DNA of 64,000 bases from the NCBI RefSeq assembly GCF_018614075.1, contig NZ_JAGGOZ010000021.1, positions 1 to 64,000 on the forward strand. Reading direction: 5' to 3'. Below, piece by piece: positions 1 to 64,000 of the stretch. Made by a program: the position numbers and the translations under genes. This DNA comes from Streptomyces sp. ISL-94. Its GTDB lineage: Bacteria; Actinomycetota; Actinomycetes; Streptomycetales; Streptomycetaceae. Every line of letters starts with the position of its first letter. The stretch's first letter is position 1. Below the pieces are notes generated by a model. That model did no database searches. It saw nothing but the letters and a program-made list of their open reading frames with translations, and was not told where the DNA came from.

Positions 1-189
1 CTACATGTCCGCTCGCCGTAGTTATACGAGAACACCGCCGACAAGGCCCCGGAGTCCTAGCTCAGACACCAGGGAGCAAGTAACCCACTGGTAACTTCAG
101 GGCTTCGTGGCCGCGGTCTTCTTGGGCTGGCGGGGGACGGTCTTGGCCCGGTCGAGGTGTCCGGGAGCGGCGGGGCCAGACTCGTTTTC
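1..189. other. Left edge, no intact gene
   Basis: No gene is supported here. On the minus strand a frame ending at position 97 reads a basic tail ending in PKKTAATKP, which could be the 3' end of a truncated gene, but nothing else identifies it. Confidence 0.3.
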
Positions 190-1177
190 GTGGTTCAAGG
201 GGAGTGGGTCGGGGAGACGGTCGGGCCGGATGTGTGGGCTACGTGCCGGGAGTTGATCCCGGTCGGGAGCGTGTTCGCGTTCCTGGCCGAGCATCGTGGG
301 CAGCTGTTTCCCGCGGTGATGTTCGAGGACATGTATCCGTCGGCGAACGGCCGTCCGTCCATGCCTCCGCAGATCCTGGCCGCGGCGATCACGCTGCAGG
401 CCCTGCACGGGATGTCGGACTTCGAGACGGTCCAGGAATTACGTTGTGACCTGCGGTGGAAGGCCGCGTGCGGGCTCGGCTTGCACGATATGGCGTTCGA
501 TCCTTCGTTGCTGGCCTACTTCCGCCGTCGCCTGGCCCGCTCGGCCCGCCCGAACCGGGTCTTCGAGGCGGTGCGCGAGGTCGTGAAGGCCACCGGCGTG
601 CTGAAGGGCAAGCACCGGCGGGCACTGGACTCCACTGTCCTCGATGATGCGGTGGCCACCCAGGACACCGTCACCCAGCTGATTTCCGCCGTGCGGACGG
701 TGATCCGTGAGGTCCCCGGCGCCGGACCGGTCGCGGCCGTGCAGTGCACCGCCCACGATTACAGCGACCCGGGCAAACCGAGGATCGCCTGGAACGACCA
801 GCAGGCCAGGGCGGACCTGGTGGACGCCCTCGTTGGTGACGCGCTGCGGCTGCTGGGCCACCTGCCCGAACAGGAACTCGGTGAGAAGGCCGCGAACGCG
901 GCCGGCCTGCTGGCCCTGGTCGCGGGCCAGGACGTCGAGCCGGCCGAGGAGTCCGACGGCCGTGACGGACGCTGGCGCATCACCCAGGGGACCGCACCCG
1001 ACCGCGTGGTTTCCACGGTCGATCCCGAGGCCCGGCACATGCACAAGAACCGAACCCGCCACCAGGAGGGCTTTCGCGCGCATGCCGCGTTCGAGCCCGA
1101 GGCGGGACTGTTCACCGAGGTCGCGCTCACCACCGGCAGCGGAGCCGACAACCACGAGGCCGCCGTCGCCCGGCGCT
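190..1177 (+). pseudogene. IS1182-family transposase, C-terminally truncated
   Basis: The frame from a GTG at 190 (VQGEWVGETVGPDVWATC...) has the N-terminal two-thirds of an IS1182/IS5-group DDE transposase: the ELIPVGSVFAFLAEHR opening, the PSANGRPSMPPQ block and the segment ARHMHKNRTRHQEGFRAH. Family members go on with a further DDE catalytic part after the DNHEAAVARR segment. Here homology stops at about 1177 and the frame runs into sequence belonging to the neighbouring response-regulator gene. An in-frame extension back to 157 exists but does not look like the family. It is a dead insertion-sequence fragment; no right inverted repeat is visible. Confidence 0.8.
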
Positions 1178-1219
1178 GTTGGGTGGCCCGTCGTTGCTTT
1201 GGTCAGCTGCGGGAGGACC

Positions 1220-1879
1220 TCACCGTGGGGGCGCGACCAGGCCGATTTCGTAGGCGAGGATGACGAGGTGGACCCGGTCGCGTGCGTCGAGTTTGGTGAA
1301 GAGCCGCGCGATGTGCGCCTTGGCGGTGGCCACGCTGATCGAGAGCTCCTCGGCGATCTCGGCATTGGACAGGCCGCGGCCGACGAGGGTCAAGACCTCA
1401 CGTTCCCGGTCGGTAATGCCATCGACCACCACCCGGCGGGCGGAGGCGGGTTCGGGCCGTGCCGCGAACTCCTCGATGAGACGGCGTGTGACACTCGGAG
1501 CTATGAGAGCGTCTCCGGCGCCGACGACCCTGATCCCGTCGAAGATGGTCTCCAGCGGCATGTCCTTGACGAGGAAGCCGCTCGCTCCAGCGCGAAGCGC
1601 GCCGTAGACGTACTCGTCGTCGTCAAAGGTGGTGAGGACGAGTACGCGGGTCTTCGACTCCGGATCCGCGTTGATCCGGCGGGTGGCCTCGATGCCGTCC
1701 ATACCAGGCATGCGGATGTCCATGATGGCGACGTCTGGCCGTAGCCGCTGTACCAGTTCCACCGCTTCGCCACCTTTCCCGGCCTCCCCGACCACCTCCA
1801 GGTCGGGAGTGTCGGCGATGAGGACGCGCAGGCCGGTACGGATCAGGGGCTGGTCGTCGATCAGAACGACACGGATCAT
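1220..1879 (-). CDS. NarL/LuxR-family response regulator
   Basis: This 219-aa protein has an N-terminal receiver domain (VVLIDDQ, phosphoacceptor Asp54 in VAIMDIRMPGMDG, LTTFDDDEYVYGALRAGASGFLVKD) and a C-terminal LuxR-type helix-turn-helix (about residues 150-210: DREREVLTLVGRGLSNAEIAEEL, VATAKAHIARLFTKL). It should bind DNA when phosphorylated by the kinase encoded just upstream, whose stop codon overlaps this start (ATGA, 1876-1879). The pair is divergent from an ABC exporter, a common Streptomyces arrangement in which the system controls the exporter; that target is inferred. A longer open frame to 3112 exists but the ATG at 1879 matches the family start. Confidence 0.93.
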   Translation of the reverse strand: MIRVVLIDDQPLIRTGLRVLIADTPDLEVVGEAGKGGEAVELVQRLRPDVAIMDIRMPGMDGIEATRRINADPESKTRVLVLTTFDDDEYVYGALRAGASGFLVKDMPLETIFDGIRVVGAGDALIAPSVTRRLIEEFAARPEPASARRVVVDGITDREREVLTLVGRGLSNAEIAEELSISVATAKAHIARLFTKLDARDRVHLVILAYEIGLVAPPR

Positions 1880-3045
1880 CGTCCTGCCTCCACGGGCACC
1901 GGCAGCCGCGCCGCCACGCGGAAGCCGCCTTCCGGACGCGGCCCGGCGCTGAACTCGCCGTGCAGCAGGCTGACCCGTTCCCGCATGCCGGCGATGCCGT
2001 ATCCGGAGCCTGCGACGGTGCCGCCGCAACCGAGGTCGACGATATCGACGGCCAGTTCGTCGTGGCGGTAGTCGACCGTCACGCTGCAGTCCCGGGTGCC
2101 TGAGTGCCGAACCACGTTGGTGACCGCCTCCTGGACGATGCGGAAGGCCGCCAGGTCGACGTCGGAAGGCAGGTCGCGACGGTCCCCCCGCCACCGGACG
2201 TCGACCCGGACCCCGGCGGCCGCGGTCTTCCCGACCAGCTGACCGAGTGCGGACAGACCCGGGAGCGGGTCCAGAAGCACGGTCTCCTGGTCGCTGCGGC
2301 GCAGGGCGCCGAGCATCCGCCGCAGGCCGGCGAGGGTCTCCCGGCTGGTGGCCTCGATGGCGTCCAGCGCGTTGCGCGTCTCGGCGGGCTGGGTGTCCAT
2401 GACCCGGCTGCCCACGCCGGCCTGGATGGCGATGATGCCGATGTTGTGGGCGACCATGTCGTGCAGCTCCCGGGCGATCCGCAGCCGCTCGGCCGTGACC
2501 GCCTGCTGCGTGGCCTGGGCGCGCACCGTGTCCGCATGCGCCCGGTTCTGATGGATCGTGTTGCCGATCAGCCAGGCGATGACGACGGTTGACGCGAGGG
2601 CCGCCGGCACCGAGAGGTTGAAGAAGTACCCCTGGGCAAGCCGCCAGAGCGTGTAGCCGGCCAACATGCCGACAGGCAGCACGGCGGCGAGTACCGAGAC
2701 CCGGCGTGAGCGGGTTGCAGCGGTGTAGCCCACGGCTGCGTCGGCCAGGAGGAAGAGTACGAACGGTGTCTCCCGCACCGGCATCCCGAGCGAGAACACG
2801 GCGGCCGCGAGCGCGATGGCCACGGACGCCAGCGGCGCGCGGAACAGCAGCAGTGCGCCCAGGGTCGTGACGACGGCGGTGACCAGGAGCGGTGCGTCTT
2901 CGATGTTGCCGTTGTACCGGAGCAGACGCTGCAGTTCGTCCGGCCGTTGGAGCGTGCGCACCAGGATGGTGGTCGACCAGAAGGCCGCCACCCACACACC
3001 CGGTGGCACGCGTTTGAGGAGGGGTGGATGAGGGGTGGCGATCAT
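1876..3045 (-). CDS. NarL-partner sensor histidine kinase (HisKA_3)
   Basis: This is a 389-aa membrane sensor kinase. The N-terminal half (about residues 15-170) is strongly hydrophobic with several transmembrane segments and no large extracellular domain, suggesting intramembrane sensing. The HisKA_3 motif RIARELHDMVAHNIGII carries the phospho-accepting His (about residue 195). The ATPase part has the N box EAVTNVVRHSG and the G box GSGYGIAGMRERV, with the GGFRVAARLP ending usual for the family. It overlaps the regulator gene by ATGA. The 5' end faces the ABC exporter start about 130 bp away, so both probably use the same intergenic control region. The inducing signal cannot be read from the sequence; such systems often respond to cell-envelope stress or peptides. 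Confidence 0.93.
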   Translation of the reverse strand: MIATPHPPLLKRVPPGVWVAAFWSTTILVRTLQRPDELQRLLRYNGNIEDAPLLVTAVVTTLGALLLFRAPLASVAIALAAAVFSLGMPVRETPFVLFLLADAAVGYTAATRSRRVSVLAAVLPVGMLAGYTLWRLAQGYFFNLSVPAALASTVVIAWLIGNTIHQNRAHADTVRAQATQQAVTAERLRIARELHDMVAHNIGIIAIQAGVGSRVMDTQPAETRNALDAIEATSRETLAGLRRMLGALRRSDQETVLLDPLPGLSALGQLVGKTAAAGVRVDVRWRGDRRDLPSDVDLAAFRIVQEAVTNVVRHSGTRDCSVTVDYRHDELAVDIVDLGCGGTVAGSGYGIAGMRERVSLLHGEFSAGPRPEGGFRVAARLPVPVEAGR

Positions 3046-3178
3046 CTGTCGATCGTATCGACGCGCTCCCGCAGGGGCATTGGCCCACGGGCGTAATCCC
3101 TCGGGCTACCAACAGGGCTCACAAGTGTGAACCACTGGCCGATGCGGGCTCCGTACCCGCCCCGGCAGCTTGGACCCC

Positions 3179-3417
3179 GTGATCGAATCCACCCGACTGA
3201 CCAAGCGGTACGGCGAAACCGTCGCCGTCGACAACCTGACCTTCACTGTGGAACCGGGCAAGGTCACCGGCTTCCTCGGCCCGAACGGGGCCGGCAAATC
3301 CACCACACTTCGGATGATCCTGGGCCTGAACGCCCCCACCAGTGGGTCCGTCACCGTGGACGGGGTTCCCTTCTCGCACCGTCCGCGCGGGCTGCGCCAC
3401 GTCGGCGCGCTGTTGGA
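3179..3417 (+). pseudogene. ABC exporter ATPase, 5' half (split by transposon)
   Basis: The N-terminal part of an ABC-2-type exporter ATPase: IESTRLTKRYGETVAVDNLTF, Walker A GPNGAGKSTT, then LGLNAPTSGSVTVDG. The coding sequence stops being ABC at 3417, exactly where the Tn3 element begins. After removal of the transposon and one TTGGA copy, the frame joins that at 10815 to read VGALL-DAQDVHGGRS, typical for the family. GTG at 3179 is chosen as start; an in-frame TTG at 3170 is an alternative. The open frame to 3472 that runs into the terminal repeat is chimeric. The exporter ATPase is presumably non-functional in this strain. Confidence 0.9.
3413..3417. repeat. 5-bp target-site duplication, left copy (TTGGA)
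   Basis: TTGGA directly precedes the left transposon end; the second copy is at 10815-10819. A 5-bp duplication is the usual product of Tn3-family transposition and fixes the element boundaries to the base. Confidence 0.95.
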
Positions 3418-3472
3418 GGGGTGTGACCGAGATACGCGCCAAAGGGGCAACGGGATGATCTTGAAGCCCTGA
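3418..3472 (+). repeat. Transposon terminal inverted repeat, left
   Basis: 55-bp terminal repeat, about 52 of 55 positions identical to the inverted right copy at 10760-10814. The GGGG terminus is typical of Tn3-family ends. Confidence 0.95.
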
Positions 3473-3483
3473 TCCGCTCGGAT

Positions 3484-4551
3484 TTACGTGCGGCGACGTG
3501 CAGCGGGGTCGCGTTCGGCGACGTGCCGGGCGACCGAGTCGACGCCGGGGCGGGCGTACCGCTCCAGGGAGCGGACGGAGGCGTGGCGGGAGCGGGCCAG
3601 CAGCATCGGGGTAGAGGTGCCGCCCTCGGCGTCGTGCGTCAGGGCGCTGTGCCGGAGCCGGTGAAGTGTCCAACCGTCCAGGTCCTCGATGTCCTCGGGT
3701 GAGGCGAGCGGGTTGGCGAGCAGCCGGGTGTTCTCCTCGAAGATCTCCTCAGCGCGGCGGTAGGAGAGCCGGGCCCGGCCGGTCTCCGAGCACACGTCCA
3801 ATGTCGGTGTTCCGGCGGGGGCCTTGCGGTCGGTGAGGAACAGCGGGCCCCGGGTGCGGCGGGCGATGAGGCGGGGCAGGAGCTGGGCGGTGCCGGACTG
3901 CCAGTGAATCCACTCCGTCGCCCCGCCCTTGGCGGTGATCCTGCCGCGCTTGTCCTGCGGATACAGGTCTTCCACGTTCAGGCACAGCACCTCGTCGGCC
4001 CTGGCCGCCGACTCGTAGAGCATCTTCCACTGCGTCTTCTCCCGGAGCCCGACGTCCAGGCGCCACAGGGCGGCGATCTGGTTCTCGGCCAGGGCTTTGG
4101 TGCGGTCCGGTGGTGCCGGCCGCCGCTCGATGCCGATCGTCGGGTCACCGTCGATCCAGCCCTGGCGCTGCCACCAGCCGATCGCCTTGCGCGCGATGGA
4201 CAGTTCGCGGTTGACGGTGTCGGCGTCCATCTCGTCCGCCCGCGCCGCCGCCAGCTCGGCCAGCACTTCGGGCAGCGCCGGGTCGTCGATCGCGGCGACA
4301 GGGAAGACGGGGGGCTTCGCGCCCCGGCGGGCGGGTCCGGTCGGCGCGGGTTCGCCGGTGAGCATCCATCCCCACGTCGTGAGCGAGATCCGGTAGATCC
4401 GCGCGGAGGACTTCGCGATGCCCGCGCCGGTGAGGTACCGGTCGACCGCCGCGGTGTACGACGCGGGAGGGGCAGACAGCGGTACGACCCGGGCGCGCGG
4501 CAGCCGGAGCGTGCCCCCGCTTCCGAATTCGGTCACTGGTTCGATCGTCAT
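3484..4551 (-). CDS. Transposon-encoded tyrosine recombinase (TnpI-like)
   Basis: A 355-aa tyrosine site-specific recombinase. Catalytic residues are recognisable: first Arg in ESAARADEVLCL (about 183), beta-hairpin Lys in TAKGGATEW, the HRLRH box (His about 296), His in SRHASVRSLERYARP, and the nucleophilic Tyr in ERYARP (about 331). The N-terminal 120 residues form the SAM-like core-binding domain. ATG at 4551 is chosen because GGCGGGG lies just upstream; longer frames to 4671 run through the repeat motifs. Lying inside a Tn3 element beside repeated CTGCCGCAGTAAAT motifs, it should resolve cointegrates, the job done by a serine resolvase in classical Tn3. Function is inferred from family and position. 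Confidence 0.88.
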   Translation of the reverse strand: MTIEPVTEFGSGGTLRLPRARVVPLSAPPASYTAAVDRYLTGAGIAKSSARIYRISLTTWGWMLTGEPAPTGPARRGAKPPVFPVAAIDDPALPEVLAELAAARADEMDADTVNRELSIARKAIGWWQRQGWIDGDPTIGIERRPAPPDRTKALAENQIAALWRLDVGLREKTQWKMLYESAARADEVLCLNVEDLYPQDKRGRITAKGGATEWIHWQSGTAQLLPRLIARRTRGPLFLTDRKAPAGTPTLDVCSETGRARLSYRRAEEIFEENTRLLANPLASPEDIEDLDGWTLHRLRHSALTHDAEGGTSTPMLLARSRHASVRSLERYARPGVDSVARHVAERDPAARRRT

Positions 4552-4572
4552 CCCCGCCCCGCCCTTCTGGCA

Positions 4573-4680
4573 CTGCCGCAGTAAATGCGTACACCTCGCC
4601 CCGGCGGCCAAAATCGTCCGCCGCAGGTCGCGGTGATCACGGTAGGGGCTCTGCCGCAGTAAATCCGGCATTTACCGCGA
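4573..4680. promoter_or_regulatory. Candidate internal resolution site of the transposon
   Basis: The motif GCAGTAAAT occurs at 4578-4586 and 4656-4664, the latter facing an inverted ATTTACCGC at 4670-4678 across a 5-bp gap; the wider repeat CTGCCGCAGTAAAT is at 4573-4586 and 4651-4664. An inverted core pair plus an upstream direct repeat next to the recombinase gene is the layout of tyrosine-recombinase resolution sites (two core arms plus accessory repeats). The core overlaps the last codons of the MFS gene. It may double as the recombinase promoter region. Confidence 0.6.
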
Positions 4681-5880
4681 CGGTGGATGCGGGAAGGCTG
4701 CCCGCGTGGACCAGGCAAAGACGAAGGCCGGTACTAATGGGATCAGGGCGGTCCAAGGGAGCATCGCCACCGGGGAGCTGCTCAGCAGTCCGCCGGTGAG
4801 GGCTCCTCCTCCGATGCCCAGGTTGAACGCGGAGACGTACCAGGCAGACGCCGCGTCGGGCGCGGTCGCTCCCAGGCGGAGAACGCTCGATTGCAGCGTT
4901 ACCGGCAGTGCGGCGAAGGCAACGCCCCACAGGGCCACGGCCACCACGGCCAGAGGCTGCAGCCGGACGCTCGCACCGAGCAGAACCAGTGAGCCGGCCA
5001 TCAGGGCGATGGTGCCGAGCAGGACGGTGTGCGGGCGACGGTCCCCCAGGACACCGCCGAGCCAGGTCCCCAGGAAGCCCGCCAGTCCGTACAAGGCAAG
5101 AAGCATGCTGGTGGCGGCTTCGCTGAAGGCAGCGGCGTCGTGCAGGAGCGGGGTCACGTAGGTGTAGACGGTGAAGTGTCCGAGGACGAGCAACGCGGTC
5201 GCTGTCACCATGCTTCGTAGGCCGGGCAGGCGCAGCGCGCCGCCGAGGCCTGCCGACTGCGGTGGGGCGGAGCGGTTGGGAATGTCGGGCAAGAGTCGCT
5301 GGGCGGCGGCGAGTGCCCCGAGACCGAGGGCCGCCGCGGCGCAGAAGGCGCCACGCCATCCGACGACGTTGCCGAGGACGGTGCCCAGGGGGACGCCCAG
5401 GACGAGGGCCGCCGAGTTTCCGGCGAAGACGATGGCTGTTGTGCGACTCGAGCGGCCGGGCTTGGCGAGCGCGGCGGCGTATCCGGCGACGATCGACCAG
5501 AAGACTCCGTGCGCCATCCCGCACAGGAACCGGCCGATCGCCAGCATCGGGTAGCTCTCCGCGGCAGCGGAGAGCACGGTGCCGAGGGAGAAGGCCGCAC
5601 TCACGGTCATGTAGAGGCGCTTGCGCGGCCAGGCGGCGGTCCAGTGGGTGAGCGGAGCTGCCGTCAGTCCGACGGTGAAGGCGTACACGGTGACCAGCAG
5701 CCCCACCCGTGATCGCGCGACTCCCAGATCGTCGCTGATCGGCGTCAGCAGCCCGACCGGCAGCAGCTCTGTGGTGACGACGACGAAGATCGTAGTGGCG
5801 AGAACGAGCAGGCCAGCCCAGGGCCGGGCCAGCGACTTCGTGGGCGGACCGGCCTGATCCGTGAGGAGCGGTGCGCTCAC
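4672..5880 (-). CDS. MFS transporter, DHA1-type drug efflux
   Basis: A 402-aa major facilitator with about 12 hydrophobic segments, resembling the arabinose-efflux/chloramphenicol-resistance type (SARPWAGLLVLATTIF, TELLPVGLLTPISDDLGVARSRVGLLVTVYAFTVGL, GRFLCGMAHGVFWSIVAGYAA). It should export a small hydrophobic compound by proton antiport; the substrate is unknown. GTG at 5880 is chosen: it overlaps the hydrolase stop (GTGA, 5877-5880), and the apparent extension to 6258 is just the shadow of the hydrolase gene. It is transcribed with the hydrolase under the divergent MerR-type regulator, so the pair is probably an inducible resistance or detoxification cassette carried by the transposon. 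Confidence 0.9.
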   Translation of the reverse strand: MSAPLLTDQAGPPTKSLARPWAGLLVLATTIFVVVTTELLPVGLLTPISDDLGVARSRVGLLVTVYAFTVGLTAAPLTHWTAAWPRKRLYMTVSAAFSLGTVLSAAAESYPMLAIGRFLCGMAHGVFWSIVAGYAAALAKPGRSSRTTAIVFAGNSAALVLGVPLGTVLGNVVGWRGAFCAAAALGLGALAAAQRLLPDIPNRSAPPQSAGLGGALRLPGLRSMVTATALLVLGHFTVYTYVTPLLHDAAAFSEAATSMLLALYGLAGFLGTWLGGVLGDRRPHTVLLGTIALMAGSLVLLGASVRLQPLAVVAVALWGVAFAALPVTLQSSVLRLGATAPDAASAWYVSAFNLGIGGGALTGGLLSSSPVAMLPWTALIPLVPAFVFAWSTRAAFPHPPSR

Positions 5881-6686
5881 GCTGACGTGGCGGGCAGAGC
5901 GGCGAGGAACTCGCGGACGTGGCGGAGCCAGGTCGCTCGATCTGCCGTGTTCAGGACGTGGGCGGCGCCGGGCAGTTCGATCAGCTGGGCGCCCGGGATG
6001 CCGGCCGCCAGGCGGTATGAGCTTTCGGGCAGCACCAGCCGGTCGCCGGTCGGCGCCACCACCAGGGTGGGCGCGGACACCTTCGCCAGATCGGTCCGGA
6101 CGTCCACGCGGGACACCAGGTCGAAGTGATCCAACGTGCCTGGCGGCATTGCGGTCAGGGTCTGGGCGACTGGTGCGTCGAGGTCGGCCGGTTCGAGGTC
6201 CGCCAGGTCCGCAGGGGACATACAGGACAGGAGGGCGAGTCGTGCCACGTCGCCCCACTGACCCGCGGCTGCCAGGGACTTGATCAGCTGGGCGGCGAGC
6301 GCCAGGACGGGGTCAGCGGTAGGGAAGCCGGCGGTGAGGACGAGGGCCCGGACACGGTTGGGGTGCCGTGTGGCGATCCGGACGGCCACGGCGCTGCCGA
6401 GGGACTCTCCGAGGACGGCGAACGAATCCTGGCCGGCTGCAACGGCGGCTGCTACCAGGCGGTCGGCGAGGTCGTCCAGGTCCAGTGGTTCGATGGCTGC
6501 GGGGGAGCCACCCGCTCCGGGGTAGTGCGGGCCGACAAGGGTGTGGTCCTGGGCGAGGTCGTCGAGGACGAGGCCGAAGTTTCCCTCGATGCCGCCGCCG
6601 GCGCCGTGGGCGAGCAGGAGTGCGGGGCCGCGCCCCTGCACGAGGACGTCGAGGTGAGGGGTGGGAAGCGCGTGATCAGTGGTCAT
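5877..6686 (-). CDS. Alpha/beta hydrolase
   Basis: A 269-aa alpha/beta-fold hydrolase. Visible features are the oxyanion region LLAHGAGGG, the nucleophile elbow GESLGSA (Ser about 95), an acidic residue in VAPTGDRLVLPES (about 213) and a catalytic His in LPGAAHVLN (about 242). No signal peptide, so cytoplasmic. ATG at 6686 lies just downstream of the MerR-type operator. It is translationally coupled to the MFS gene. It could hydrolyse an ester- or lactone-containing drug before or alongside efflux, but the substrate cannot be deduced. Confidence 0.88.
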   Translation of the reverse strand: MTTDHALPTPHLDVLVQGRGPALLLAHGAGGGIEGNFGLVLDDLAQDHTLVGPHYPGAGGSPAAIEPLDLDDLADRLVAAAVAAGQDSFAVLGESLGSAVAVRIATRHPNRVRALVLTAGFPTADPVLALAAQLIKSLAAAGQWGDVARLALLSCMSPADLADLEPADLDAPVAQTLTAMPPGTLDHFDLVSRVDVRTDLAKVSAPTLVVAPTGDRLVLPESSYRLAAGIPGAQLIELPGAAHVLNTADRATWLRHVREFLAALPATSA

Positions 6687-6700
6687 GCCGCCGACGCTAA

Positions 6701-6725
6701 ACTCCGACATCAGTGTCAGAGTCAA
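6701..6725. promoter_or_regulatory. MerR-type operator/promoter for hydrolase-MFS
   Basis: Between the divergent hydrolase and MerR genes lies an imperfect palindrome, 6701-6722, with halves ACTCCGACA and TGTCAGAGT. On the minus strand it directly follows a TTGACT -35-like hexamer (6720-6725) and ends near a TTAGCG -10-like hexamer about 19 bp away. An operator within an over-long spacer is typical for MerR-family activators. Confidence 0.65.
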
Positions 6726-6766
6726 GTTGCGGCGTGTGCAAGGGAAACGGGAATGGGGCGAGGGGC

Positions 6767-7171
6767 ATGCGCATGAAGGAGATGGTGCGGCGTACCAGGG
6801 TCCATGAGCGGCTGCTGCGCTACTACGAGCAGCAAGGACTGCTGACGCCCGAGCGGCTGCCCAGCGGCTACCGCGTCTACGGCGAGTCGGACGTCGAGAC
6901 GGTGCGCCGCATTCGCTGTCTGCTGGCGGCAGGCCTTCCGACCGCTCTGATCGCTCAGGTTCTGCCATGCATCCGGGCGGACGACGAGCGCCTCGTGCCC
7001 ACCTGTCCGGACCTGCTCGCCCAGCTGCGCCGGGAGGGCGAGCGAATCACCCACGCCATCAAGGATCTACAGGCGTCGCGCGCGATGCTCGACACCATCA
7101 TCGCCGCCGCGCCCCCGGGGGGCGGCGGGACGCCGAGGTCGCCTCAGCCGGGCGTTGCCGAGGCAAGCTGA
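6767..7171 (+). CDS. MerR-family transcriptional regulator
   Basis: A 134-aa MerR protein. The N-terminal winged helix reads RRTRVHERLLRYYEQQGLLTPERLPSGYRVYGESDVETVRRI, followed by a helical dimerisation segment (CLLAAGLPTALIAQVLPCI) and a coiled-coil-like stretch (LLAQLRREGERITHAIKDLQASRAML). There is no clear metal-binding loop; Cys residues in VLPCI and VPTCPD might contribute but the spacing is not that of mercury or copper sensors, so a drug-type effector is more likely. ATG at 6767, behind GGCGAGGGGC, is preferred over the frame start at 6713, which would swallow the operator. Divergent from the hydrolase-MFS pair it probably controls. Confidence 0.9.
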   Translation: MRMKEMVRRTRVHERLLRYYEQQGLLTPERLPSGYRVYGESDVETVRRIRCLLAAGLPTALIAQVLPCIRADDERLVPTCPDLLAQLRREGERITHAIKDLQASRAMLDTIIAAAPPGGGGTPRSPQPGVAEAS

Positions 7172-7460
7172 CAGGAAGTCCCAGATCGAGCGGCTTGCCA
7201 TTGCGAGGCGGAGGTGTCCTACGGGTTGATGTTCGACCAGAACATGACCAGGACTTCGCTAGCGCTACCGCCAAGACTGTCCTCGGCGGCTCACGCCTCG
7301 TCGGCCTCGCCTTGGCCTTCGGCCTCATGGTCGCCGCCCGGCGCTACATCGCCCACCCGCGCCTGACACCACACCACCAGACAAGCGGCGCCCGAAAGGT
7401 GGCTTCGGGCGCCGCTTCGACTGTACGGCCCGTGCGCACGCAAGAAGGCTCGCGGTTCGG
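7172..7460. other. Convergent intergenic region of the transposon
   Basis: No supported gene. It separates the 3' ends of the MerR gene and tnpA and carries the hairpin described separately. Confidence 0.5.
7383..7417. terminator. Bidirectional hairpin between MerR gene and tnpA
   Basis: A perfect 14-bp stem, AAGCGGCGCCCGAA (7383-7396) with TTCGGGCGCCGCTT (7404-7417), and a 7-nt loop. It lies downstream of two convergent genes and probably terminates both. Confidence 0.75.
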
Positions 7461-10400
7461 TCAAGCGGCCTGACCGAGTCCGGCGGCGGTCAGGTCCTGC
7501 TCGCGCAGCGGGGTGAAGTCGACGTCGAGCTTCGGGTCGTACGCGTCCGGCTGGATGCCGAGCTCGTGCGTGGAGTACTCGCCGAACCGGTTGATGTGCT
7601 CGGTCAGGTACGGCGAGATGTGCGCCAGGTCCTCCGGATCGATCTCCCAGCCCTCCTCCAGCAACTGACGGACGATCTCCGCAATGTCCAGGGCATTGTG
7701 GAAGATCACCGCGTTCGTGAGCAGCGCGTTGAACTTCATCGCCTTCTCCTGCTCGATCGGGTCGTTGTCCGCGATGACGCCGCGGTTGCCGAAGCCGATC
7801 CACTGGGAGAACCGGTTGAACGACTCCACCTTGTTGGTCGCCGCCGTCACCCGCCGGCGCAGCGGCGCGTCCGACAGATACCGAAGGAGCTGGACGGTGC
7901 GGATCACGCGGCCGACCTCGCGGAAAGCGGCGTACGTGGCGTTCTTCCTCGACCCGGAGCGCAGCCGCTTGAGCAGCGTGGAGGAGGAGATGGCGCCCTC
8001 GCGCACGGAGACCGCCACGCGCATCAGGTGGCGGAACTGGGACTCGATCAGGTCGAAGTCGATGACGTGCTTGCCCGGCTCCCCGAAGAGGGCGTCGATG
8101 TGCACGTACTCCGTCTGCTTGGAGGGCCGGTAGAAGGTCAGTTCCTTCCAGTTCCTGATCCTGGGCATCAAGTCGAAGCCCAGCAGGTGGGCGAGCGCAA
8201 AGACAGGGAAACTCTGGCCTTGGGTATCCGCGTGCACCGTGGTCGGCTGCACCTCGCTGGTGTTCTTCAGCAGGCCCTCGATGATGTAGACGGCCTCCCA
8301 GACACCGCACGGGATGAAGTGCGTGAACAGCGCGATGTAGGTGTCCGAGACGTGGTGGTAGGCGATGCCGCCGGGCTTGCCGTACCGAACGCTCGTCTCG
8401 GAGAGCAGGTTGTCGAGGTAGGTGTCCATGTGGGTGCCGTCCGCCGCCACGGCGGTGCCGTCGCCCCATGCCTGCGAGATGTCCAGGCGGGCGTGCGCGT
8501 TGACCAGGTCGGCGACCGCCTCGTTCAGCAGCACGATTGAGAAGTGCTTGTTGGCGACGTACGACAGCTCGTGCCCGGACACGCCGGGGATGTGCCGGGC
8601 GGCTTCGTAGGGGCCCATGTTGGTGCCCTTGACGAACGTGACGATCACGTAGCGGCCCAAGGGGTCGGTGAGCTTGGGCTCGTTGCCGGACGGCGGGCCG
8701 AAGCGGCGCCACCACTCCACCCAGTACGCGGTCCGGGCCGCGATCCCCATCAGAGAACGCTCCGGCATCCTCGCCTTGATCTCCTGCTCCAGCCGCTTCG
8801 CCGAAGGCCGCTGACCATCAGCCCTGAACGCCTTCAGCGACGGGATACCCGTCTCCGCATCGATGACCAGGCCCTCGTTCTCCGGGTACCCGGCGTCCGC
8901 CGCCGCGGCGGCGCCTCGCAGCTTGTCCTCCAGCTGCCGGCGGAAGAACTTCGCGTCGAACTCGGCGCTCTCGCCCGGCTCGCACAGGCCGACCTCCACC
9001 AGGTAGGACCCCAGCGTCTCCTGGACGACCTCCCAGTTCAGCAGCTGCTCGGACCAGTCGGCGTACTCCTCCGAGCCGACCACCGCGACGTCGCCGGTAC
9101 GCAGCTCCTCGGCGAGTGCGGTGAAGACCATCGCCTCGAAGTGCTTGCGGACGAACTGCCCGGTCCGGGTCTTGTCGATCACGGCCTTGCGCCAGTTCTG
9201 GGTCGCGAAGGAGATGTCGACCTCCTTGCCCTCCTCGTTGAAGGCGGTGATGTACTCGCCGCGGGCCGCCTGGTGCCGCTGGGCGTGCGCGAGCGCGTCC
9301 AGCACCCGGCTGTCCTCGCTGGTCGCGGTGAACTGAAGGTTCTCGGCGTCGGCCAAGTCGAACATCACTGCCCGGTCCCGGCCGATCTGCCCGTACAGCA
9401 GCACTTCCCAGAAGTTGCCGTGGTGGGCGGAGACCTTCTCGATCTGCTCGTACTGCTTGGCGAATCCGCCGAAGCCCTCCACCGCCCGCGTGACCGCGCC
9501 GAGCCCGCTGGCCTGCACCATCTGGGCCTTCACCAGGGCGAGGACTGCCGGGGAAACCCGGCCCTCCAGCCGCTTCGCGACCTCGTCCACCGACGCCTCC
9601 TCGTCCAGGCCCTCCAGCGCCTGACGGGCCTCGGCGGTCATGGCCGCGGCCTTCTCCAGCGCCTCCTGTGCCGGGCCGCCCTCGTCGATGTGCTTGAGCA
9701 CGGTGCGGTAGTTCCCGATCAGGGCCTCGACGATCTCCCGCTCGGCGAGCCGGATGTCCTCCAGCTCCGCCTTGGCCTTCTTGATCTTCGTCGCCACGCG
9801 CTTGCAGAACATCGTCGCGAGGTCGTCCCGCACCCGCATCCGCGCCTTGTGCGTCAGGGCCGCGACCAGCGCAATGCGTTTGACGGGGGCGAAGTCCCGC
9901 AGCTCCGAGGCATCCGCCGCGTCCGCCTCCCCGGCAAAGTCGGTGATCTTCCCTGCGGCGACACCGTCCATCCACACATCGGTGTCGCCGAGACCGTCCA
10001 GCCATTCCAGACGCTTGGTCAGGTTCTTGAAGTGCGACCAGGTCGGGCCCTTGGCGGGCTTCTTCAGCCGGTTGAACAGCGTCGTCCCGTCGCTGTCGCG
10101 CTCCTCCAGCAGCCGCATGAGCCCCGCCCGCTGAGCGGCGCTCATGCGGTCATGGATGCCCGCGCGGATCGAGGCGTTCACCTCGGTACGGATCTTCGCG
10201 GCCATCTTGTCGAAGGTGGAGAACCCCGGCAGCTCCAGCCCGGCCTCCACCACCTTCTCCAGCGCGATGTTGATCAGATCCGCCGGGCGGTTCTTCGCCG
10301 CGGCCTCCTTGCGGATCGACTGCTCGACGATTCCCCGGGCCCTGGCCTGGTCGTACGTCACGCCGACCTGCTTGCGGACCAGGCCACGGTGGTGCTTGGC

Positions 10401-10682
10401 GGTCCGCTCCGCCCGGTACACCGGCAGCGTGTCCTCCGGCAGCTCCACCGCCCGCCGCACGAAGTCCACCACCATCACCGGGACGTCCTCCAGTGCCGGG
10501 AAACACCCCATGCGCCGGTACGACTTCAGCATCAGCAGCAGGGCCAGCAGATGCTCATCGCAGTCTGTGGCGTCGGCCGCCCACTCCAGCTCATCGCGAG
10601 TCGGCGAGAAGAACAGATGCAGCTCGTGCGCGGTGATCAGCCGCTTGAACCGCGGATACGCGGTCCGTTCGATCGATGTCAC
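7461..10682 (-). CDS. tnpA: Tn3-family transposase
   Basis: A 1073-aa Tn3-type DDE transposase, the expected size. The N-terminal DUF4158-like part (SIERTAYPRFKRLITAHELHLFF) is followed by the large catalytic domain. The catalytic triad is visible: Asp in QAWGDGTAVAADG (about 740), Asp in TVHADTQGQSFPVF (about 818) and Glu in NKVESFNRFSQWIGFGNRG (about 952). GTG at 10682 is chosen because TGAGGTGGG lies just upstream and the family start is normally (M)TSIERTAYPRFK. The gene reads inwards from the right terminal repeat. No frameshift is seen. Confidence 0.95.
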   Translation of the reverse strand: MTSIERTAYPRFKRLITAHELHLFFSPTRDELEWAADATDCDEHLLALLLMLKSYRRMGCFPALEDVPVMVVDFVRRAVELPEDTLPVYRAERTAKHHRGLVRKQVGVTYDQARARGIVEQSIRKEAAAKNRPADLINIALEKVVEAGLELPGFSTFDKMAAKIRTEVNASIRAGIHDRMSAAQRAGLMRLLEERDSDGTTLFNRLKKPAKGPTWSHFKNLTKRLEWLDGLGDTDVWMDGVAAGKITDFAGEADAADASELRDFAPVKRIALVAALTHKARMRVRDDLATMFCKRVATKIKKAKAELEDIRLAEREIVEALIGNYRTVLKHIDEGGPAQEALEKAAAMTAEARQALEGLDEEASVDEVAKRLEGRVSPAVLALVKAQMVQASGLGAVTRAVEGFGGFAKQYEQIEKVSAHHGNFWEVLLYGQIGRDRAVMFDLADAENLQFTATSEDSRVLDALAHAQRHQAARGEYITAFNEEGKEVDISFATQNWRKAVIDKTRTGQFVRKHFEAMVFTALAEELRTGDVAVVGSEEYADWSEQLLNWEVVQETLGSYLVEVGLCEPGESAEFDAKFFRRQLEDKLRGAAAAADAGYPENEGLVIDAETGIPSLKAFRADGQRPSAKRLEQEIKARMPERSLMGIAARTAYWVEWWRRFGPPSGNEPKLTDPLGRYVIVTFVKGTNMGPYEAARHIPGVSGHELSYVANKHFSIVLLNEAVADLVNAHARLDISQAWGDGTAVAADGTHMDTYLDNLLSETSVRYGKPGGIAYHHVSDTYIALFTHFIPCGVWEAVYIIEGLLKNTSEVQPTTVHADTQGQSFPVFALAHLLGFDLMPRIRNWKELTFYRPSKQTEYVHIDALFGEPGKHVIDFDLIESQFRHLMRVAVSVREGAISSSTLLKRLRSGSRKNATYAAFREVGRVIRTVQLLRYLSDAPLRRRVTAATNKVESFNRFSQWIGFGNRGVIADNDPIEQEKAMKFNALLTNAVIFHNALDIAEIVRQLLEEGWEIDPEDLAHISPYLTEHINRFGEYSTHELGIQPDAYDPKLDVDFTPLREQDLTAAGLGQAA

Positions 10683-10759
10683 AACCCACCTCAGGCCCCA
10701 GACGACGCTCAACATCCCCACCAACGACACTGAGCCGAATGGGTGACGGGGGAGGGCGC

Positions 10760-10814
10760 TCAGGGTTTCAAGATCATCTCGTTGCCCCTTTGGTGCGTAT
10801 CTCGGTCACACCCC
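10760..10814 (-). repeat. Transposon terminal inverted repeat, right
   Basis: Inverted partner of the 55-bp repeat at 3418-3472. The element ends at CCCC (10811-10814), followed by the TTGGA duplication. Confidence 0.95.
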
Positions 10815-10819
10815 TTGGA
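10815..10819. repeat. 5-bp target-site duplication, right copy (TTGGA)
   Basis: Matches 3413-3417 on the other side of the transposon. Confidence 0.95.
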
Positions 10820-11492
10820 CGCCCAGGACGTCCATGGCGGACGCAGCGCGCAGGCGCACCTGTCCGCGCTGGCCCGCAGCAACCGCATCCCGCTGACCCG
10901 CGTGGACGAGGTCCTCCAGGAGGTCGGACTGGCCAAGGCGGCAGCGCGCCGAATCGGAGGGTTCTCCCTCGGGATGAAACAGCGTCTCGGCATCGCGGGC
11001 GCGCTGCTCGGAGATCCGCCGGTGCTCCTGTTCGACGAGCCCCTGAACGGTCTGGACCCCGAGGGCGTGCTGTGGGTACGCGGCCTGTTCCGCCGTCTCG
11101 CGTCCGAGGGCCGCACCGTGTTCGTCTCCAGCCACATGATGGCCGAGATGGAGCACACCGCCGACCGGCTCATCGTCATCGGCCAGGGCCGGCTGATCGC
11201 CGACCAGAGCCTGGAGGACTTCTCGGACCGCAACGCCTCCCTGGGCGTGACCGTGCACACACCCGACTTGGCGGCCCTGGAGGCCGTGCTGATCGCCGAG
11301 GGCGCGTCGGTGCGCCGGGAGAGCGACCAGGCGGGCCGGGTCACCGGCCTGACCGCGGCCCGAATCGGCGAACTCTCCCACCGGCACCGCATCGTGTTGC
11401 ACGAACTCGCCACCCACACCCCGTCCCTGGAGTCGGCGTTCATGTCCCTTACCGCAGACAGCGTCGAATACCTCGCAGGAGAAGCCCGATGA
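10815..11492 (+). pseudogene. ABC exporter ATPase, 3' half
   Basis: Continuation of the ATPase interrupted at 3417. It reads DAQDVHGGRSAQAHLSALARSN, the signature GGFSLGMKQRLGIAGALLGDPP, Walker B VLLFDEPLNGLDPEGV, H-loop VSSHMMAEME and the C-terminal regulatory part typical of bacitracin/daunorubicin-type exporters. Its stop overlaps the permease start (ATGA, 11489-11492). The first five bases (TTGGA) duplicate those before the transposon. The upstream in-frame extension within the transposon end is artificial. Any translation would need a new start inside the transposon, and the product would lack Walker A. Confidence 0.9.
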
Positions 11493-12352
11493 GCACAATG
11501 ACGTCCTCCGGCACCAGGCCGTCCGAACGCGCGGCCGAACCGGTGGCCGGGTTCGTCGACCTGCTCGCCTCTGAGTGGATCAAGATGCGGTCGCTCCGGT
11601 CGACCTACTGGCTGCTTGCCCTCAGTGCCGTCGTCGCCATCGCGATCAACGTGAACTCAGTCCATTCCGACCTGACGTACATCGACCAGCCGCATCCCGC
11701 GCTCCCCGGTTTCCCGCCCTTCAAATACGACCCGCTGTTCCACGGCCTGGGCAGCATCGCCGCCGACGTCATGGCACTGGCCGCGGCCAGCTTCGGCGCC
11801 ATCACGGTCTTCGGCGAGTACGCCACCGGAATGATCCGCACCACGCTCGCCGCCACTCCCGACCGGCGCGCGGTGATCACGGCCAAGGTGGCCCTCGTCA
11901 CGGCGATCACGCTCGTCCTCGGTGTGATCGTCTCCGTGACGTCGTTCTTCACCACCAACGCGATGCTGGCCTCCCGCCACGTCGGACTCTCCATCCACGA
12001 CCCCGGCTGTCTGCGGGCCGTCACGGCATACGCACTGGTCATCCCGGTCTGCGCGCTCATCGGCATGGCTTTCGGCGCCGTCCTGAGACACGCCACGGCT
12101 TCGATCGTCGCAGTCGTAGGAGTGCTCTTCATCCTGCCCATGCTCTTCGGTGGCGAGAGGTACCGGCTCTTGAAGGAGATCGGCAACCACCTGCCGCTCG
12201 CCGCCCAGGCCCGGCTGGCGCTGAACCCCGAGTCCGACACCAGCCTGGGCGAGTATCCGGCCACGATCACGGGCTCCTGGACAGCGCTCGCGGCCTGGGC
12301 GCTCGTCTCGGTGGCCATAGCCGTGATTGTCGTGCGGCGCCGGGATGTCTGA
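11489..12352 (+). CDS. ABC-2-type transporter permease
   Basis: A 287-aa integral membrane protein of the ABC-2 permease type found with bacitracin-resistance-like exporters. A cytoplasmic N-terminal stretch (LLASEWIKMRSLRSTYW) is followed by about six hydrophobic helices, with the conserved segment FGEYATGMIRTTLAATPDRRAVITAKV in the first half. It was co-translated with the ATPase through an ATGA overlap. Because the ATPase is split by the transposon, this permease probably has no energising partner here unless another ATPase substitutes. Together with the divergent two-component genes it formed a sensor-exporter module. Confidence 0.9.
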   Translation: MSTMTSSGTRPSERAAEPVAGFVDLLASEWIKMRSLRSTYWLLALSAVVAIAINVNSVHSDLTYIDQPHPALPGFPPFKYDPLFHGLGSIAADVMALAAASFGAITVFGEYATGMIRTTLAATPDRRAVITAKVALVTAITLVLGVIVSVTSFFTTNAMLASRHVGLSIHDPGCLRAVTAYALVIPVCALIGMAFGAVLRHATASIVAVVGVLFILPMLFGGERYRLLKEIGNHLPLAAQARLALNPESDTSLGEYPATITGSWTALAAWALVSVAIAVIVVRRRDV

Positions 12353-12580
12353 GACCGGCTCAGCCCGGGTGCCGCCTTGCCGCCATCGCGAGGTACATCT
12401 CGGCCAGTGATCCGGCGTACGAGCGGCCCGCCTTCGGCCTTGGGACTGGTAGGCGTCGTTGTTCAGCTGGCCTGTATCCCTTCTGCGCGCGGTGAGGTCT
12501 GTCACGGGCTGTAGTAATCCGAGCCTGGGGTGCGGGAAATCTGTCGCCGCTGGTCAAGGGTTCGTGAAACGCTGACGGAC

Positions 12581-13327
12581 ATGCATCCGGACCCGATTGA
12601 CCTGGCTCGACGTCTTGTGCATGGCCGTTTTCCCGATGCGCTCGCCGTGGTCCTGGCTGGATCCACCGCCACGGGACGGGCGACCGCCAGCAGTGACCTG
12701 GACATCGCGGTGCTCATTGGGGATGGCGGCGAGACCCGCCGGGAGACGCTCCGGTTCGAGGGGCGCCTTGTGGAGCTCTTCATCCACACCCGTGCCGGTC
12801 TCGTGGAGCTCTTTTCCGCAGATGTCGCCGCGCGTCGTGGGGTGCTGCAAAGCATGTATGCCACTGGCCTCGTCCTGGTCGACACCGGTGGGGAGGCCGG
12901 ACGTGCCCGGGCCCGGGCCGAGTCCGACCTCCGCAATGGTCCGTCGACGCTGGAGCCGGAGACGGTCGAGACCAAGAGGTATGGGCTGACAGACGCTCTG
13001 GATGATCTGGCGGATGCAGATGATCCCTTCGAACGCCTGGCGGTGGCAGGGGTCGTCCTCAACGTTGCCGCTGACCTGCTCTTCGACCAGCATCGCGCTT
13101 GGGCGGGCGGCGGGAAGTGGCTGCCCAGGCGGCTGCTGGAGGCTGATAGGGAGCGCGGCGGAGCCCTTCTCCAAGGGCACCGACATCTGTGCGAGACGGG
13201 TGACCCGGTGCTGTTGATCGATGCAGCCGTCCGAATCCTCGACCTCGTCGGTGGGCCGCTTCACGAGGGCTATTGCAGGACGTGGCGGGGTGTCATCGAA
13301 TCCGTCGCCGCAGGCATCGGGCGTTGA
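12581..13327 (+). CDS. Nucleotidyltransferase-domain protein with HEPN-like helical tail
   Basis: A 248-aa protein. The N-terminus has the minimal nucleotidyltransferase signature AGSTATGRATASSDLDIAV (Gly27-Ser28, metal-binding Asp39 and Asp41), followed by a VELFIHTR strand that could supply the third acidic position near FEGRLVE. The C-terminal half (about 130-248) is helical and resembles HEPN/KNTase-type tails. Such proteins range from antibiotic-modifying enzymes to toxin-antitoxin components; substrate unknown. ATG at 12581 is preferred over the in-frame TTG-type start at 12530, which lacks homology-like sequence. It stands alone, downstream of the ABC permease, with no obvious partner. 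Confidence 0.8.
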   Translation: MHPDPIDLARRLVHGRFPDALAVVLAGSTATGRATASSDLDIAVLIGDGGETRRETLRFEGRLVELFIHTRAGLVELFSADVAARRGVLQSMYATGLVLVDTGGEAGRARARAESDLRNGPSTLEPETVETKRYGLTDALDDLADADDPFERLAVAGVVLNVAADLLFDQHRAWAGGGKWLPRRLLEADRERGGALLQGHRHLCETGDPVLLIDAAVRILDLVGGPLHEGYCRTWRGVIESVAAGIGR

Positions 13328-13469
13328 CAAAAGATGCTCACGGAACGGCAGCGACGGTGGCTCGCCGACGAGATCACCGAGACGTACGGACCCCACCCTT
13401 GGATCAGGCGCTTGGAGGTGTAAGTCCAAGGCTGGTGCGGCCAGTGCCCCACCGGGAAAGTCTTGTGGA

Positions 13470-14948
13470 TCAACGTCTGTGGTCGCCGGGTGCGTAATGC
13501 TTCCAGGGAGCTCCGGCGTCGGTGGCGATGCGGGTGGTGCTCTTGTCGTGGTAGCCGAGTGCCTGGGCGATGACGGGGGCCGGGGCCTGGAGGACGAGCT
13601 GGCGGATGGCGGAGGTGCGGCCCTTCTCGGCCGGGATGCCGAGTTCGCGAAGTGCGTCGCGCAGGGTGGCGGGGTTCATGGGCTGGCTCGCTCGGCGGCC
13701 GGGGAAGAGCCAGGGCGAGTTCTGGTTGATGGCGGGGGTGCCGGCGGGCAGGGCCTGGAGGTAGCCGAGTAGGAGGTCGGCCACCGGCTCGGGCACCGGG
13801 GTGGGCGGGTCGCCGAGCCGGAGTGCGACGTGCTGGCCGTCGCGGAGAACGTCGTCGGCCGTCATGCGGACGATTCTGCTGACCGGCTGGGCGAACAGCA
13901 GGACCAGACAGGCGGCGACCCGAACTCTCAATGAGGTGCTGTCGTCGGCGAGGACCCGTTGCAGGGCGGCGACCCGCTGGTGCTGGCCCATCGGGTGAGG
14001 GTTGGAAGTCGGACGGTTCGGGATGGACAGCCGCGGCATCCGGCGGCTGTCCATGCACCACCGCAGGAACGCCTGTGCGGGGCGTCGGGTGGCGTACTTC
14101 TCCGCGTGCCAGGCATCGAGGTCGGTCTGGGTGCACGCGTCCAGCGCGACGTGCCGGGCGGCGACCCAGACCAGGAAGACGCCGGCCTGGGTGATCTGCT
14201 GGCGGCATTCCTGCGTCGTGCTGGTGCCCAGCGGGCTCTTGGCCGCCTTGGCGCGGAGCTTGCGGAGCTGGTGCCAGGTGGCGAAGTGCTGGAGCAACCG
14301 GGCGTGTTCGGCGTCCTCCGTGGTGGCGATCCGCTGGGCGAGCCACCGCTCGAACAGTAGGAGCCGCCGGTCGAGGGACGGCAGGACGCCGCTGTCCATG
14401 AGCAGGTCGCGCAGGTACGCGGCGGTCCGCCAGTTCGGCAGGGCCTGGATGGCGTCGTGTGTGAGCGGCACTGTTCCGGTGGCCAGGTCTCGCAGGAGAG
14501 CCGGGACTTGTGGGTTACGGAGCCAGGTCAGTCGGCTCTTCGGGCGATCCAGTCTCACCAGGAACTGGTGCAGTGGGATCAACTGCGAGTGGATGCGGCC
14601 GGTGCCGTCGTCCAGGAGGGCGGTGAGCTGGTCGGAGAGGGTGCAGCGTTCGCAGAGCCGTCCGCCGAGGAGCAGGCCCTCGAAACCGCAGCAGTCGCAG
14701 AAGAAGTCGCGGCTGATGCCTGCGCAGTCCCGGCATATCGCGGTTCCCGCCGCGTCCCGGCCGGGAAGCAGCCGCTCGGTTCCGCAGCCGGGGCAGCGGC
14801 CCCGGTCCCGCGTGGCCCGCTCGTAGCAGGTGCGGCAGATGGGTCCGTCCGACCAGTTCGCGGACTTGGCGGCGCGGCGGCCGCAGCGTGCGCAGGTGCG
14901 TATGTGCCACCGCTCGTATTTCTCGCGGCTGTCGTAGGCCGGGCTCAC
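13470..14948 (-). CDS. Zinc-ribbon tyrosine recombinase (XerD-like, actinobacterial mobile-element type)
   Basis: A 492-aa protein. The first 110 residues hold several CxxC pairs (CARCGR, CRTCYE, CPGCGTE, CRDC, CDCCGFEG, CERC), forming two or three zinc ribbons. The remainder resembles a phage-integrase fold and ends with PAPVIAQALGYHDKSTTRIATDAGAPWKHYAPGDH, in which His and Tyr positions resemble the HxxR...Y region. GTG at 14948 overlaps the stop of an upstream remnant. These proteins usually occur in rows of two or three recombinases on Streptomyces mobile elements. A relic of the same family lies at 24951-25232. Catalytic residues are not all certain, so activity is unproven. Confidence 0.72.
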   Translation of the reverse strand: MSPAYDSREKYERWHIRTCARCGRRAAKSANWSDGPICRTCYERATRDRGRCPGCGTERLLPGRDAAGTAICRDCAGISRDFFCDCCGFEGLLLGGRLCERCTLSDQLTALLDDGTGRIHSQLIPLHQFLVRLDRPKSRLTWLRNPQVPALLRDLATGTVPLTHDAIQALPNWRTAAYLRDLLMDSGVLPSLDRRLLLFERWLAQRIATTEDAEHARLLQHFATWHQLRKLRAKAAKSPLGTSTTQECRQQITQAGVFLVWVAARHVALDACTQTDLDAWHAEKYATRRPAQAFLRWCMDSRRMPRLSIPNRPTSNPHPMGQHQRVAALQRVLADDSTSLRVRVAACLVLLFAQPVSRIVRMTADDVLRDGQHVALRLGDPPTPVPEPVADLLLGYLQALPAGTPAINQNSPWLFPGRRASQPMNPATLRDALRELGIPAEKGRTSAIRQLVLQAPAPVIAQALGYHDKSTTRIATDAGAPWKHYAPGDHRR

Positions 14949-15112
14949 GAGTCGGGGGTGATCCGGGCGCGCTTGGGCCGGATGGTGTTGGCCAGGTCCA
15001 CGACGTCGGCGCCGCCGGAGGCGGCGGTGCGGCGCGGGGCGACGTTCTCCGCCCGGGTGGCGATCAGGTCGGTGGGATTGACATCGATCACCTGCGGCAT
15101 GAACCCTTCTGT
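14945..15112 (-). pseudogene. 3' remnant of the preceding recombinase-operon gene
   Basis: The frame ending at 14945 reads ...PQVIDVNPTDLIATR, ENVAPRRTAASGGADVV, RPKRARITPDS and overlaps the start of the zinc-ribbon recombinase (TCGTGA). It is cut at about 15112 by IS1380 transposase sequence. Its position suggests it was another recombinase of the same operon, but too little remains for a family call. Confidence 0.5.
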
Positions 15113-15823
15113 CAAACGCGCCGTCCACGCCATCCCCGACACCGCATGGCAGCAGATCATCTACCCCACCGCCGTGCCCGACCCCGCCACCGGCGAACTC
15201 ATCTCGGACGCCGAAGTCGCCGAGATACCCGCCTACACCGCGTTCACCGGCCGAAAGAAGGTCGAACAGGTGACCGCCCGGCTGATCGTGCGCCGGGTCC
15301 GTGACCTGGCCAAACCCGCCACCGTCGGTGAGCAGGGCGAACTGTTCCCTGTCTGGCGCTACCACCCGTTCTTCACCGACAATCCCGCTCCCACGCTCCA
15401 GGCGGAGCGGGAACACCGCCACCACGCGGTCGTCGAGCAGGTCATCGCGGACAGCAAAGCCTCCGCCCTGGCCCACCTGCCCTCCGGACACTTCCACGCC
15501 AACGCCGCCTGGCTCACCCTGTGGGCCATGGCCTACAACCTGCTGCGGGCCACCGGCGCGCTGACCTCCGCCTTCCACGCCAAGGCCACCACCGCCACCC
15601 TCCGGGCCCACCTGGTCCACGTTCCGGCCCGGATCGCCCGCTCCGCCCGCCGCATCACCCTGCACCTGCCCACCCCGCCCGCCAGGGCCCGACCGGAAAC
15701 CGAAACCGTGGAAAAGCTGGGTAGACCAGCGGATACCCGCTGCCCACCCCCAGCCGCCGCCCCGGAACCGGCGCAGAACGCCCTCAGAAGACCACCTTCA
15801 AACCACGTCGGTGGATCGAGGCT
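15110..15823 (+). pseudogene. IS1380-family transposase, N-terminally truncated
   Basis: The C-terminal half of an IS1380 transposase: TAFTGRKKVEQVTARLIVRRVRDL, QGELFPVWRYHPFFTDN, REHRHHAVVEQVIADSK, ASALAHLPSGHFHANAAWLTL, HVPARIARSARRITLHLP. The catalytic N-terminal part is missing; the segment begins abruptly inside the 3' remnant of a recombinase operon gene. The end near GGTGGATCGAGGCTTAG is probably the IS right end. The very long open frame that spans it from 14457 to 16394 is not one gene. Confidence 0.8.
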
Positions 15824-16152
15824 TAGCCGTCACCAGGTGACGCGTCCGGCAACGGCCGTTCGGAAGCGTCACAGGCCCGGCGGATCCGCCGGGCACGGGT
15901 GCGACACCGCGGCGAGCAGTACACGGCATCGAGCCGCTTCCGCACGGGGACGCTCCAGCCGCAGACCGGGCACCCGCCCTGGACGTAGCGGTCGACACCC
16001 CCGCGGATCTCCTCGATGCCCTGGGCCACCGCCCGCCGGAAGACCGTCTCCTCGCGCCGGACGAGCCGCCAGTGCCGGCTGCGGCAGGTCGCACCGCAGT
16101 ACCGCCGGTTCGGACCCGCGTCCTTCGGCAGCGGCTTCGGCAGTGGCCGCAC
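15823..16152 (-). CDS. Small zinc-finger protein
   Basis: The frame from GTG 16152 gives 109 aa with two metal-binding clusters: RRYCGATCRSRHWRL and CPVCGWS...AVYCSPRCRTRARR, both CxxC-type knuckles in a basic context. It may be a small nucleic-acid-binding protein like those carried by actinobacterial phages and integrative elements. The start is uncertain: an overlapping frame begins with MIDLAVSPRQRDRILAITAEC at about 16345 and may be the true N-terminal part joined by a frameshift. It abuts the IS1380 end, so it may itself be truncated. Confidence 0.45.
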   Translation of the reverse strand: MRPLPKPLPKDAGPNRRYCGATCRSRHWRLVRREETVFRRAVAQGIEEIRGGVDRYVQGGCPVCGWSVPVRKRLDAVYCSPRCRTRARRIRRACDASERPLPDASPGDG

Positions 16153-16468
16153 ACCGTCGCACCTTGCCGCTCACTCTCCCAGCGTCCTCGTCCCCAGCGC
16201 CGGGGGAAGCCGGCAACCGGGACAGCCGTCCCCCTGGGGGATTCCGCTCGCGCGGTGCACCGAGGGTCGGCCGGAGCCGCCTGCATTCGGCCGTAATGGC
16301 GAGAATTCGATCCCGCTGCCGCGGTGAAACGGCTAAGTCGATCATGCTCAACATTTCCTCAAATTTGTTCCCTTGCGATGTGACCGCCGAGTAGGTTCTT
16401 CTTGATCGAAGACGCCGGGCCTGACCAGCTCGGTGTTGAAAAGTTAATTGAATCGGGGAAGTTCAATA

Positions 16469-16828
16469 ATGAAGAACATGCTTTCCGGCGTTCTGTCGGT
16501 GGCTCTTGTCGGCGGTTTCGTCATGGCGGGCGGGGTCGGCGTGGCGCACGCTGATTCGGGTCCGCGTCCCGTGGTCCAGTCGGTCCAGGTGAACCCGCTC
16601 GAAGAGGCTCGCTCGCTGTGCATCATGTCCAAGAGCAAGCGGGACTGCGAGTACCTGATGACTCACGTCAAGATGAACGACATGGTGAAGAGTTGCCTGA
16701 TCAAGGGCGCCATCGGTGGGGCCGGTGCGCTGATCGTCGGTCGCTTCGTCAGTAAGGACGTGGCGAAGGACATAGTTTCCAAGACCGTGGTCGCCGGTGC
16801 CACCGGCTGCCTCGCGGCACTCGCCTAA
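16469..16828 (+). CDS. Small secreted Cys-containing peptide, bacteriocin-like (candidate)
   Basis: A 119-aa protein with a clear signal peptide (MKNMLSGVLSVALVGGFVMAGGVGVAHA, cleavage expected after AHA at about residue 28). The mature part has four Cys (LCIMSKSKRDCEYL, VKSCLIKGAIGGAGAL, GATGCLAALA) and a glycine-rich hydrophobic stretch. ATG at 16469 follows a GGGGAAG ribosome-binding site; an upstream TTG at 16448 is less likely. The upstream leader is AT-richer than the surroundings. It is followed 13 bp later by a two-helix membrane protein and then a strong terminator, so the two form a compact operon. Antimicrobial function with an immunity partner is my inference, not a family match. 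Confidence 0.7.
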   Translation: MKNMLSGVLSVALVGGFVMAGGVGVAHADSGPRPVVQSVQVNPLEEARSLCIMSKSKRDCEYLMTHVKMNDMVKSCLIKGAIGGAGALIVGRFVSKDVAKDIVSKTVVAGATGCLAALA

Positions 16829-16841
16829 GGCAGGGAAAATC

Positions 16842-17021
16842 ATGGCCAGGATCGTATTCACTGTTCTCTGGGTCGCTGTACTCGTCCTCGTCAACCGGAG
16901 CCTCCACGACACCGTCTGGGCGCAATACCTGGCGACGTTCCTTCTGGGGGGTCTCTATGCTCTGGCCCTCAGCAAGGTGGGGATTCTCCGCGCGGGGTCG
17001 CGGTCGGAAGGCTCGAAGTGA
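16842..17021 (+). CDS. Two-helix small membrane protein, possible immunity protein
   Basis: A 59-aa protein with two transmembrane helices (IVFTVLWVAVLVLVN and LATFLLGGLYALALSKVG) joined by a short loop and ending in a basic tail. It starts 13 bp after the secreted peptide gene behind AGGGAAAATC. Small membrane proteins directly downstream of secreted hydrophobic peptides often give self-protection, which is the inferred role; a structural or transport role is equally possible. Confidence 0.65.
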   Translation: MARIVFTVLWVAVLVLVNRSLHDTVWAQYLATFLLGGLYALALSKVGILRAGSRSEGSK

Positions 17022-17107
17022 CCGGCTTTCTTGGCCTTCCTGTGTCATTCGGTAAACGCCTCGATTGTTCGGACTGAGGTAATCAGTCCGAATGCGGTGT
17101 GTGAATC

Positions 17108-17143
17108 AGTGCCGGTGGCGCCCGTTCGGGGGCCACCGGCACT
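17108..17143 (+). terminator. Hairpin terminator of the secreted-peptide operon
   Basis: A 12-bp stem, AGTGCCGGTGGC (17108-17119) with GCCACCGGCACT (17132-17143), enclosing a GC-rich loop and followed by TCC. Located 87 bp after the small membrane protein gene. Confidence 0.75.
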
Positions 17144-17312
17144 TCCGGTCGTGCGGCCGGGTGTTACGGGTGGGCGCAGGCGTGGTGGGTCGAACCGCCG
17201 GCAGCGGTTCACGGGCCGGGGTCGAGCGGGCCGTCAGGGCCGCCAGGGCCGAGCGGGTGCTGATGCCCGCCTTGCTTGTCCCACGGCGAGGCCGAGCGGC
17301 GCGCCCTTCCGC

Positions 17313-17469
17313 AGCGGGCGTGCGCTTCCTTGATCCCGACGAAGTCCTCGCAGTACGCGGCGAGGGTCGGGTGCGTGCTGCGCCACAATTGGCCGCGCGC
17401 GGCGACCTCCAGAGCGGCGCCGCAGATCCACTGCGCGGCGACCTCGGCGCTGGTCGCCTGCAGCAGCAC
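17313..17469 (-). pseudogene. Remnant of an actinobacterial DNA-binding-type protein
   Basis: The minus-strand segment AAQWICGAALEVAARG, QLWRSTHPTLAAYCEDF, VGIKEAHA resembles a conserved motif in Streptomyces mobile-element proteins, but the frame loses sense after about 50 residues and no good start is present. It is a decayed fragment; the exact family is not certain. Confidence 0.35.
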
Positions 17470-17627
17470 GTCGTCGACGAGCGCTCGGTACTACTCATGA
17501 AACAGGGAGGTACAACGAAGCCGGCGGTCACTCTGCCCTATCTGCCAGGTGCCTTGTCAGATTTGCGCGCTAGTGTCTCGTGATTCTGTTTGTGGAACCT
17601 GAGGCGTCTGTGATCGTTGAGTCTGGC

Positions 17628-17984
17628 ATGGATCTCTCTTCTGAACAGGTCTCCGAGCTACGGGAGTTGGCTGGTTCGCGGGATGTGCCGGCTGTCGTGG
17701 CACTTCGTGCGCGGATCGTGTTGTGGTCGGCCGAGGGGCGGCGGCGAAAGGACATCGCCGAGCTCGCCGGTGTGGCACCGCTGACGGTGGACCGCTGTAA
17801 GTCCCGCTATGCCGAGCGGGGTGTTGCCGGGCTGGAGGACAAGCGCCGGGGCGGGCCGCGAACTCAGGTGCCGCCCCGGACGCGGGCCCGGGTGATCGCC
17901 TTGACGAGGATGTCCCCGCCGGCGGATTCCGGGCTCTCTCACTGGTCCGGCCTTGGGGACCAGCCGTACAGCCGTTGGCGCTAA
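17628..17984 (+). pseudogene. IS630-family transposase, N-terminal HTH fragment
   Basis: From ATG 17628 the frame gives the helix-turn-helix half of an IS630 transposase: LSSEQVSELRELAGSRDVPA, RIVLWSAEGRRRKDIAELAG, DKRRGGPRTQVPPRTRARVI, ALTRMSPPADSGLSHWS. Intact members continue into a DDE domain; here the sequence diverges right after SHWS and stops at 17984. The start of homology, near TAGTGTCTCGTGATTCTG (about 17570), may be the left end of the IS. Confidence 0.8.
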
Positions 17985-18001
17985 GCACTTGATCATGGTC
18001 G

Positions 18002-19012
18002 TTAGCTGCGGGCCTTCGCGTTCGGATGGGGTTGGGCCTGGAGCCGTTCGCGGAGGTCGATCTCCTCGGGGGTGAGAGGGTCGTCTGGCCGGCGGATGCG
18101 GACGGGCTTGGGCCTGAGAGGCAGGCCGTCGTCCGCCGCAGCGGCTTCGGCTTCCGCGAGGGCGCGGTAGAGCGAGGCGACGGACGGGGACCTGCCCGCG
18201 TTCTTGCCGACCTTGATGGTGAGCTTCTTCGCGATCTCGGGGACGGGGACGCCCTTGTCCTTCAGCGCGACGGCGAAGGTGAGCATGTCGTCGTCGATGA
18301 CCTTCGGGCGTCCGCCGTGGTTGCCCTTGGACGCGGCGATGACCTGGCCCTCCAGGGTCTTCTCCCGGATGTAGTTGCGCTCGATCTGCCCGGCGACGGC
18401 GAGCACGGCGAAGAACAGGGCGCCCATGCCGTGGGGGTCGTAAATCCCGGTGAGCGGGCCGGTGAGGAGTTCGAGCTGGATGCCGCCGGCCTGGAGCTCG
18501 GCGGACAGCGTCATCAGCTCGGCGGCGTTGCGGGCGAGGCGCTTGAGTTCGTGGACGGTGAAGATGACCGGTGTTTCGGGGGCGGCCTCCTTGAACTGGT
18601 GGGCCAGTGCGAGGGCTTTCTCCAGCTCGGGCCGGACCTTGATGCGGGTGCTGATCTGCTCGGAGAAGACCTTGTGGCACTCCGCCCGGCGGAGGGCTTC
18701 GAGCTGGCTCGCCAGCTCCTGGCGGGCGGTCGACGTCCTCGCGTACCCGATCCGGACGGGCCGCTCGGTGCGGGGCGCGGGCACGGCGGCGAGCGCCGGG
18801 CCCAGCTTCCACGCGCGGCCGGGGCGCCGGTCGGCGGGGACGGGGATCTCCAGTTCCTCGCGGAGCGCGGGGACGAGGACGAAGCGGGGGGTGTGGTACT
18901 TCGCGGCGGTCTTCCCGCCCCGGGTGCGGCAGGCGCTGCCAGCGGGCGCGTCACAGTTCGGGCAGTCGTGACGTTCTACCGCTAATGCGGCCTGATCGTG
19001 CGTGAGGTCCAT
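18002..19012 (-). CDS. Serine recombinase (resolvase/invertase family) with N-terminal zinc motif
   Basis: A 336-aa serine recombinase. Residues 1-45 carry a Cys17-Cys20-Cys28-His40 zinc motif (CPNCDAPAGSACRTRGGK, KYHTPR) seen on actinobacterial mobile-element proteins. The catalytic domain starts at RIGYARTSTARQELASQL (Ser about 93), with FTVHELKRLARNAAEL, FFAVLAVAGQIERNYIREKT and a C-terminal HTH (GGRPKVIDDDMLTFAVALKDKG...SVASLYRAL). It is of resolvase rather than large-integrase length apart from its N-terminal extension. It could resolve or invert a nearby element. An intact reading frame, unlike the truncated homologue at 19336. Confidence 0.88.
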   Translation of the reverse strand: MDLTHDQAALAVERHDCPNCDAPAGSACRTRGGKTAAKYHTPRFVLVPALREELEIPVPADRRPGRAWKLGPALAAVPAPRTERPVRIGYARTSTARQELASQLEALRRAECHKVFSEQISTRIKVRPELEKALALAHQFKEAAPETPVIFTVHELKRLARNAAELMTLSAELQAGGIQLELLTGPLTGIYDPHGMGALFFAVLAVAGQIERNYIREKTLEGQVIAASKGNHGGRPKVIDDDMLTFAVALKDKGVPVPEIAKKLTIKVGKNAGRSPSVASLYRALAEAEAAAADDGLPLRPKPVRIRRPDDPLTPEEIDLRERLQAQPHPNAKARS

Positions 19013-19034
19013 GGCGGCAGTCTCTCAGAAGTGC

Positions 19035-19143
19035 CTCGCACAACATGCGGGTTTCGAGAGGACTTTTGCGAACGGCGACCTGCGGAAACGTGATCACTCC
19101 GGGGGGCTCTCGCAGAACTCTCACAGATGACCGTTTGTGCGAG
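19035..19143. repeat. Inverted repeat upstream of the serine recombinase, possible res site
   Basis: CTCGCACAA at 19035-19043 is the exact inverse of TTGTGCGAG at 19135-19143. The pair flanks about 90 bp immediately upstream of the recombinase start, the place and size expected of a res site with several recombinase-binding subsites. Only this outer pair is clear. Confidence 0.4.
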
Positions 19144-19335
19144 TCACTCGGCGTCAGGGTCGGTGTCGCTCGGGTGGACTCCGGTGATCGCCCATTCCAG
19201 CATCCGCATCCGTTCGACATCCGGCGTGCGAAGGCGACCAGCCCGGCGCCGAACTCGTGGTCGGGACCGATGTCCGCGGCATTGAAGTAGGCGTCGATCC
19301 GGCTCGTGTCGCCCGTCGTAACGAAATGGCGGGCG

Positions 19336-19677
19336 ATGGCCGAGACCGAGCGGGAGAACATCCGGGAGTCCACCCTCGAAGGCCTCGATACCGCCTCCCG
19401 CAAGGGCAAGCACGGTGGCCGGCCACCGGTCATCACCGACGACATGCTCCATACCGTCATCCGCCGCCGGACGGCAGGCGAGTCCGTCGAGGAGATCCAG
19501 CCCGACCTGATCATCCCCACCGGCAAGCGCAAAGGGCAGAGCCCTTCCGTCGCGAGCATCTACCGGGCCCTGGCCGAGCACCACAAGGCCCAGGCTCGAG
19601 GCAGCCCAGGCCGACTTCGCGGCCCTACGCCAGCGGTCAGCGCTCGCGCCCACCAGCTCGTAGAGAGTCGCTACTGA
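19336..19677 (+). pseudogene. Serine recombinase, C-terminal fragment
   Basis: The frame AETERENIRESTLEGLDTAS, RKGKHGGRPPVITDDMLHTV, KGQSPSVASIYRALAEH matches the C-terminal helix and HTH of the resolvase family, similar in order to the intact gene at 18002-19012. The catalytic N-terminus is missing. Upstream sequence on the opposite strand (about 19144-19330) reads a decayed frame, AYFNAADIGPDHEFGAGLV...RMLEWAITGVHPSDTDPDAE, split by a frameshift, so this junction joins two unrelated relics. Confidence 0.75.
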
Positions 19678-19679
19678 CC

Positions 19680-19930
19680 GATCCGATCCTCCCCAAGGAC
19701 CTCAACCGAGCGGAGGAGCTACGGCGGGGAGGAGACGCCGAATGGGTGATGGCCTTCCGCTCCCGTCCGGCGTTGAACCGCGTATGACCCACCCTTACGA
19801 GCAGGACCTCGGCGCCCTCTACCTGACCCGCGCTCCGGCCCACCTGGACGACGATGACGCCGCCCTGGCGCTGATCGCGCACTGCCCCGACATCAGCGCC
19901 GCCCGTATCAAATACGGGCTCGCGTGGCGA
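19680..19930 (+). pseudogene. Relics of two ATGA-coupled genes
   Basis: A frame ending at 19787 reads LTDPILPKDLNRAEELRRGG, DAEWVMAFRSRPALNRV, and its stop overlaps ATG 19784 of a second frame, MTHPYEQDLGALYLTRAPAH, LDDDDAALALIAHCPDISAA. The second breaks off at about 19930, just before the next gene. The overlap shows these were neighbouring genes in an operon; both are now short and unassignable. Confidence 0.4.
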
Positions 19931-19965
19931 AGAACGCGAACAGCAGCCGGCCGGGCCGCTACGTC

Positions 19966-20766
19966 CTACTTCTCCTCCGGCTCCCAGGCGCGGAGCAGGT
20001 CGAGCAGCCCTGCGTCTCCGTCAACGTGCAAGGAGGCGGCCGGGATACGGTCGTACAAGTAGAGGACCAACTCACTGGCCGTGCCATGGACGGAGGCGCC
20101 GGCTACGTCCGAGTCCTCGTCGGTCGCGGCAGTGTCCGCGGGGATGCGGGTGACGCGTGCGCCGTTGCCGTCGACTGTGAGGCGCCAGGAGCGGCCCTCG
20201 GCGGCGTGGAAGTCGAAGGCCGTGGGCTTGTGCGGCCAGGCACTCGGCGTCGCGCAGACGGTGAACAGGAACTCCTCCACACCGTCGAGTGCCACCTCGA
20301 CCGGCAGCGGCTGCGAGGCGCCCCCGGCGAGCTGGGCGTCGTACGTGTGCACCGCGGTCTCCTGGACCCGGTGCCGGGCGGTGCCGCCGGCGGTCTGCGG
20401 TGACTGCGACGCGGGCCACCACGTCCAGCAACCGCTCTCCGGTCCTGCCTCGCGCAGGGCGCTCACCAGAAGCTGCGTCGACGCGGCCAGCCAGGCCAGC
20501 AGGGCCTCACGCTCCCGCGGCACTTCCAGAGCGGCGCGCGCAGCGGTGGCCTCGGCCGGGGGAGCGTCGGCAGGCCCCGCGCCGACGATGGCGGCCCAGA
20601 AACGGTCTCCCCCACCCAGGTGCTTCACCAGATCGAACAGCGTCCACCCGGGGCAGGTCGGCACCTGCACATCGAGGCTGGGAGCGGCGGCGACCGCGGC
20701 GCGGAAGGCGCCCGACCGTTCGTCGATGAGTCGCAGCAGGTCAGGGAAGTCCAGAGTGTTTTGCAC
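19966..20766 (-). CDS. Maleylpyruvate isomerase family mycothiol-dependent enzyme
   Basis: A 266-aa DinB/MDMPI-fold protein. The N-terminal metal-binding helix bundle is recognisable: SLDVQVPTCPGWTLFDLVKHLGGGDRFWA, later HRVQETAVHTYDAQLA (His ligands) and a C-terminal domain with SWRLTVDGNGARVTRI, HGTASELVLYLYDRI. Members use mycothiol, the actinobacterial thiol, for isomerisation or conjugation, but most genome members have no known substrate. GTG at 20766. The gene is isolated, with relics on both sides, and was probably carried in as cargo. Confidence 0.9.
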   Translation of the reverse strand: MQNTLDFPDLLRLIDERSGAFRAAVAAAPSLDVQVPTCPGWTLFDLVKHLGGGDRFWAAIVGAGPADAPPAEATAARAALEVPREREALLAWLAASTQLLVSALREAGPESGCWTWWPASQSPQTAGGTARHRVQETAVHTYDAQLAGGASQPLPVEVALDGVEEFLFTVCATPSAWPHKPTAFDFHAAEGRSWRLTVDGNGARVTRIPADTAATDEDSDVAGASVHGTASELVLYLYDRIPAASLHVDGDAGLLDLLRAWEPEEK

Positions 20767-21299
20767 GCCGGATGTCTATCACTGCGCCCCGTGCGACCGC
20801 ACGCGGATTTTCACAGCCGACGCGGCGGGCGCGCGGCACGGGCCGCGCACCCTCGGATGGCGCGGTGCCCTGCTCTCATGCACAGCATCGGTCGAAGTCG
20901 CCCGATCGGGGATTCCCGTTCGACCAACACCCCTCGACATCGGAACAACGACAACAGTCACTGATCTCTGAGACAACCCCCAGGCACGGCAAAGGCCAGT
21001 TCGCGGCAGGCCAAGCGATCCAGGCCTTGCCTGCAACGAGGCCGAGGCGCTGCCACGGCCTGTCGGCGGGCGGCCCGCGGAAAACGAGTTGCTCGCGGGT
21101 CGTGGCCTCGATCATGATCGCCTGCATGGACCTGTAACGGCTGCCACGTAGCAAAGCCAACCTGTCGCGCGGTTGACCCCGGAGCCTGACGACTCGGCCC
21201 CGAGGCGATGACTCGCGCCCTCGTGTGCATCCGTCATATCCCAGGAGCCGCAGCCTCGCCTGCGAGAGCTCCTGGTCAGTCCTGAAAGCAACCACATTC
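20767..21299. other. Intergenic stretch with direct repeat and a weak minus-strand ORF
   Basis: No gene is well supported. A minus-strand frame from 21127 (MQAIMIEATTREQLVFRGPP, ADRPWQRLGLVAGKAWIAWP) looks protein-like for about 55 residues, then crosses a direct repeat at 20911-20933 and stops at 20876; it could be a relic. Confidence 0.35.
20911..20933 (+). repeat. Direct repeat left of the DUF1062 gene
   Basis: 23 bp containing CCCGTTCGACCAACACCCC (20915-20933), repeated at 22096-22118 with one mismatch. Similarity extends loosely for about 25 bp further (ATCGGAAC..CAACAG). Confidence 0.75.
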
Positions 21300-21992
21300 A
21301 TGAATACTGACCGCAAGGCCCTGTGGGCCGTGCGTGAGTCCGCGCTGCCCACCGTCGTACGCCCCTGCCCGGACTGCTCCGGCAGCCGGCACCGTCCCTC
21401 GGGCAAGATCCGTGTCAACGCGAGCGGCAAACTCCTCGACGTCTGGCTTCTCCTGAGCTGTGCAGGGTGCGACCGGACCTCGAAGGTGCCCGTCCACGAG
21501 CGCGTCCACGTCTCGTCGCTGGAGCCCGCTCGCCTGGTGGCGTACGAGAACAATGACCCAGCCGTGGTACGGGAGCTGACGATAAGTCAGTCGCTGGCCG
21601 CGAAGAACGGATACCGCCTCGACTGGACCGGTACGTGGGAGGTGGAGACCCGCACGCCCCTCTACGCACTCGACGACCCGGCACCGTTCAAGGTCCTGGT
21701 CAGCTTCGAGCTGCCCGCGCCGGTCCGGGTCGAACGACTGCTCATGCTCGGGCTCGGTCTCAGCCGCAGTGGGGTACGACGCATGGTCGGGGACGGGCGT
21801 ATCCACCTGCCGCTGGCCCTGGACGCCAAGGCGCATCGTGACTTCGAGCTCACCATCCACGATCTCGGTTCCGTCGATGCTGCGAAGCACTCGAAGCTCC
21901 TTGGCGCTCCGACCGACGTGCGCACCGACCTGAGCCGCGTCGGGTTGCACGACACGCCGCAGCACGTGTCGCGATCGGCGGCGGGAGCGTAA
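21300..21992 (+). CDS. DUF1062 domain protein
   Basis: A 230-aa protein that I recognise as DUF1062: VRPCPDCSGSRHRPSGKIRV (zinc-binding CxxC), LLDVWLLLSCAGCDRTSKVP (second CxxC), HERVHVSSLEPARLVAYENN, YRLDWTGTWEVETRTPLYAL, and a C-terminal S4-like stretch, ERLLMLGLGLSRSGVRRMVG. Zinc-ribbon plus S4-like parts suggest RNA binding, but the family has no established function. ATG at 21300. It is flanked by the 23-bp direct repeats at 20911 and 22096. Confidence 0.9.
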   Translation: MNTDRKALWAVRESALPTVVRPCPDCSGSRHRPSGKIRVNASGKLLDVWLLLSCAGCDRTSKVPVHERVHVSSLEPARLVAYENNDPAVVRELTISQSLAAKNGYRLDWTGTWEVETRTPLYALDDPAPFKVLVSFELPAPVRVERLLMLGLGLSRSGVRRMVGDGRIHLPLALDAKAHRDFELTIHDLGSVDAAKHSKLLGAPTDVRTDLSRVGLHDTPQHVSRSAAGA

Positions 21993-22095
21993 GAGCGGGG
22001 CAGCAGGGCCTTCTGGACAGCCTGTTGGCGTAAACAACCTTCGAGCTGCCAGGAGGCCCTGCTCTGTGCGGCACCAGCCACAGTCACCCGATCGA

Positions 22096-22118
22096 GACTC
22101 CCGTTCGACCAACACCCC
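22096..22118 (+). repeat. Direct repeat right of the DUF1062 gene
   Basis: Second copy of the 23-bp repeat at 20911-20933 (identical core CCCGTTCGACCAACACCCC at 22100-22118). Centre-to-centre distance is 1185 bp. Confidence 0.75.
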
Positions 22119-22543
22119 ACAGGATCGGAACGGCAACAGCCGCTCAAGATTCGCTGTCGCAGGTCACCTGTGCAACGCCACGGGGCTGAGTGTGCCTCAT
22201 GTGACAGAACGCCTGATTTCTCTCTGACCAGCGAGTTCAGGTTGACAACCCCCCTCGGCGACGGAGGTCGCCGAGGGCGTAAGCCCGAGGCGGGGTTGGG
22301 GTGCCTGCCTCGGGCACGTCGCTTCTGTCGGGCTTCTCGAAGAACGAGCGGTAGGCGCCCTCACGGATGTCGTGGTCAGTGCCTCTGCTTTGGCCGCTGC
22401 GGTGCACGACATGTGATGCGGACGGCGGCGGCTTGATGTGGCGACGTAGACGCGGCCCATCGGCCCTACCCCAAAAAATCCGGTGGGTCCTTCGCCGTAG
22501 GCAAGGCACAATTCCCGGGGAACCGGGGCGAGGGGGAGCTTGT
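22119..22543. other. Intergenic stretch with hairpin and relic
   Basis: No intact gene. A 10-bp stem, CCTCGGCGAC (22252-22262 region) with GTCGCCGAGG, may be a terminator. A minus-strand frame reads HDIREGAYRSFFEKPDRSDV near 22330-22375, possibly a gene relic. Confidence 0.35.
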
Positions 22544-23587
22544 TTGGACGTGTTCGCGTGTGCCGGGTGCGGCACCGAGCTGACGGCGCCGGTGTCCCGA
22601 GTGGCCCTCCCGGCCCACACCCATCACGGGGGCTGGGAGGAACTCCATCCTCCGCTGATGGAGCCCGCGACGTACGCCGTCGACCCCCGACCCACTGGAC
22701 CGCCGTGGCGGTTGTGGGAGGAGGTCGGAGAGGACGCGGCTGCCCGGCAGGGCGTATACGCGCCGGTGTACTCCGTCTCCTTCGGCGTGCGGAACAGGAT
22801 CGTCATCGCCCCCGGCGACTCCCGGTCCATGGCCCTGATACCCGAGAAGTGCGAGGGCTACTGCCAGGGTGTGGACGGCCGGGCCGGCCCCAACCTGGCG
22901 TGCGAGGGGTGCGGGCGGGCCGTGGCGACCCGCATGGACGACTGCGGACTGTGGCAGACGGTGTGGCTGGAGCCCGACGCGGTCGTACGCCGCCCCTCGG
23001 GGCTCCCCGCCGGTCCGCCTCCCGACTGGGACGAGCTGGAGCGCGCCGAGCACCGCGTCCCACCCGTCGAACCCGACGGGTCGTGGAGCCGTCGCTGGGA
23101 GGCGGCGGTCGGGGTCGCGCTGGCCCACCTCGTGGCGGCCACTGAGGACCGCCCCGTGACCCTCCCAGCCGGCCCCGTCACCGAGCTGCTCGGCCACGCC
23201 GTCGGCCGGTACCTGCCAGCCGGGCCCGATACCCGTACCGTGGGGCTGGCCGGCCCGGGAATCCGAACGCCCCGGCCCCGTCCCGACGTCCTCCTCGTCC
23301 CCTGCCACCCCCTCACGGGCACTCCCTGGCGCCCACCCGGCGACGACGCGGCCGTGGTGCCGCTGGACAGCGGGGTCTGGGCGTACCTCGCCCACCCGGG
23401 CGAGACCTCGCCGATGCCCGCGACGGGGGTGCTTCCGGACGGCGTCCTGCGCGACGACTATCCCCTGCCGCCGCGCCCCCGGTGCCCGCTGACGCCCCGC
23501 CACCGCGCCTTCGAGTACACCCTGGTCGGGCTGCCCGCCATACGCGCCCCCCGGCTGCGCAGGTACCACGACGCGTACCGATCATGA
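22544..23587 (+). CDS. Conserved Streptomyces zinc-ribbon protein of unknown function
   Basis: A 347-aa protein from TTG 22544 (LDVFACAGCGTELTAPVSRV), placed after GGGGGAGC. It has an N-terminal CxxC (CAGC), a central pair (EKCEGYCQGVDGRAGPNLAC, EGCGRAV) and a C-terminal RAFEYTLVGLPAIRAPRLRR. The arrangement is one I associate with uncharacterised Streptomyces proteins; no catalytic motif is obvious. The in-frame extension to 22367 reads non-family sequence. No operon partner. Confidence 0.75.
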   Translation: MDVFACAGCGTELTAPVSRVALPAHTHHGGWEELHPPLMEPATYAVDPRPTGPPWRLWEEVGEDAAARQGVYAPVYSVSFGVRNRIVIAPGDSRSMALIPEKCEGYCQGVDGRAGPNLACEGCGRAVATRMDDCGLWQTVWLEPDAVVRRPSGLPAGPPPDWDELERAEHRVPPVEPDGSWSRRWEAAVGVALAHLVAATEDRPVTLPAGPVTELLGHAVGRYLPAGPDTRTVGLAGPGIRTPRPRPDVLLVPCHPLTGTPWRPPGDDAAVVPLDSGVWAYLAHPGETSPMPATGVLPDGVLRDDYPLPPRPRCPLTPRHRAFEYTLVGLPAIRAPRLRRYHDAYRS

Positions 23588-23970
23588 ACGTCTGACTGGG
23601 CGTCCACGGCGCCGAGGTCGCAGCGGTCCGCTCGTCGTTCGGTTCGGATCTCAGGTCCCCTTGATCCGCCAGCTGCTCTCCGGCCTCGGTACTGGTCAGC
23701 TCGCGTATGCAGCTGTCGCCAGTTCTCGTGTGGAACGGGGACGGTTGTGACGATGCGTGCTCCCCCAGGGCGTTTCGGTGGCGAGGGTGGGCCGATCCCG
23801 AGCCCGTTACGGTTGGTGCCTCCGAGCCCCGCTTGGCGGCTTGTCCGCTCTCGGTCTTCAGCTGTTGATCTTCGCAGCAACGCTGAACGAGATCCGGTTC
23901 CGCCGGGGTTGGGAACATCAGCCACAGCCGCTCCGCTATGGGACGGTCGGCGGCTCTATCGTTGCTCCGC
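23588..23970. other. Intergenic stretch, nothing recognised
   Basis: No convincing gene, repeat or terminator was seen. Frames on both strands lack protein-like sequence. Confidence 0.4.
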
Positions 23971-24885
23971 ATGACCCAGACCGAGATCGAGATCACAGCG
24001 GAGTTAGTCCGGCACCTGCTGCGGGACCAGCACCCTGACCTGGCCGATCACCCCTTGAAGCTCGGCGCGCGTGGTTGGGACAACCAGCTGTGGCGGCTCG
24101 GCGACGACCTCGCCGTCCGATTGCCCTGGGCGACACAGTCTGCGGACACATTGCTGCGCAAGGAGCACGCCTGGCTGCCCGTCCTTGCCCCGTACCTTCC
24201 GCTGCCGGTCCCCGTCCCGCAGCGCCTCGGCGAGCCCTCCGAGCGGTTTCCGCGGCCCTGGATCGTCACCACCTGGGTGCCGGGAGAGCCCGCCGACCGC
24301 GCCCCTGTCACGCGCGGTGCGGAGGCGGCCGACACCTTGGCCGCCTTCCTGACGGCTCTTCACGGACCCGCTCCCACCGGGGCGCCCGCCGGTCGTGGCC
24401 GCGGGGGGCCGCTGGCCGACCACGCCGACGGGTTCGCCAAGGGGCTCACCTCGGCCACCGAGCTGGGGCTGATCCCCGACCCGGACGCCGTCCTCGCGGT
24501 CTGGGAAGACGCCGTTGCCGCGCCCGAGTGGGCGGGCCCGGCACTGTGGCTCCATGGCGACCTGCATCCGGCCAACGTTCTCACCGCGGACGGCACCTTC
24601 TGCGGCGTGGTCGACTTCGGCGACCTCTTCGCAGGCGATCCAGCCTGGGACCTCGCCGCCGCTTGGGTACTGCTACCGGACAGCGCCGCCGACCGCTTCC
24701 ATGGGGCCTACCAGCCGATCCCAGACGCCGCGACCTTGCGTCGCGCCCGCGGCTGTGCGGTGCTGAAAGCCCTCGCCTGCATCCTCATCGGAGATGCCGG
24801 AGTCCACGGCCGCCCCGGCGGCAAGCCCACCTGGGGGCCACCGGCCCACGCCACGCTGCGACGCCTCATCGCAACGGCCCGCTGA
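23971..24885 (+). CDS. APH-family phosphotransferase (aminoglycoside/macrolide type)
   Basis: A 304-aa small-molecule kinase. Motifs: ATP-binding start WDNQLWRLGDDLAVRLPW, catalytic loop LWLHGDLHPANVLT (Asp about 196, Asn about 201), metal-binding VVDFGDLFAGDPAWDLA (Asp about 215). Length and order fit the APH family, which includes aminoglycoside and macrolide phosphotransferases as well as metabolic kinases, so resistance is possible but not shown. ATG at 23971; the frame extends upstream to 23938 without a better start. It stands alone between relics. Confidence 0.88.
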   Translation: MTQTEIEITAELVRHLLRDQHPDLADHPLKLGARGWDNQLWRLGDDLAVRLPWATQSADTLLRKEHAWLPVLAPYLPLPVPVPQRLGEPSERFPRPWIVTTWVPGEPADRAPVTRGAEAADTLAAFLTALHGPAPTGAPAGRGRGGPLADHADGFAKGLTSATELGLIPDPDAVLAVWEDAVAAPEWAGPALWLHGDLHPANVLTADGTFCGVVDFGDLFAGDPAWDLAAAWVLLPDSAADRFHGAYQPIPDAATLRRARGCAVLKALACILIGDAGVHGRPGGKPTWGPPAHATLRRLIATAR

Positions 24886-24950
24886 GCGACCGGGCCGAGC
24901 GGGCCGCCGGAGCAAGGTGGGCCTGGGTGCTCCTGGTCAGCTTTCCTCTT

Positions 24951-25232
24951 TCAACTGTCAGCAGATCCCCGTGGAACCCAGCCCGTTGGTGACCGTTTGC
25001 GATCTCTGGCGGCGTATCGGCTCCACGTCCCGCCGGTCTCCTCGAGGAGGCGGCTGGTGGTCTTGTCGTGGTAACCGACAGCGTCCACGACGACGGGGGC
25101 GGGTAGCTCAAGAAGTTGCTGTCGGATGGCGGCGCCGCGAGCGGCGGCGACCGGGACGCCGATCTCGCCCAGGAGCGCGGACAGGTGGTCGGGGCGGGCA
25201 GGCTGGCCGGCCCGGCAACCGGGGAAGAGCCA
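24951..25232 (-). pseudogene. Zinc-ribbon tyrosine recombinase, C-terminal relic
   Basis: The frame from 25232 to the stop at 24951 reads WLFPGCRAGQPARP, AIRQQLLELPAPVVVDAVGY, HDKTTSRLLEETGGTWSRYA. This parallels the end of the intact recombinase at 13470-14948 (WLFPGRRASQP, APVIAQALGYHDKSTTR). Only the last 90 or so residues remain, so it is a second, decayed copy of the same mobile-element gene family. Confidence 0.7.
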
Positions 25233-25424
25233 TCGGGATGCCTGGTCAAGGAAGCGGCCGATGACCCGCGCCCTCTGGTCGCTGTGAGGCTGGACGGCGC
25301 CAGCTCCCCGCTCGTATGCGTCTGCCTCGTGTTCGCCGACCTGTTGGCGCCGCTCCTGCCGGCAGCGGCCTGCCCCCGTGGTCCCGCTGTTCCCGCGGAG
25401 GGGGAGCAGACGGGCGGGCGGCGG

Positions 25425-26519
25425 TCACAGGCCGATGCCCTGGCTGGCGGTTTCCTCCCATCGGGCGCCCTTGCGTACGTACTCCCAGAAGACGGCGCTG
25501 GAAGGACTGTGGCCCGACTGGCGGCGCAGCTGGTCGGGGCGTTTGCCGTTGCGGGCGCCGGTGGTGATGAAGCCGGAGCGCATGGAGTGCCCGGTGACCT
25601 TCACCTCGAGGCCGGCGCGGCGGCCGCTGCGGGTGATGGCCAGGCGGCAGCCGTCGGGGGAGAGCCGGCCCGTGCCGAGGTGGCCCCAGCGGTCGACGGC
25701 GCGGAAGGCGGGGCCGCTGTCGCCGAGTCCGGCCGCCTCGGCGGCGCCTTTCCAGGCGAGCCAGTTCAGGACGGGGCAGGAGTCGGGGTGCGCGCCCCAG
25801 GCGATCTCGACGTCGCGGGCGGGGCGCCCCTTGACCGAGGGGACGTGCACCTCCAGGCCCTCCTCGACGAGCACGATGTCGGCCAGGGTGAGGGCGCTGA
25901 CCTCCTCGGCGCGGCCGGCGATCCCGAACGCCAGCGTGACCAGCGCGCGGTCGCGGTAGACGGCCAGGTCGGGAAGGCCCTCCGTAGGGCCTGCGCTGTT
26001 CATCGCCCGCAGCTGCGCCGGGCTCGCCGGGGCGGCCTGGCCGCGGCCGCGGGCCCGGCGCAGGCGGTCGTTCTTCAGCGGCTTGAGCGCGGTGCGGGCG
26101 GCGAGGGTGGCCTCCTTGGGCACCTCGACGCCATAGGGCGGGCGCCGCGCGGTGGTGGTGACGCCGGTGATGCGGCGGTCGATGCTGTTGGGCGCCGCCT
26201 CCTTCACCTCGTCCAGCCACGCCACGAACGCCACCAGAGTGCCCCTGTCGACGGCCGTCACCGGCAGCGGGACACCGGTGCGCTCGGCAAGCCAGCCGTG
26301 GAACTCCTCCCACAGCGCCCAGTCCCGGGCATACCCGACCCTGGTCTTGCGCGGCCGAACCGCGTCCAAATGCTCCTGCGCACCCCGGTCGAGAGCGTGG
26401 AGTACGGCGGCCACAGCAGGGTCGTACGCCGTGACGCCGGATCCGGCGGCCTGCTGTGGAACGGTCTCGACGAGCTCCGCGTCGATGACGCCTCGGGTGT
26501 GCACGATTTCGCTCGTCAT
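25425..26519 (-). CDS. Tyrosine recombinase/integrase
   Basis: A 364-aa phage-type integrase. The N-terminal SAM-like domain (TRVGYARDWALWEEFHGWLAERTG) is followed by the catalytic domain: Arg in FGIAGRAEEVSALTLADI, basic residues in VPSVKGRPARDVEI, the box HSMRSGFITTG, RRQSGHSPSSAVFWEYVRKG with the nucleophilic Tyr in EYVRKG. It is the last gene of a three-gene operon with ATGA overlaps (26516-26519) and a perfect 14-8-14 palindrome 58 bp upstream of the first gene, which could be its target or its operator. ATG at 26519; longer frames are spurious. Probably integrates or excises the element or a cassette. Confidence 0.9.
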   Translation of the reverse strand: MTSEIVHTRGVIDAELVETVPQQAAGSGVTAYDPAVAAVLHALDRGAQEHLDAVRPRKTRVGYARDWALWEEFHGWLAERTGVPLPVTAVDRGTLVAFVAWLDEVKEAAPNSIDRRITGVTTTARRPPYGVEVPKEATLAARTALKPLKNDRLRRARGRGQAAPASPAQLRAMNSAGPTEGLPDLAVYRDRALVTLAFGIAGRAEEVSALTLADIVLVEEGLEVHVPSVKGRPARDVEIAWGAHPDSCPVLNWLAWKGAAEAAGLGDSGPAFRAVDRWGHLGTGRLSPDGCRLAITRSGRRAGLEVKVTGHSMRSGFITTGARNGKRPDQLRRQSGHSPSSAVFWEYVRKGARWEETASQGIGL

Positions 26520-26992
26520 GGCCGCTCCGCCCGTAGGGCAATGGCGAGTTCGGCGCAGGTACGGTCGTAATATGTCTCCCGGGCGGCGTCCCTGAAGTCC
26601 ACCATGCGCCACCGCACTTCGTCGTATCCCTCACTTCCCTGCCACGGGCGGACAAGGGCGCAGAGGTCGTCCCAGGACTGATGGATCACGTCACGACGCC
26701 GTTCTTCCGCAGCGCGCAGCTGCTCCTCGGTCCACACGGGGGGCGACAGCGTGGCGGGGCGGATCGGGTGGGGCTTCCGGGTGGGACGAAGGATCTCCGT
26801 GTCGAGGCGCAGCACCAGCGTGGCCAGCGCCTCAGCGAGTGCCTCCGCGATGCGGTGCTGCTCCGATCCGGCGTCATGCGTGGACAGGAGTGCGTCCAGG
26901 CGCGGCATCACGAACTCGTAGACCGCCCAGGCGTCGTCCGCGGTGATGTCCGTGGCATAGCGCGGAGCGCTCTCGAGGCGGCCGCCCGTCAC
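26516..26992 (-). CDS. Integrase-operon protein of unknown function
   Basis: A 158-aa, largely helical, charged protein (ITADDAWAVYEFVMPRLDAL, QHRIAEALAEALATLVLRLD, WDDLCALVRPWQGSEGYDEV). No family recognised and no membrane segment. ATGA overlaps on both sides tie it to the 53-aa protein upstream and the integrase downstream, suggesting an accessory or regulatory role in recombination. Confidence 0.75.
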   Translation of the reverse strand: MTGGRLESAPRYATDITADDAWAVYEFVMPRLDALLSTHDAGSEQHRIAEALAEALATLVLRLDTEILRPTRKPHPIRPATLSPPVWTEEQLRAAEERRRDVIHQSWDDLCALVRPWQGSEGYDEVRWRMVDFRDAARETYYDRTCAELAIALRAERP

Positions 26993-27150
26993 CGGGTGGC
27001 CTCACGACGCTGCTGTTCGTCGCTTCCCCGGGCAGCGCCCGCTGCACGAGCGACCCTCACTTTGAGGAACGCCTCGAGGCGCTCGACATCGGCGGCCGTG
27101 ATGTCCTTCGCGTGCACCAGGGCGTGATCGGCAACAGGGTCGGTGCTCAT
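26989..27150 (-). CDS. 53-aa first gene of the integrase operon
   Basis: A short protein with one clear helix-rich part (KDITAADVERLEAFLKVRVA) and a basic tail. ATG at 27150; the stop overlaps the next start by ATGA. It could be a small regulator or excisionase-like factor, but no DNA-binding motif is convincing. Confidence 0.6.
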   Translation of the reverse strand: MSTDPVADHALVHAKDITAADVERLEAFLKVRVARAAGAARGSDEQQRREATR

Positions 27151-27207
27151 GACTCGGTCGTGGCCTCCGGATCGGGCGGCCGGCCGTGACCATCCGTCAC
27201 ACCGGGG

Positions 27208-27243
27208 CATCACCTCGGATATGGCATCTTATCCGAGGTGATG
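27208..27243. promoter_or_regulatory. Perfect 14-8-14 palindrome upstream of the integrase operon
   Basis: CATCACCTCGGATA (27208-27221), spacer TGGCATCT (27222-27229), TATCCGAGGTGATG (27230-27243). The arms are exact inverted repeats. This is the geometry of a simple tyrosine-recombinase core site (loxP has 13-8-13), and it lies 58 bp upstream of the integrase operon. It could instead be an operator. The spacer is asymmetric, as needed for directional recombination. Confidence 0.7.
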
Positions 27244-27399
27244 AGGCGTTGGAGTCATCTTCGGCCGGCGCCCTGCCCGGTAGGTGTCGGCCATAGTCAG
27301 GGGTCCACATCCAGCACAGGTGGGAACCCAGGAAGCTCCGCTTGGACCGTTCTCCGCCGTACACCTGCTCTCCATCGGCGGGCCGCCGCTTCACCGCGC

Positions 27400-27622
27400 C
27401 TGATCCCGGCCCGAAAGTTACCCGTGCCCACTGATCCGTCCGCCACCGGGCAAGGGCCGTTCGTCCCGCTCGACCGCCCGATGAGCGGGGACCTGCGGGG
27501 ACCAGCCCAGCCGGTGCACCAGATACGACACCCCACGCGGGGTGTACCAGTAGCCGAACAAGCGGTGGATCAACTCCGCCACGCGCGCCTGGGCCCACCG
27601 CTGGTCCTCGCTCCAGCTGTGC
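27400..27622 (-). pseudogene. IS630-type winged-helix transposase fragment
   Basis: Minus-strand reading WSEDQRWAQARVAELIHRLF, GYWYTPRGVSYLVHRLGWSP, QVPAHRAVERDE matches the winged-helix part of IS630-like transposases. A frameshift follows (the continuation ARWRTDQWARV lies in another frame), and both ends are missing. Confidence 0.7.
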
Positions 27623-28065
27623 GGTCACCGGGCCAGTCGGAGGGTTGGGTGCCGCTGGGGTTGCCGTACGGGTCGGTTTTGCGCGGGCTATCGCCTGGCC
27701 TTGCGCCTGATCGACGCTGGCCGGGGCGGTGTTGTAGGTGGTCAGTTACCGGATGCCCGGACAACCCGTGAGGGTCCTTTTCACGGCCATCAGACGCGCC
27801 GGCGGCACACCACCGGCCGGGGACCGAGGCGAGTAGTCATGGAGCCGTCACCCAAAGACCCCCCTCCCGAGGGATGGGCTGTTCGCTGCCCTCACTGAGG
27901 GTCGGCCGACACGAGGTACCCGCCGACCCTCGTAGAGCCGTCGGGTCCGAATTAGCCCCCCCTTGGAGCGCCACAATCATCACTCCATCCCGAAGGATGG
28001 CGACATCATCCGTGACTCCAGCCTCGTCTTGAACGTGACTGATGGAGAACATTTTCCGGAAAACA
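27623..28065. other. Intergenic stretch downstream of the RHS operon
   Basis: No gene recognised. It contains a 10-bp stem hairpin (27897-27931) and grades into AT-richer sequence before the RHS-operon terminator. Confidence 0.4.
27897..27931. terminator. Hairpin, possible terminator
   Basis: GAGGGTCGGC (27897-27906) pairs with GCCGACCCTC (27922-27931) around a 15-nt loop. No clear T tract on either strand, so function is uncertain. Confidence 0.4.
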
Positions 28066-28104
28066 CGAATCGGTCGTCACCAGTACCCGGTGACGACCGA
28101 TTCG
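28066..28104 (-). terminator. Rho-independent terminator of the RHS-immunity operon
   Basis: A perfect 16-bp stem, CGAATCGGTCGTCACC (28066-28081) with its inverse (28089-28104), and a 7-nt loop. On the minus strand it is followed by GTGTTTTCC, a T-rich tract, and lies about 150 bp downstream of the immunity gene. Confidence 0.8.
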
Positions 28105-28256
28105 TCGATTGTGGTGCATCGCAGAAATCTTCCGGCCAGCGAAGCCAGGCCCGTTCGGAGTAGATCCGCCCAGGCGCTTGCCCGGACCGACGGAGTCCTA
28201 CCAGCCACTCCGCGAGCGACGTCAAATCACACGAATCTCGCTCGCACTACGAGCCC

Positions 28257-28694
28257 TTAGCTGATTCTTTCTGGATTCAGCCCAAGCAGGAGCCGCTCGA
28301 ACGCTTCTGGCACCTTACCGAAGCTGGCTACCCACGTTTCAATGAGATAGACCGTACCAGCCTCGTCAATACCAAGAAAGAATCGACCCGAATCAAGGTG
28401 ACCGACAGGGAAGAAGGGAATGCCAAGTTCCTCACCCCATTCAATGAATCGATCCTCCTCTCCGTCGCACAAGTCTGGATCAAGTTCGAACGGCTCGCGC
28501 GCGCGCTCGATACCTGGACCCGAAAAGACGAACTTAAGCCCACCAAATTCCGCCAGAAACTCCCGTGCAGCATCGTGCGCCCGGAGCCCTACAGATTCGA
28601 ATCGTGAAGTCCATCCCGTGGTCCCCACCGACCTTCCCGGAAACCAACCCGACGCATAGAGCTCCTCCTCCACATCACTCGAAAATCTAGTCAT
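28257..28694 (-). CDS. SUKH-3 family immunity protein
   Basis: A 145-aa protein that fits the SUKH (SMI1/KNR4) superfamily, SUKH-3 type: FSSDVEEELYASGWFPGRSV, AAREFLAEFGGLKF, GIPFFPVGHLDSGRFFLGID and the terminal TVYLIETWVASFGKVPEAFERLL. SUKH proteins are the commonest immunity proteins of polymorphic toxins and are known next to deaminase-type toxin domains. ATG at 28694 overlaps the last codons of the RHS gene by 8 nt, so the two are translationally coupled, as expected of toxin and immunity. It should bind the RHS C-terminal domain in the cytoplasm. Confidence 0.88.
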   Translation of the reverse strand: MTRFSSDVEEELYASGWFPGRSVGTTGWTSRFESVGLRAHDAAREFLAEFGGLKFVFSGPGIERAREPFELDPDLCDGEEDRFIEWGEELGIPFFPVGHLDSGRFFLGIDEAGTVYLIETWVASFGKVPEAFERLLLGLNPERIS

Positions 28695-31600
28695 CCAACC
28701 CTCCGGCAGTCGTGAAGTCCAGATCGAACCCGTCTTCAAAGGCAACACAACTATCACACGGGCCGACCCGACTGCCATGCTTCGGATGGGTTAGCTGATT
28801 TCGCACCCTGACAGCAGCCACTCGCGCTCCCGTCGGGTCATGCCCATCTGTCAGCGCCTCCGAGAGGCAGATAGCCAAACCACACATACCATGTGCGCTT
28901 CCCCGCTCAAGGTCAGGCACAGCATCGAGCATCTCATGGATGAAGGGATGGAGTTCAGGCGCCTCTCCGGTTTTATTCGGACTGCTGTACATCCTGCCAT
29001 TGGGCAGCTCCAGCGCCTCCGCTACGGAAGGGCGGCTTCTTGAAGAGAAGCTCTTATTGTTCGTCGTAGCAACCGCCTCACCACGTGCTACATCAAGGAC
29101 CTTTCCATCCTCCCTGGGGCTGTCCTTGAATCCGCCTGCCGAACTGTCTGGCTCAGCAGACTTGGGCGTGCCCGTACCGGGCGCACTCGGCGTCGCCTCG
29201 TCAGGGGTGGCGTGGGGGGCTGCTTTGGCCGGGGGAGGTTCCGGATGGTCGCTCTTGAGGAGGTTCTTGGCTGCGTCGAAGGCTTCGCGGATGCCGCCGG
29301 CTGCTCTGACGAGTCGGTATCCCTTGACGAGACCCATGCCAAGGCCGATGCCGTCGACGAAGGCGGAGGCGACGAGGCCTCCTATATATCCTCCAATGTA
29401 GGCGGGAGAGGATTGGTCGACACCGAAGAGCTCGGCGGTAGGCGCGCTACCCCACAGATTGGGTACGCGGTCTTCGTCGGCCGGCCCCTCGTAGCCCGTC
29501 CATCCATTCCAGGTTTCGTTGTCACCGTTGTAGACATCGGTGAGCTTGTTGAGCGCCCACCCGCCGGGGTTAAGCAGAGGGCCAAAAAAGTCGCCGCTGA
29601 ATCCACCGAAGACGGCGTCGAGTATGCCGGACAGGCCTGCGCCGATGTCGCTCCAGCTCAAGAGCCCGGACGGGTCGCTCATGTTGACCGGGTCGTTGCT
29701 GGCGTAGGCGTAGCCCCCCATCTGGTTGGGGTCGCCGGCTTCGAAGATGGGGTCAACTGTCAGAAACCGTCCTAGGGCCGCGTCGTAGTGGCGGGCGCCA
29801 AGGAGGTTGAGGCCGCTGGTGGTGTCGACGGGTTGGCCGAGGTAGCCGCGGTTGTCGGCCCACTTGGGCGGTGCGGTGCCGCGGGGTGCGCCGTAGGGGT
29901 CGAAGGCGCGACGTGTGACGGTGAGCGTCGTGGCATCGATCTGGAGCTGAGAAGTGTTCTGGCGCGTCGTGGGCTGGTAGGTGACCGTCCCGTTGGACGA
30001 GCGGGTGATGCGAGTGCCGTCGGGGTTGGTGAAGTGACGCAGGCCGCTGACGGTGTTCGTCGACTTGGTGAGGGCCAGCTGCTCTGCGCCGGAGAACAGG
30101 TACAGGACATCGCTGTCGGGCGATCGCTGAAGGAGCAGAGCACCGTCGGCGTCGTACAAGTAGTCCGCGGTCTGGGTACCGCCACCGGGCTTGGATGTAG
30201 TAACGCTCTGGGTGCGGCCCTGGGCGTTGTAGGTGAAGGTCTGGGTCGTCGCCGCCGCGGCGCCGACCTTGGTGTCGCGGCTGGTGGTATTGCCGGCCGG
30301 GTCGTAGTGCGGGGTGAGGCTGGTTGTCCCGTCCGGTCCCGTGGTGGTGATGGATGTGGCGGTGTTGGGCTGGGCGGCGGGAGTCGTGCCGTTGCCCGGG
30401 TAGACGCTGTTCTGGGTGACGTTCTTGAGCGCGTTGCCGCCGGTGTCGTGCTTGACCTGCTGCGTACGGTCACCCAGCCGGTTGTACGTGAAGGACTGCC
30501 AGTACGGGCTGGGGCCACCGATCGTCGACGGGGACGGCTTGCGGGTGTTGCATCGGGAGAGCTGCCCGGCTGTCGCTGCGGCAAGGCCCTTCGTGTCCGT
30601 CCAGGCTTGGGCCAGGCGGTTCTGTCCGTCGTAGAGGAAGCACTGGGTGTCGGTGCCAGTGACCGTGCCGCCGCTGGACTGAACGGTGCTCGCGCCAGTG
30701 AGGTTGCCTGCCTCGTCGTAGGCGTACGTGGTGGCGTCGATCGGGGAGGTGCTGGTCGTCTGCAGACTGGTTGTCGCGGTGGCCAGTCTGCCGGTCGCCT
30801 CGTCATATGTCTGCGCTGTACGCAGCTGCTTGCCATAGACACCGTAGGTGGACTGGATGATCTGGCCGAGCGGGGTGTAAATGGCCTTGTTCAGATATGG
30901 CGTGGTTGCGGTTCCGGTCTGCGTCAGCTGGCCTTGCAGGTTGTAGCCGTAGCCGATGGTTTCGGCTGGGAGACCGCCATCAGCTCCATAGGTGGTAGAG
31001 GCCAGGAGGCCGACCTCGGGGGTGTATTGAGCGGTTGCCTTGTAAGTGCCGGCGAGCTTGCCTTCCTCTGCCGGGATGATCGTCGTCGTTCCGGTGGCCT
31101 GGTAGGCGGTCGTATAGCCGTTGATCTTCTTGGTGTAGGCACGGCCGTTCGATCCGCCGACGAACCGCGTGGAGGAAGTGGGGTAGCCCTTGGCGAGGGT
31201 GTCGTACGTCCACTCCGCAAGCTTCTTGCTCTGGTCGGTGGTGCTCGTGCCCTCGTACTCTCCGGACTTACGCCCCAGGTTGTCGTAGGTGTAGGAGAGA
31301 CTCTTGCCCAGGGAGTCCGTGACAAGGGTCTGGCGGCCGAACAGGTCGTAGGCGTAGGTGCTGAGCCCGGTGTCGGGGTCGGTTTGCGAGGTCTTCTGGC
31401 CCAGCAGGTCGTATGCGTACGTCCACTTGTTGCCGACCGTGTCGCTGACGGAATCAACGTCGCCGGCGGGGGTGTAGGTGTAAGTGGTCGTCGTATCCGC
31501 CGCGGTGGCCTTGCCAGCTGTGCCGGAGGTCCAGATGCTGGTGCCCGCTGCGTTGTACATCTGCAGGGTGGCGTCGGCCTTGACCATGGCGTAGGCACCC

Positions 31601-34600
31601 GTCGAACCCGCCGTGCCGCTGCCCGAGGACCACAGGACCGTCCCCGTCGTGCTGATGACGGCCAGGCTGCCGTCCGCCCGCACGCTGCCGGTTGCGCCGG
31701 GGTTGCCTGCAGTGCCGGAGGCCCAGAGCACCTTGTTGTTGGCGATTCCGGTCAGGACGAGGTTGCCGTCTGCCTGCATGTTCAGCTGCACGCTGCGGGA
31801 GGCGACGCTGGTCCCGGAGAGGATCGCGGTGCCTGCGGTCAGCTTCTGGTCCGCAGTGGTGTCCCGGGTCTGGCTTGACGTCGTCTGGCCGAGCGCGTTG
31901 GTGTACGTCGTGGTGGCCTGGCCACCCTTGGGCGGCTGCGTGGAGGTCTTGTCCGCGCCGGAGTAGGTAGTGGTCGACTGCCAGAGTTGGGCGCCCTTCG
32001 ACCACTGCTGGGTGGCCGTGACCCGGCCCAGGCCGTCGTAGACCTGCCTGGTCTGGGACGGGACGGTGGTCTCCGTCTCGACCCACATGGTGGTGCCGGG
32101 GTCGGTCGTCGGGTCGGCGTAAGCGGCGATGCTGGAGACGGTCCAGCCGTGGCTGTCGTACGACGTCGAGGCGATCAGGCGACCCGCGGAGTTGTTCGCG
32201 GTCGTCGTCTGCTGCTGGCGGACCTGGAGCATGCCGTCGTAGATGGTGACGGACTTGCCGTAGCTCCCGTCCTCACGGAGAGTCTCGGTGGTCACCGTAG
32301 GCGGATTGGGGCTGTCGCCCGCAGTATTCACGGCGTACGTGAACTTACGGTCCGGTGACTGTGTGCCCTTGTCCCGGCCCGGAGTCCACACCTGGGTGCG
32401 TCGACCGAGCGCGTCATACGTGCTCTCGGTGACGCGGTTGTTGGCGTCGACGGTCCGCTTGTTCAGACCGCGGGTGGGTGCCAGGTCGGAGGTGGAGGTC
32501 CAGCCGAACGGCTGGGGATAGGTCGTGGTGACCTTTGTGGGCAGCGTGTCCGTGGCGGGTGAGTACGTCGTGGTGGTGGCGTTCGACAATGCGTCGAGCT
32601 GCTTGGTGACACGGCCGTAGCCGTCATAGGTGAGGGCGCCGTTGGTCTGGAAGACCGGCTTGCCGGCTCCGTCGTACTTGGTGGCGACTTGGACGGCGGT
32701 CGTGTAGCCGCGGGAGTGCGTTTTGCCGTCAGAGGCCCATTCCTGTCCCAGCTTGCCGTAGGTGCCGGGGCTGCTGACGGAGCCGTCCCCGTCGTAGAAG
32801 AAACGCTTGTGGCTCAGCGTCGTGCTGGGGCCGGGAGTGGTCGTGCAGGGGCCGGCTACTGCGATGGTCTCGCTCGGGTAGCTGAGCATCATCGGGTTGT
32901 CCGAGGGCGCGGACGCGTAGCTGGCAGTGGTGCAGTTCTCCTGGGCCGGCTGGTCTACATCACCCTTCTCGTTGATCTGGTAGGGACGGCCGAGGCTGTC
33001 ATACGTGGTGACGTTCTTCGTCGTGCGCCACTTGCCGGTGGACAGCAGGTTCGACGAGCGGTTGGTGACCTCGTTGACCCTCCGCGCTGTCAGATCCGGA
33101 AGGGTGGAGAGCTTTGCCGGTGCCGGTTCCTTCGACGTCCACGCCGTGCGCGAGCTGCTTGTCGTCACCGTGGAGGAAAGCGGACCGTTGAGGGTCTTGG
33201 AAGTGACCGTTCCGTCGGCCTTGGTGTTGACCTGGGTCTCCAGCAAGGAGCCTGCCAGCCAGCTCTCGTCCGGCGTGGACTCCCCCAGGGAGTTCGCTAC
33301 GGAGACCGAACGCTTGGTGCCGTCCGCCTTGTAGTCGCCGTCCATGCCCTGTAGGTACGTCGACATCGTCTGCGTGACGGGATCGGGCGCCGCACCGGAT
33401 GTCGTGGTGACCGTGCGGTATCCCCGGAAGCTGTTCCAAGTCCGGTACTGGTCGTCGGTGAGCTCCGAGTCGTCACGGTGCCAGGCCGCGCCGCCGCCGT
33501 ATGCGGTCTTGGTGACCTTGGCGGGGGAGCCCGCCTTGGTGAGGTCGCTGTTCACGACCTCGGTGACCAGAGTCTTGACGAACCAGTCTTCTACGGGTGT
33601 GGCTGCGCCCGACGGGTACCAGTAGGCCGGGTAGCAGGCCATGGTGTTGGTGTCTGCCGAGACCGGCATAGTGCCCTTGACTCGCGAGCATTCCGGGTCC
33701 TGGTACTTGACGGAGACGGACTCTCCCATCTCCGTCCGGATGCTTGAGATCCGGGGGTGGTACAGCGGTGGCGCCCCAGGGGTGAGCCCGTCGACGCGGT
33801 TGTCCATCTCGATGCCGGTGAACGTCACCGGTTCCAGGGAGATCGCCCCGGTACCCCCTGCGGTCGTGTCCAGGCCGGTGTGCTGGATGGAGGACAGCCA
33901 CATGATGGACTGGAGGAGTCCGGCGTTCTTCGGGTCGACGGTCTTGCCGGTGACGGGGTCGATGACTCCGCCCGCGTCGGAGAAGACGTGAGTGAGGGTG
34001 TACCGGTCGACATCCTGCCAGCGTGTATCGACCTTGACCTGGGTGGTGATGTCCTTGAGGCGGTACGTGGACCAGAACGTGGGTGAGCCGGCCTTGCAGA
34101 CGTCGTCGCCCTCGCCCTTTGTCTTATAGGTGGACGGGCAGTTGATGTCGTACGGAACGTCCGGCCAGTTGCTCGCCGTGTCCGACTTCAGGTTGTCGGG
34201 CTTACAGACGGCATCGGACGTCGTGCACCGCTGCCTGGTGTCGAAGTTGATCCGCGCTGCCGGATCCTTGCCAGCGGCAGCGTCTGCGAGCTTGTAGCCG
34301 TATGAGATGCGCGTGAGGTAGCCCGAGCGGGTGTACTGGGTCAGGGTGCCGCCTTCACCGTCCTTGGCGACCTGGCCGTACCCCATGTTGTAGTAGTTCG
34401 TCTCGGTGGCGTAGTCGTACCGCTGGACGTTGCCGCTCGGGTCCACGACGAAGTCGAGGTTGAATCGGTAGCCGAGCTGCTTGTCACACTGGGACGCGTC
34501 GCCCTTGGCCGAGCTGTAGCAGGGGTCGCCGGACTTCGGGTGGTAGACCGGGATGCCCCAGGCGCTGTTGGTCGCGGCGTCAGAAGGTGTACCAGGGGTG

Positions 34601-35991
34601 TGATTGAGACCCAGGTAGTAGGCGGTGCCGTCCGTCGTCGTGACCTTGAAGTGCTCTCCCTCCCACAGCCCGTTCGTTGCGCCGGTCAAGCGCTCGATCT
34701 TCGTGCCGTCGTCGGATTCCAGGTGGTAGACACCGTCACTGGCCCGCACCAGCTGCCCGGTATGTGCGCCAAGCGACAGAGTGGCATTGAAGCCGGCCCA
34801 GCACTGGTCACCCGAGTCTTCTATCCCGGCCTGCTTGCACGGCTTGTACGAGCGCTCGATGAAGCCCGGTGAGTAGCCCCAGCCGTCACCGATCCACGAG
34901 GACTGTGAGTTGCGCGCTGAGGTCTTGCCGTCGATGGACTGCGAGTCGTAGCCGAGGGCCACCGACGGCCCCTTGCCGCCGAGCGACGGCGGGACCGCGA
35001 TCGGATAGCTGTAGGTGAAAGAGCCGGAGGCCGATTGGGTCCACGACCCCGAGGTGGACAGCGAGGTCGCCGCGTAGTCGCCCTGCGAGCCGCCCGTGTC
35101 CGACACCGCCGCGACGGCGGTCGACTGGGTCGCCGCCGCCGCAGTCATCAGCGGGGTCGTCGAACCAGACAGGACCGCGTCCTTGAACCGGGGTGTGCTG
35201 TTGGGCATGTCGACGTTGGCGGTGAGCCGCTGGGACGTCGGGTCGTTGACCGTCTGCAAGGGGGTCTGAACCCGGCAGGCGGCAACCGACGGGGTGGTGA
35301 GTGCACAGCCGGGCATGGACACGAGGTGCAGGCGGGATGCCCACCCGCCGCCATAGGCGTTCGCCAGCGTGCTGTAGTCGAGGCCTACGGACAGCCGGCC
35401 TCCGGTGGCTTTCCCGTCGGAAGACGCCACACCGACGAGCAGGCCGTTGACATTGGCCGATGCAGCCTGCTGCCGACTCGCCGTCTGTACCCGGACCGTG
35501 GCCGGCCCATCGGCTGCAGGGGCGTTCTGTGCGCCGACGGTGGACCGTGACGAGCCCGGTGGCGCGGCAGGCGTGGCCGCCGCTATCCATACCGGCGATT
35601 TCCCGGCCCGGACCGGCGTGACCGGCGCCAGGGCAGCACTGTCTGAGAGGAGCGCGGCACCGGATGCCGCCTTGGCGGTCTGACCAACCGTGACTGTTGC
35701 CGTGCTCGCCGTCGGCCACTTGGGAGCCTTGGGGACGTGGGCACGCAGCTCACGCGCCCCCTGTGGCGTACGCGGGGCGGGTGGCTTGGCAGAGCCCTTG
35801 GCCGGATGCCCCTTCACCACAGGCATATCCGGCAGTGCGCCATCCGCCCAGGATTTGCCCGTGTACTTGTACCCGACCATCACGTCGGCATTGGCCAACG
35901 GCACGACGAGCGACATTGCTGCCGTCATCACCGTGACGAGCAGGGCCCGACGTCTCCAACCCCTAACAGGCATACCGACGGATCTGCGCAT
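28687..35991 (-). CDS. Giant secreted RHS/YD-repeat polymorphic toxin with deaminase-like C-terminus
   Basis: A 2434-aa protein. The N-terminus is a signal peptide (MRRSVGMPVRGWRRRALLVT, cleavage near LANADV). A SpvB-like beta region (residues about 340-480) is followed by many YD repeats (YDSHGWTVSS, YDNLGRKSGEYEG). A bulb-lectin-like segment is inserted at about 1375-1500 (QLNMQADGNLVLTG, VLWASGTAG, VLWSSGSGT). The RHS core ends at ASNDPVNMSDPSGL (about 2109). A variable C-terminus carries a YwqJ-deaminase-like domain (AHGMCGLA, about 2366; VGPCDSC, about 2411). ATG at 35991 is chosen because AAGGTG lies nearby; GTG 36003 is an alternative. The SUKH-3 gene overlaps its end. It is divergent from a giant lectin gene. 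Likely a contact-dependent toxin; target unknown. Confidence 0.92.
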   Translation of the reverse strand: MRRSVGMPVRGWRRRALLVTVMTAAMSLVVPLANADVMVGYKYTGKSWADGALPDMPVVKGHPAKGSAKPPAPRTPQGARELRAHVPKAPKWPTASTATVTVGQTAKAASGAALLSDSAALAPVTPVRAGKSPVWIAAATPAAPPGSSRSTVGAQNAPAADGPATVRVQTASRQQAASANVNGLLVGVASSDGKATGGRLSVGLDYSTLANAYGGGWASRLHLVSMPGCALTTPSVAACRVQTPLQTVNDPTSQRLTANVDMPNSTPRFKDAVLSGSTTPLMTAAAATQSTAVAAVSDTGGSQGDYAATSLSTSGSWTQSASGSFTYSYPIAVPPSLGGKGPSVALGYDSQSIDGKTSARNSQSSWIGDGWGYSPGFIERSYKPCKQAGIEDSGDQCWAGFNATLSLGAHTGQLVRASDGVYHLESDDGTKIERLTGATNGLWEGEHFKVTTTDGTAYYLGLNHTPGTPSDAATNSAWGIPVYHPKSGDPCYSSAKGDASQCDKQLGYRFNLDFVVDPSGNVQRYDYATETNYYNMGYGQVAKDGEGGTLTQYTRSGYLTRISYGYKLADAAAGKDPAARINFDTRQRCTTSDAVCKPDNLKSDTASNWPDVPYDINCPSTYKTKGEGDDVCKAGSPTFWSTYRLKDITTQVKVDTRWQDVDRYTLTHVFSDAGGVIDPVTGKTVDPKNAGLLQSIMWLSSIQHTGLDTTAGGTGAISLEPVTFTGIEMDNRVDGLTPGAPPLYHPRISSIRTEMGESVSVKYQDPECSRVKGTMPVSADTNTMACYPAYWYPSGAATPVEDWFVKTLVTEVVNSDLTKAGSPAKVTKTAYGGGAAWHRDDSELTDDQYRTWNSFRGYRTVTTTSGAAPDPVTQTMSTYLQGMDGDYKADGTKRSVSVANSLGESTPDESWLAGSLLETQVNTKADGTVTSKTLNGPLSSTVTTSSSRTAWTSKEPAPAKLSTLPDLTARRVNEVTNRSSNLLSTGKWRTTKNVTTYDSLGRPYQINEKGDVDQPAQENCTTASYASAPSDNPMMLSYPSETIAVAGPCTTTPGPSTTLSHKRFFYDGDGSVSSPGTYGKLGQEWASDGKTHSRGYTTAVQVATKYDGAGKPVFQTNGALTYDGYGRVTKQLDALSNATTTTYSPATDTLPTKVTTTYPQPFGWTSTSDLAPTRGLNKRTVDANNRVTESTYDALGRRTQVWTPGRDKGTQSPDRKFTYAVNTAGDSPNPPTVTTETLREDGSYGKSVTIYDGMLQVRQQQTTTANNSAGRLIASTSYDSHGWTVSSIAAYADPTTDPGTTMWVETETTVPSQTRQVYDGLGRVTATQQWSKGAQLWQSTTTYSGADKTSTQPPKGGQATTTYTNALGQTTSSQTRDTTADQKLTAGTAILSGTSVASRSVQLNMQADGNLVLTGIANNKVLWASGTAGNPGATGSVRADGSLAVISTTGTVLWSSGSGTAGSTGAYAMVKADATLQMYNAAGTSIWTSGTAGKATAADTTTTYTYTPAGDVDSVSDTVGNKWTYAYDLLGQKTSQTDPDTGLSTYAYDLFGRQTLVTDSLGKSLSYTYDNLGRKSGEYEGTSTTDQSKKLAEWTYDTLAKGYPTSSTRFVGGSNGRAYTKKINGYTTAYQATGTTTIIPAEEGKLAGTYKATAQYTPEVGLLASTTYGADGGLPAETIGYGYNLQGQLTQTGTATTPYLNKAIYTPLGQIIQSTYGVYGKQLRTAQTYDEATGRLATATTSLQTTSTSPIDATTYAYDEAGNLTGASTVQSSGGTVTGTDTQCFLYDGQNRLAQAWTDTKGLAAATAGQLSRCNTRKPSPSTIGGPSPYWQSFTYNRLGDRTQQVKHDTGGNALKNVTQNSVYPGNGTTPAAQPNTATSITTTGPDGTTSLTPHYDPAGNTTSRDTKVGAAAATTQTFTYNAQGRTQSVTTSKPGGGTQTADYLYDADGALLLQRSPDSDVLYLFSGAEQLALTKSTNTVSGLRHFTNPDGTRITRSSNGTVTYQPTTRQNTSQLQIDATTLTVTRRAFDPYGAPRGTAPPKWADNRGYLGQPVDTTSGLNLLGARHYDAALGRFLTVDPIFEAGDPNQMGGYAYASNDPVNMSDPSGLLSWSDIGAGLSGILDAVFGGFSGDFFGPLLNPGGWALNKLTDVYNGDNETWNGWTGYEGPADEDRVPNLWGSAPTAELFGVDQSSPAYIGGYIGGLVASAFVDGIGLGMGLVKGYRLVRAAGGIREAFDAAKNLLKSDHPEPPPAKAAPHATPDEATPSAPGTGTPKSAEPDSSAGGFKDSPREDGKVLDVARGEAVATTNNKSFSSRSRPSVAEALELPNGRMYSSPNKTGEAPELHPFIHEMLDAVPDLERGSAHGMCGLAICLSEALTDGHDPTGARVAAVRVRNQLTHPKHGSRVGPCDSCVAFEDGFDLDFTTAGGLDD

Positions 35992-36313
35992 TGATGAACG
36001 CACCTTGACAGTCCCCACCCCAAGTGCGCGGCCCGGTGAGGGCCGAAAAGAAACGGCCTGTGACCAGCGCCGCTAGATCAACGGAACCGTATTGCCACAA
36101 CAGTGCGAACCGCAATAGCCTCTTCGCGAATCAGCCCCAACCTTTTGGCGCATGTGTCCCAATAACACCCAGTCAAGGGCTGGCCGATTCGACTCAAGAA
36201 AACCGGAATGAAATATTCAACTGCGGGCAGTGTTGTAAATCTTTGCCGTTCTCGTTCGCACATTGGCTGGATGACGACATCCAGCAGGAGCGCCATGTGG
36301 GGGGATACCACGT
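35992..36313. other. Divergent promoter region of RHS and lectin genes
   Basis: About 320 bp, clearly AT-richer than the flanking genes (for example near ATGAAATATTCAACTGC). It must hold both promoters, but no -10/-35 pair is convincing. GGGGGGATACC lies upstream of the lectin ATG as its ribosome-binding site. Confidence 0.5.
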
Positions 36314-39300
36314 ATGCAAAACCGTATAATTTCGGGCATCAGACGGGCCACCGTCCTGATGACAGCCCTCGGTCTGCTTTCCGGAGCGCCAGGAACTGCA
36401 CTCGCCGAGGCACGATCTGCCGCACCGTCCGCTGCCACTGCCGAACCACCCGCCGGTTCGATCCCATACGCGGTCCAGCAGGCAAAGTCCCAGGGCGAAC
36501 CGGTCCCGGTCACCTCCCTGACCACGCCGACCGGTGACACCGTCGCCAACCCGAACGGCTCGCTGAGCACCACCACCCACCTCAAGCCCGTGCGGGTCCT
36601 GAAGTCCGGAAAGTGGACCGAGCTCGACCCCACCTTGCAGCTCAACCCGGACGGCACCTACTCACCACAGGCGACGCCCACGCAGGTGACCCTCTCCGGA
36701 GGGGGCACCGGGCCGCTCGCCACCCTGAAGCATCACGAGGGCCGCAGCCTCGAACTGTCCTTCCCCGTCGCCCTGCCCGCCCCCAAGATCACCGGCGACA
36801 GCGCCCTGTATCCGGACGTCTTCCCCGGTGTGGACCTTCAGGCCTCAGTCAACGATCAGGGCGCCTTCAGCGAAGTACTGATCGTCCGCACGGCACAGGC
36901 CGCAGCCAATCCGGCCCTGCACAGCCTGCGACTGGCGACGAAGGCCGAAGGCCTCACCCTGGGCAGTGACAGCGCGGGCAACCTCCAGGCGGCCGCACCG
37001 GACGGAACCCCGGCGTACACCAGCGCCACCCCGCTCATGTGGGACTCCAGCACGTCCGGCCAGAAGGCCACGCCTTCCTTCACGAACCTGTTGGTCAACC
37101 GCAGCACGGCTACCGAGGATGGTTCTGGCCCCACGGGTCCCCTCCCCACGGAACTCACCACTCCGTCGTCGACCGACAGCCCGGGCCCCGGCGCCCAGGT
37201 CAAGACGATCGGCATCTCGACGCAGCCCGATGCGGTGACCCTCACCCCGGACCAGGAGCTGCTCACCGGTGAGAAGACGACCTATCCCGTCTACATCGAT
37301 CCCATGGTCAACCCGGTGACCTCCGGCACTGGACACTTCGTCGTGGCCCAGGAGGGCTGCTCGAACGCCACCACCTACGACAAGGCGCAGGACTACGGCC
37401 AGGGCGTCGGCTACCAGCAGTACTCCTCCAACTGCTTCGGGATGCAGGAGTCCTTCTACGAGATCAACACCAGCGCGCTCACGCCACAGATGGTGGTCCA
37501 GAAGTCCACCCTGTACCTGACCGCGACCTACGCCGCCGACCACGGGTGCTCCAACACATGGCCCGTCACCGTGAAGCAGACGAACCCCATCAGCAGCGGA
37601 ACGAACTGGAACAACCGCCCCGGGGTCGTCTCAACGGTGGGAACCCAGCAGATCTCCAGTGCCTACTTCGACTGCGGCTACAAGTACGCGGCCTTCGACA
37701 TCACCGATCGCATCCGGCAAGTAGCCTCGCATGACGCGGACACCTGGACATTCGGGCTCTACGGCGACGGCAACAAGGTCAGGTCGAACCTCGGCTTCAT
37801 GCGGTTCGCCAGCAACCCCTACATCACAACGGTCTTCGACATCCCGCCGACCGCCCCGGACTCGGTGAGCACGACACCCGACTCCGCGAACCCGGGCGGC
37901 GCCGCCTGCAACGGCGGGACCCCGGGCTGGATCGGCCGCACCTCCACGACCGGCGGAATGAGCAACATCTCGCTCAACGCCCGCCTGACGACTCCGATGG
38001 AGGGCGCCAACCTCCAGGCCATCTACACGGTCTGGGACAACATGAAGAACAATGGCAGCGGTGGTGCCGCCACCGTGTCCCAGCCCCGAAGCCCCTTCGT
38101 CGCCTCCGGGACGACGGCACGGACCAACATCGGCATCACCGTCGCCGACGGCCACCAGTACGGCTGGGGGGTCAAGGCCTACGACGGGACACTCGAGGGA
38201 CCCTGGACCTCGGACTGCAACTTCAAGGTGGACCTGACGCCCCCGACGGCTGCGGCCTTCGGCGACTCGAAGGCCTACCCCCCGCTCGGCAGCGGTCGCA
38301 CCCCCACCGCGCACGCAGGCGACACCGGGATCACCATCCCCGTCTCCAGCAAGGACATCCTCCCCACCGGCTGTGACCTGATGGCCTGCCTCAAGAGCGA
38401 GATCCGCCGCTTCGAGTACGCCCTCGACGCGCCCATCCCGGTGAGCGGGGCCCAGTCCGTCGCCGTCACGGCCGACGCGAACGGTGCCGCCACCACCAAC
38501 ATCCCCATCAGCCTCACGGCCCAGCAGTGGGGCACCCACGCCCTCTACGTCAGGGCCGTGGACGGAGCCGGCAACTCACGCCCAGCCGCCTACAGCTTCT
38601 ACGCCCCGTGGAATCCCGCCACCCCTGTGACAGCTGGGGACCTGACCGGCGACGGCATCCCCGATATCCTTCGGCCCGACCGCACCGGAAGCGGGAACCT
38701 GCTGCTCAGCCCCGGTAACACGGACGTCTCGGCTCCTGCGATCACCTCATCGACAGCCGCTCAGAGCCCGGACAAGACGGGCTGGGACAACTACCTCGTC
38801 ACCCACCGCGGAAGCCTCAGCCAGTCAGGCGTGGACGACGTTTTCACCTACAACCGCACGACCCGCAAGATGTACGTCTACGGCAACGACGCCTCCTCCA
38901 ACGGCACCCCGGGACGTTTCACCCTCACCGAGAACGTCACGCCCGTCGCCACCAAGCCCACGTGCAACCCGGCCGCCCAGTGCACCGGCTACGTCACCGA
39001 CTGGTCCAAGGTCACTCAGATCCTGGCCCCGGGAAGCTTCGCCAACGCGAGCGGACTCGCCGACCTCGTCACGGTCGAGGACAACCGCCTCTGGTACTAC
39101 CCCGGCAGCTCCATGGGCAACACCCGGCTCGGCCAGGGCATGCTGCTCGGCTCCGGCGACTGGTCACGCACCACGCTCATCGCCCCCGGGAAGGTCGGCG
39201 GCACACCGACCCTGTGGGCACGCGACGAGGTCACAGGCCGCGTGCACAGCTACACCCTGTCCTTCAACGCCGGCTACGTTCCCACCGCCGTGCTGACCCC

Positions 39301-40561
39301 GCCGTCGGCCCAGGCACCCGCCTCCGCTCTCACGACGATCGACCCCAAGCTGTACCCCCAGGTCGGCTCGTACGGGGACCTCAACGGGGACGGACGCGCC
39401 GACATCTGGGCGATCGACACCAACCAGCAGCTCGTGGCCTTCACCGGAACGAGCACCGGCTTCTCCACCACGCCGGTCTCCCTGGGCAACCTCAACAAGC
39501 CGTCCGCCCAGTGGAAGCTGACCGGCCAGAACGGCACGGCGACACCCAGCGCCGTGGGCGACTACCCCGCGACCGCATCCGGGATCACCTGGCCGACCGC
39601 CTCCATCCAAGGCCGTGATACGGCATACGCCGCCTTCACGAGTCCGCAATCCACCATCACCACGACCGGCCCGGTCATAGACACCCGCAAGAGTTTCACC
39701 ATCAGCACCTGGGCCAAGCCCGGTACGAAGACGAGCATCATCGCCAGCCAGGACGGCAACCGGAGCAGCTCGTTCTTCCTCTACGCCGACACCAACACCG
39801 GCAAGTGGCACTTCGCCCTGGCGTACGCCGATGTCGACGGGTGGCCCTTCGACTACACCGCCGCCACCAACGACGCGGCGCGGTTCACCCCCAACACGTG
39901 GACCCGGCTGACCGCCTCTTACAACGCGGACAGCGGGCTGATGAGCCTGTACGTCAACGGTGTCCTCGCGGGCAGCGCCCATCACCAGGCTTCCAGCAGC
40001 CCCGCCCCGAGTGGCCCGTTCGTCCTCGGGCGATCCAAAAACAACGGCGGGCCCTGGGACAGCCTCGAGGGCGGTGGTATCAGCAACCTGGCCGTCTACC
40101 CCTATGCCGCGTCCCTGACCACTCCCGGAGCCCTGAGCGAGATCTCGATGCCCGCGGCTCCGGGTACGTGCATGGACAACGATTACGCCAGCACTCAGGA
40201 CGGCAACAAGATCCAGATCGCAGGCTGCAACGGCACCCCCGCCCAGAGTTTCGAGGTCCGCGGTGATGGCTCCCTGCGCATCCAGGGCAAGTGTGTGAAC
40301 GCAGCCAACGACAGCACGGCCAACCTGACCCTGCTCCAGCTGATGACCTGCCGTGACGGAAGCCCCTCGCCCGCTCAGAAGTTCATCCCCTTCGCCGACG
40401 GCGTGCTCTACAACCCGGCCTCCGGCCGCTGCGTCGACCTCGGCAACCTCAACACCACCCCGGCCACCCAGCTCTGGCTCTACGACTGCAACCCCTCGGG
40501 CGCACAGCGCTGGTCCATCCCGGCCCTGGCAACGACGCCCCTGCCCAACCCGACTCCGTAG
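36314..40561 (+). CDS. Giant secreted protein with DNRLRE-like, FG-GAP, LamG and ricin-type lectin parts
   Basis: A 1415-aa extracellular protein. A signal peptide (TVLMTALGLLSGAPGTALAE) precedes a beta-rich domain, a DNRLRE-like region (about 345-520: GCSNATTYDKAQDYGQGVGY, TNWNNRPGV, FDITDRIRQV), a fibronectin-like part, FG-GAP/VCBS-like repeats (DLTGDGIPDILRPDRTG, DLNGDGRADIWAIDTN), a LamG domain (about 1125-1275: SFTISTWAKPGTK, LYVNGVLAGSAH) and a ricin B-type beta-trefoil (about 1282-1405: TCMDNDYASTQDGNKIQIAG, CVDLGNLNTTPATQLWLYDC). It should bind surface carbohydrate. Divergent from the RHS gene; such lectin-like proteins often accompany Streptomyces RHS proteins, so a joint role at the cell surface is inferred. 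A strong terminator follows. Confidence 0.88.
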   Translation: MQNRIISGIRRATVLMTALGLLSGAPGTALAEARSAAPSAATAEPPAGSIPYAVQQAKSQGEPVPVTSLTTPTGDTVANPNGSLSTTTHLKPVRVLKSGKWTELDPTLQLNPDGTYSPQATPTQVTLSGGGTGPLATLKHHEGRSLELSFPVALPAPKITGDSALYPDVFPGVDLQASVNDQGAFSEVLIVRTAQAAANPALHSLRLATKAEGLTLGSDSAGNLQAAAPDGTPAYTSATPLMWDSSTSGQKATPSFTNLLVNRSTATEDGSGPTGPLPTELTTPSSTDSPGPGAQVKTIGISTQPDAVTLTPDQELLTGEKTTYPVYIDPMVNPVTSGTGHFVVAQEGCSNATTYDKAQDYGQGVGYQQYSSNCFGMQESFYEINTSALTPQMVVQKSTLYLTATYAADHGCSNTWPVTVKQTNPISSGTNWNNRPGVVSTVGTQQISSAYFDCGYKYAAFDITDRIRQVASHDADTWTFGLYGDGNKVRSNLGFMRFASNPYITTVFDIPPTAPDSVSTTPDSANPGGAACNGGTPGWIGRTSTTGGMSNISLNARLTTPMEGANLQAIYTVWDNMKNNGSGGAATVSQPRSPFVASGTTARTNIGITVADGHQYGWGVKAYDGTLEGPWTSDCNFKVDLTPPTAAAFGDSKAYPPLGSGRTPTAHAGDTGITIPVSSKDILPTGCDLMACLKSEIRRFEYALDAPIPVSGAQSVAVTADANGAATTNIPISLTAQQWGTHALYVRAVDGAGNSRPAAYSFYAPWNPATPVTAGDLTGDGIPDILRPDRTGSGNLLLSPGNTDVSAPAITSSTAAQSPDKTGWDNYLVTHRGSLSQSGVDDVFTYNRTTRKMYVYGNDASSNGTPGRFTLTENVTPVATKPTCNPAAQCTGYVTDWSKVTQILAPGSFANASGLADLVTVEDNRLWYYPGSSMGNTRLGQGMLLGSGDWSRTTLIAPGKVGGTPTLWARDEVTGRVHSYTLSFNAGYVPTAVLTPPSAQAPASALTTIDPKLYPQVGSYGDLNGDGRADIWAIDTNQQLVAFTGTSTGFSTTPVSLGNLNKPSAQWKLTGQNGTATPSAVGDYPATASGITWPTASIQGRDTAYAAFTSPQSTITTTGPVIDTRKSFTISTWAKPGTKTSIIASQDGNRSSSFFLYADTNTGKWHFALAYADVDGWPFDYTAATNDAARFTPNTWTRLTASYNADSGLMSLYVNGVLAGSAHHQASSSPAPSGPFVLGRSKNNGGPWDSLEGGGISNLAVYPYAASLTTPGALSEISMPAAPGTCMDNDYASTQDGNKIQIAGCNGTPAQSFEVRGDGSLRIQGKCVNAANDSTANLTLLQLMTCRDGSPSPAQKFIPFADGVLYNPASGRCVDLGNLNTTPATQLWLYDCNPSGAQRWSIPALATTPLPNPTP

Positions 40562-40578
40562 GCAGCACCACCACGTCA

Positions 40579-40610
40579 CCGGCCGCTCTTCCGCACGGAA
40601 GGGCGGCCGG
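40579..40610 (+). terminator. Terminator of the lectin gene
   Basis: 14-bp stem with one wobble pair: CCGGCCGCTCTTCC (40579-40592) and GGAAGGGCGGCCGG (40597-40610), loop GCAC. Starts 18 bp after the stop codon. Confidence 0.8.
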
Positions 40611-40620
40611 CGCCGTAACA

Positions 40621-40875
40621 GTGGCAGGCCGCATCCGCGCTGACCAGGGTTTGGCAGGGGCGGGCGTGGGAGTGCTGGCCGCCTCCCTCGACGAAGCCCG
40701 GGTTCCGGTGTGGCAGCTCCAGCCCGCCGACGGATCGGGCCGGACGGTCTTCCACGCGCCCACCCCGACCCTGTGGGACTCCACCACACTGGTCCGGGCT
40801 CCGGCCATGGTGGATGCTGCCGCCGGGGCGGTGTGGCGTGCCTGGGGTACCGGGGACGGGCGGTACGCGGGATAA
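40621..40875 (+). CDS. Small hypothetical protein upstream of the AbiE-like pair
   Basis: An 84-aa frame from GTG 40621: GRIRADQGLAGAGVGVLAAS, LDEARVPVWQLQPADGSGRT, VFHAPTPTLWDSTTLVRAPA. Composition is protein-like, but no family is recognised and there is no strong ribosome-binding site. It ends 9 bp before the next gene. It may be a relic or a small leading gene of that operon. Confidence 0.45.
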   Translation: MAGRIRADQGLAGAGVGVLAASLDEARVPVWQLQPADGSGRTVFHAPTPTLWDSTTLVRAPAMVDAAAGAVWRAWGTGDGRYAG

Positions 40876-40883
40876 TCGGGTCC

Positions 40884-41249
40884 ATGGTCATGCTCTTCTC
40901 CAGCAGTGCGGTGCCGTCGGCGGCCGAGGTGCTTCACGCCCGCTACGCGCATCGGCTGCCCGCCTCGCTGGATGAGCTGGCAGGACCGGAGCACGGTGTG
41001 GTCGAGCTGCCGCTGCACGTGGCCTGGTCCGGATTGCGTGCCTACGACCTGGACCGCCCCCGCCTTCGCATGGGCCTGTACCGCACCGTTCTGGCCGAGG
41101 GGCAGCACGAGGACCTCGTGACCCTGCTGAGCCGCGACCTTCTCCTGGCGCAGTGGCCCGTCCTGCGCACGCTGGTCAGCCGGCACGTGCGGCAGGTCTG
41201 GGAGGAAGCCTTTCCCGAGCTCCCGACCTCGGGATCCGCAGCCGCGTGA
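40884..41249 (+). CDS. Putative antitoxin/partner of AbiEii-type protein
   Basis: A 121-aa protein (AAEVLHARYAHRLPASLDEL, LPLHVAWSGLRAYDLDRPRL, LRMGLYRTVLAEGQHEDLVT, WPVLRTLVSRHVRQVWEEAF). It is not the classical AbiEi winged-helix antitoxin by sequence as far as I can see, but its place, ending in a GTGA overlap with an AbiEii-type gene, is that of the partner. This type of protein precedes nucleotidyltransferase genes in other Streptomyces. ATG at 40884. Confidence 0.7.
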   Translation: MVMLFSSSAVPSAAEVLHARYAHRLPASLDELAGPEHGVVELPLHVAWSGLRAYDLDRPRLRMGLYRTVLAEGQHEDLVTLLSRDLLLAQWPVLRTLVSRHVRQVWEEAFPELPTSGSAAA

Positions 41250-41911
41250 AGCTGAGCGACCTGCACCGGAGGCTGCTGGCCGCCGTCATCGACATCGGCA
41301 CTCCGTACCCTCTCGTGATCACCGGCGGGTACGCCGTCCAGGCCCACGGCCTCGTGGAGCGCCTGAGCCAGGACCTCGACGTCGCCACCGAGAACCCTGC
41401 TCCGATGGCAGAGATCGTCGCCAGCCTCGAGGAGGGTCTGGCCGCGCGGGGGTGGCGGGTGCGCGTGATCGACGTGGACGCGCTGTCCGCCCGCCTCATG
41501 GCGGCCGATGCGGACACCGGCGAGGAGTGCGAGGTCGACGTCCTCAAGGAACACTTCTGGACACCGCCGGCCCAGACCGAGTACGGACCGGTCCTCGCCC
41601 TCGACTCCGTCATCGGCACCAAGGTCCGTGCCCTCGCCGACCGCGGCGCCGTACGCGACCTCATCGACGTGCACGCCGCCTCCCGCCACCGCACCCGAAA
41701 CGAGTTGGAGCGCCTCGGCGAGCGGCACGGCCGCGACGAGTTCCGCCTCCACGATCTCCGCGACCGCCTCGTCGGCGCGGACTGGGCCGACGACGCCGAG
41801 TTCGCCGCCTACGGTCTCACCGAGGACGAGACGGCCGAGCTGCGCGCCTGGGCCCAGCACTGGGTGAGCGACCTGGACCAGCGCCTGCACGACCATGGCG
41901 ACGAGGCCTAA
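41246..41911 (+). CDS. AbiEii/AbiGii-type nucleotidyltransferase, putative toxin
   Basis: A 221-aa protein of the type IV toxin family. The nucleotidyltransferase core is visible: ITGGYAVQAHGLVERLSQDLDVAT (GG...DLD), later ECEVDVLKEHFW as the third acidic strand, and the conserved LALDSVIGTKVRALADRGAVRDLIDV that marks AbiEii-like proteins. Family toxins transfer nucleotides, some onto tRNA, and are held in check by a co-encoded partner; some abort phage infection. GTG at 41246 overlaps the upstream stop (GTGA). Confidence 0.85.
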   Translation: MKLSDLHRRLLAAVIDIGTPYPLVITGGYAVQAHGLVERLSQDLDVATENPAPMAEIVASLEEGLAARGWRVRVIDVDALSARLMAADADTGEECEVDVLKEHFWTPPAQTEYGPVLALDSVIGTKVRALADRGAVRDLIDVHAASRHRTRNELERLGERHGRDEFRLHDLRDRLVGADWADDAEFAAYGLTEDETAELRAWAQHWVSDLDQRLHDHGDEA

Positions 41912-42109
41912 GAGCCCAGGTCAGCGGGGAGCGGCCGCCCCACAGGGCTGGGCCCCGGCGCCGTGCAGCGCCGCTCCGCCGCCCGCCGCGCCCCGGTCCC
42001 CCCGTCCGGCGACCTGACCAGAGCAGGACGGCCGGCTGCACCCACGGGCGTATCCACGCACGTATCGGCGTAGTCCGGCCGCCAACGGCTGAACCCACCA
42101 CCGGCCCCC

Positions 42110-42136
42110 TTGACACGGAGCGCGGCAGGCTAAGAT
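42110..42136 (+). promoter_or_regulatory. Candidate promoter of the 1316-aa protein gene
   Basis: TTGACA (42110-42115) and TAAGAT (42131-42136), spaced 15 bp, about 60 bp upstream of ATG 42197. The spacing is shorter than optimal. Confidence 0.4.
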
Positions 42137-42196
42137 CCGCCTGCCCGAAGCTCCGTGAAGATCACAGGGGCCGGGTCTGCTTGAACTGGGGGGTTC

Positions 42197-45100
42197 ATGA
42201 GTTTGCTGCCTATGGGCAGAAGAGGGCGCAAGAGACGCGGGCGGAGAAGCGGAATCGCTTCCAAGGCCTTGCTGCTGGCTCTCCTGGCCTCGCTCACGGG
42301 CCAGTCCGGTACCGCGCTCGCGGCGCCGCCCGAGCCGACTGCCGCCGTTTCGTCCCAGCAGGGGTCCGGCGTGAGTACACCGCCGGCCGCGAAGGCGGGC
42401 CCGCAGTCGCCGCCCGCGCCGGATCCGAAGGCCGAACGCGAGGCCGAGGTGCGTGCGCTGCAACAGAGCGACGTACTGGAGGTCTGCCCAACCGCCATCG
42501 CACCGCACACGGTCGTCAGCTGCGGGGTCGAGCAGGGAAAGAGCGTTTCCATGACGCTGACCCTGCCGCTGCAGAAGGACCTGGTCCTGCTGAAGACCGT
42601 CGCGACTGAGAACGGCATGACCACCAAGCTGATCGCGCCCGACGGCACTGTGGTGAACTGCCGGTACAACACCAACGAGTGCCCCACCACAGGGGCCGGG
42701 ACGTACACGCTGGTCACCCAGAACGGCGGCGAACGCCGCGGCGACATATCGGTGTCGTACGTCCCGCTGCTCTCCTCCAGCGCGTGCAAGACGGTGGGCG
42801 CCGCCGACAGCAAGCTCGGCGCCCCGACCCGGTTCCACGGATTCGTGCCACTCCGTGCAGCGGGTGACTGCTACACGCTGGGCTTGGCAGCGAAGGACAC
42901 GCTGCGCGTCTACGCGAGCACCATCCATCTGTACACGACGGTGTACGACGGCGTGGGGAACAGGATCTGCATCGAACAGGGCGGCAGCCACCTCGACTGC
43001 AAGCTCACGGGCGTAGCGCCGTTCCGGGTCGCGGTCGAAGCCGCCAACGGTGTGGAAGCCGACCATGACCTCACCTTTGCACGGCTCTCCGATCCAGAGG
43101 GCTGCGCGGTGGTCGAGCCGCTGACGTTCGGCACGTCGCCCGACCTGACCTCCACCGTGCCCTGTCGTGTCCTGCGGGCCACGCAGTCCACCCGGTATAC
43201 CTTCGGCCCCCTCGTTTCCAGTGGCTACGCACCTCTGGGGCAGCTGCTCTCGTCCGATGGCAGCCTGATGAACGACTGCGGACTGGGGTCCTGCGACCTG
43301 GCGGCCGGCAGCTACACCTGGGCGAAGTACACCCAGGTCCTGGATGCCACCCCGTTCGGCATGGCGTTCCACTCGGCCAAGGAAACCCGGGGCTGCGCCG
43401 CCACCCACGACAACGGCATGGCGGCCGGTGCGGTTTCGGGCACCTTCGCAGGGCCCGGGCAGAAGCTCTGCCTGACCCTGCCGACCGCTACCGGCCAGGG
43501 CGTGTATCTGCTCAACCGCATCACCGGCAGCGGTCTCGACGCCGTGGTCTACGATGCCGCCGGCGCCGAGCAGTGCGCCATGACCGGCCGTTACGGCGAC
43601 ACGAGCGCCCTCTGCAAGCTGAGCGGCGCCGCCCCGTTCCGCGCGGTGCTCAGCGGTGATCCCACCTCGCCCTACGGATTGATCATTCATCGGACTGGTG
43701 AGCACGCGGGCTGCACCGCATGGCCACGCACCGGATTCGACGGCTCCTGGGGTCTCCAGATCGATGCGGCACAGCAGACGTGCCTGAGCATTCCCGCCGA
43801 CCAGCACTCCGCCGCCGAGATGATCGACTTGGCCGACCGCGACAACAGGCGGCCCGGCGTGATCCAGCTGGTCGACCCCACGGGCACCGAGGCATGTAAA
43901 GACGGCGCCCCCATCAGCTGCCAACTCGCCCCCGGAGTCCCGTACACCGCAATGCTGCACGGCAGTGGAATGTACGGACTCAAACTGGCCCGGCGGGACA
44001 TCTCGTCGGCTGCCACATGCACGGCCACCTCCTCGACGAAGGTCGGCGGCCCATCGACCCCGTTCGAACTCGGCTCGAGCCTGGACGCCCGCTGCCTGCG
44101 GATCCGCGGCGCCGCCACCGACAGGTACTGGCTGAACGACCGAATACCCGAGGCATACTCGAGCGACACTCCCTCCACGTGGCTGACGCTCGTCGACGCC
44201 AACGGCAAGGTCCTCTGCCAGCAGCTGCGCAGCGTCCCATGCAAGGTGACGGGCTCGACCTCGTACACGGCGGTCCTGTCCCCCTACCGCTACGCAGGCC
44301 AGCCCATCCGCAGCACCATGGACATCTGGAGGGTGGGCACGGCCGCCGGCTGGGCGCCCGAGTGCACTGCCAACCCGATCTCGGTCGACGGCTTCCCGCT
44401 GCGCAACGGAGTCCTCTCCGAGACCTCGACCGCCTACTGCGCCGTGGTCGACATGAAGCCCGACGAGTCCTTCTACGTCACCGGCATCCGAAACGCCCCC
44501 GGCCGCGAGGTTCCCGCACTGAGCCTGCACAGCAGCCGCGAGTGGGACAGCGTGAAGCCCACGTATCACTGCAACCAGCGGTGGGACTCATTCAGCGCCG
44601 AATGCGAAGCGGCCCGCGAGGCCGAGGCCGCCCAGGCAGTCCTGATACTGAGCGCGGCCAAGACCCCCACTCCGGCCGTCTACAGCATGCGGGCGGTATG
44701 CGGCGGGTGCTGGGCTCCGGCCATCGAAGCGCCGACCTCGATCACCCCCGCCACCAGCCCGGCGAAGACGCAGACCCAGGCCGTCATCCGCGGCACCTCG
44801 CTCACCATGACGACCAGGATGAAGCTGGTCCGCGCCGGGAGCGACAAGCAGTCGGTCCTGACCCCGGTCTCCGTCAGCGATGACCGCACCGCGCTGACCG
44901 TCCGGGTGGACACCAACGGCCTGGAGCCGGGCCAGTACGACGTGGTCCTCGAAGGCGTCGGGTACACCAGCGGAGTGCCCTCTCAGGGCTATCTCCCCAA
45001 GGCGTACACGGTCACCCCCGAGGACACCACGGGCAAGGGCCGATTCGTACCGATCACGCCTTCCCGGTTCCTGGACACGCGTGACGGCGTCGGGGCCTCG

Positions 45101-46147
45101 AAGGCACGTGTCGGTCCGGGTGGGGTGGTCACGCTCCAAGTCGCGGGCGTGAGGGGGATCCCGGCCACCGGGGTCACGGCGGTCGTCATGAACGTCACCG
45201 CCGTCAACCCGACCGAAGCCAGCCACGTCATGGTCTATCCGAACGGGCAGCCCAGGCCGTCCGTGTCGAACCTCAACTTCGCCGCCGGGCAGACCGTGCC
45301 CAACCTGGTCACCGTCGCGGTCGTCAACGGCAAGGTCGACCTGCGCAACAACGCGGGCTCAGTCGACCTCATCGCCGACGTCACCGGCTACTACACCGAC
45401 CAGGGCCCCGGCTCCGCGCTGACGCCCATCACCCCCTCCCGGTTCCTGGACACGCGTGACGGCGTCGGGGCCGCCAAGGCACGCGTCGGGCCCGGCGGAG
45501 TGGTCACACTCCAGGTCTCGGGGGTCAAGGGGATCCCGGCCACCGGGGTCACGGCGGTCGTCATGAACGTCACGGCCGTGAACCCGACCCAGGCCGGTCA
45601 CGTGACCGTCTACCCCAACGGGCAGGCGGCCCCCAACGTGTCGAACCTCAACTTCACCGCCGGGCAGATCGTCCCGAACCTGGTCACCGTCCCGGTGGTG
45701 AACGGCAAGGTCGACCTGCGCAACAACGCCGGGTCCGTCGACCTCATCGCCGACGTCACCGCCTACTACTCGGCCACCGGGTCCACCTTCTCCGCAAGCT
45801 CGCCCGTACGCCTCCTCGACACCCGCACCAGCATCGGCGGGCACCCGGGGGCCGTGGGCAGCGGCGAAACGCTCAACCTCAAGGTGGCCGGCGCCGAGGG
45901 CGTTCCGGCGAGCGGCGTGACTGCCGTCGTCCTCAACGTCACCGTCACCGCCCCCACCCTCGGCAGCCACCTTGTCGTCTACCCCCACGGAGTCACACGG
46001 CCCAACGTGTCGAACCTCAACTACCTGAGTGGGCAGACCGTCTCGAACCTGGTGATCGTCCCGGTCATCGACGGCCAGGTGAGCTTCTACGGCGCAGCCG
46101 GATCGCTCGACCTGATCGCCGACCTGAACGGCTACTTCATCGGCTGA
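42197..46147 (+). CDS. 1316-aa secreted protein: four-Cys repeats, IPT-like domain, three 125-aa repeats
   Basis: A large exported protein. A basic N-terminus and hydrophobic core (SKALLLALLASLTGQSGTALA) form a signal peptide. From Cys97 to about residue 840 it has roughly seven units of about 95-110 residues, each with a GC/VC..., a central C, and a C...C pair near its end (for example CIEQGGSHLDCKLTG, CAMTGRYGDTSALCKLSG, CKDGAPISCQLAPG), like pre-peptidase beta domains. An IPT/TIG-like domain follows (about 850-945). The last 370 residues are three repeats starting PSRFLDTRDGVGA, with SNLNF/Y..GQ.V.NLV and SVDLIADVTGYY. Ribosome-binding site CTGGGGGG; terminator downstream. Probably surface-anchored or matrix-forming; no enzyme motif. 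Function unknown. Confidence 0.85.
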   Translation: MSLLPMGRRGRKRRGRRSGIASKALLLALLASLTGQSGTALAAPPEPTAAVSSQQGSGVSTPPAAKAGPQSPPAPDPKAEREAEVRALQQSDVLEVCPTAIAPHTVVSCGVEQGKSVSMTLTLPLQKDLVLLKTVATENGMTTKLIAPDGTVVNCRYNTNECPTTGAGTYTLVTQNGGERRGDISVSYVPLLSSSACKTVGAADSKLGAPTRFHGFVPLRAAGDCYTLGLAAKDTLRVYASTIHLYTTVYDGVGNRICIEQGGSHLDCKLTGVAPFRVAVEAANGVEADHDLTFARLSDPEGCAVVEPLTFGTSPDLTSTVPCRVLRATQSTRYTFGPLVSSGYAPLGQLLSSDGSLMNDCGLGSCDLAAGSYTWAKYTQVLDATPFGMAFHSAKETRGCAATHDNGMAAGAVSGTFAGPGQKLCLTLPTATGQGVYLLNRITGSGLDAVVYDAAGAEQCAMTGRYGDTSALCKLSGAAPFRAVLSGDPTSPYGLIIHRTGEHAGCTAWPRTGFDGSWGLQIDAAQQTCLSIPADQHSAAEMIDLADRDNRRPGVIQLVDPTGTEACKDGAPISCQLAPGVPYTAMLHGSGMYGLKLARRDISSAATCTATSSTKVGGPSTPFELGSSLDARCLRIRGAATDRYWLNDRIPEAYSSDTPSTWLTLVDANGKVLCQQLRSVPCKVTGSTSYTAVLSPYRYAGQPIRSTMDIWRVGTAAGWAPECTANPISVDGFPLRNGVLSETSTAYCAVVDMKPDESFYVTGIRNAPGREVPALSLHSSREWDSVKPTYHCNQRWDSFSAECEAAREAEAAQAVLILSAAKTPTPAVYSMRAVCGGCWAPAIEAPTSITPATSPAKTQTQAVIRGTSLTMTTRMKLVRAGSDKQSVLTPVSVSDDRTALTVRVDTNGLEPGQYDVVLEGVGYTSGVPSQGYLPKAYTVTPEDTTGKGRFVPITPSRFLDTRDGVGASKARVGPGGVVTLQVAGVRGIPATGVTAVVMNVTAVNPTEASHVMVYPNGQPRPSVSNLNFAAGQTVPNLVTVAVVNGKVDLRNNAGSVDLIADVTGYYTDQGPGSALTPITPSRFLDTRDGVGAAKARVGPGGVVTLQVSGVKGIPATGVTAVVMNVTAVNPTQAGHVTVYPNGQAAPNVSNLNFTAGQIVPNLVTVPVVNGKVDLRNNAGSVDLIADVTAYYSATGSTFSASSPVRLLDTRTSIGGHPGAVGSGETLNLKVAGAEGVPASGVTAVVLNVTVTAPTLGSHLVVYPHGVTRPNVSNLNYLSGQTVSNLVIVPVIDGQVSFYGAAGSLDLIADLNGYFIG
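45044..46144 (+). repeat. Three tandem 125-codon repeats
   Basis: Units at about 45044-45402, 45419-45777 and 45785-46144. Units 1 and 2 are nearly identical at DNA level over long stretches (TTCCTGGACACGCGTGACGG at a 375-bp offset), so they arose by recent duplication or are kept alike by conversion. Unit 3 is diverged. Confidence 0.85.
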
Positions 46148-46161
46148 CCCCGCCCGCCGAC

Positions 46162-46196
46162 CTGCCGCGCCGCCCGAGAGTCGGGCGGCGCGGCAG
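46162..46196 (+). terminator. Strong terminator after the 1316-aa protein gene
   Basis: A perfect 16-bp stem, CTGCCGCGCCGCCCGA (46162-46177) with its inverse (46181-46196), and a 3-nt loop. Confidence 0.85.
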
Positions 46197-46318
46197 CGCC
46201 ATTTCAGGGAGCGGGGTGGTCGCCGGTAACGGCAGGAAGGAGCAGGAGCTGCGGGAGGGTCACCGCGCCGTAGACCGGGGACCTGGGGGGCTTGAGCCCG
46301 GTCACCCCGCTGGTCCCG

Positions 46319-46945
46319 TCAGCCGTCGCGCCGGTCCTCGACCTGGATCTCCAGATCCGGCCAGCTCGCGGCCAAGCGCGTAAGGTCGCCGGCCGATGGC
46401 AGGTTCACCGGTCCCAGCGACTCGTCCGGCTTGAAGTGGACCAGCGTCCCGGTGGTGCCGTTGGCCTCGACCGGCTCGAAGTCCGACACCGGGATGCCGT
46501 GTTCGTAGCGCTGAGTCCAGGCACCGTTGACGCGGCGGTTGGTGTGGACGAGCCACTGGCTGAGCGCTGCCACCACCGACATACCGCGCCGCGGATGGCC
46601 GTCGGGCAGCACTTCCACCTGCGGGAAGTCGAAGAACCGGAGATCCTTCGTTGCCATAACCGGCTTCTTCACGCTCCGGCCGTGCTCGTCCACCCTGGTG
46701 TCGGTGCCCCGTCCGTCATCTCCGACGGACAGCGAGCCGTCGAGATGGAGCGCGACGACGCAGCGCCCTCCGCCCCTGCTCCACGCCTCGTCGGCGGCAT
46801 ACGCAACGACTTCCAGCACGAGGTGCCAGGGTCCATCCGGAGCGAACTGCGCCCGGCACCGCCGGATGCGCGCCAGATGATCTGTGTCAACGACACTGGA
46901 CCAATCGTGCGTCGTGTTGACCCATGAAGCCCTCGAAACATTCAT
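46319..46945 (-). CDS. GyrB/ParE-like GHKL ATPase-domain protein, short
   Basis: A 208-aa protein resembling only the ATP-binding N-terminal part of DNA gyrase B: HLARIRRCRAQFAPDGPWHL, LEVVAYAADEAWSRGGGRCV, LHLDGSLSVGDDGRGTDTRV, VEVLPDGHPRRGMSVVAALS, WTQRYEHGIPVSDFEPVEAN, GTTGTLVHFKPD. The Asn of the N box in true GyrB (E...DN..DE) appears as Ala-Ala-Asp-Glu, so ATP binding may be altered. Full GyrB is about 680 aa; the transducer and TOPRIM parts are absent. Similar short paralogues occur in Streptomyces accessory regions. ATG at 46945. Confidence 0.75.
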   Translation of the reverse strand: MNVSRASWVNTTHDWSSVVDTDHLARIRRCRAQFAPDGPWHLVLEVVAYAADEAWSRGGGRCVVALHLDGSLSVGDDGRGTDTRVDEHGRSVKKPVMATKDLRFFDFPQVEVLPDGHPRRGMSVVAALSQWLVHTNRRVNGAWTQRYEHGIPVSDFEPVEANGTTGTLVHFKPDESLGPVNLPSAGDLTRLAASWPDLEIQVEDRRDG

Positions 46946-47317
46946 CGGGCAAGTATCCAGCCAGGTCAGGACAGCCCCAAGGGCGCCGTTCACGGAACCC
47001 GTGCCTGAACTACTTCATATCGGCTGGGGGCGCGTCGGCTGCGCGTTCGCGCCCCGCATACCGAGTTGTTTCAGCCCACCACGATCGGGGGGTTCTGCTG
47101 GCCGTCGACCGGCGTCAGCTCAACGGCCAGTCATCACCACCCCTCCACGCGGGCGCCTGGCGGGCTGGCGGCGCCCCGAGCCAGCCCGGCGGTCTCTCTC
47201 GTCTACGGGACCCGGCGGCGGGTTGTCCACAGGGCGGCCCTCGTCCACAGACTGTCCCGGCGGCCGCGTTCAGAGTGGGACGATCACCCTCATTCCGACG
47301 TGAAGGAGGGGATGTTG
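46946..47317. other. Divergent intergenic region with DnaA-box-like sites
   Basis: No gene. It separates the GyrB-like gene from the plus-strand mobile-element genes. Two DnaA-box-like 9-mers lie at 47223 and 47241. Confidence 0.4.
47223..47249 (+). promoter_or_regulatory. Two DnaA-box-like 9-mers
   Basis: TTGTCCACA (47223-47231), the preferred Streptomyces DnaA box, and TCGTCCACA (47241-47249) 18 bp further on, same orientation. Two boxes are too few to claim an origin. Confidence 0.35.
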
Positions 47318-47725
47318 ATGTCCGCCCTGATGGAACTCGACGCACGGCTCGACTCCGAGGACACCGCCGTGGTGCTGGCTGCGGCCTGGGACGTCTTCGG
47401 TGTGACCGCCGAGCTCTGCGACAGCATCACCTTCGAAGAGGGCAGTGACGAGCTGCAGGCGATGCTCGCCGCGCAGAAGTGCGCGGCCGGCCGGGATCTG
47501 CTTCCGCTGCCGCAGACGGGCACGCCGGTCACGGCGCCGCCGCCGGGACCCGGGGCCGCCGGCCTCGACCCGTATGTGCGGCTCCTGGAGCACACGAGGC
47601 AATCCCTGGACCGGCTCCTCACCACAGCAGACAGCGTCGGAGAAGGCGCGGCGCACGCGCTGAGCGAGGCCACCGCTCTGGCCTCCGGCGCGTCCGTGGC
47701 GCTGACCCGAGTCCGGGAGCGGTGA
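47318..47725 (+). CDS. Conserved mobile-element protein, unknown function
   Basis: A 135-aa helical protein (MELDARLDSEDTAVVLAAAW, YVRLLEHTRQSLDRLLTTAD, GAAHALSEATALASGASVAL). ATG at 47318 is chosen because GAAGGAGG lies 7-8 nt upstream; an ATG at 47312 is possible. It ends one base before the next gene and is presumably in its operon. No family recognised. Confidence 0.7.
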   Translation: MSALMELDARLDSEDTAVVLAAAWDVFGVTAELCDSITFEEGSDELQAMLAAQKCAAGRDLLPLPQTGTPVTAPPPGPGAAGLDPYVRLLEHTRQSLDRLLTTADSVGEGAAHALSEATALASGASVALTRVRER

Positions 47726-47726
47726 C

Positions 47727-49331
47727 GTGACCACACTGGGAGAGCTCTTCGATGTCGCGGTCGGGCAGCTGCGGGCAGTGGCGGAGATCCCTCCGGCGTC
47801 CATCGGCCCGCAGGAGCGCGTCGCCCTGGTGGACGGGATCGACCAGGTCCTGGGGCAGGTCAAGAGGGGCCTCGGCCCGCGCGCCTACACGCCCGTCCCC
47901 ACCACGGAGGAGCGGGCCCTGACCACCGGGGAACGCAATCTGGAGGGCGGCCTGGACCGGGCGAGCTCGTGGCTGGACACCGCCCAGGAGTACCTGCGGG
48001 CTCCGGCCGCGGGCAACGCCGGACCGGCCGATGAGCGGATCGCGACCGCCGTACGGGCTCTGGGCGCCGTACGGGACACGATCGGCAGCCACCTCGGCCC
48101 CGACCGCGAGCCGCTGACCCCGTACGCCTATCTCCTGCGCCACCAGGCCGCCTTCGACTACCTCACCCACCGGTACTCCGAGGTGGCCTGGGCCGGCGGC
48201 CAGGTCTTGCACCGCCTCGCCCAGGGCGCCGAGCACCCCGGCGCCGCCGAGGCCTTCGAGGCGGCCCGGACCTCCCTGAACCAGGCCTCCGTGCACGCCC
48301 GGGCCTCCGCACGAGACGCCGACCACTCCCTGGCCTCCTTTCCCCTGGCGCTGGCCGTCGAGCCCGTCCAGGCCGCCGCCACCGATCCCACCAGCGCTGT
48401 CACGGCCCGGCTGGAGCAGGACAGCGAGCGGCTGTCCCGCGCGGCCTACGGGGCCCTGCACGACCGGGCCGAGCAGCGGCTGGGCGGATCGGATCTCAAG
48501 CAGCTCTCCCACTGGATGGCGATGGCCCGCATCCTGTCCGGCCAGGTGCTGCGTCACGTCGCGGCGGACACCCCGGACGGGCCTCTGCGTGCCGGTCTCA
48601 ACGAGGCCGCAAGCGCGCTGCGTACGTCGTCCCGGGCCTGGGCCGCCGCCGCGCAGGAGTGGCTGCAGGTCGTGGACATCGGCGACCCCCGTGAGCGCCC
48701 CAAGCTACCCCCGCCGGGCTACGAGCTCGTCCGCAAGGGCCAGGTCACACAGTTTCCGTCGACGGACCCCCACCCGGCCGTGGTCATCTCCCGTACCGCC
48801 TGCGTACGCGTCGGGCAGCTGATGTTCGGGCCCCGGTGGACGCCGGAACAGGCGCCGGGAACACCCCGTCCCGCCGGAGACATCCTCGCGGACGCGGGAG
48901 GCGCGGGCCCGCTCACCGCATCGCTCTACCGGTTGCCGGCGGCAGGGTGGCAGATGGCCGTCGCCGCCCCATGGACCGTCCGACGGGCCGGAGCGGGCCT
49001 GGTGACCAACACCGCCAAGCACCGGCCCGCGCAGCTCGACCCGGGCCGGCGCTTCTACCCGGTCCACCTCCGACAGGTGGAAGCCCTCACCACCGCCTAC
49101 ACGGCGGTGATGAGCGCGGAACAGAGCTCCGCGGGCAAACTCCTCGAAGCCGCACTCCACGCCGGAACGCCCGTTGCCCGTGCGGTGCTGGACGCCTCCG
49201 CGCACCAGGCGATCGCCCGGGAACAGAAGTGGGTCACCACCAAACCGGTACAGGCGCCGCCCCGCGACCTGCCCCGGGCACACGTCCCGACCGAACTGCT
49301 GACCGGGCGCCGCCCGGGGATGCGCCGGTGA
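47727..49331 (+). CDS. 534-aa helical protein of unknown function, conjugative-region associated
   Basis: A long, mostly alpha-helical protein without signal peptide or clear membrane helices (LVDGIDQVLGQVKRGLGPRA, YLLRHQAAFDYLTHRYSEVA, AYGALHDRAEQRLGGSDLKQ, RRFYPVHLRQVEALTTAYTA). GTG at 47727 lies one base after the previous stop. Its setting next to the T4SS operon suggests a DNA-processing or structural role in transfer, but no relaxase triad (HxHxxxH) or nuclease motif was found. Confidence 0.7.
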   Translation: MTTLGELFDVAVGQLRAVAEIPPASIGPQERVALVDGIDQVLGQVKRGLGPRAYTPVPTTEERALTTGERNLEGGLDRASSWLDTAQEYLRAPAAGNAGPADERIATAVRALGAVRDTIGSHLGPDREPLTPYAYLLRHQAAFDYLTHRYSEVAWAGGQVLHRLAQGAEHPGAAEAFEAARTSLNQASVHARASARDADHSLASFPLALAVEPVQAAATDPTSAVTARLEQDSERLSRAAYGALHDRAEQRLGGSDLKQLSHWMAMARILSGQVLRHVAADTPDGPLRAGLNEAASALRTSSRAWAAAAQEWLQVVDIGDPRERPKLPPPGYELVRKGQVTQFPSTDPHPAVVISRTACVRVGQLMFGPRWTPEQAPGTPRPAGDILADAGGAGPLTASLYRLPAAGWQMAVAAPWTVRRAGAGLVTNTAKHRPAQLDPGRRFYPVHLRQVEALTTAYTAVMSAEQSSAGKLLEAALHAGTPVARAVLDASAHQAIAREQKWVTTKPVQAPPRDLPRAHVPTELLTGRRPGMRR

Positions 49332-49436
49332 GCCCGCCCCGTTCCCGGGCGAACTCACCGGCCGGACCGTCGCTCTGTGCGCCGCCTTCGTCGTGCTGGC
49401 CGGCTCGCTCGCCGCCTGGGCCACCGGAGGTGGACC

Positions 49437-49601
49437 GTGGCCTCGCGTCTCGTCCCGGTAGCCGTCCTCGCCGGCTGTGCGGCCTCCGCCGCCTCCGTCC
49501 TGGCCTTCACGGCCGGCGCGGGCGTGGAGCCCGCAGACGGAGACCGGAGACAAGCCCGCACTGCGCAGCATCGGGGGGCTGGCGTTTTTAGAGGGAGTTA
49601 G
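49437..49601 (+). CDS. Small membrane protein
   Basis: A 54-aa frame from GTG 49437 behind GGAGGTGGACC: SRLVPVAVLAGCAASAASVL, AFTAGAGVEPADGDRRQ. One hydrophobic helix. A second hydrophobic frame, GRTVALCAAFVVLAGSLAAW, precedes it (about 49332-49460) and overlaps its start. Both are typical of small conjugation-region proteins; the C-terminus may be truncated near 49590. Confidence 0.45.
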   Translation: MASRLVPVAVLAGCAASAASVLAFTAGAGVEPADGDRRQARTAQHRGAGVFRGS

Positions 49602-49890
49602 GCCCATTTGTGCTGGTCAAGTGGTTGTGGCTGCGGAGACGAGTCAGTAGTTGCCAGCGTATCCAGGTCAGTTGGCAGCAGAAACGCAGCACAACTGCGT
49701 GCGCATCAGGGGAGCCGAGAGGTCCACCGAGCCGACGGCGGGTACAGCGGCCAGCTCACTGATGAGGAGGACGCGTGCGGCCGGCGCATTGCGGTCGCGC
49801 TCCGGGACCGGCGTCAGGGGGCTGCACGAAGCGAAGGGCAAGCACGGCTACATGGCTCCGGCCGTGTAGATCCGATGAGGAGCAACCACC

Positions 49891-50643
49891 ATGAGACTCA
49901 CCATCGACGGCGACTGGACCGCGACCGTGACGGGCGAACCCCTGACCATCGCCCCGGGCTTCGTCTTCCGGGACTTCCGTGTGCGCATCGCGACGTACAC
50001 GGACGTAAAGGAGCGCGAGCGGTTCCAGCTCGACACCTTCGGCAGTCAGGATTGGTTGTGGGACACGCCCGACGATTTCCGCTTCGATCCGGCGAGCCGG
50101 GAACTGGTCGGTGCCGAGTTCCATGTCCCCAGTGAGGTCGCGGATGCCGAGGACAGCGTCCGCGTGGCCGCCACACCCGCCGTCCGGCCGGGCGGCCTCC
50201 GTGCGGACGAGGCCCGGGACTTCCGCCTGGAGGTGACCACGGAGCTGTGCCGTGCTCCCGGGGACACCGTGCTGACCTGTCTGCGCGACCTCGACGTCCT
50301 CGACGGGCCGCTGGAGGCCCGCATCGGCATCGCACCCGACGTGGCGCTCCTCGTCCAGCACGGCACCGTCGTCGGCTGGAGCCTCACGGATCCCGTGCGC
50401 TATCTGACCAGTGGGTTCGCCGCCCCGGACCCGGCTCCTCCCTCCCCGGCCACCCGGCTCCTGTTCACCCAATGCCTGGATCTGATCACCACGTCGCTGC
50501 TCGACGAGATGAGGGACCGGAACCCAGTGGCCCTGACCAGACTCCGGGCGCTCGACCGCGCCCTGCGAAGCCAGCGCGAGGACCGCCACCGGGCCGACGC
50601 CCTGCTCGCGCTCGTCGCGGAACTGCTCGAGGACTACGGGTGA
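49891..50643 (+). CDS. Tandem paralogue 1, unknown function
   Basis: A 250-aa protein (MRLTIDGDWTATVTGEPLTI, DVKERERFQLDTFGSQDWLW, DTPDDFRFDPASRELVGAEF, VALLVQHGTVVGWSLTDPVR) with a charged C-terminal helix (RSQREDRHRADALLALVAEL). ATG at 49891 follows GATGAGGAGC. Its stop overlaps the start of a close paralogue (GTGA, 50640-50643). No known family. The C-terminal extension of this copy shows what the paralogue has lost. Confidence 0.75.
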   Translation: MRLTIDGDWTATVTGEPLTIAPGFVFRDFRVRIATYTDVKERERFQLDTFGSQDWLWDTPDDFRFDPASRELVGAEFHVPSEVADAEDSVRVAATPAVRPGGLRADEARDFRLEVTTELCRAPGDTVLTCLRDLDVLDGPLEARIGIAPDVALLVQHGTVVGWSLTDPVRYLTSGFAAPDPAPPSPATRLLFTQCLDLITTSLLDEMRDRNPVALTRLRALDRALRSQREDRHRADALLALVAELLEDYG

Positions 50644-51311
50644 CCGCGCAGCTGACGTTCGACGGCGAGTGGCGGGCAGCGGTGACGGACGATCCGCTGC
50701 CCATCGCTCCCCGCTTCACGGGCACTTCTGTGGATGTCGTGCAGTACGCGGACGTGAAGGAACGTGAGCGGTGGCTCCTGGGTACGTTCGGCAGCCAGGA
50801 CTGGCTGTGGGACACCCCTGACGTCTTCCGGTTTGATCCGGCCGGCCGAAATCTGGTCGGGGCCGAGTTCCAGCTGCCGGGAGAGACCGCATCCGCCGAG
50901 GACGCCGCCCGTGTCCCCGTCACGCCCGCGGCACGCCCGGGCGGACTCCGCGCTGACGAGGCCCGGGACTTCCGGCACGAGATCACCACGGTCCTGTGCC
51001 GTGCTCCCGGGGACACCGTGCTCACGTGCCTGCGCGACCTCGAGGTCCTCGACGAGCCGCTGGAGGCCCGCATCGGCATCGCACCCGACGTGGCGCTCCT
51101 CGTCCAGCACGGCACCGTCGTCGGCTGGAGCCTCACCGACCCGGTCCGGTACCTGACGACCACGTTCGCCGACCCCGATCCCGGCCCGCCCTCCCCCGAG
51201 GCCCGTCGCCTGCTCACCGAATGCCTGGACCTGACCACCGAGCCGGTGCTCGAAGACGTGGAGGACGGCGATCCGGTCGCCCTGGCCCGGCTCCGGGCCG
51301 CCGACGAGTAG
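50640..51311 (+). CDS. Tandem paralogue 2, ended by an early in-frame TAG
   Basis: 223 aa from GTG 50640, about two-thirds identical to the preceding gene by eye (DVKERERWLLGTFGSQDWLW, DTPDVFRFDPAGRNLVGAEF, PLEARIGIAPDVALLVQHGT). It ends at TAG 51309. Beyond the TAG the same frame continues SLRDQREDRHRADALRELIA and stops at 51399-51401, matching the paralogue's C-terminal helix. So the gene has a nonsense codon 30 codons before its ancestral end, either a recent mutation, a sequencing error, or readthrough. Confidence 0.75.
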   Translation: MTAQLTFDGEWRAAVTDDPLPIAPRFTGTSVDVVQYADVKERERWLLGTFGSQDWLWDTPDVFRFDPAGRNLVGAEFQLPGETASAEDAARVPVTPAARPGGLRADEARDFRHEITTVLCRAPGDTVLTCLRDLEVLDEPLEARIGIAPDVALLVQHGTVVGWSLTDPVRYLTTTFADPDPGPPSPEARRLLTECLDLTTEPVLEDVEDGDPVALARLRAADE

Positions 51312-51385
51312 TCCCTGCGCGATCAGCGCGAGGACCGTCACCGCGCCGACGCCCTGCGCGAGTTGATCGCCAACATCGTGGATAT

Positions 51386-51806
51386 CTACGGGAACTGGTG
51401 ACGGCCGACGGGAAAGCAAGGCCGCGAGTGGTTGCCGGCTTGGACGGAGATCGCCTCGAAGACCCGGATCGAGGCCTTCCAGAAGCCCTGGAAGCGGAGG
51501 TCGTTCTGGAAGGTGTTCCAGTAGAGGCCGGGTCGGCCTTCTCCTTCATCACGTCCCAAACGTGTGGGTTGAAGACGGCCACGGCCTCGGTACGGCGGCA
51601 CGGACCTCCGAGGCCCTGACGGGAAGGGCCAGCTCGTCCCAGGCGGCGAGGACTTCGTCGAAGTCCGCCCAGTTGACGTCTTCTGAGGTCGGGACGTCAC
51701 CGGATGGCGTGGACCTGACCGCAGACGGGTCAGGTTCGGGCCGGCCCGGGGCCGGCCGGCCGGGGGCTGAACGATCAGCGCCGCCCCACAGGGGCATCGC
51801 CTTCAC
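51386..51806 (-). pseudogene. Frameshifted gene relic
   Basis: Three frames each keep a protein-like piece in order: EDVNWADFDEVLAAWDELAL, then TEAVAVFNPHVWDVMKEKAD, then GLYWNTFQNDLRFQGFWKAS and IRVFEAISVQAGNHS. Two frameshifts at about 51580 and 51530 would reconnect them. The family is not recognised. Confidence 0.5.
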
Positions 51807-51889
51807 GCCGCTCCTGGGTGGCGGCCCCAGGGGGGCGGCCCGGTCTGCTGGTGTGGCCGTCTCGGGTGCCTCCCCAGGTCCGTACGTCG

Positions 51890-52405
51890 CTACAGCGGCG
51901 CGTTGAGCTCGGCTTCGCGGCGGTCGAGTTCGGCGGCTGCCGGGTGGGCGGCCTCGGCGGTCGTCGCGTCCGAGAGCGTCAGGTACAGCTCGAAGGCGTC
52001 CTCGCTGCCGGCCGGGCGGCGAACGATGAGCGGCGGGTCCTGGTGGGTGCCGGTCGCGCAGGCGGCGAGCTGCAGGCGGGGGACGAAGGCGTGCAGGGTG
52101 TTGATCCAGTCGGCTTCGGCGAGCTCACGGCCTGGGGCCTCCTCGCCGGCGTACGTGCGCATCCAGCCTGCGTAGAGGGCGGTGAGGTGTTCGACGACCG
52201 CGGAGTGCCGGTACCAGCAGTGCGTGAGCGTGTTGTGGAGTTCGAAGGTCTTGCGGAGCCAGTCGACCCATCCGCCGAGCTCGCGCATGCGCATCCGCCG
52301 CTCCGAGGGGTCCATGGCCGCCCACACCCAGCGCTGTGGCTCGGTCAGCCGGGGGGCGTTGGGTGGCATCGGCCAGAGGTCGGCGGGGTTCATCGGGTCG
52401 GGCAC
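51890..52405 (-). CDS. DUF4913-like protein, last gene of the T4SS operon
   Basis: A 171-aa protein with conserved Trp/His segments (GGWVDWLRKTFELHNTLTHC, WYRHSAVVEHLTALYAGWMR, EADWINTLHAFVPRLQLAAC) that resemble DUF4913 proteins of actinobacterial integrative elements. GTG at 52405 has AGGAGC 6 bp upstream; ATG 52393 is an alternative. It follows the coupling-protein gene by 30 bp. Role in transfer unknown. Confidence 0.65.
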   Translation of the reverse strand: MPDPMNPADLWPMPPNAPRLTEPQRWVWAAMDPSERRMRMRELGGWVDWLRKTFELHNTLTHCWYRHSAVVEHLTALYAGWMRTYAGEEAPGRELAEADWINTLHAFVPRLQLAACATGTHQDPPLIVRRPAGSEDAFELYLTLSDATTAEAAHPAAAELDRREAELNAPL

Positions 52406-52435
52406 GTGCGCTCCTGGGGCGGTTCGTCGTCGGCT

Positions 52436-54121
52436 CTACTTCGTGGCGGGGCCCGCCGTGGGCTCGGCGAGGAGCTTCTTGAGGTCCTTGTCGCGGAAGG
52501 TGAGGCGCATCTTCACCTTGATCGGCGGCAGGTTGGTGTACTGCGCGATGGCGGTGAAGTCGGGCAGCTGCTGGAGGGAATGGACCGGGGCCAGGTCGGT
52601 CTCGGTGGCTTGCGTGTTGGTGGAGTGCTCGCCCCGGGAGCGGCCGTGACTGGTCTTCATGACCTCGGTCCGCCCGTACAGGCCGGAGAAGTAGCGCAGC
52701 GTCTCGAGGTCGCCGCAGCCCGGCAGGAGCATGCGCAGTCCGCTCGCCGACAGGACGGTGTTGGCCTTCTGCGTGCCGAGGGATTCGCGGAGCTGGGAGA
52801 GGTCGTGCCAGACCGTCAGGAGGGTGATGCCCATGCCGCGGCCGGTTGTGAGGATGTTGGGCAGGCGGGGGTAGCGCAGCATGTTGCCGGCCTCGTCGAC
52901 GAGGATGCCGACGGCGGGGTCGATGGGCTTCCCGGTGCGGTTGTAGCGGGACTCCGCGGCGTGGATGGCTCCGGCGATCAGGGAGCTGATGAGCGGGGCG
53001 AAGCGGTCGGCGTCGGCCTCGGAGGCGATGACACAGATGGTGCCCCGCCTGTCGAGCCATTCCGCGAAGGTGAAGTCGGAGCGGGCGCAGGTCTCGCGGA
53101 CTTCCTCGTCGGCGAAGACGCGGGCCAGGACGTTGAGGGTGAACTGGATGGAGCCGATGCCGTCCTCGTGCAGGCGCAGCCAGGGGGAGGCGTAGTCGTC
53201 GGCGACGTCGGTGAAACCGTGGGCGAGGAGAACGGCGCGGACGTGGTCGACGGCGTCCTTGCCCAGCGAGATCCAGCGGCGCATGTCGGAGATGCCACCG
53301 CCGGAGAGGTGGGCCGCGAGCAGGATGCCCTTGAGGACGCTCTTGGCCTGGTCGATCCAGGGCGCAGCCCGCTTTTCGTCGCCTGAGGGGGACGCTTCGG
53401 CCAGCCACGAGGCCATCCGGTCCGCGTCCTTCGCGTCGGCGCAGTACTCGACCGGCGACCAGTGGTCGCTGTCGCGGCCCGGGATACCGGCCGGGGCAAT
53501 GACCCAGACGGGCCCGACCCCGCGGCGGCGGGCGTAGATGACGTCCAGGTCCGCGGCCTTGGTGGTGGTGACGACCAGGGGGCCCTGCCACTCGGCGGCG
53601 TTGGGCAGGACCAGCCCGGTCGTCTTCGACGAGCCGGGCACGCCGAAGACGGTCGCGGAGATATTGGGCTGGGCGGCCACCACCTTCCTGGTCCGCAGGC
53701 CCCGTCCGGCGGTGATGCGGTTGACCCGCTTCGTCGGGTCGTTCGCCGCGGACATCTTCTGCTCGGTCTTCGCGCCTCCCCACTGGGCTCCGCCCGAGCG
53801 GCCGCCGAAGGACACCGCGCCGGCGACCTTGACGATCACGGCGCCCAGGGCGAGTACGAGGAGCACGGTGAGTGCGTAGAACAGCCAGGGCGGCGGGGCC
53901 GGCTGGTAGACGGAGGCAGGGCCTTTCGCGAGGGCCGAGATGACGGTGACGGGCACGCTGCCGGTGCTGCGGGCCCAGCCGTTGCCGGACAGCAGCCCGG
54001 CGAGCGGCCCGGCCAGGAGGACGGAGCCGCCGATCGTGACGGCCAGGCCCGCGCCGTACGCGGCGAGCAGCGTGTTGTCGTCGAGTCCGGCGGCGGACGG
54101 GCCTGTACCTCGCTCGGGCAC
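52436..54121 (-). CDS. VirD4/TraG-like type IV coupling ATPase
   Basis: A 561-aa protein. The N-terminus has two hydrophobic segments (about 20-45 and 80-100). Walker A is GVPGSSKTTG (160-169) and Walker B GILVDEAGN (about 407), followed by NILTTGRGMGITLLTVWHDL, the conserved motif of TraG/VirD4 proteins, and ANTVLSASGLRMLLPGCGD. It should bring DNA or effector substrates to the secretion channel. GTG at 54121 immediately follows the upstream stop (TGACGTG). Its gene neighbours are a VirB4-like ATPase and an SCO6880-like protein. Confidence 0.9.
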   Translation of the reverse strand: MPERGTGPSAAGLDDNTLLAAYGAGLAVTIGGSVLLAGPLAGLLSGNGWARSTGSVPVTVISALAKGPASVYQPAPPPWLFYALTVLLVLALGAVIVKVAGAVSFGGRSGGAQWGGAKTEQKMSAANDPTKRVNRITAGRGLRTRKVVAAQPNISATVFGVPGSSKTTGLVLPNAAEWQGPLVVTTTKAADLDVIYARRRGVGPVWVIAPAGIPGRDSDHWSPVEYCADAKDADRMASWLAEASPSGDEKRAAPWIDQAKSVLKGILLAAHLSGGGISDMRRWISLGKDAVDHVRAVLLAHGFTDVADDYASPWLRLHEDGIGSIQFTLNVLARVFADEEVRETCARSDFTFAEWLDRRGTICVIASEADADRFAPLISSLIAGAIHAAESRYNRTGKPIDPAVGILVDEAGNMLRYPRLPNILTTGRGMGITLLTVWHDLSQLRESLGTQKANTVLSASGLRMLLPGCGDLETLRYFSGLYGRTEVMKTSHGRSRGEHSTNTQATETDLAPVHSLQQLPDFTAIAQYTNLPPIKVKMRLTFRDKDLKKLLAEPTAGPATK

Positions 54122-54122
54122 G

Positions 54123-55682
54123 TCAGATCACCATCTTCTCGTCGGTCTCGAAGAGGCGTTCCTCGGTGCGGGAGAGCACGAGCTGGACGGCGTGGGAGCC
54201 GCCGCCGCGGCCGACCTTCCACAGGGCGCGGCCGCGCTGGCCGGCTCCCCAGGAGCCGATGAGGGCGCATTCGGAGTCGGTGAGTCCAATGGCCTCGCGG
54301 GTGATCTGGAGGGGCCGGGTGTCCTGGGCGAGCTGGATGCGGGTCTCGCAGGAGGCGATGAGGTCGCGGGCGATGGCGACGGCCTCGGAGCCCGCCGCGC
54401 CGACGGACTCGAAGTCGGAGAGGCGGTGGGTGGCCAGGACCTGGATGGTGCCCGTCGCCCTGCTGAGCCTGAGGTCGGCGTCGATCTTCTTGACCATGGT
54501 GGCGCCGCCGGAGCGCATCTGCCGCCACAGCTCGTCGCGTACGACGATCCACGGCTTCTGTCCGGGCTGGTCGATGGCGGACTGCGCCCAGCTCGATACG
54601 CAGGACAGCACCATGGCGACGGTCTCGTCGCCGTACTCCTGCAGGGCGGAGATGTCGACGGACTGGAGCGGGGCGTCCCAGTCCAGGTCGATCGAGGTGG
54701 CCTCGTCGAAGAGACCGCCGAGGTGGCCGGTGACCATGCCGCCCAGCGCGGAGCGGATGGAGGCCATCTGCTCGCGGGCCCGCTGGACTTCTCCGTCGCG
54801 GATGCGCAACTCGCGGGCCATGACGTCGGTGGGGTCGCGCAGCCGGTCGTAGACGAGGGGGAGGGTGGGCACGGCGAAGCGGGAGGTGCCGGTGCCGTGG
54901 AGCTCGCCGGTGACCTCGCGTACGGCGACGTCGAGGGCTTCTTCCTCCTGGGGGAGCAGGGTGCGGCGCAGCTGGAGTTCGAGCAGTGCCTTCAGCAGGG
55001 TCAGGCGGCGCCGGTGGATCTCGGTCAGGCGGGACTTGAGCTCGGCCGGGTCCTTGATGAGGTCCAAACCCGCGCCGAGCGGGCCCGCGTCCAGCGGGTT
55101 GAGGCGGCCGGGCAGGCCGGGGCCGAGGCGTACCGGCTCGACGCCGAGGTGGCGGCACAGGGCCTGGTACTCGCCCTTGACGTCTCCGGCGATCAGCGTG
55201 CGGTGCCCGAACGCCATCAGTCGCAGCGACAAGGCCTTGACGTGCGCGCTCTTACCCGACCCGGGGATGCCGGTGATCATCACGTTGGGGTTGGTGCACA
55301 GTCCTTCTTTCACCCAGACCGCGGGGTGGGCGCTGAAGGCCTCCGTGGTCAGGACGTTGCGGCCGATGTACGCGCCGATGGGCGGCAGGCTTGCCGCGTG
55401 CAGGAACGGGTAGAGGCCGGCGGCGTTCGCGGTGTCCGCGCGTACGACTTCGGTGCGCGGCACGGCGGCGGCGCGGCCGGCGAACGGCTGGCTCCAGCCT
55501 TTCCTGGGGGCCACCCGCATCGAGGTCGCCGGGTCTTCCAGAAGGCGGGAGCGGCGCAGTTCGCGGGCGGTGCGCTGGGGCGGGATCGGCAGGGGCGGGC
55601 GGTCGGCGACGCCGGCCGCCTCGTCGATGCTGATGGCGTCGAGGAGGGTGTCGCCCGCCGGGCGGCGGGAGAAGAGGCCCAT
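54123..55682 (-). CDS. VirB4-like T4SS ATPase
   Basis: A 519-aa protein with Walker A GIPGSGKSAH (138-147), LIAGDVKGEYQALCRHLGVE, Walker B-like WIVVRDELWRQMRSG (about 377) and ATGTIQVLATHRLSDFESVG, the arrangement of actinobacterial VirB4/TraC-type ATPases. The first VirB4 domain seems to be supplied by the separate SCO6880-like gene upstream. ATG at 55682 shares one base with the preceding stop (TGATG). It should energise assembly of the channel. Confidence 0.88.
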   Translation of the reverse strand: MGLFSRRPAGDTLLDAISIDEAAGVADRPPLPIPPQRTARELRRSRLLEDPATSMRVAPRKGWSQPFAGRAAAVPRTEVVRADTANAAGLYPFLHAASLPPIGAYIGRNVLTTEAFSAHPAVWVKEGLCTNPNVMITGIPGSGKSAHVKALSLRLMAFGHRTLIAGDVKGEYQALCRHLGVEPVRLGPGLPGRLNPLDAGPLGAGLDLIKDPAELKSRLTEIHRRRLTLLKALLELQLRRTLLPQEEEALDVAVREVTGELHGTGTSRFAVPTLPLVYDRLRDPTDVMARELRIRDGEVQRAREQMASIRSALGGMVTGHLGGLFDEATSIDLDWDAPLQSVDISALQEYGDETVAMVLSCVSSWAQSAIDQPGQKPWIVVRDELWRQMRSGGATMVKKIDADLRLSRATGTIQVLATHRLSDFESVGAAGSEAVAIARDLIASCETRIQLAQDTRPLQITREAIGLTDSECALIGSWGAGQRGRALWKVGRGGGSHAVQLVLSRTEERLFETDEKMVI

Positions 55683-57202
55683 CAGAATCCCATCCGTCGG
55701 TCGGGCAGGCCCTGGCCGAGGGGGAGGGCGCCGGTGGCGAAGCCGGTGTCCTGGGCGCCCCACATGCGCCGCACCTCCAGCCCGGAGGCGGCGGCGTCGG
55801 CCTGGAGCTCGGCGCAGGCCGTCTCCAGCTCGTCGAGTTCGGTGACGGTCACGGTGAGGACGGCCGTCATCCGCATGACGCCCTGGCCGGAGGCGCGGGC
55901 GGCGTCCTGCTGACGGGCGATGGCCTCCTCGCGGCGCTCGTCCTCACTCTCGTCGCGACCGGACTTCGCGCGCAGGTGGCGGGCGGAACTCCGCTTGGCC
56001 TTGTCGCGGGCCAGCTCCTGGCGGGCGCGGCGGGGTCCGATCGGCTCGTAGAGCAGGCTCATGGCGCGGCGGGCGTTCTGCCGGGGCCGCATCAGGGGCT
56101 GAAGGATCGTTGCGTAGACCTCGGCCTGGGGCCAGGTGCGGACCTGGTAGGACACCGACCAGGCGCCGTCGTGCCGGTAGACGCCCCAGGCCGTCTCGGT
56201 GGCGGCGGGGCCGGCGAGGTCGGGGTCGACGCCGGGCGCGGTACCGGTCCAGCCGGGGGCCTGGGCGGCCGCGTTGCGGGTGGCGAGGGCCTGCTGGGCC
56301 TCGGGGTCGTACGCGGTGCGCACGGTCTGGGCCACCTTGCGGGGCGGCAGCCACTCAACGACCTGGAGGCTGGCCGTCGACAGGCCCTGGCCCATCGCGT
56401 GCAGTTCGCGTACGAGGACGGCCGCGGCGCCGACCTGCCCGCCGCCAGCACCCTTGATGGCGAGGCGGGCCCGGGCGGCGGAGAGGGTCACCGTCAGGTA
56501 CGTCTCGCGCGAGGCGGCGGCCGGGCCGGCGCCGTCCATCAGCTCGGTCAGCGCCGTCACGGCGGCGGCCGGCGCGTCCGCGGTGACGTGGCGGGCGGTC
56601 CAGGAGGCGAGGGCGGCGCCGTCGTCGGGCAGGCACCGCTGGTGCACGGCGATCCGTACGACGGGGGAGTCCTCGGTGCAGTAGCTGCGCAGGAACTGCG
56701 CCCAGGTGGCCACGCGGGCGGTCTGCTTGTCGGTGTCGACGAGGGCCAGGCCGGGGAAGGTGATGCGGGCGATGGCGCTGTAGGTACCGGCCACGGGGTC
56801 GTGGACGACGCCGAGCTGGCCGCCGAGCCCGTCGGGGGCTTCCAGGATCCGCAGGCGGGCCAGGACGCCGGGCAGGTCCATGGGCTGGCGGCCGGTGTCG
56901 GCGGAGCGCGGGGCGAAGGCGCCGGAGAAGAAGAGGTTGCGTCGGGTAGCCACGGAGATCTGGTGCCTTACTGCGAGAGAGATCCATTCGTCGGCGCTGA
57001 GGCCTGCCACCCGCCCGAAGGCGAGGGCGAGCAGGAGCAGTGCGATGGGCACGCATACGAACGCTGCCTGCCAGCCGACGTTGAATGGCATGAGCGCGAG
57101 CAGGGAGGCGGCGGCGACCATCGCGAAGCCGGGCCCGGACAGGCGGCCCATGAAGCCGGTCGTCTCGGACTGCCAGCCGCCGTAGGAAATGGGCTGGGAC
57201 AC
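55682..57202 (-). CDS. SCO6880-family T4SS protein
   Basis: A 506-aa protein. Two hydrophobic helices near the start (FAMVAAASLLALMPFNVGWQ, FVCVPIALLLLALAFG) are PrgI-like, followed by a long cytoplasmic part resembling the N-terminal domain of VirB4 (WISLAVRHQISVATRRNLFF, AIARITFPGLALVDTDKQTA, SVSYQVRTWPQAEVYATILQ). It has the look of the actinobacterial SCO6880 family. GTG at 57202 has GGAGGG upstream. It ends in a one-base overlap with the VirB4-like gene. Confidence 0.85.
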   Translation of the reverse strand: MSQPISYGGWQSETTGFMGRLSGPGFAMVAAASLLALMPFNVGWQAAFVCVPIALLLLALAFGRVAGLSADEWISLAVRHQISVATRRNLFFSGAFAPRSADTGRQPMDLPGVLARLRILEAPDGLGGQLGVVHDPVAGTYSAIARITFPGLALVDTDKQTARVATWAQFLRSYCTEDSPVVRIAVHQRCLPDDGAALASWTARHVTADAPAAAVTALTELMDGAGPAAASRETYLTVTLSAARARLAIKGAGGGQVGAAAVLVRELHAMGQGLSTASLQVVEWLPPRKVAQTVRTAYDPEAQQALATRNAAAQAPGWTGTAPGVDPDLAGPAATETAWGVYRHDGAWSVSYQVRTWPQAEVYATILQPLMRPRQNARRAMSLLYEPIGPRRARQELARDKAKRSSARHLRAKSGRDESEDERREEAIARQQDAARASGQGVMRMTAVLTVTVTELDELETACAELQADAAASGLEVRRMWGAQDTGFATGALPLGQGLPDRRMGF

Positions 57203-57203
57203 G

Positions 57204-59054
57204 TCATCCCTCCGTTCGATGGGCTGGGGAGGGTCGCGGGCCGGGGTCCGCTGCCTCGGTCGGTGCTCCGACCGCAGCGGGCGCGGAGGACGGCTGCCTG
57301 CGGGGCGGGATGACCACATGGCGGCCGCCGGCCCCACCCTGGTCGAGACCGGCGTTGGCGGCCGCGCTGCCCAGCCCGGACTCCAGGGAGTCCTTACCGA
57401 CCGCCGCGACCTGCAGGCCGAAGGCCGCCATGGTCAGCGCCCGGCCGCCGAAGCGGCCTGCGGATCTCCCGGCGCCGCCTGCCCCGGCCGTGCCGGAGGG
57501 CGAGGGAGCCGCGGAGGTCGTTGTGTTCTCCGATTCAAGGGCCTTGGTGTAGCCAGGGCCGCCGCCGACCGAGCCGGCGCCGCTGGGCTCCGGGCGGTAG
57601 CCACCGGTCATGGAGGAGGCGGAGGACCCCGCAGAACTCAGCCATCCCGAGGCCATGGCGGCGCCCGAGCCGTTGGTCGTGAACGTCATGAACTTCGCCA
57701 GGGCCGGCCAGCACAGCGCGGCCGCGAGGAACATGACGAAGCCGACGAGCATGTTCTGCATGCCCTGCCCTTCGGTCATGGCGAAGACGCCAATGGAGAA
57801 GCAGGCCACGATCGCGGGCTTCATCAGGACCAGGGAGATGAAGGCGTTGCGGGCCTTGGGCCACCATTCGGCGGTGGCATCGGAGAGCTGCCCCGCCAGG
57901 GTGATCGGCATCGTCGCGAGGATGAGCATGATGCCGACCTGGCGCATCAGGATCTCCACCCACAGGGCCGCGATGACCAGGATGCAGACGATGCCGACGA
58001 CGATGACGACGCCGACCGCGGAGGCGGCCACCCCCTCACCGGCGACGAGCGCGCCTCCGGCGGTGGCGGCGCCACCGCCCCCGGTAATCAGCCCGCCGAA
58101 GAGGGTGCCGAGCCTCTCCTGCATAGCCTGCGTCGCCGCGATACTGCCCTCGCCGCCGCCCTTGAAGGTCTTGTTGATGATCCACGTCGACACCTCGTCG
58201 GACCAGGTGAGCGCGGTTTGGGCCCCACCCCAGTAGACGGAGGAGATCACGGCCCACTTCGCAAGGCCCGTCAGCGCAGTCGCAGCCGGTCCGCCGTTGT
58301 GACTGATGGCCACCTTCCCGAACTGGATCAGCAGCAGGAACACGGCCAGGACCGCCGACAGGGAGGTCATCATCAACGTGAACTTGTTGATGCCGACGTC
58401 GTCCAACTTGATGCTGGAGTTCGCGTTGAAGAGCGTCGCGAACTCCTTCAGCAGCCAGACGACACCGTTCCCGATGTAGATGGCGGCTTCCTTCAACGCG
58501 TTGGAGGCGAACTCGGAGAACTTCTTCCCAACCCACTCCAGCGGCCCCGTGGAGGGCACGCCGTACTCCTCCTCCCCCTCCTTCTGGCACACGCTGAACG
58601 GACGGCCGTCGCGCACGACGCAGTCGGTGATGAACTGGTTGAGGGGCTCGAAGTTCTTCCACTGCTTGTCGGGGAAGTCCTTGCGCCACCGCTCAAGGCG
58701 GCGGATCTCGGCCTCCTTCTGCTCCTGCGGGTTGCACTCCGCGGCGCCTGTGCCGTCCGCGCCTTCGCAGATCTTGGTCCGGCCGGGGAATGGCGGATCG
58801 CCGGGCCCGGGAAGGCGGCAGATGGAACGGTCGTCGATCTGGTCGACCAGGCAGTACTTGTCGCGGGCATCAAGCCCGACGGTGAACTGGTCCCAGTCTT
58901 TCGGGATGGGGTCGGGCGGCCCTACCAAGGCGTGGTACTTTGGATCGTCGGCGGCCACAGCGATCGAGAGGGCGGCTCCGGCGCTGAGGAAGGAGAGCAG
59001 CGCGCAGAGCAGGACGACGGCGCGAGTTGCGCGCACGAAGCGGTCAGTTCGCAT
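57204..59054 (-). CDS. VirB6/TrbL-like polytopic T4SS protein
   Basis: A 616-aa membrane protein. A signal-like N-terminus (VVLLCALLSFLSAGAALSIA), a periplasmic-type Cys-containing region, then six or so transmembrane helices (LMMTSLSAVLAVFLLLIQFG, VGVVIVVGIVCILVIAALWV, QVGIMLILATMPITLAG, MQNMLVGFVMFLAAALCWPA) and a long Gly/Ser/Pro-rich tail. Length and topology match actinobacterial VirB6-like channel proteins. ATG at 59054 overlaps the end of the preceding (frameshifted) gene by 11 nt. Confidence 0.85.
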   Translation of the reverse strand: MRTDRFVRATRAVVLLCALLSFLSAGAALSIAVAADDPKYHALVGPPDPIPKDWDQFTVGLDARDKYCLVDQIDDRSICRLPGPGDPPFPGRTKICEGADGTGAAECNPQEQKEAEIRRLERWRKDFPDKQWKNFEPLNQFITDCVVRDGRPFSVCQKEGEEEYGVPSTGPLEWVGKKFSEFASNALKEAAIYIGNGVVWLLKEFATLFNANSSIKLDDVGINKFTLMMTSLSAVLAVFLLLIQFGKVAISHNGGPAATALTGLAKWAVISSVYWGGAQTALTWSDEVSTWIINKTFKGGGEGSIAATQAMQERLGTLFGGLITGGGGAATAGGALVAGEGVAASAVGVVIVVGIVCILVIAALWVEILMRQVGIMLILATMPITLAGQLSDATAEWWPKARNAFISLVLMKPAIVACFSIGVFAMTEGQGMQNMLVGFVMFLAAALCWPALAKFMTFTTNGSGAAMASGWLSSAGSSASSMTGGYRPEPSGAGSVGGGPGYTKALESENTTTSAAPSPSGTAGAGGAGRSAGRFGGRALTMAAFGLQVAAVGKDSLESGLGSAAANAGLDQGGAGGRHVVIPPRRQPSSAPAAVGAPTEAADPGPRPSPAHRTEG

Positions 59055-59822
59055 GGCGGACCTGGACCCAGCCGTCGCTCCAGGCGTACGGGCTGGTGGG
59101 CTCGTAGGCGACCGGGAAGTCGCCCAACTTGTCGTACTTGTCGGTGAACTTCCAGGCACCGTCCTCCCATTTCACGACGAACGAAATGGTGGCGCCGCGA
59201 AGCGGATCCTCGTCCGTGCCGCCCTTGGGGCCGCTGGCGAAGCGGTCGTAGGACAGCCAGATCTGCATGACGTCGCCAGCAGGCAGCCCGGGCGCCTTCA
59301 GCGTCTACCCCGGGCGGCGTGGACGGCGGTCGTGAAGGAGACATCGGCCGGGAGTCCGCCCGACGGGGCCAAACCGAGCGCTTCGCGCATCTTGCGGATC
59401 TCGGAGACCTGCTTGTCGACGTATCCGGGCGCATCCTTCGACACCACTGCGGTGAGCTGCTGGGCGGCCTTCTCGTCGTCGAGCCAGGCGAATTCCTCCC
59501 AGAAGTAGACGGCGGCCGAGATCCCGCCGCTGGGAGAGCCGGGGAAACCGATAGCCACACCGTTCTGGTGGCCCGTGGGCTTACGCAGGCTGATCTTCTG
59601 GGCCCGCTCCGGTGTCATCGGGCTGTCCGTCGTGGTGCCGCCGGTCGGCACGGGGGTGCTGGCGGACGGGCTGGCGCCCGCCTGCGGGCCACCCTTGGCG
59701 TCGTTCCGCATCAGCGTGGCCGCCGCGAACCCGCCCGCAACCAGGAGTGCGGCCACCGCGACGACGATCGCGGCGAGTACGAGGCGGGCCCTGCGGGCCT
59801 GGAGCCCGGTTGAAGAATCCAT
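59044..59822 (-). pseudogene. VirB8/TcpC-like T4SS protein, frameshifted
   Basis: From ATG 59822 the frame has one transmembrane helix (LVLAAIVVAVAALLVAGGFA), a linker and a globular domain start (SLRKPTGHQNGVAIGFPGSP, AVYFWEEFAWLDDEKAAQQL), then stops at 59298 after TTAVHAARGRR. A second frame picks up directly: TLKAPGLPAGDVMQIWLSYD, GATISFVVKWEDGAWKFTDK, ending at 59044 with WVQVRHAN. Together they give about 260 aa with the single-helix plus NTF2-like layout of VirB8/TcpC proteins. A one-base indel near 59300 (CGGGGTAGACGCTG) separates them. Either a real inactivation, a sequencing error or a programmed frameshift. Confidence 0.7.
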
Positions 59823-59824
59823 GC

Positions 59825-60166
59825 TCACGCGCTCGTCATGGTGAAGACGGCCAGGACCAGCGAGGATGTCAGCCCGATGCCGCCGGCACCGATGAGGCTC
59901 CACAGCACGCTCTGCTTGCCGCGGGCGGCCAGGGCCGCGCGCTCGGTGTTGTGGCCGATCGCGACCAGGGCCCATCCGGCGAGGCCGCCGAGGACCGCGA
60001 GGGCCAGGCCGCCGCCGGCGGTCCAGGCCAAGATCGTCTGGACCGGGGTGTTGACCGCGGTCGGCAGCGTCGGGTTGAAGTCGGGTACCGGGCCGACGCC
60101 GTCGGCCAGGACGACCAGGCCCGGGTCGCTCGCGAGGGTGTGCAGGGTCGTCAGGAGCTGGCTCAT
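59825..60166 (-). CDS. Two-helix pilin-like T4SS protein (VirB2-like, DUF6112 type)
   Basis: A 113-aa protein with two strong hydrophobic helices (TILAWTAGGGLALAVLGGLA, WSLIGAGGIGLTSSLVLAVF) around a short basic loop, and an N-terminal soluble stretch. Position at the head of the VirB8-VirB6-SCO6880-VirB4 run and VirB2-like topology suggest a pilin or channel subunit. It ends 2 bp before the next gene. Confidence 0.75.
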   Translation of the reverse strand: MSQLLTTLHTLASDPGLVVLADGVGPVPDFNPTLPTAVNTPVQTILAWTAGGGLALAVLGGLAGWALVAIGHNTERAALAARGKQSVLWSLIGAGGIGLTSSLVLAVFTMTSA

Positions 60167-60182
60167 TTTGGGTGATTCCTCG

Positions 60183-61076
60183 TCAGACAGCAGTAACTAC
60201 AACGGCAGGGAGGGGAAAGGGCTGAGGAGCGTCAGGCAGCGGATCGCCGAAGGATGCGTCGGCGCTGGCGAGCACGGCAGTGGCCAGCTCACGGGCTGCA
60301 TGACGGGTGCGCGTACGGATCCGGGCCGGCTGAGCCTGGAGCCCGTGTGCGCGGATGTCCGCATCGTGGGGCAGATGGACGACGGCAGCCGTTCGGGCGG
60401 AGAGCATCGTGGCCGCGGCCCGGGCCACAGCGGGCGCCCGACCATCCGATCCGGCGACCAGGACGACGACCGTGCGATGCAACGGCAGTCCTTCGGCGTG
60501 CAGGACCATCACGGCCTGCTGCAGAGCCTGTATGCCGTCCGCGGTGGCCTGGGCGCACAGCACCGGGACGGCGAAGGGGAGTTCGCACCAGGCGCCAGTC
60601 AGGCTCGGTGCATTCGAGCAGCGGGCGGCGAGGAGGTCGTGAGCGACCGGGTGAGCGGTGTCGGCGACCACGGCCTGCCATCCGCCTGCGGCTGCCAGCT
60701 GGTACCAGGCGGCGGGTTGGCTGGGCAGGGCCAGCGGGACGGCACTCCATTCGCGTCCGTCCGTCAGGACCGACCAGTGGCCTTGGGGGGCTCGCCGCAC
60801 AGCAGCAGCAGAGCGGATCCGCGCCCGGCTCAACGGCAGGTCGGGCGGCAGGGAGGCGAGGCCGCCCCGCTGCCCGCCGCCGCTCCATGCCGGCCAGGGG
60901 GAGGCAAGCCGGGGAGCCAGGTCAAGGACGACCGTCTCGGCGGCAGGTGCCAGCTCGTCAGCAAGGAGGTGGGCGACGGTGGATCGCGCGCTCCCGCCTC
61001 CCGCAGCCATGACCGGAATGACGAGGCGCGCGGCCGTCGACACCCCTAAGAACGTCAGATTGTCCTTTTTACCCAT
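60183..61076 (-). CDS. ParA/MinD-like protein with degenerate Walker A
   Basis: A 297-aa protein starting IPVMAAGGGSARSTVAHLLA, which aligns with the deviant Walker A of ParA/MinD proteins but has Ser-Ala-Arg where the signature lysine would be. Later it has VVLDLAPRL, LPFAVPVLCAQATADGIQAL and TVVVLVAGSDGRAPA, in the fold order of the family. Loss of the lysine suggests weak or no ATPase activity. First gene of the T4SS operon; ATG at 61076. Possibly positions the transfer apparatus. Confidence 0.65.
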   Translation of the reverse strand: MGKKDNLTFLGVSTAARLVIPVMAAGGGSARSTVAHLLADELAPAAETVVLDLAPRLASPWPAWSGGGQRGGLASLPPDLPLSRARIRSAAAVRRAPQGHWSVLTDGREWSAVPLALPSQPAAWYQLAAAGGWQAVVADTAHPVAHDLLAARCSNAPSLTGAWCELPFAVPVLCAQATADGIQALQQAVMVLHAEGLPLHRTVVVLVAGSDGRAPAVARAAATMLSARTAAVVHLPHDADIRAHGLQAQPARIRTRTRHAARELATAVLASADASFGDPLPDAPQPFPLPAVVVTAV

Positions 61077-61332
61077 GAATCCCCCCGCACACGCCTCGCA
61101 AAGCCATCGCTAATGTGAATTTCATATCGAAGGCACATCGAAGGCGAAACGCATCGGCACCTTACACCGGCCATTTCCTGATTGCCCGAGGGATATACAA
61201 CACCCTTCCTGAAAGCAGAAATGGCATAGTGTCACGATCTGCCACGGGTTCCCACACGGGATTACACCGGCCATTTTGGCTGAATGATTTCTTCGTGGGA
61301 GCAAATCAGCGGGACGGCCGAGAGGGATCGGA
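61077..61332. promoter_or_regulatory. Divergent control region of the T4SS operon and the lytic enzyme
   Basis: 256 bp, AT-richer than its surroundings. TTACACCGGCCATTT occurs at 61162-61176 and again at 61262-61276, exactly 100 bp apart, and AAATGGC...GTGT near 61219 resembles an inverted third copy. These are good candidates for repressor-binding sites, or part of a transfer origin. Confidence 0.6.
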
Positions 61333-62460
61333 GTGGGGGCGAAGAGGTGGCTGGGGATCGCTGTGGCTGGAGCAGCAGCGACTCCGCTGGCCCTGGGGGT
61401 GGGCGTCGCCATGCTCGTCGCCGCGCTCGCGGAAGACGAAAGCACCGTCCGCAACGTCGGTTCATGGCCGACAGCAGGCTCGTTGAGGATCGGCGGAAGT
61501 GACGGGGTACCGGCCGAGTACGCGCCGCTGATCCTCGCCGCCGCCGCCACGTGCAGCGAAGGGCTGCCACCGGCCGTCCTGGCTGCCCAGATCTGGGCGG
61601 AGTCGAACTTCGACCCCACCGCGATCTCTTACGAGGACCCCGAGACGAAGACGAGACCCATCGCGTTCGGGATCTCCCAGTTCATTCCCGGCACGTGGGC
61701 GGTCAAAGGGATCGACGGAGACGGCGACGGTGACCGCGACGTCATGGACCCCAAGGACGCCATCCCGAGCCAAGGCTCCATGATGTGCGGTCTGCTGAAG
61801 GACGCGAAGGGGCATCCCGACTATGCGGGCAGCCCGATCGAACTGGCCCTCGCCGGGTACAACGCGGGCTTCGGTGCGGTGGAGCGCTTCCGCGGAGTGC
61901 CACCGATCGGGTTCGCCCAGGGGCAGACCTACAACTACGTCAAGGCGATCCTGGCGCAGTCGGTGAAGTACACCGCGCCCGCGGGCGGCGGCGGCCCCGT
62001 CGACCTCCCTGCCGGCTTCGAACTACCGCCCGACACCCCGCCCCAGGTACGCACCGCCGTGGCTTGGGCGCTAGCCCAGAAGGGCGGCTGGTACCAGCTC
62101 GGCGGTGACTGCACCGACGCCCTCGGGTGGAACCCCCAGCACTGGTGCGACTGCTCCTCGCTCATGCAGCAGGCGTACAAGGCTGCGGGCATCACCATCC
62201 CCCGGGTCACCTTCGACCAGATCGACCTGCCCCTTCAGGTCAGCTTGGACGACCCGAAGCCGGGCGACCTCGTCTTCAACGCCGGCTCCGACGGCTCGGC
62301 CGCCAGCCCCGGGCACGTCGGCATGTACATCGGATCGGGCCTGCTGATCGAGTCCCCGCGGACCGGAGTCCGCACGCGGATCGTCCCGTACAGCAGCTGG
62401 CGCAACTCCACGAACTACATGACCCGCGCGACGGGGATCCGCAGGGTGGTGAGCTGGTGA
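61333..62460 (+). CDS. VirB1-like bifunctional cell-wall hydrolase (SLT + NlpC/P60)
   Basis: A 375-aa exported enzyme. An N-terminal hydrophobic anchor (LGIAVAGAAATPLALGVGVA) is followed by a lytic transglycosylase domain (about 60-215: LAAQIWAESNFDPTAISYED with the catalytic Glu, FGISQFIPGTWAVKG, LALAGYNAGFGAVERF) and an NlpC/P60 domain (about 235-375: WCDCSSLMQQAYKAAG with the catalytic Cys, PGHVGMYIGSG with the His). This is the CwlT/Orf14 layout used by Gram-positive conjugative elements to open peptidoglycan. GTG at 61333; stop overlaps the next start (GTGA). Confidence 0.92.
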   Translation: MGAKRWLGIAVAGAAATPLALGVGVAMLVAALAEDESTVRNVGSWPTAGSLRIGGSDGVPAEYAPLILAAAATCSEGLPPAVLAAQIWAESNFDPTAISYEDPETKTRPIAFGISQFIPGTWAVKGIDGDGDGDRDVMDPKDAIPSQGSMMCGLLKDAKGHPDYAGSPIELALAGYNAGFGAVERFRGVPPIGFAQGQTYNYVKAILAQSVKYTAPAGGGGPVDLPAGFELPPDTPPQVRTAVAWALAQKGGWYQLGGDCTDALGWNPQHWCDCSSLMQQAYKAAGITIPRVTFDQIDLPLQVSLDDPKPGDLVFNAGSDGSAASPGHVGMYIGSGLLIESPRTGVRTRIVPYSSWRNSTNYMTRATGIRRVVSW

Positions 62461-63059
62461 CGGCCGACACGAGCACGGGAAATGCGATGCACAGCGAACC
62501 TCTCTTCCGCCCCTGGGGCATCGTCGACCCGGCCTTCTGGACCGGCAGCGACGAGGTCGCAGGCAGCCCCCTTCCTGACCTCACCGAGCAGCTGGCCGAT
62601 ATCCGGTCGACTGCTTCGGACGACCTCGCCCGCGCGAACACTCTGGCGGAGGACCTCGACGCGCGGATCACAGCCGCGCACGGCGAGGCACACGCCGACA
62701 CAGTCCGCGTCCGCGAGGTCCGCGCCTACCTGGCACACCTGACGGGGCACCATGGCACCGCGGTGGCCTGGTACCTCCACGTCGTCCGCCTACACGCCGT
62801 CCTCCACGGCCCGGAACACCCGGAGACCGCTCTCGCTGTCCGGCGCGCGTACAGCATGTGGAAGGCCTTGCCGGCACCGGACGCGACCCGCCTGGCCGAC
62901 GACCTGCTCGAGGCCTTCACCGAGCTACGGGGCGCAGGACAACAGGCGTCCCTCCGTATGCGGAAACATCTTGAACAGCTCCGGCAGCCCGGCGCCGACG
63001 CTGCTCTTGCCGCGCCTACGATCCGGCTACGGGCTCGGCCGCGCGAGCGCGGGGAGTAG
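62457..63059 (+). CDS. TPR-like helical protein coupled to the lytic enzyme
   Basis: A 200-aa protein from GTG 62457, overlapping the upstream stop by GTGA. Helical repeats resemble TPR-type (RANTLAEDLDARITAAHGEA, VREVRAYLAHLTGHHGTAVA, HPETALAVRRAYSMWKA). No signal peptide. Possibly an adaptor for the lytic enzyme or transfer apparatus; no established function. The CRISPR array starts 33 bp downstream. Confidence 0.7.
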   Translation: MTADTSTGNAMHSEPLFRPWGIVDPAFWTGSDEVAGSPLPDLTEQLADIRSTASDDLARANTLAEDLDARITAAHGEAHADTVRVREVRAYLAHLTGHHGTAVAWYLHVVRLHAVLHGPEHPETALAVRRAYSMWKALPAPDATRLADDLLEAFTELRGAGQQASLRMRKHLEQLRQPGADAALAAPTIRLRARPRERGE

Positions 63060-63092
63060 CAGATGTCACCCGTATCGGTGCGGAGCAGCATC

Positions 63093-63836
63093 GGTTCATC
63101 CCCACGGGTGGGGGAGCCGCCGACAAGCTCACTGCCCCGTCCAGGGCAGCTCCATCCCCGCCGCGGGGAGGCAGAGCCCGTCGGCGCTGGGTCATTCCGG
63201 GTCCATCCCCGCATGCGCAGGGAGCCGCTTGCGGCGGTCGTCGCGCAGGTCCGCGATGTGGCTTCGTCCCCGCGTGCGCGGGGAGGAACTCCATACGGCA
63301 TCGCTCGAAGTCCGCAGCATGGGTTCATCCCCGCGTGCATGGGAGCAGGATGACCGCCTGTTCACCACGTACGGCGCGGTGGGTTCATCCCCGCGTGCGC
63401 GGGGAGCAGCTAATTCCGGCGGTGTGGATGCCGGCGAGGCCGGGTTCATCCCCGCATGCGCGGGGAGCAGTAGCCCTGCAGGCACTGGTTCCCGTAGTAC
63501 GAGGGTTCATCCCCGCGTGCGCGGGGAGCAGGACGAGACCTCGGCGTGCAGCCTGTACTCCCGGGGTTCATCCGCGCGTGCGCGGGGAGCAGATCCGCGA
63601 CCTGCTTCCGGAGATGGGCCAAGGGGGTTCATCCCCGCGTGCGCGGGGAGCAGCCGATCTCGGCCACGGCGGCCTGTCGGCCTCGGGGTTCATCCCCGCG
63701 TGCGCGGGGAGCAGGTCTGCGACTGAGTTGAGGCGTGGGCAGCCCAGGGTTCATCCCCGCGTGCGCGGGGAGCAGGTTCGGTGACTTCGTCGCCGTGGAC
63801 GACGTGACGGTTCATCCCCGCGTGCGCGGGGAGCAG
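63093..63836 (-). CRISPR. Type I-E-like CRISPR array, 13 repeats, minus-strand orientation
   Basis: Repeats of 28 bp with a 61-bp period begin at about 63093, 63149, 63200, 63261, 63322, 63382, 63443, 63504, 63565, 63626, 63687, 63748 and 63809; spacers are about 33 bp. The plus-strand consensus starts GGTTCATCCCCGCGTGCG and ends CGGGGAGCAG. Its reverse complement, CTGCTCCCCGCGCACGCG..., is the usual transcribed form of type I-E repeats with the CCCCGCG/CGCGGGG hairpin. The first two repeats at the left are badly degenerate and the next three have one or more changes, marking the leader-distal end. No cas gene is in the window. Confidence 0.95.
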
Positions 63837-63924
63837 GCTTACTGACCTGCCACTTTAGGTGAGCAGATGGACGCTCTGAAGTAGTTTCACCTGAACCGAC
63901 ATTTCCGACGTTCATGTCCAGCCT
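63837..63924 (-). promoter_or_regulatory. Putative CRISPR leader
   Basis: The sequence right of the last perfect repeat, read on the minus strand, ends CTAAAGTGGCAGGTCAGTAA directly before the repeat. Position at the conserved-repeat end supports a leader with promoter and integration signals. Confidence 0.55.
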
Positions 63925-64000
63925 GTCACGAGGCCCTCTCCCGCAGGTGTGCGTGCTTGCTCTCGATCCAGTTAGTCGCGAGCCCCAATCGACCGCTCGC
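63925..64000 (-). CDS. 3' end of an unidentified gene running off the right edge
   Basis: A minus-strand frame ends at TGA 63925-63927 with ...LGLATNWIESKHAHLRERAS. In a type I-E locus this is the place where cas2 would end, but the 25 residues do not show a Cas2 signature I can recognise. A transposase or other gene is equally possible. Confidence 0.35.

Follow-up and report, generated by a model that had tools for sequence, protein, structure and literature searches.

A conserved palindrome at the head of an MrpA-like recombinase operon on a Streptomyces plasmid contig: a putative core site for multimer resolution

Introduction

The tyrosine recombinase MrpA of the Streptomyces coelicolor plasmid SCP2 is reported to resolve plasmid multimers (Warth et al. 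2011, as cited in PMC3218068). In the SCP2 sequence (AL645771), an imperfect 14-8-14 inverted repeat, TCTGGCTCTTGATA-ACGTTCCT-TCTCTAGAGCCAGA, with 12 of the 14 arm positions paired, lies 17 bp before the mrpA start codon. As SCP2 contains about five palindromes of that grade, it is the position of this one that carries the argument and not its rarity. The locus presented here was found in a stretch of 64,000 nucleotides from Streptomyces sp. ISL-94, hereafter the window. It resembles the SCP2 locus in its homologous, plasmid-borne tyrosine recombinase with a partition gene nearby, and in a 14-8-14 inverted repeat with inner GATA directly upstream of the gene or operon. The two loci differ in their arm sequences, which are unlike, in the perfect pairing of the window palindrome, and in the presence in the window of two additional genes that separate the site from the recombinase.

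More remote parallels exist. The loxP site has a 13-8-13 arrangement, and the Cre/loxP system of phage P1 is similar to the window in function only, with an asymmetric spacer, a single site and the resolution of plasmid dimers. The site sequence is unrelated, the arrangement in the window is 14-8-14, and no Cre chain is present among the PDB matches of the window recombinase up to E 1. In dif, inner arms of the ATAA...TTAT kind surround a short spacer. XerCD/dif shares with the window such inner arms, a short spacer and dimer resolution, but the window has a single dedicated recombinase encoded in the operon and a spacer of 8 bp. The TnpI/IRS system of Tn4430 is also built from a tyrosine recombinase and an inverted-repeat core that precedes the recombinase gene itself, but it resolves transposon cointegrates. 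To our knowledge, few multimer-resolution systems have been characterised on Streptomyces plasmids. The pair described here would be an additional case of the SCP2 MrpA type, and provides a concrete recombinase and putative site, together with a family-wide site pattern, for Streptomyces plasmids.

The palindrome and its operon

A first-pass annotation, made from the letters of the window, had pointed out an exact palindrome with an asymmetric 8-bp spacer before an integrase operon, and the sequence bears this out. Positions 27208-27243 read CATCACCTCGGATA-TGGCATCT-TATCCGAGGTGATG, and 58 bp separate the palindrome from the start codon of the operon's first gene (ATG at 27150). The features of the locus are the following.

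27208-27243, minus strand: perfect 14-8-14 inverted repeat of 36 bp, conserved in relatives; putative mrpS-like recombinase core site
27217-27234, minus strand: conserved core GGATAAGATGCCATATCC (in the direction of the operon), family pattern GATAANRTGCSATATC
27222-27229, minus strand: asymmetric 8-bp spacer AGATGCCA, putative overlap (strand-exchange) region, family pattern ANRTGCSA
27187-27199, minus strand: motif TGACGGATGGTCA (TGAC-N5-GTCA) downstream of the core, possible accessory element
26989-27150, minus strand: 53-aa open reading frame, first gene of the operon
26516-26992, minus strand: 158-aa protein, second gene of the operon
25425-26519, minus strand (stop codon 25425-25427): 364-aa tyrosine recombinase, homologue of SCP2 MrpA

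The 364-aa recombinase matches Pfam PF00589 with an E-value of 9e-7, and MrpA at 31.5% over 330 aa (E 1e-23). The catalytic residues R203, K230, H311, R314, H337 and Y347 are all present and are invariant across 10 aligned homologues. The protein scores far below the cut-offs of the XerC model (18.6 bits versus 335) and of the XerA model (28 bits versus 220). Its predicted structure is poor, with a mean pLDDT of 39. The family search gave no match for the 53-aa open reading frame. The family of the 158-aa protein, which has no Pfam match, recurs directly after the site in four other loci (L025, L049, L079 and L082) and is a possible accessory factor.

In 60 simulated windows generated with a first-order Markov model, no exact inverted repeat with arms of 14 bp and a spacer of 0-12 arose. 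The real window contains several such long palindromes, mostly terminator-like, so that palindromicity alone proves little, and conservation is the special feature of the one at 27208-27243.

The contig to which the window belongs is 111,348 bp long. It is a plasmid as judged from its gene content, which includes the following.

87087-88247: ParA
85891-87090: ParB
68353-72249: TrwC/MobF relaxase

Conservation of the core

Homologues of the recombinase are encoded in 19 of 296 genomes of the genus. The core GATAANRTGCSATATC is found in 13 of the 296, with one copy each, and every time a tyrosine recombinase gene follows downstream on that contig and strand. Eleven of these 13 genomes are those with a full or near full-length recombinase gene of the MrpA-like clade, the gene of G188 having an internal stop. 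In the remaining two, G141 and G198, the gene that starts roughly 0.6 kb downstream of the core on the same strand encodes a tyrosine recombinase from a different family. The core is absent from G066, G115 and G218, where the genes of the clade are fragmentary. The association of recombinase and site gives a Fisher p of about 2e-18, in a test that disregards kinship and treats fragmentary genes as missing. In the closest relative, L087 (84% identical), where the upstream DNA is partly masked, the site was not seen.

Many Streptomyces plasmids also encode homologues. Identity reaches 52% or more in 18 plasmids, several of which are close relatives of one another. Every one of the 18 has the core upstream of the recombinase and on the same strand, and the distance between core and recombinase ranges from 26 to 5358 bp. 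Across most of the plasmid clade, the core is succeeded some 15-20 bp further downstream by CGGACATGAC-N5-GTC(A), with TGACGGATGGTCA as its counterpart in the window; this element is also present at one site belonging to a recombinase with 33% identity. More distant recombinases encoded on Streptomyces replicons are directly preceded by palindromes of their own, again with GATAA/TATC as inner arms. One plasmid that encodes two recombinases contains two sites, one for each recombinase and of the type that goes with it. The first-pass annotation had named absence of the palindrome from homologous integrase operons as a refuting observation, and this check leaves its proposal standing.

Covariation of the arms

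The arms read GGATAA...ATATCC in the plasmid clade, and GATAA...ATATC, mostly with C/G outside, in its sister clade. Part of this second clade is chromosomal, and CGATAACATGCCATATCG or a near variant is found upstream in 13 of its 13 loci examined. The arms covary between clades, with GGATA/TATCC in one and CGATA/TATCG in the other, and the position just outside the pattern is paired in 88% of cases versus 46% expected. In 32 distinct sites, the spacer is always of 8 bp and never palindromic (ANRTGCSA), and the inner arm GATA/TATC is invariant, although the search pattern itself fixes the spacer length and partly the spacer bases and inner arms; the symmetry of the arms continues further out. 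This outward symmetry and the covariation agree with the 14-8-14 partition proposed initially.

An absence of the site from the chromosomal sister clade had been considered and was rejected, as the strict pattern GGATAA...ATATCC missed the CGATAA...ATATCG version. Another palindrome, AGCGCATAACGTTCCCTTATGCGCT, is present near the recombinase at 8 of 13 sister-clade loci (for example L026, L030, L088, L089, L094 and L095). Its left half is conserved and its right half variable. Seven of the genomes searched have it, each as a single copy.

A putative site for multimer resolution

That the palindrome is the recombinase's own recognition site, as the first-pass annotation had suggested, is well supported by comparative sequence analysis, since the core precedes the operons of homologous recombinases and does not occur in any sampled genome where a recombinase gene close by is lacking. 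It is likely that the MrpA-like recombinase uses it as cognate core site to resolve multimers, and probably also for autoregulation. The plasmid location and the characterised relative MrpA, neither of them noticed in the first-pass annotation, point to multimer resolution. Two recombinase protomers would bind the 14-bp arms, one on each, and strand exchange would take place inside the asymmetric 8-bp spacer. A monomeric plasmid would carry one site, and replication or homologous recombination would produce dimers or multimers with directly repeated sites. Recombination between these would restore monomers, which could then be partitioned by ParAB. As the site heads the recombinase operon, the bound recombinase would probably adjust the transcription of its own operon too, a role that is compatible with recombination.

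The 136,312-bp sequence CP109196.1 is a head-to-tail repeat of a 68-kb plasmid; the offset is about 68,155 bp, and the operon is present twice as a direct repeat (L119 and L120). It may be a true dimer or an assembly artefact, and it illustrates the substrate needed by the multimer-resolution model. The chromosomal members of the sister clade count against multimer resolution, as Streptomyces chromosomes are linear and offer no obvious use for it. The proposed role is also weakened by the plasmids with an orphan core listed below, by the site not seen at L087 and by the three genomes with fragmentary genes and no core.

If functional, the pair would be a candidate Cre/lox-like tool for high-GC actinomycetes, available in several sequence-distinct versions. 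The putative function would also imply that annotated 'integrases' on such plasmids can be maintenance enzymes.

The palindrome could instead be an operator only, to which the recombinase or, for example, the 158-aa protein binds for the control of transcription, strand exchange occurring elsewhere. The constant location of the site would suit an operator, as the core heads the operon, in line with it, even in relatives where the operon reaches 5 kb and its gene content is altered. So would the sequence TANNNT within many cores, and TACAAT shortly downstream at some sister-clade loci. However, the site tracks the recombinase and not the 158-aa gene, which is present in few operons only, and identical inner arms recur in the palindromes of recombinases without mutual blastp similarity. 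Moreover, a simple dimer operator would not need a conserved asymmetric spacer, and the search for a sigma-70-like promoter at the window palindrome gave none. A purely regulatory role is therefore regarded as rather unlikely.

The presence of the core next to different recombinases raises the idea of a portable site shared by two families without mutual blastp similarity, perhaps acting jointly in the manner of XerC/XerD. The families in question are the MrpA-like clade and the one found in G141 and G198 and near orphan plasmid sites. About seven plasmids have the core without a recombinase of the MrpA-like clade: CP109469 (beside parAB), CP102515, CP108547, CP109060, CP109265, CP108525, and CP086103, where the orphan core is a blast match only. 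For several of the orphan cores, a recombinase from a different family, with a palindrome of its own, is encoded 1-4 kb away. Such sharing is given little credence.

That the recombinase integrates a mobile element at the palindrome, which would then be an att site, is very improbable. Relatives are annotated as integrases, and sequence conservation is higher on the operon side of the core than on the opposite side. Against this, there is one copy per genome, and no copy marking a second boundary was found. The first-pass annotation had noted the lack of a second copy of the palindrome in the window, which holds; the 18-bp core has no second copy in the 7,366,137-base genome either, with up to 3 mismatches allowed, and the genus genomes that have the core hold one copy each. 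An empty version is also missing, as no core was found without a nearby recombinase gene in the 296 genus genomes, and the window contains no tRNA; tRNA neighbours offered nothing useful elsewhere either.

The loxP-like architecture had further suggested that recombination moves or switches the operon. This found no support and has hardly any probability left: each replicon has one copy without copies at boundaries, in cis or genome-wide, and the cores of all relatives have a single orientation. Both an att pair and an operon switch were rejected on copy number. A transcription terminator or a chance palindrome is just as hard to credit, despite the other palindromes of similar length in the window, given the position 58 bp upstream of a start codon, the lack of a terminator-like call, and the conservation of sequence and spacing across diverged plasmids.

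Other features of the contig and of related loci

A second tyrosine recombinase is encoded in the window at 3484-4671 (minus strand), and no GATAA-type palindrome was found upstream of it. The plasmid contig also encodes a Tn3-family transposase (window 7461-10730, minus strand) and a serine resolvase with a zinc-finger domain (window 18002-19012, minus strand). The contig G000:C65 (L077) ends in CTCTTATAAACATCT, which resembles a remnant of a sequencing adapter, and this end may be artificial. The minus strand of the window also encodes an RHS-repeat polymorphic toxin with a YwqJ-like deaminase C-terminus (28687-36018), followed by the gene of a SUKH-3 immunity protein (28257-28778). A perfect 17-7-17 inverted repeat, ACGAATCGGTCGTCACC-AGTACCC-GGTGACGACCGATTCGT, occupies a terminator-like position at 28065-28105.
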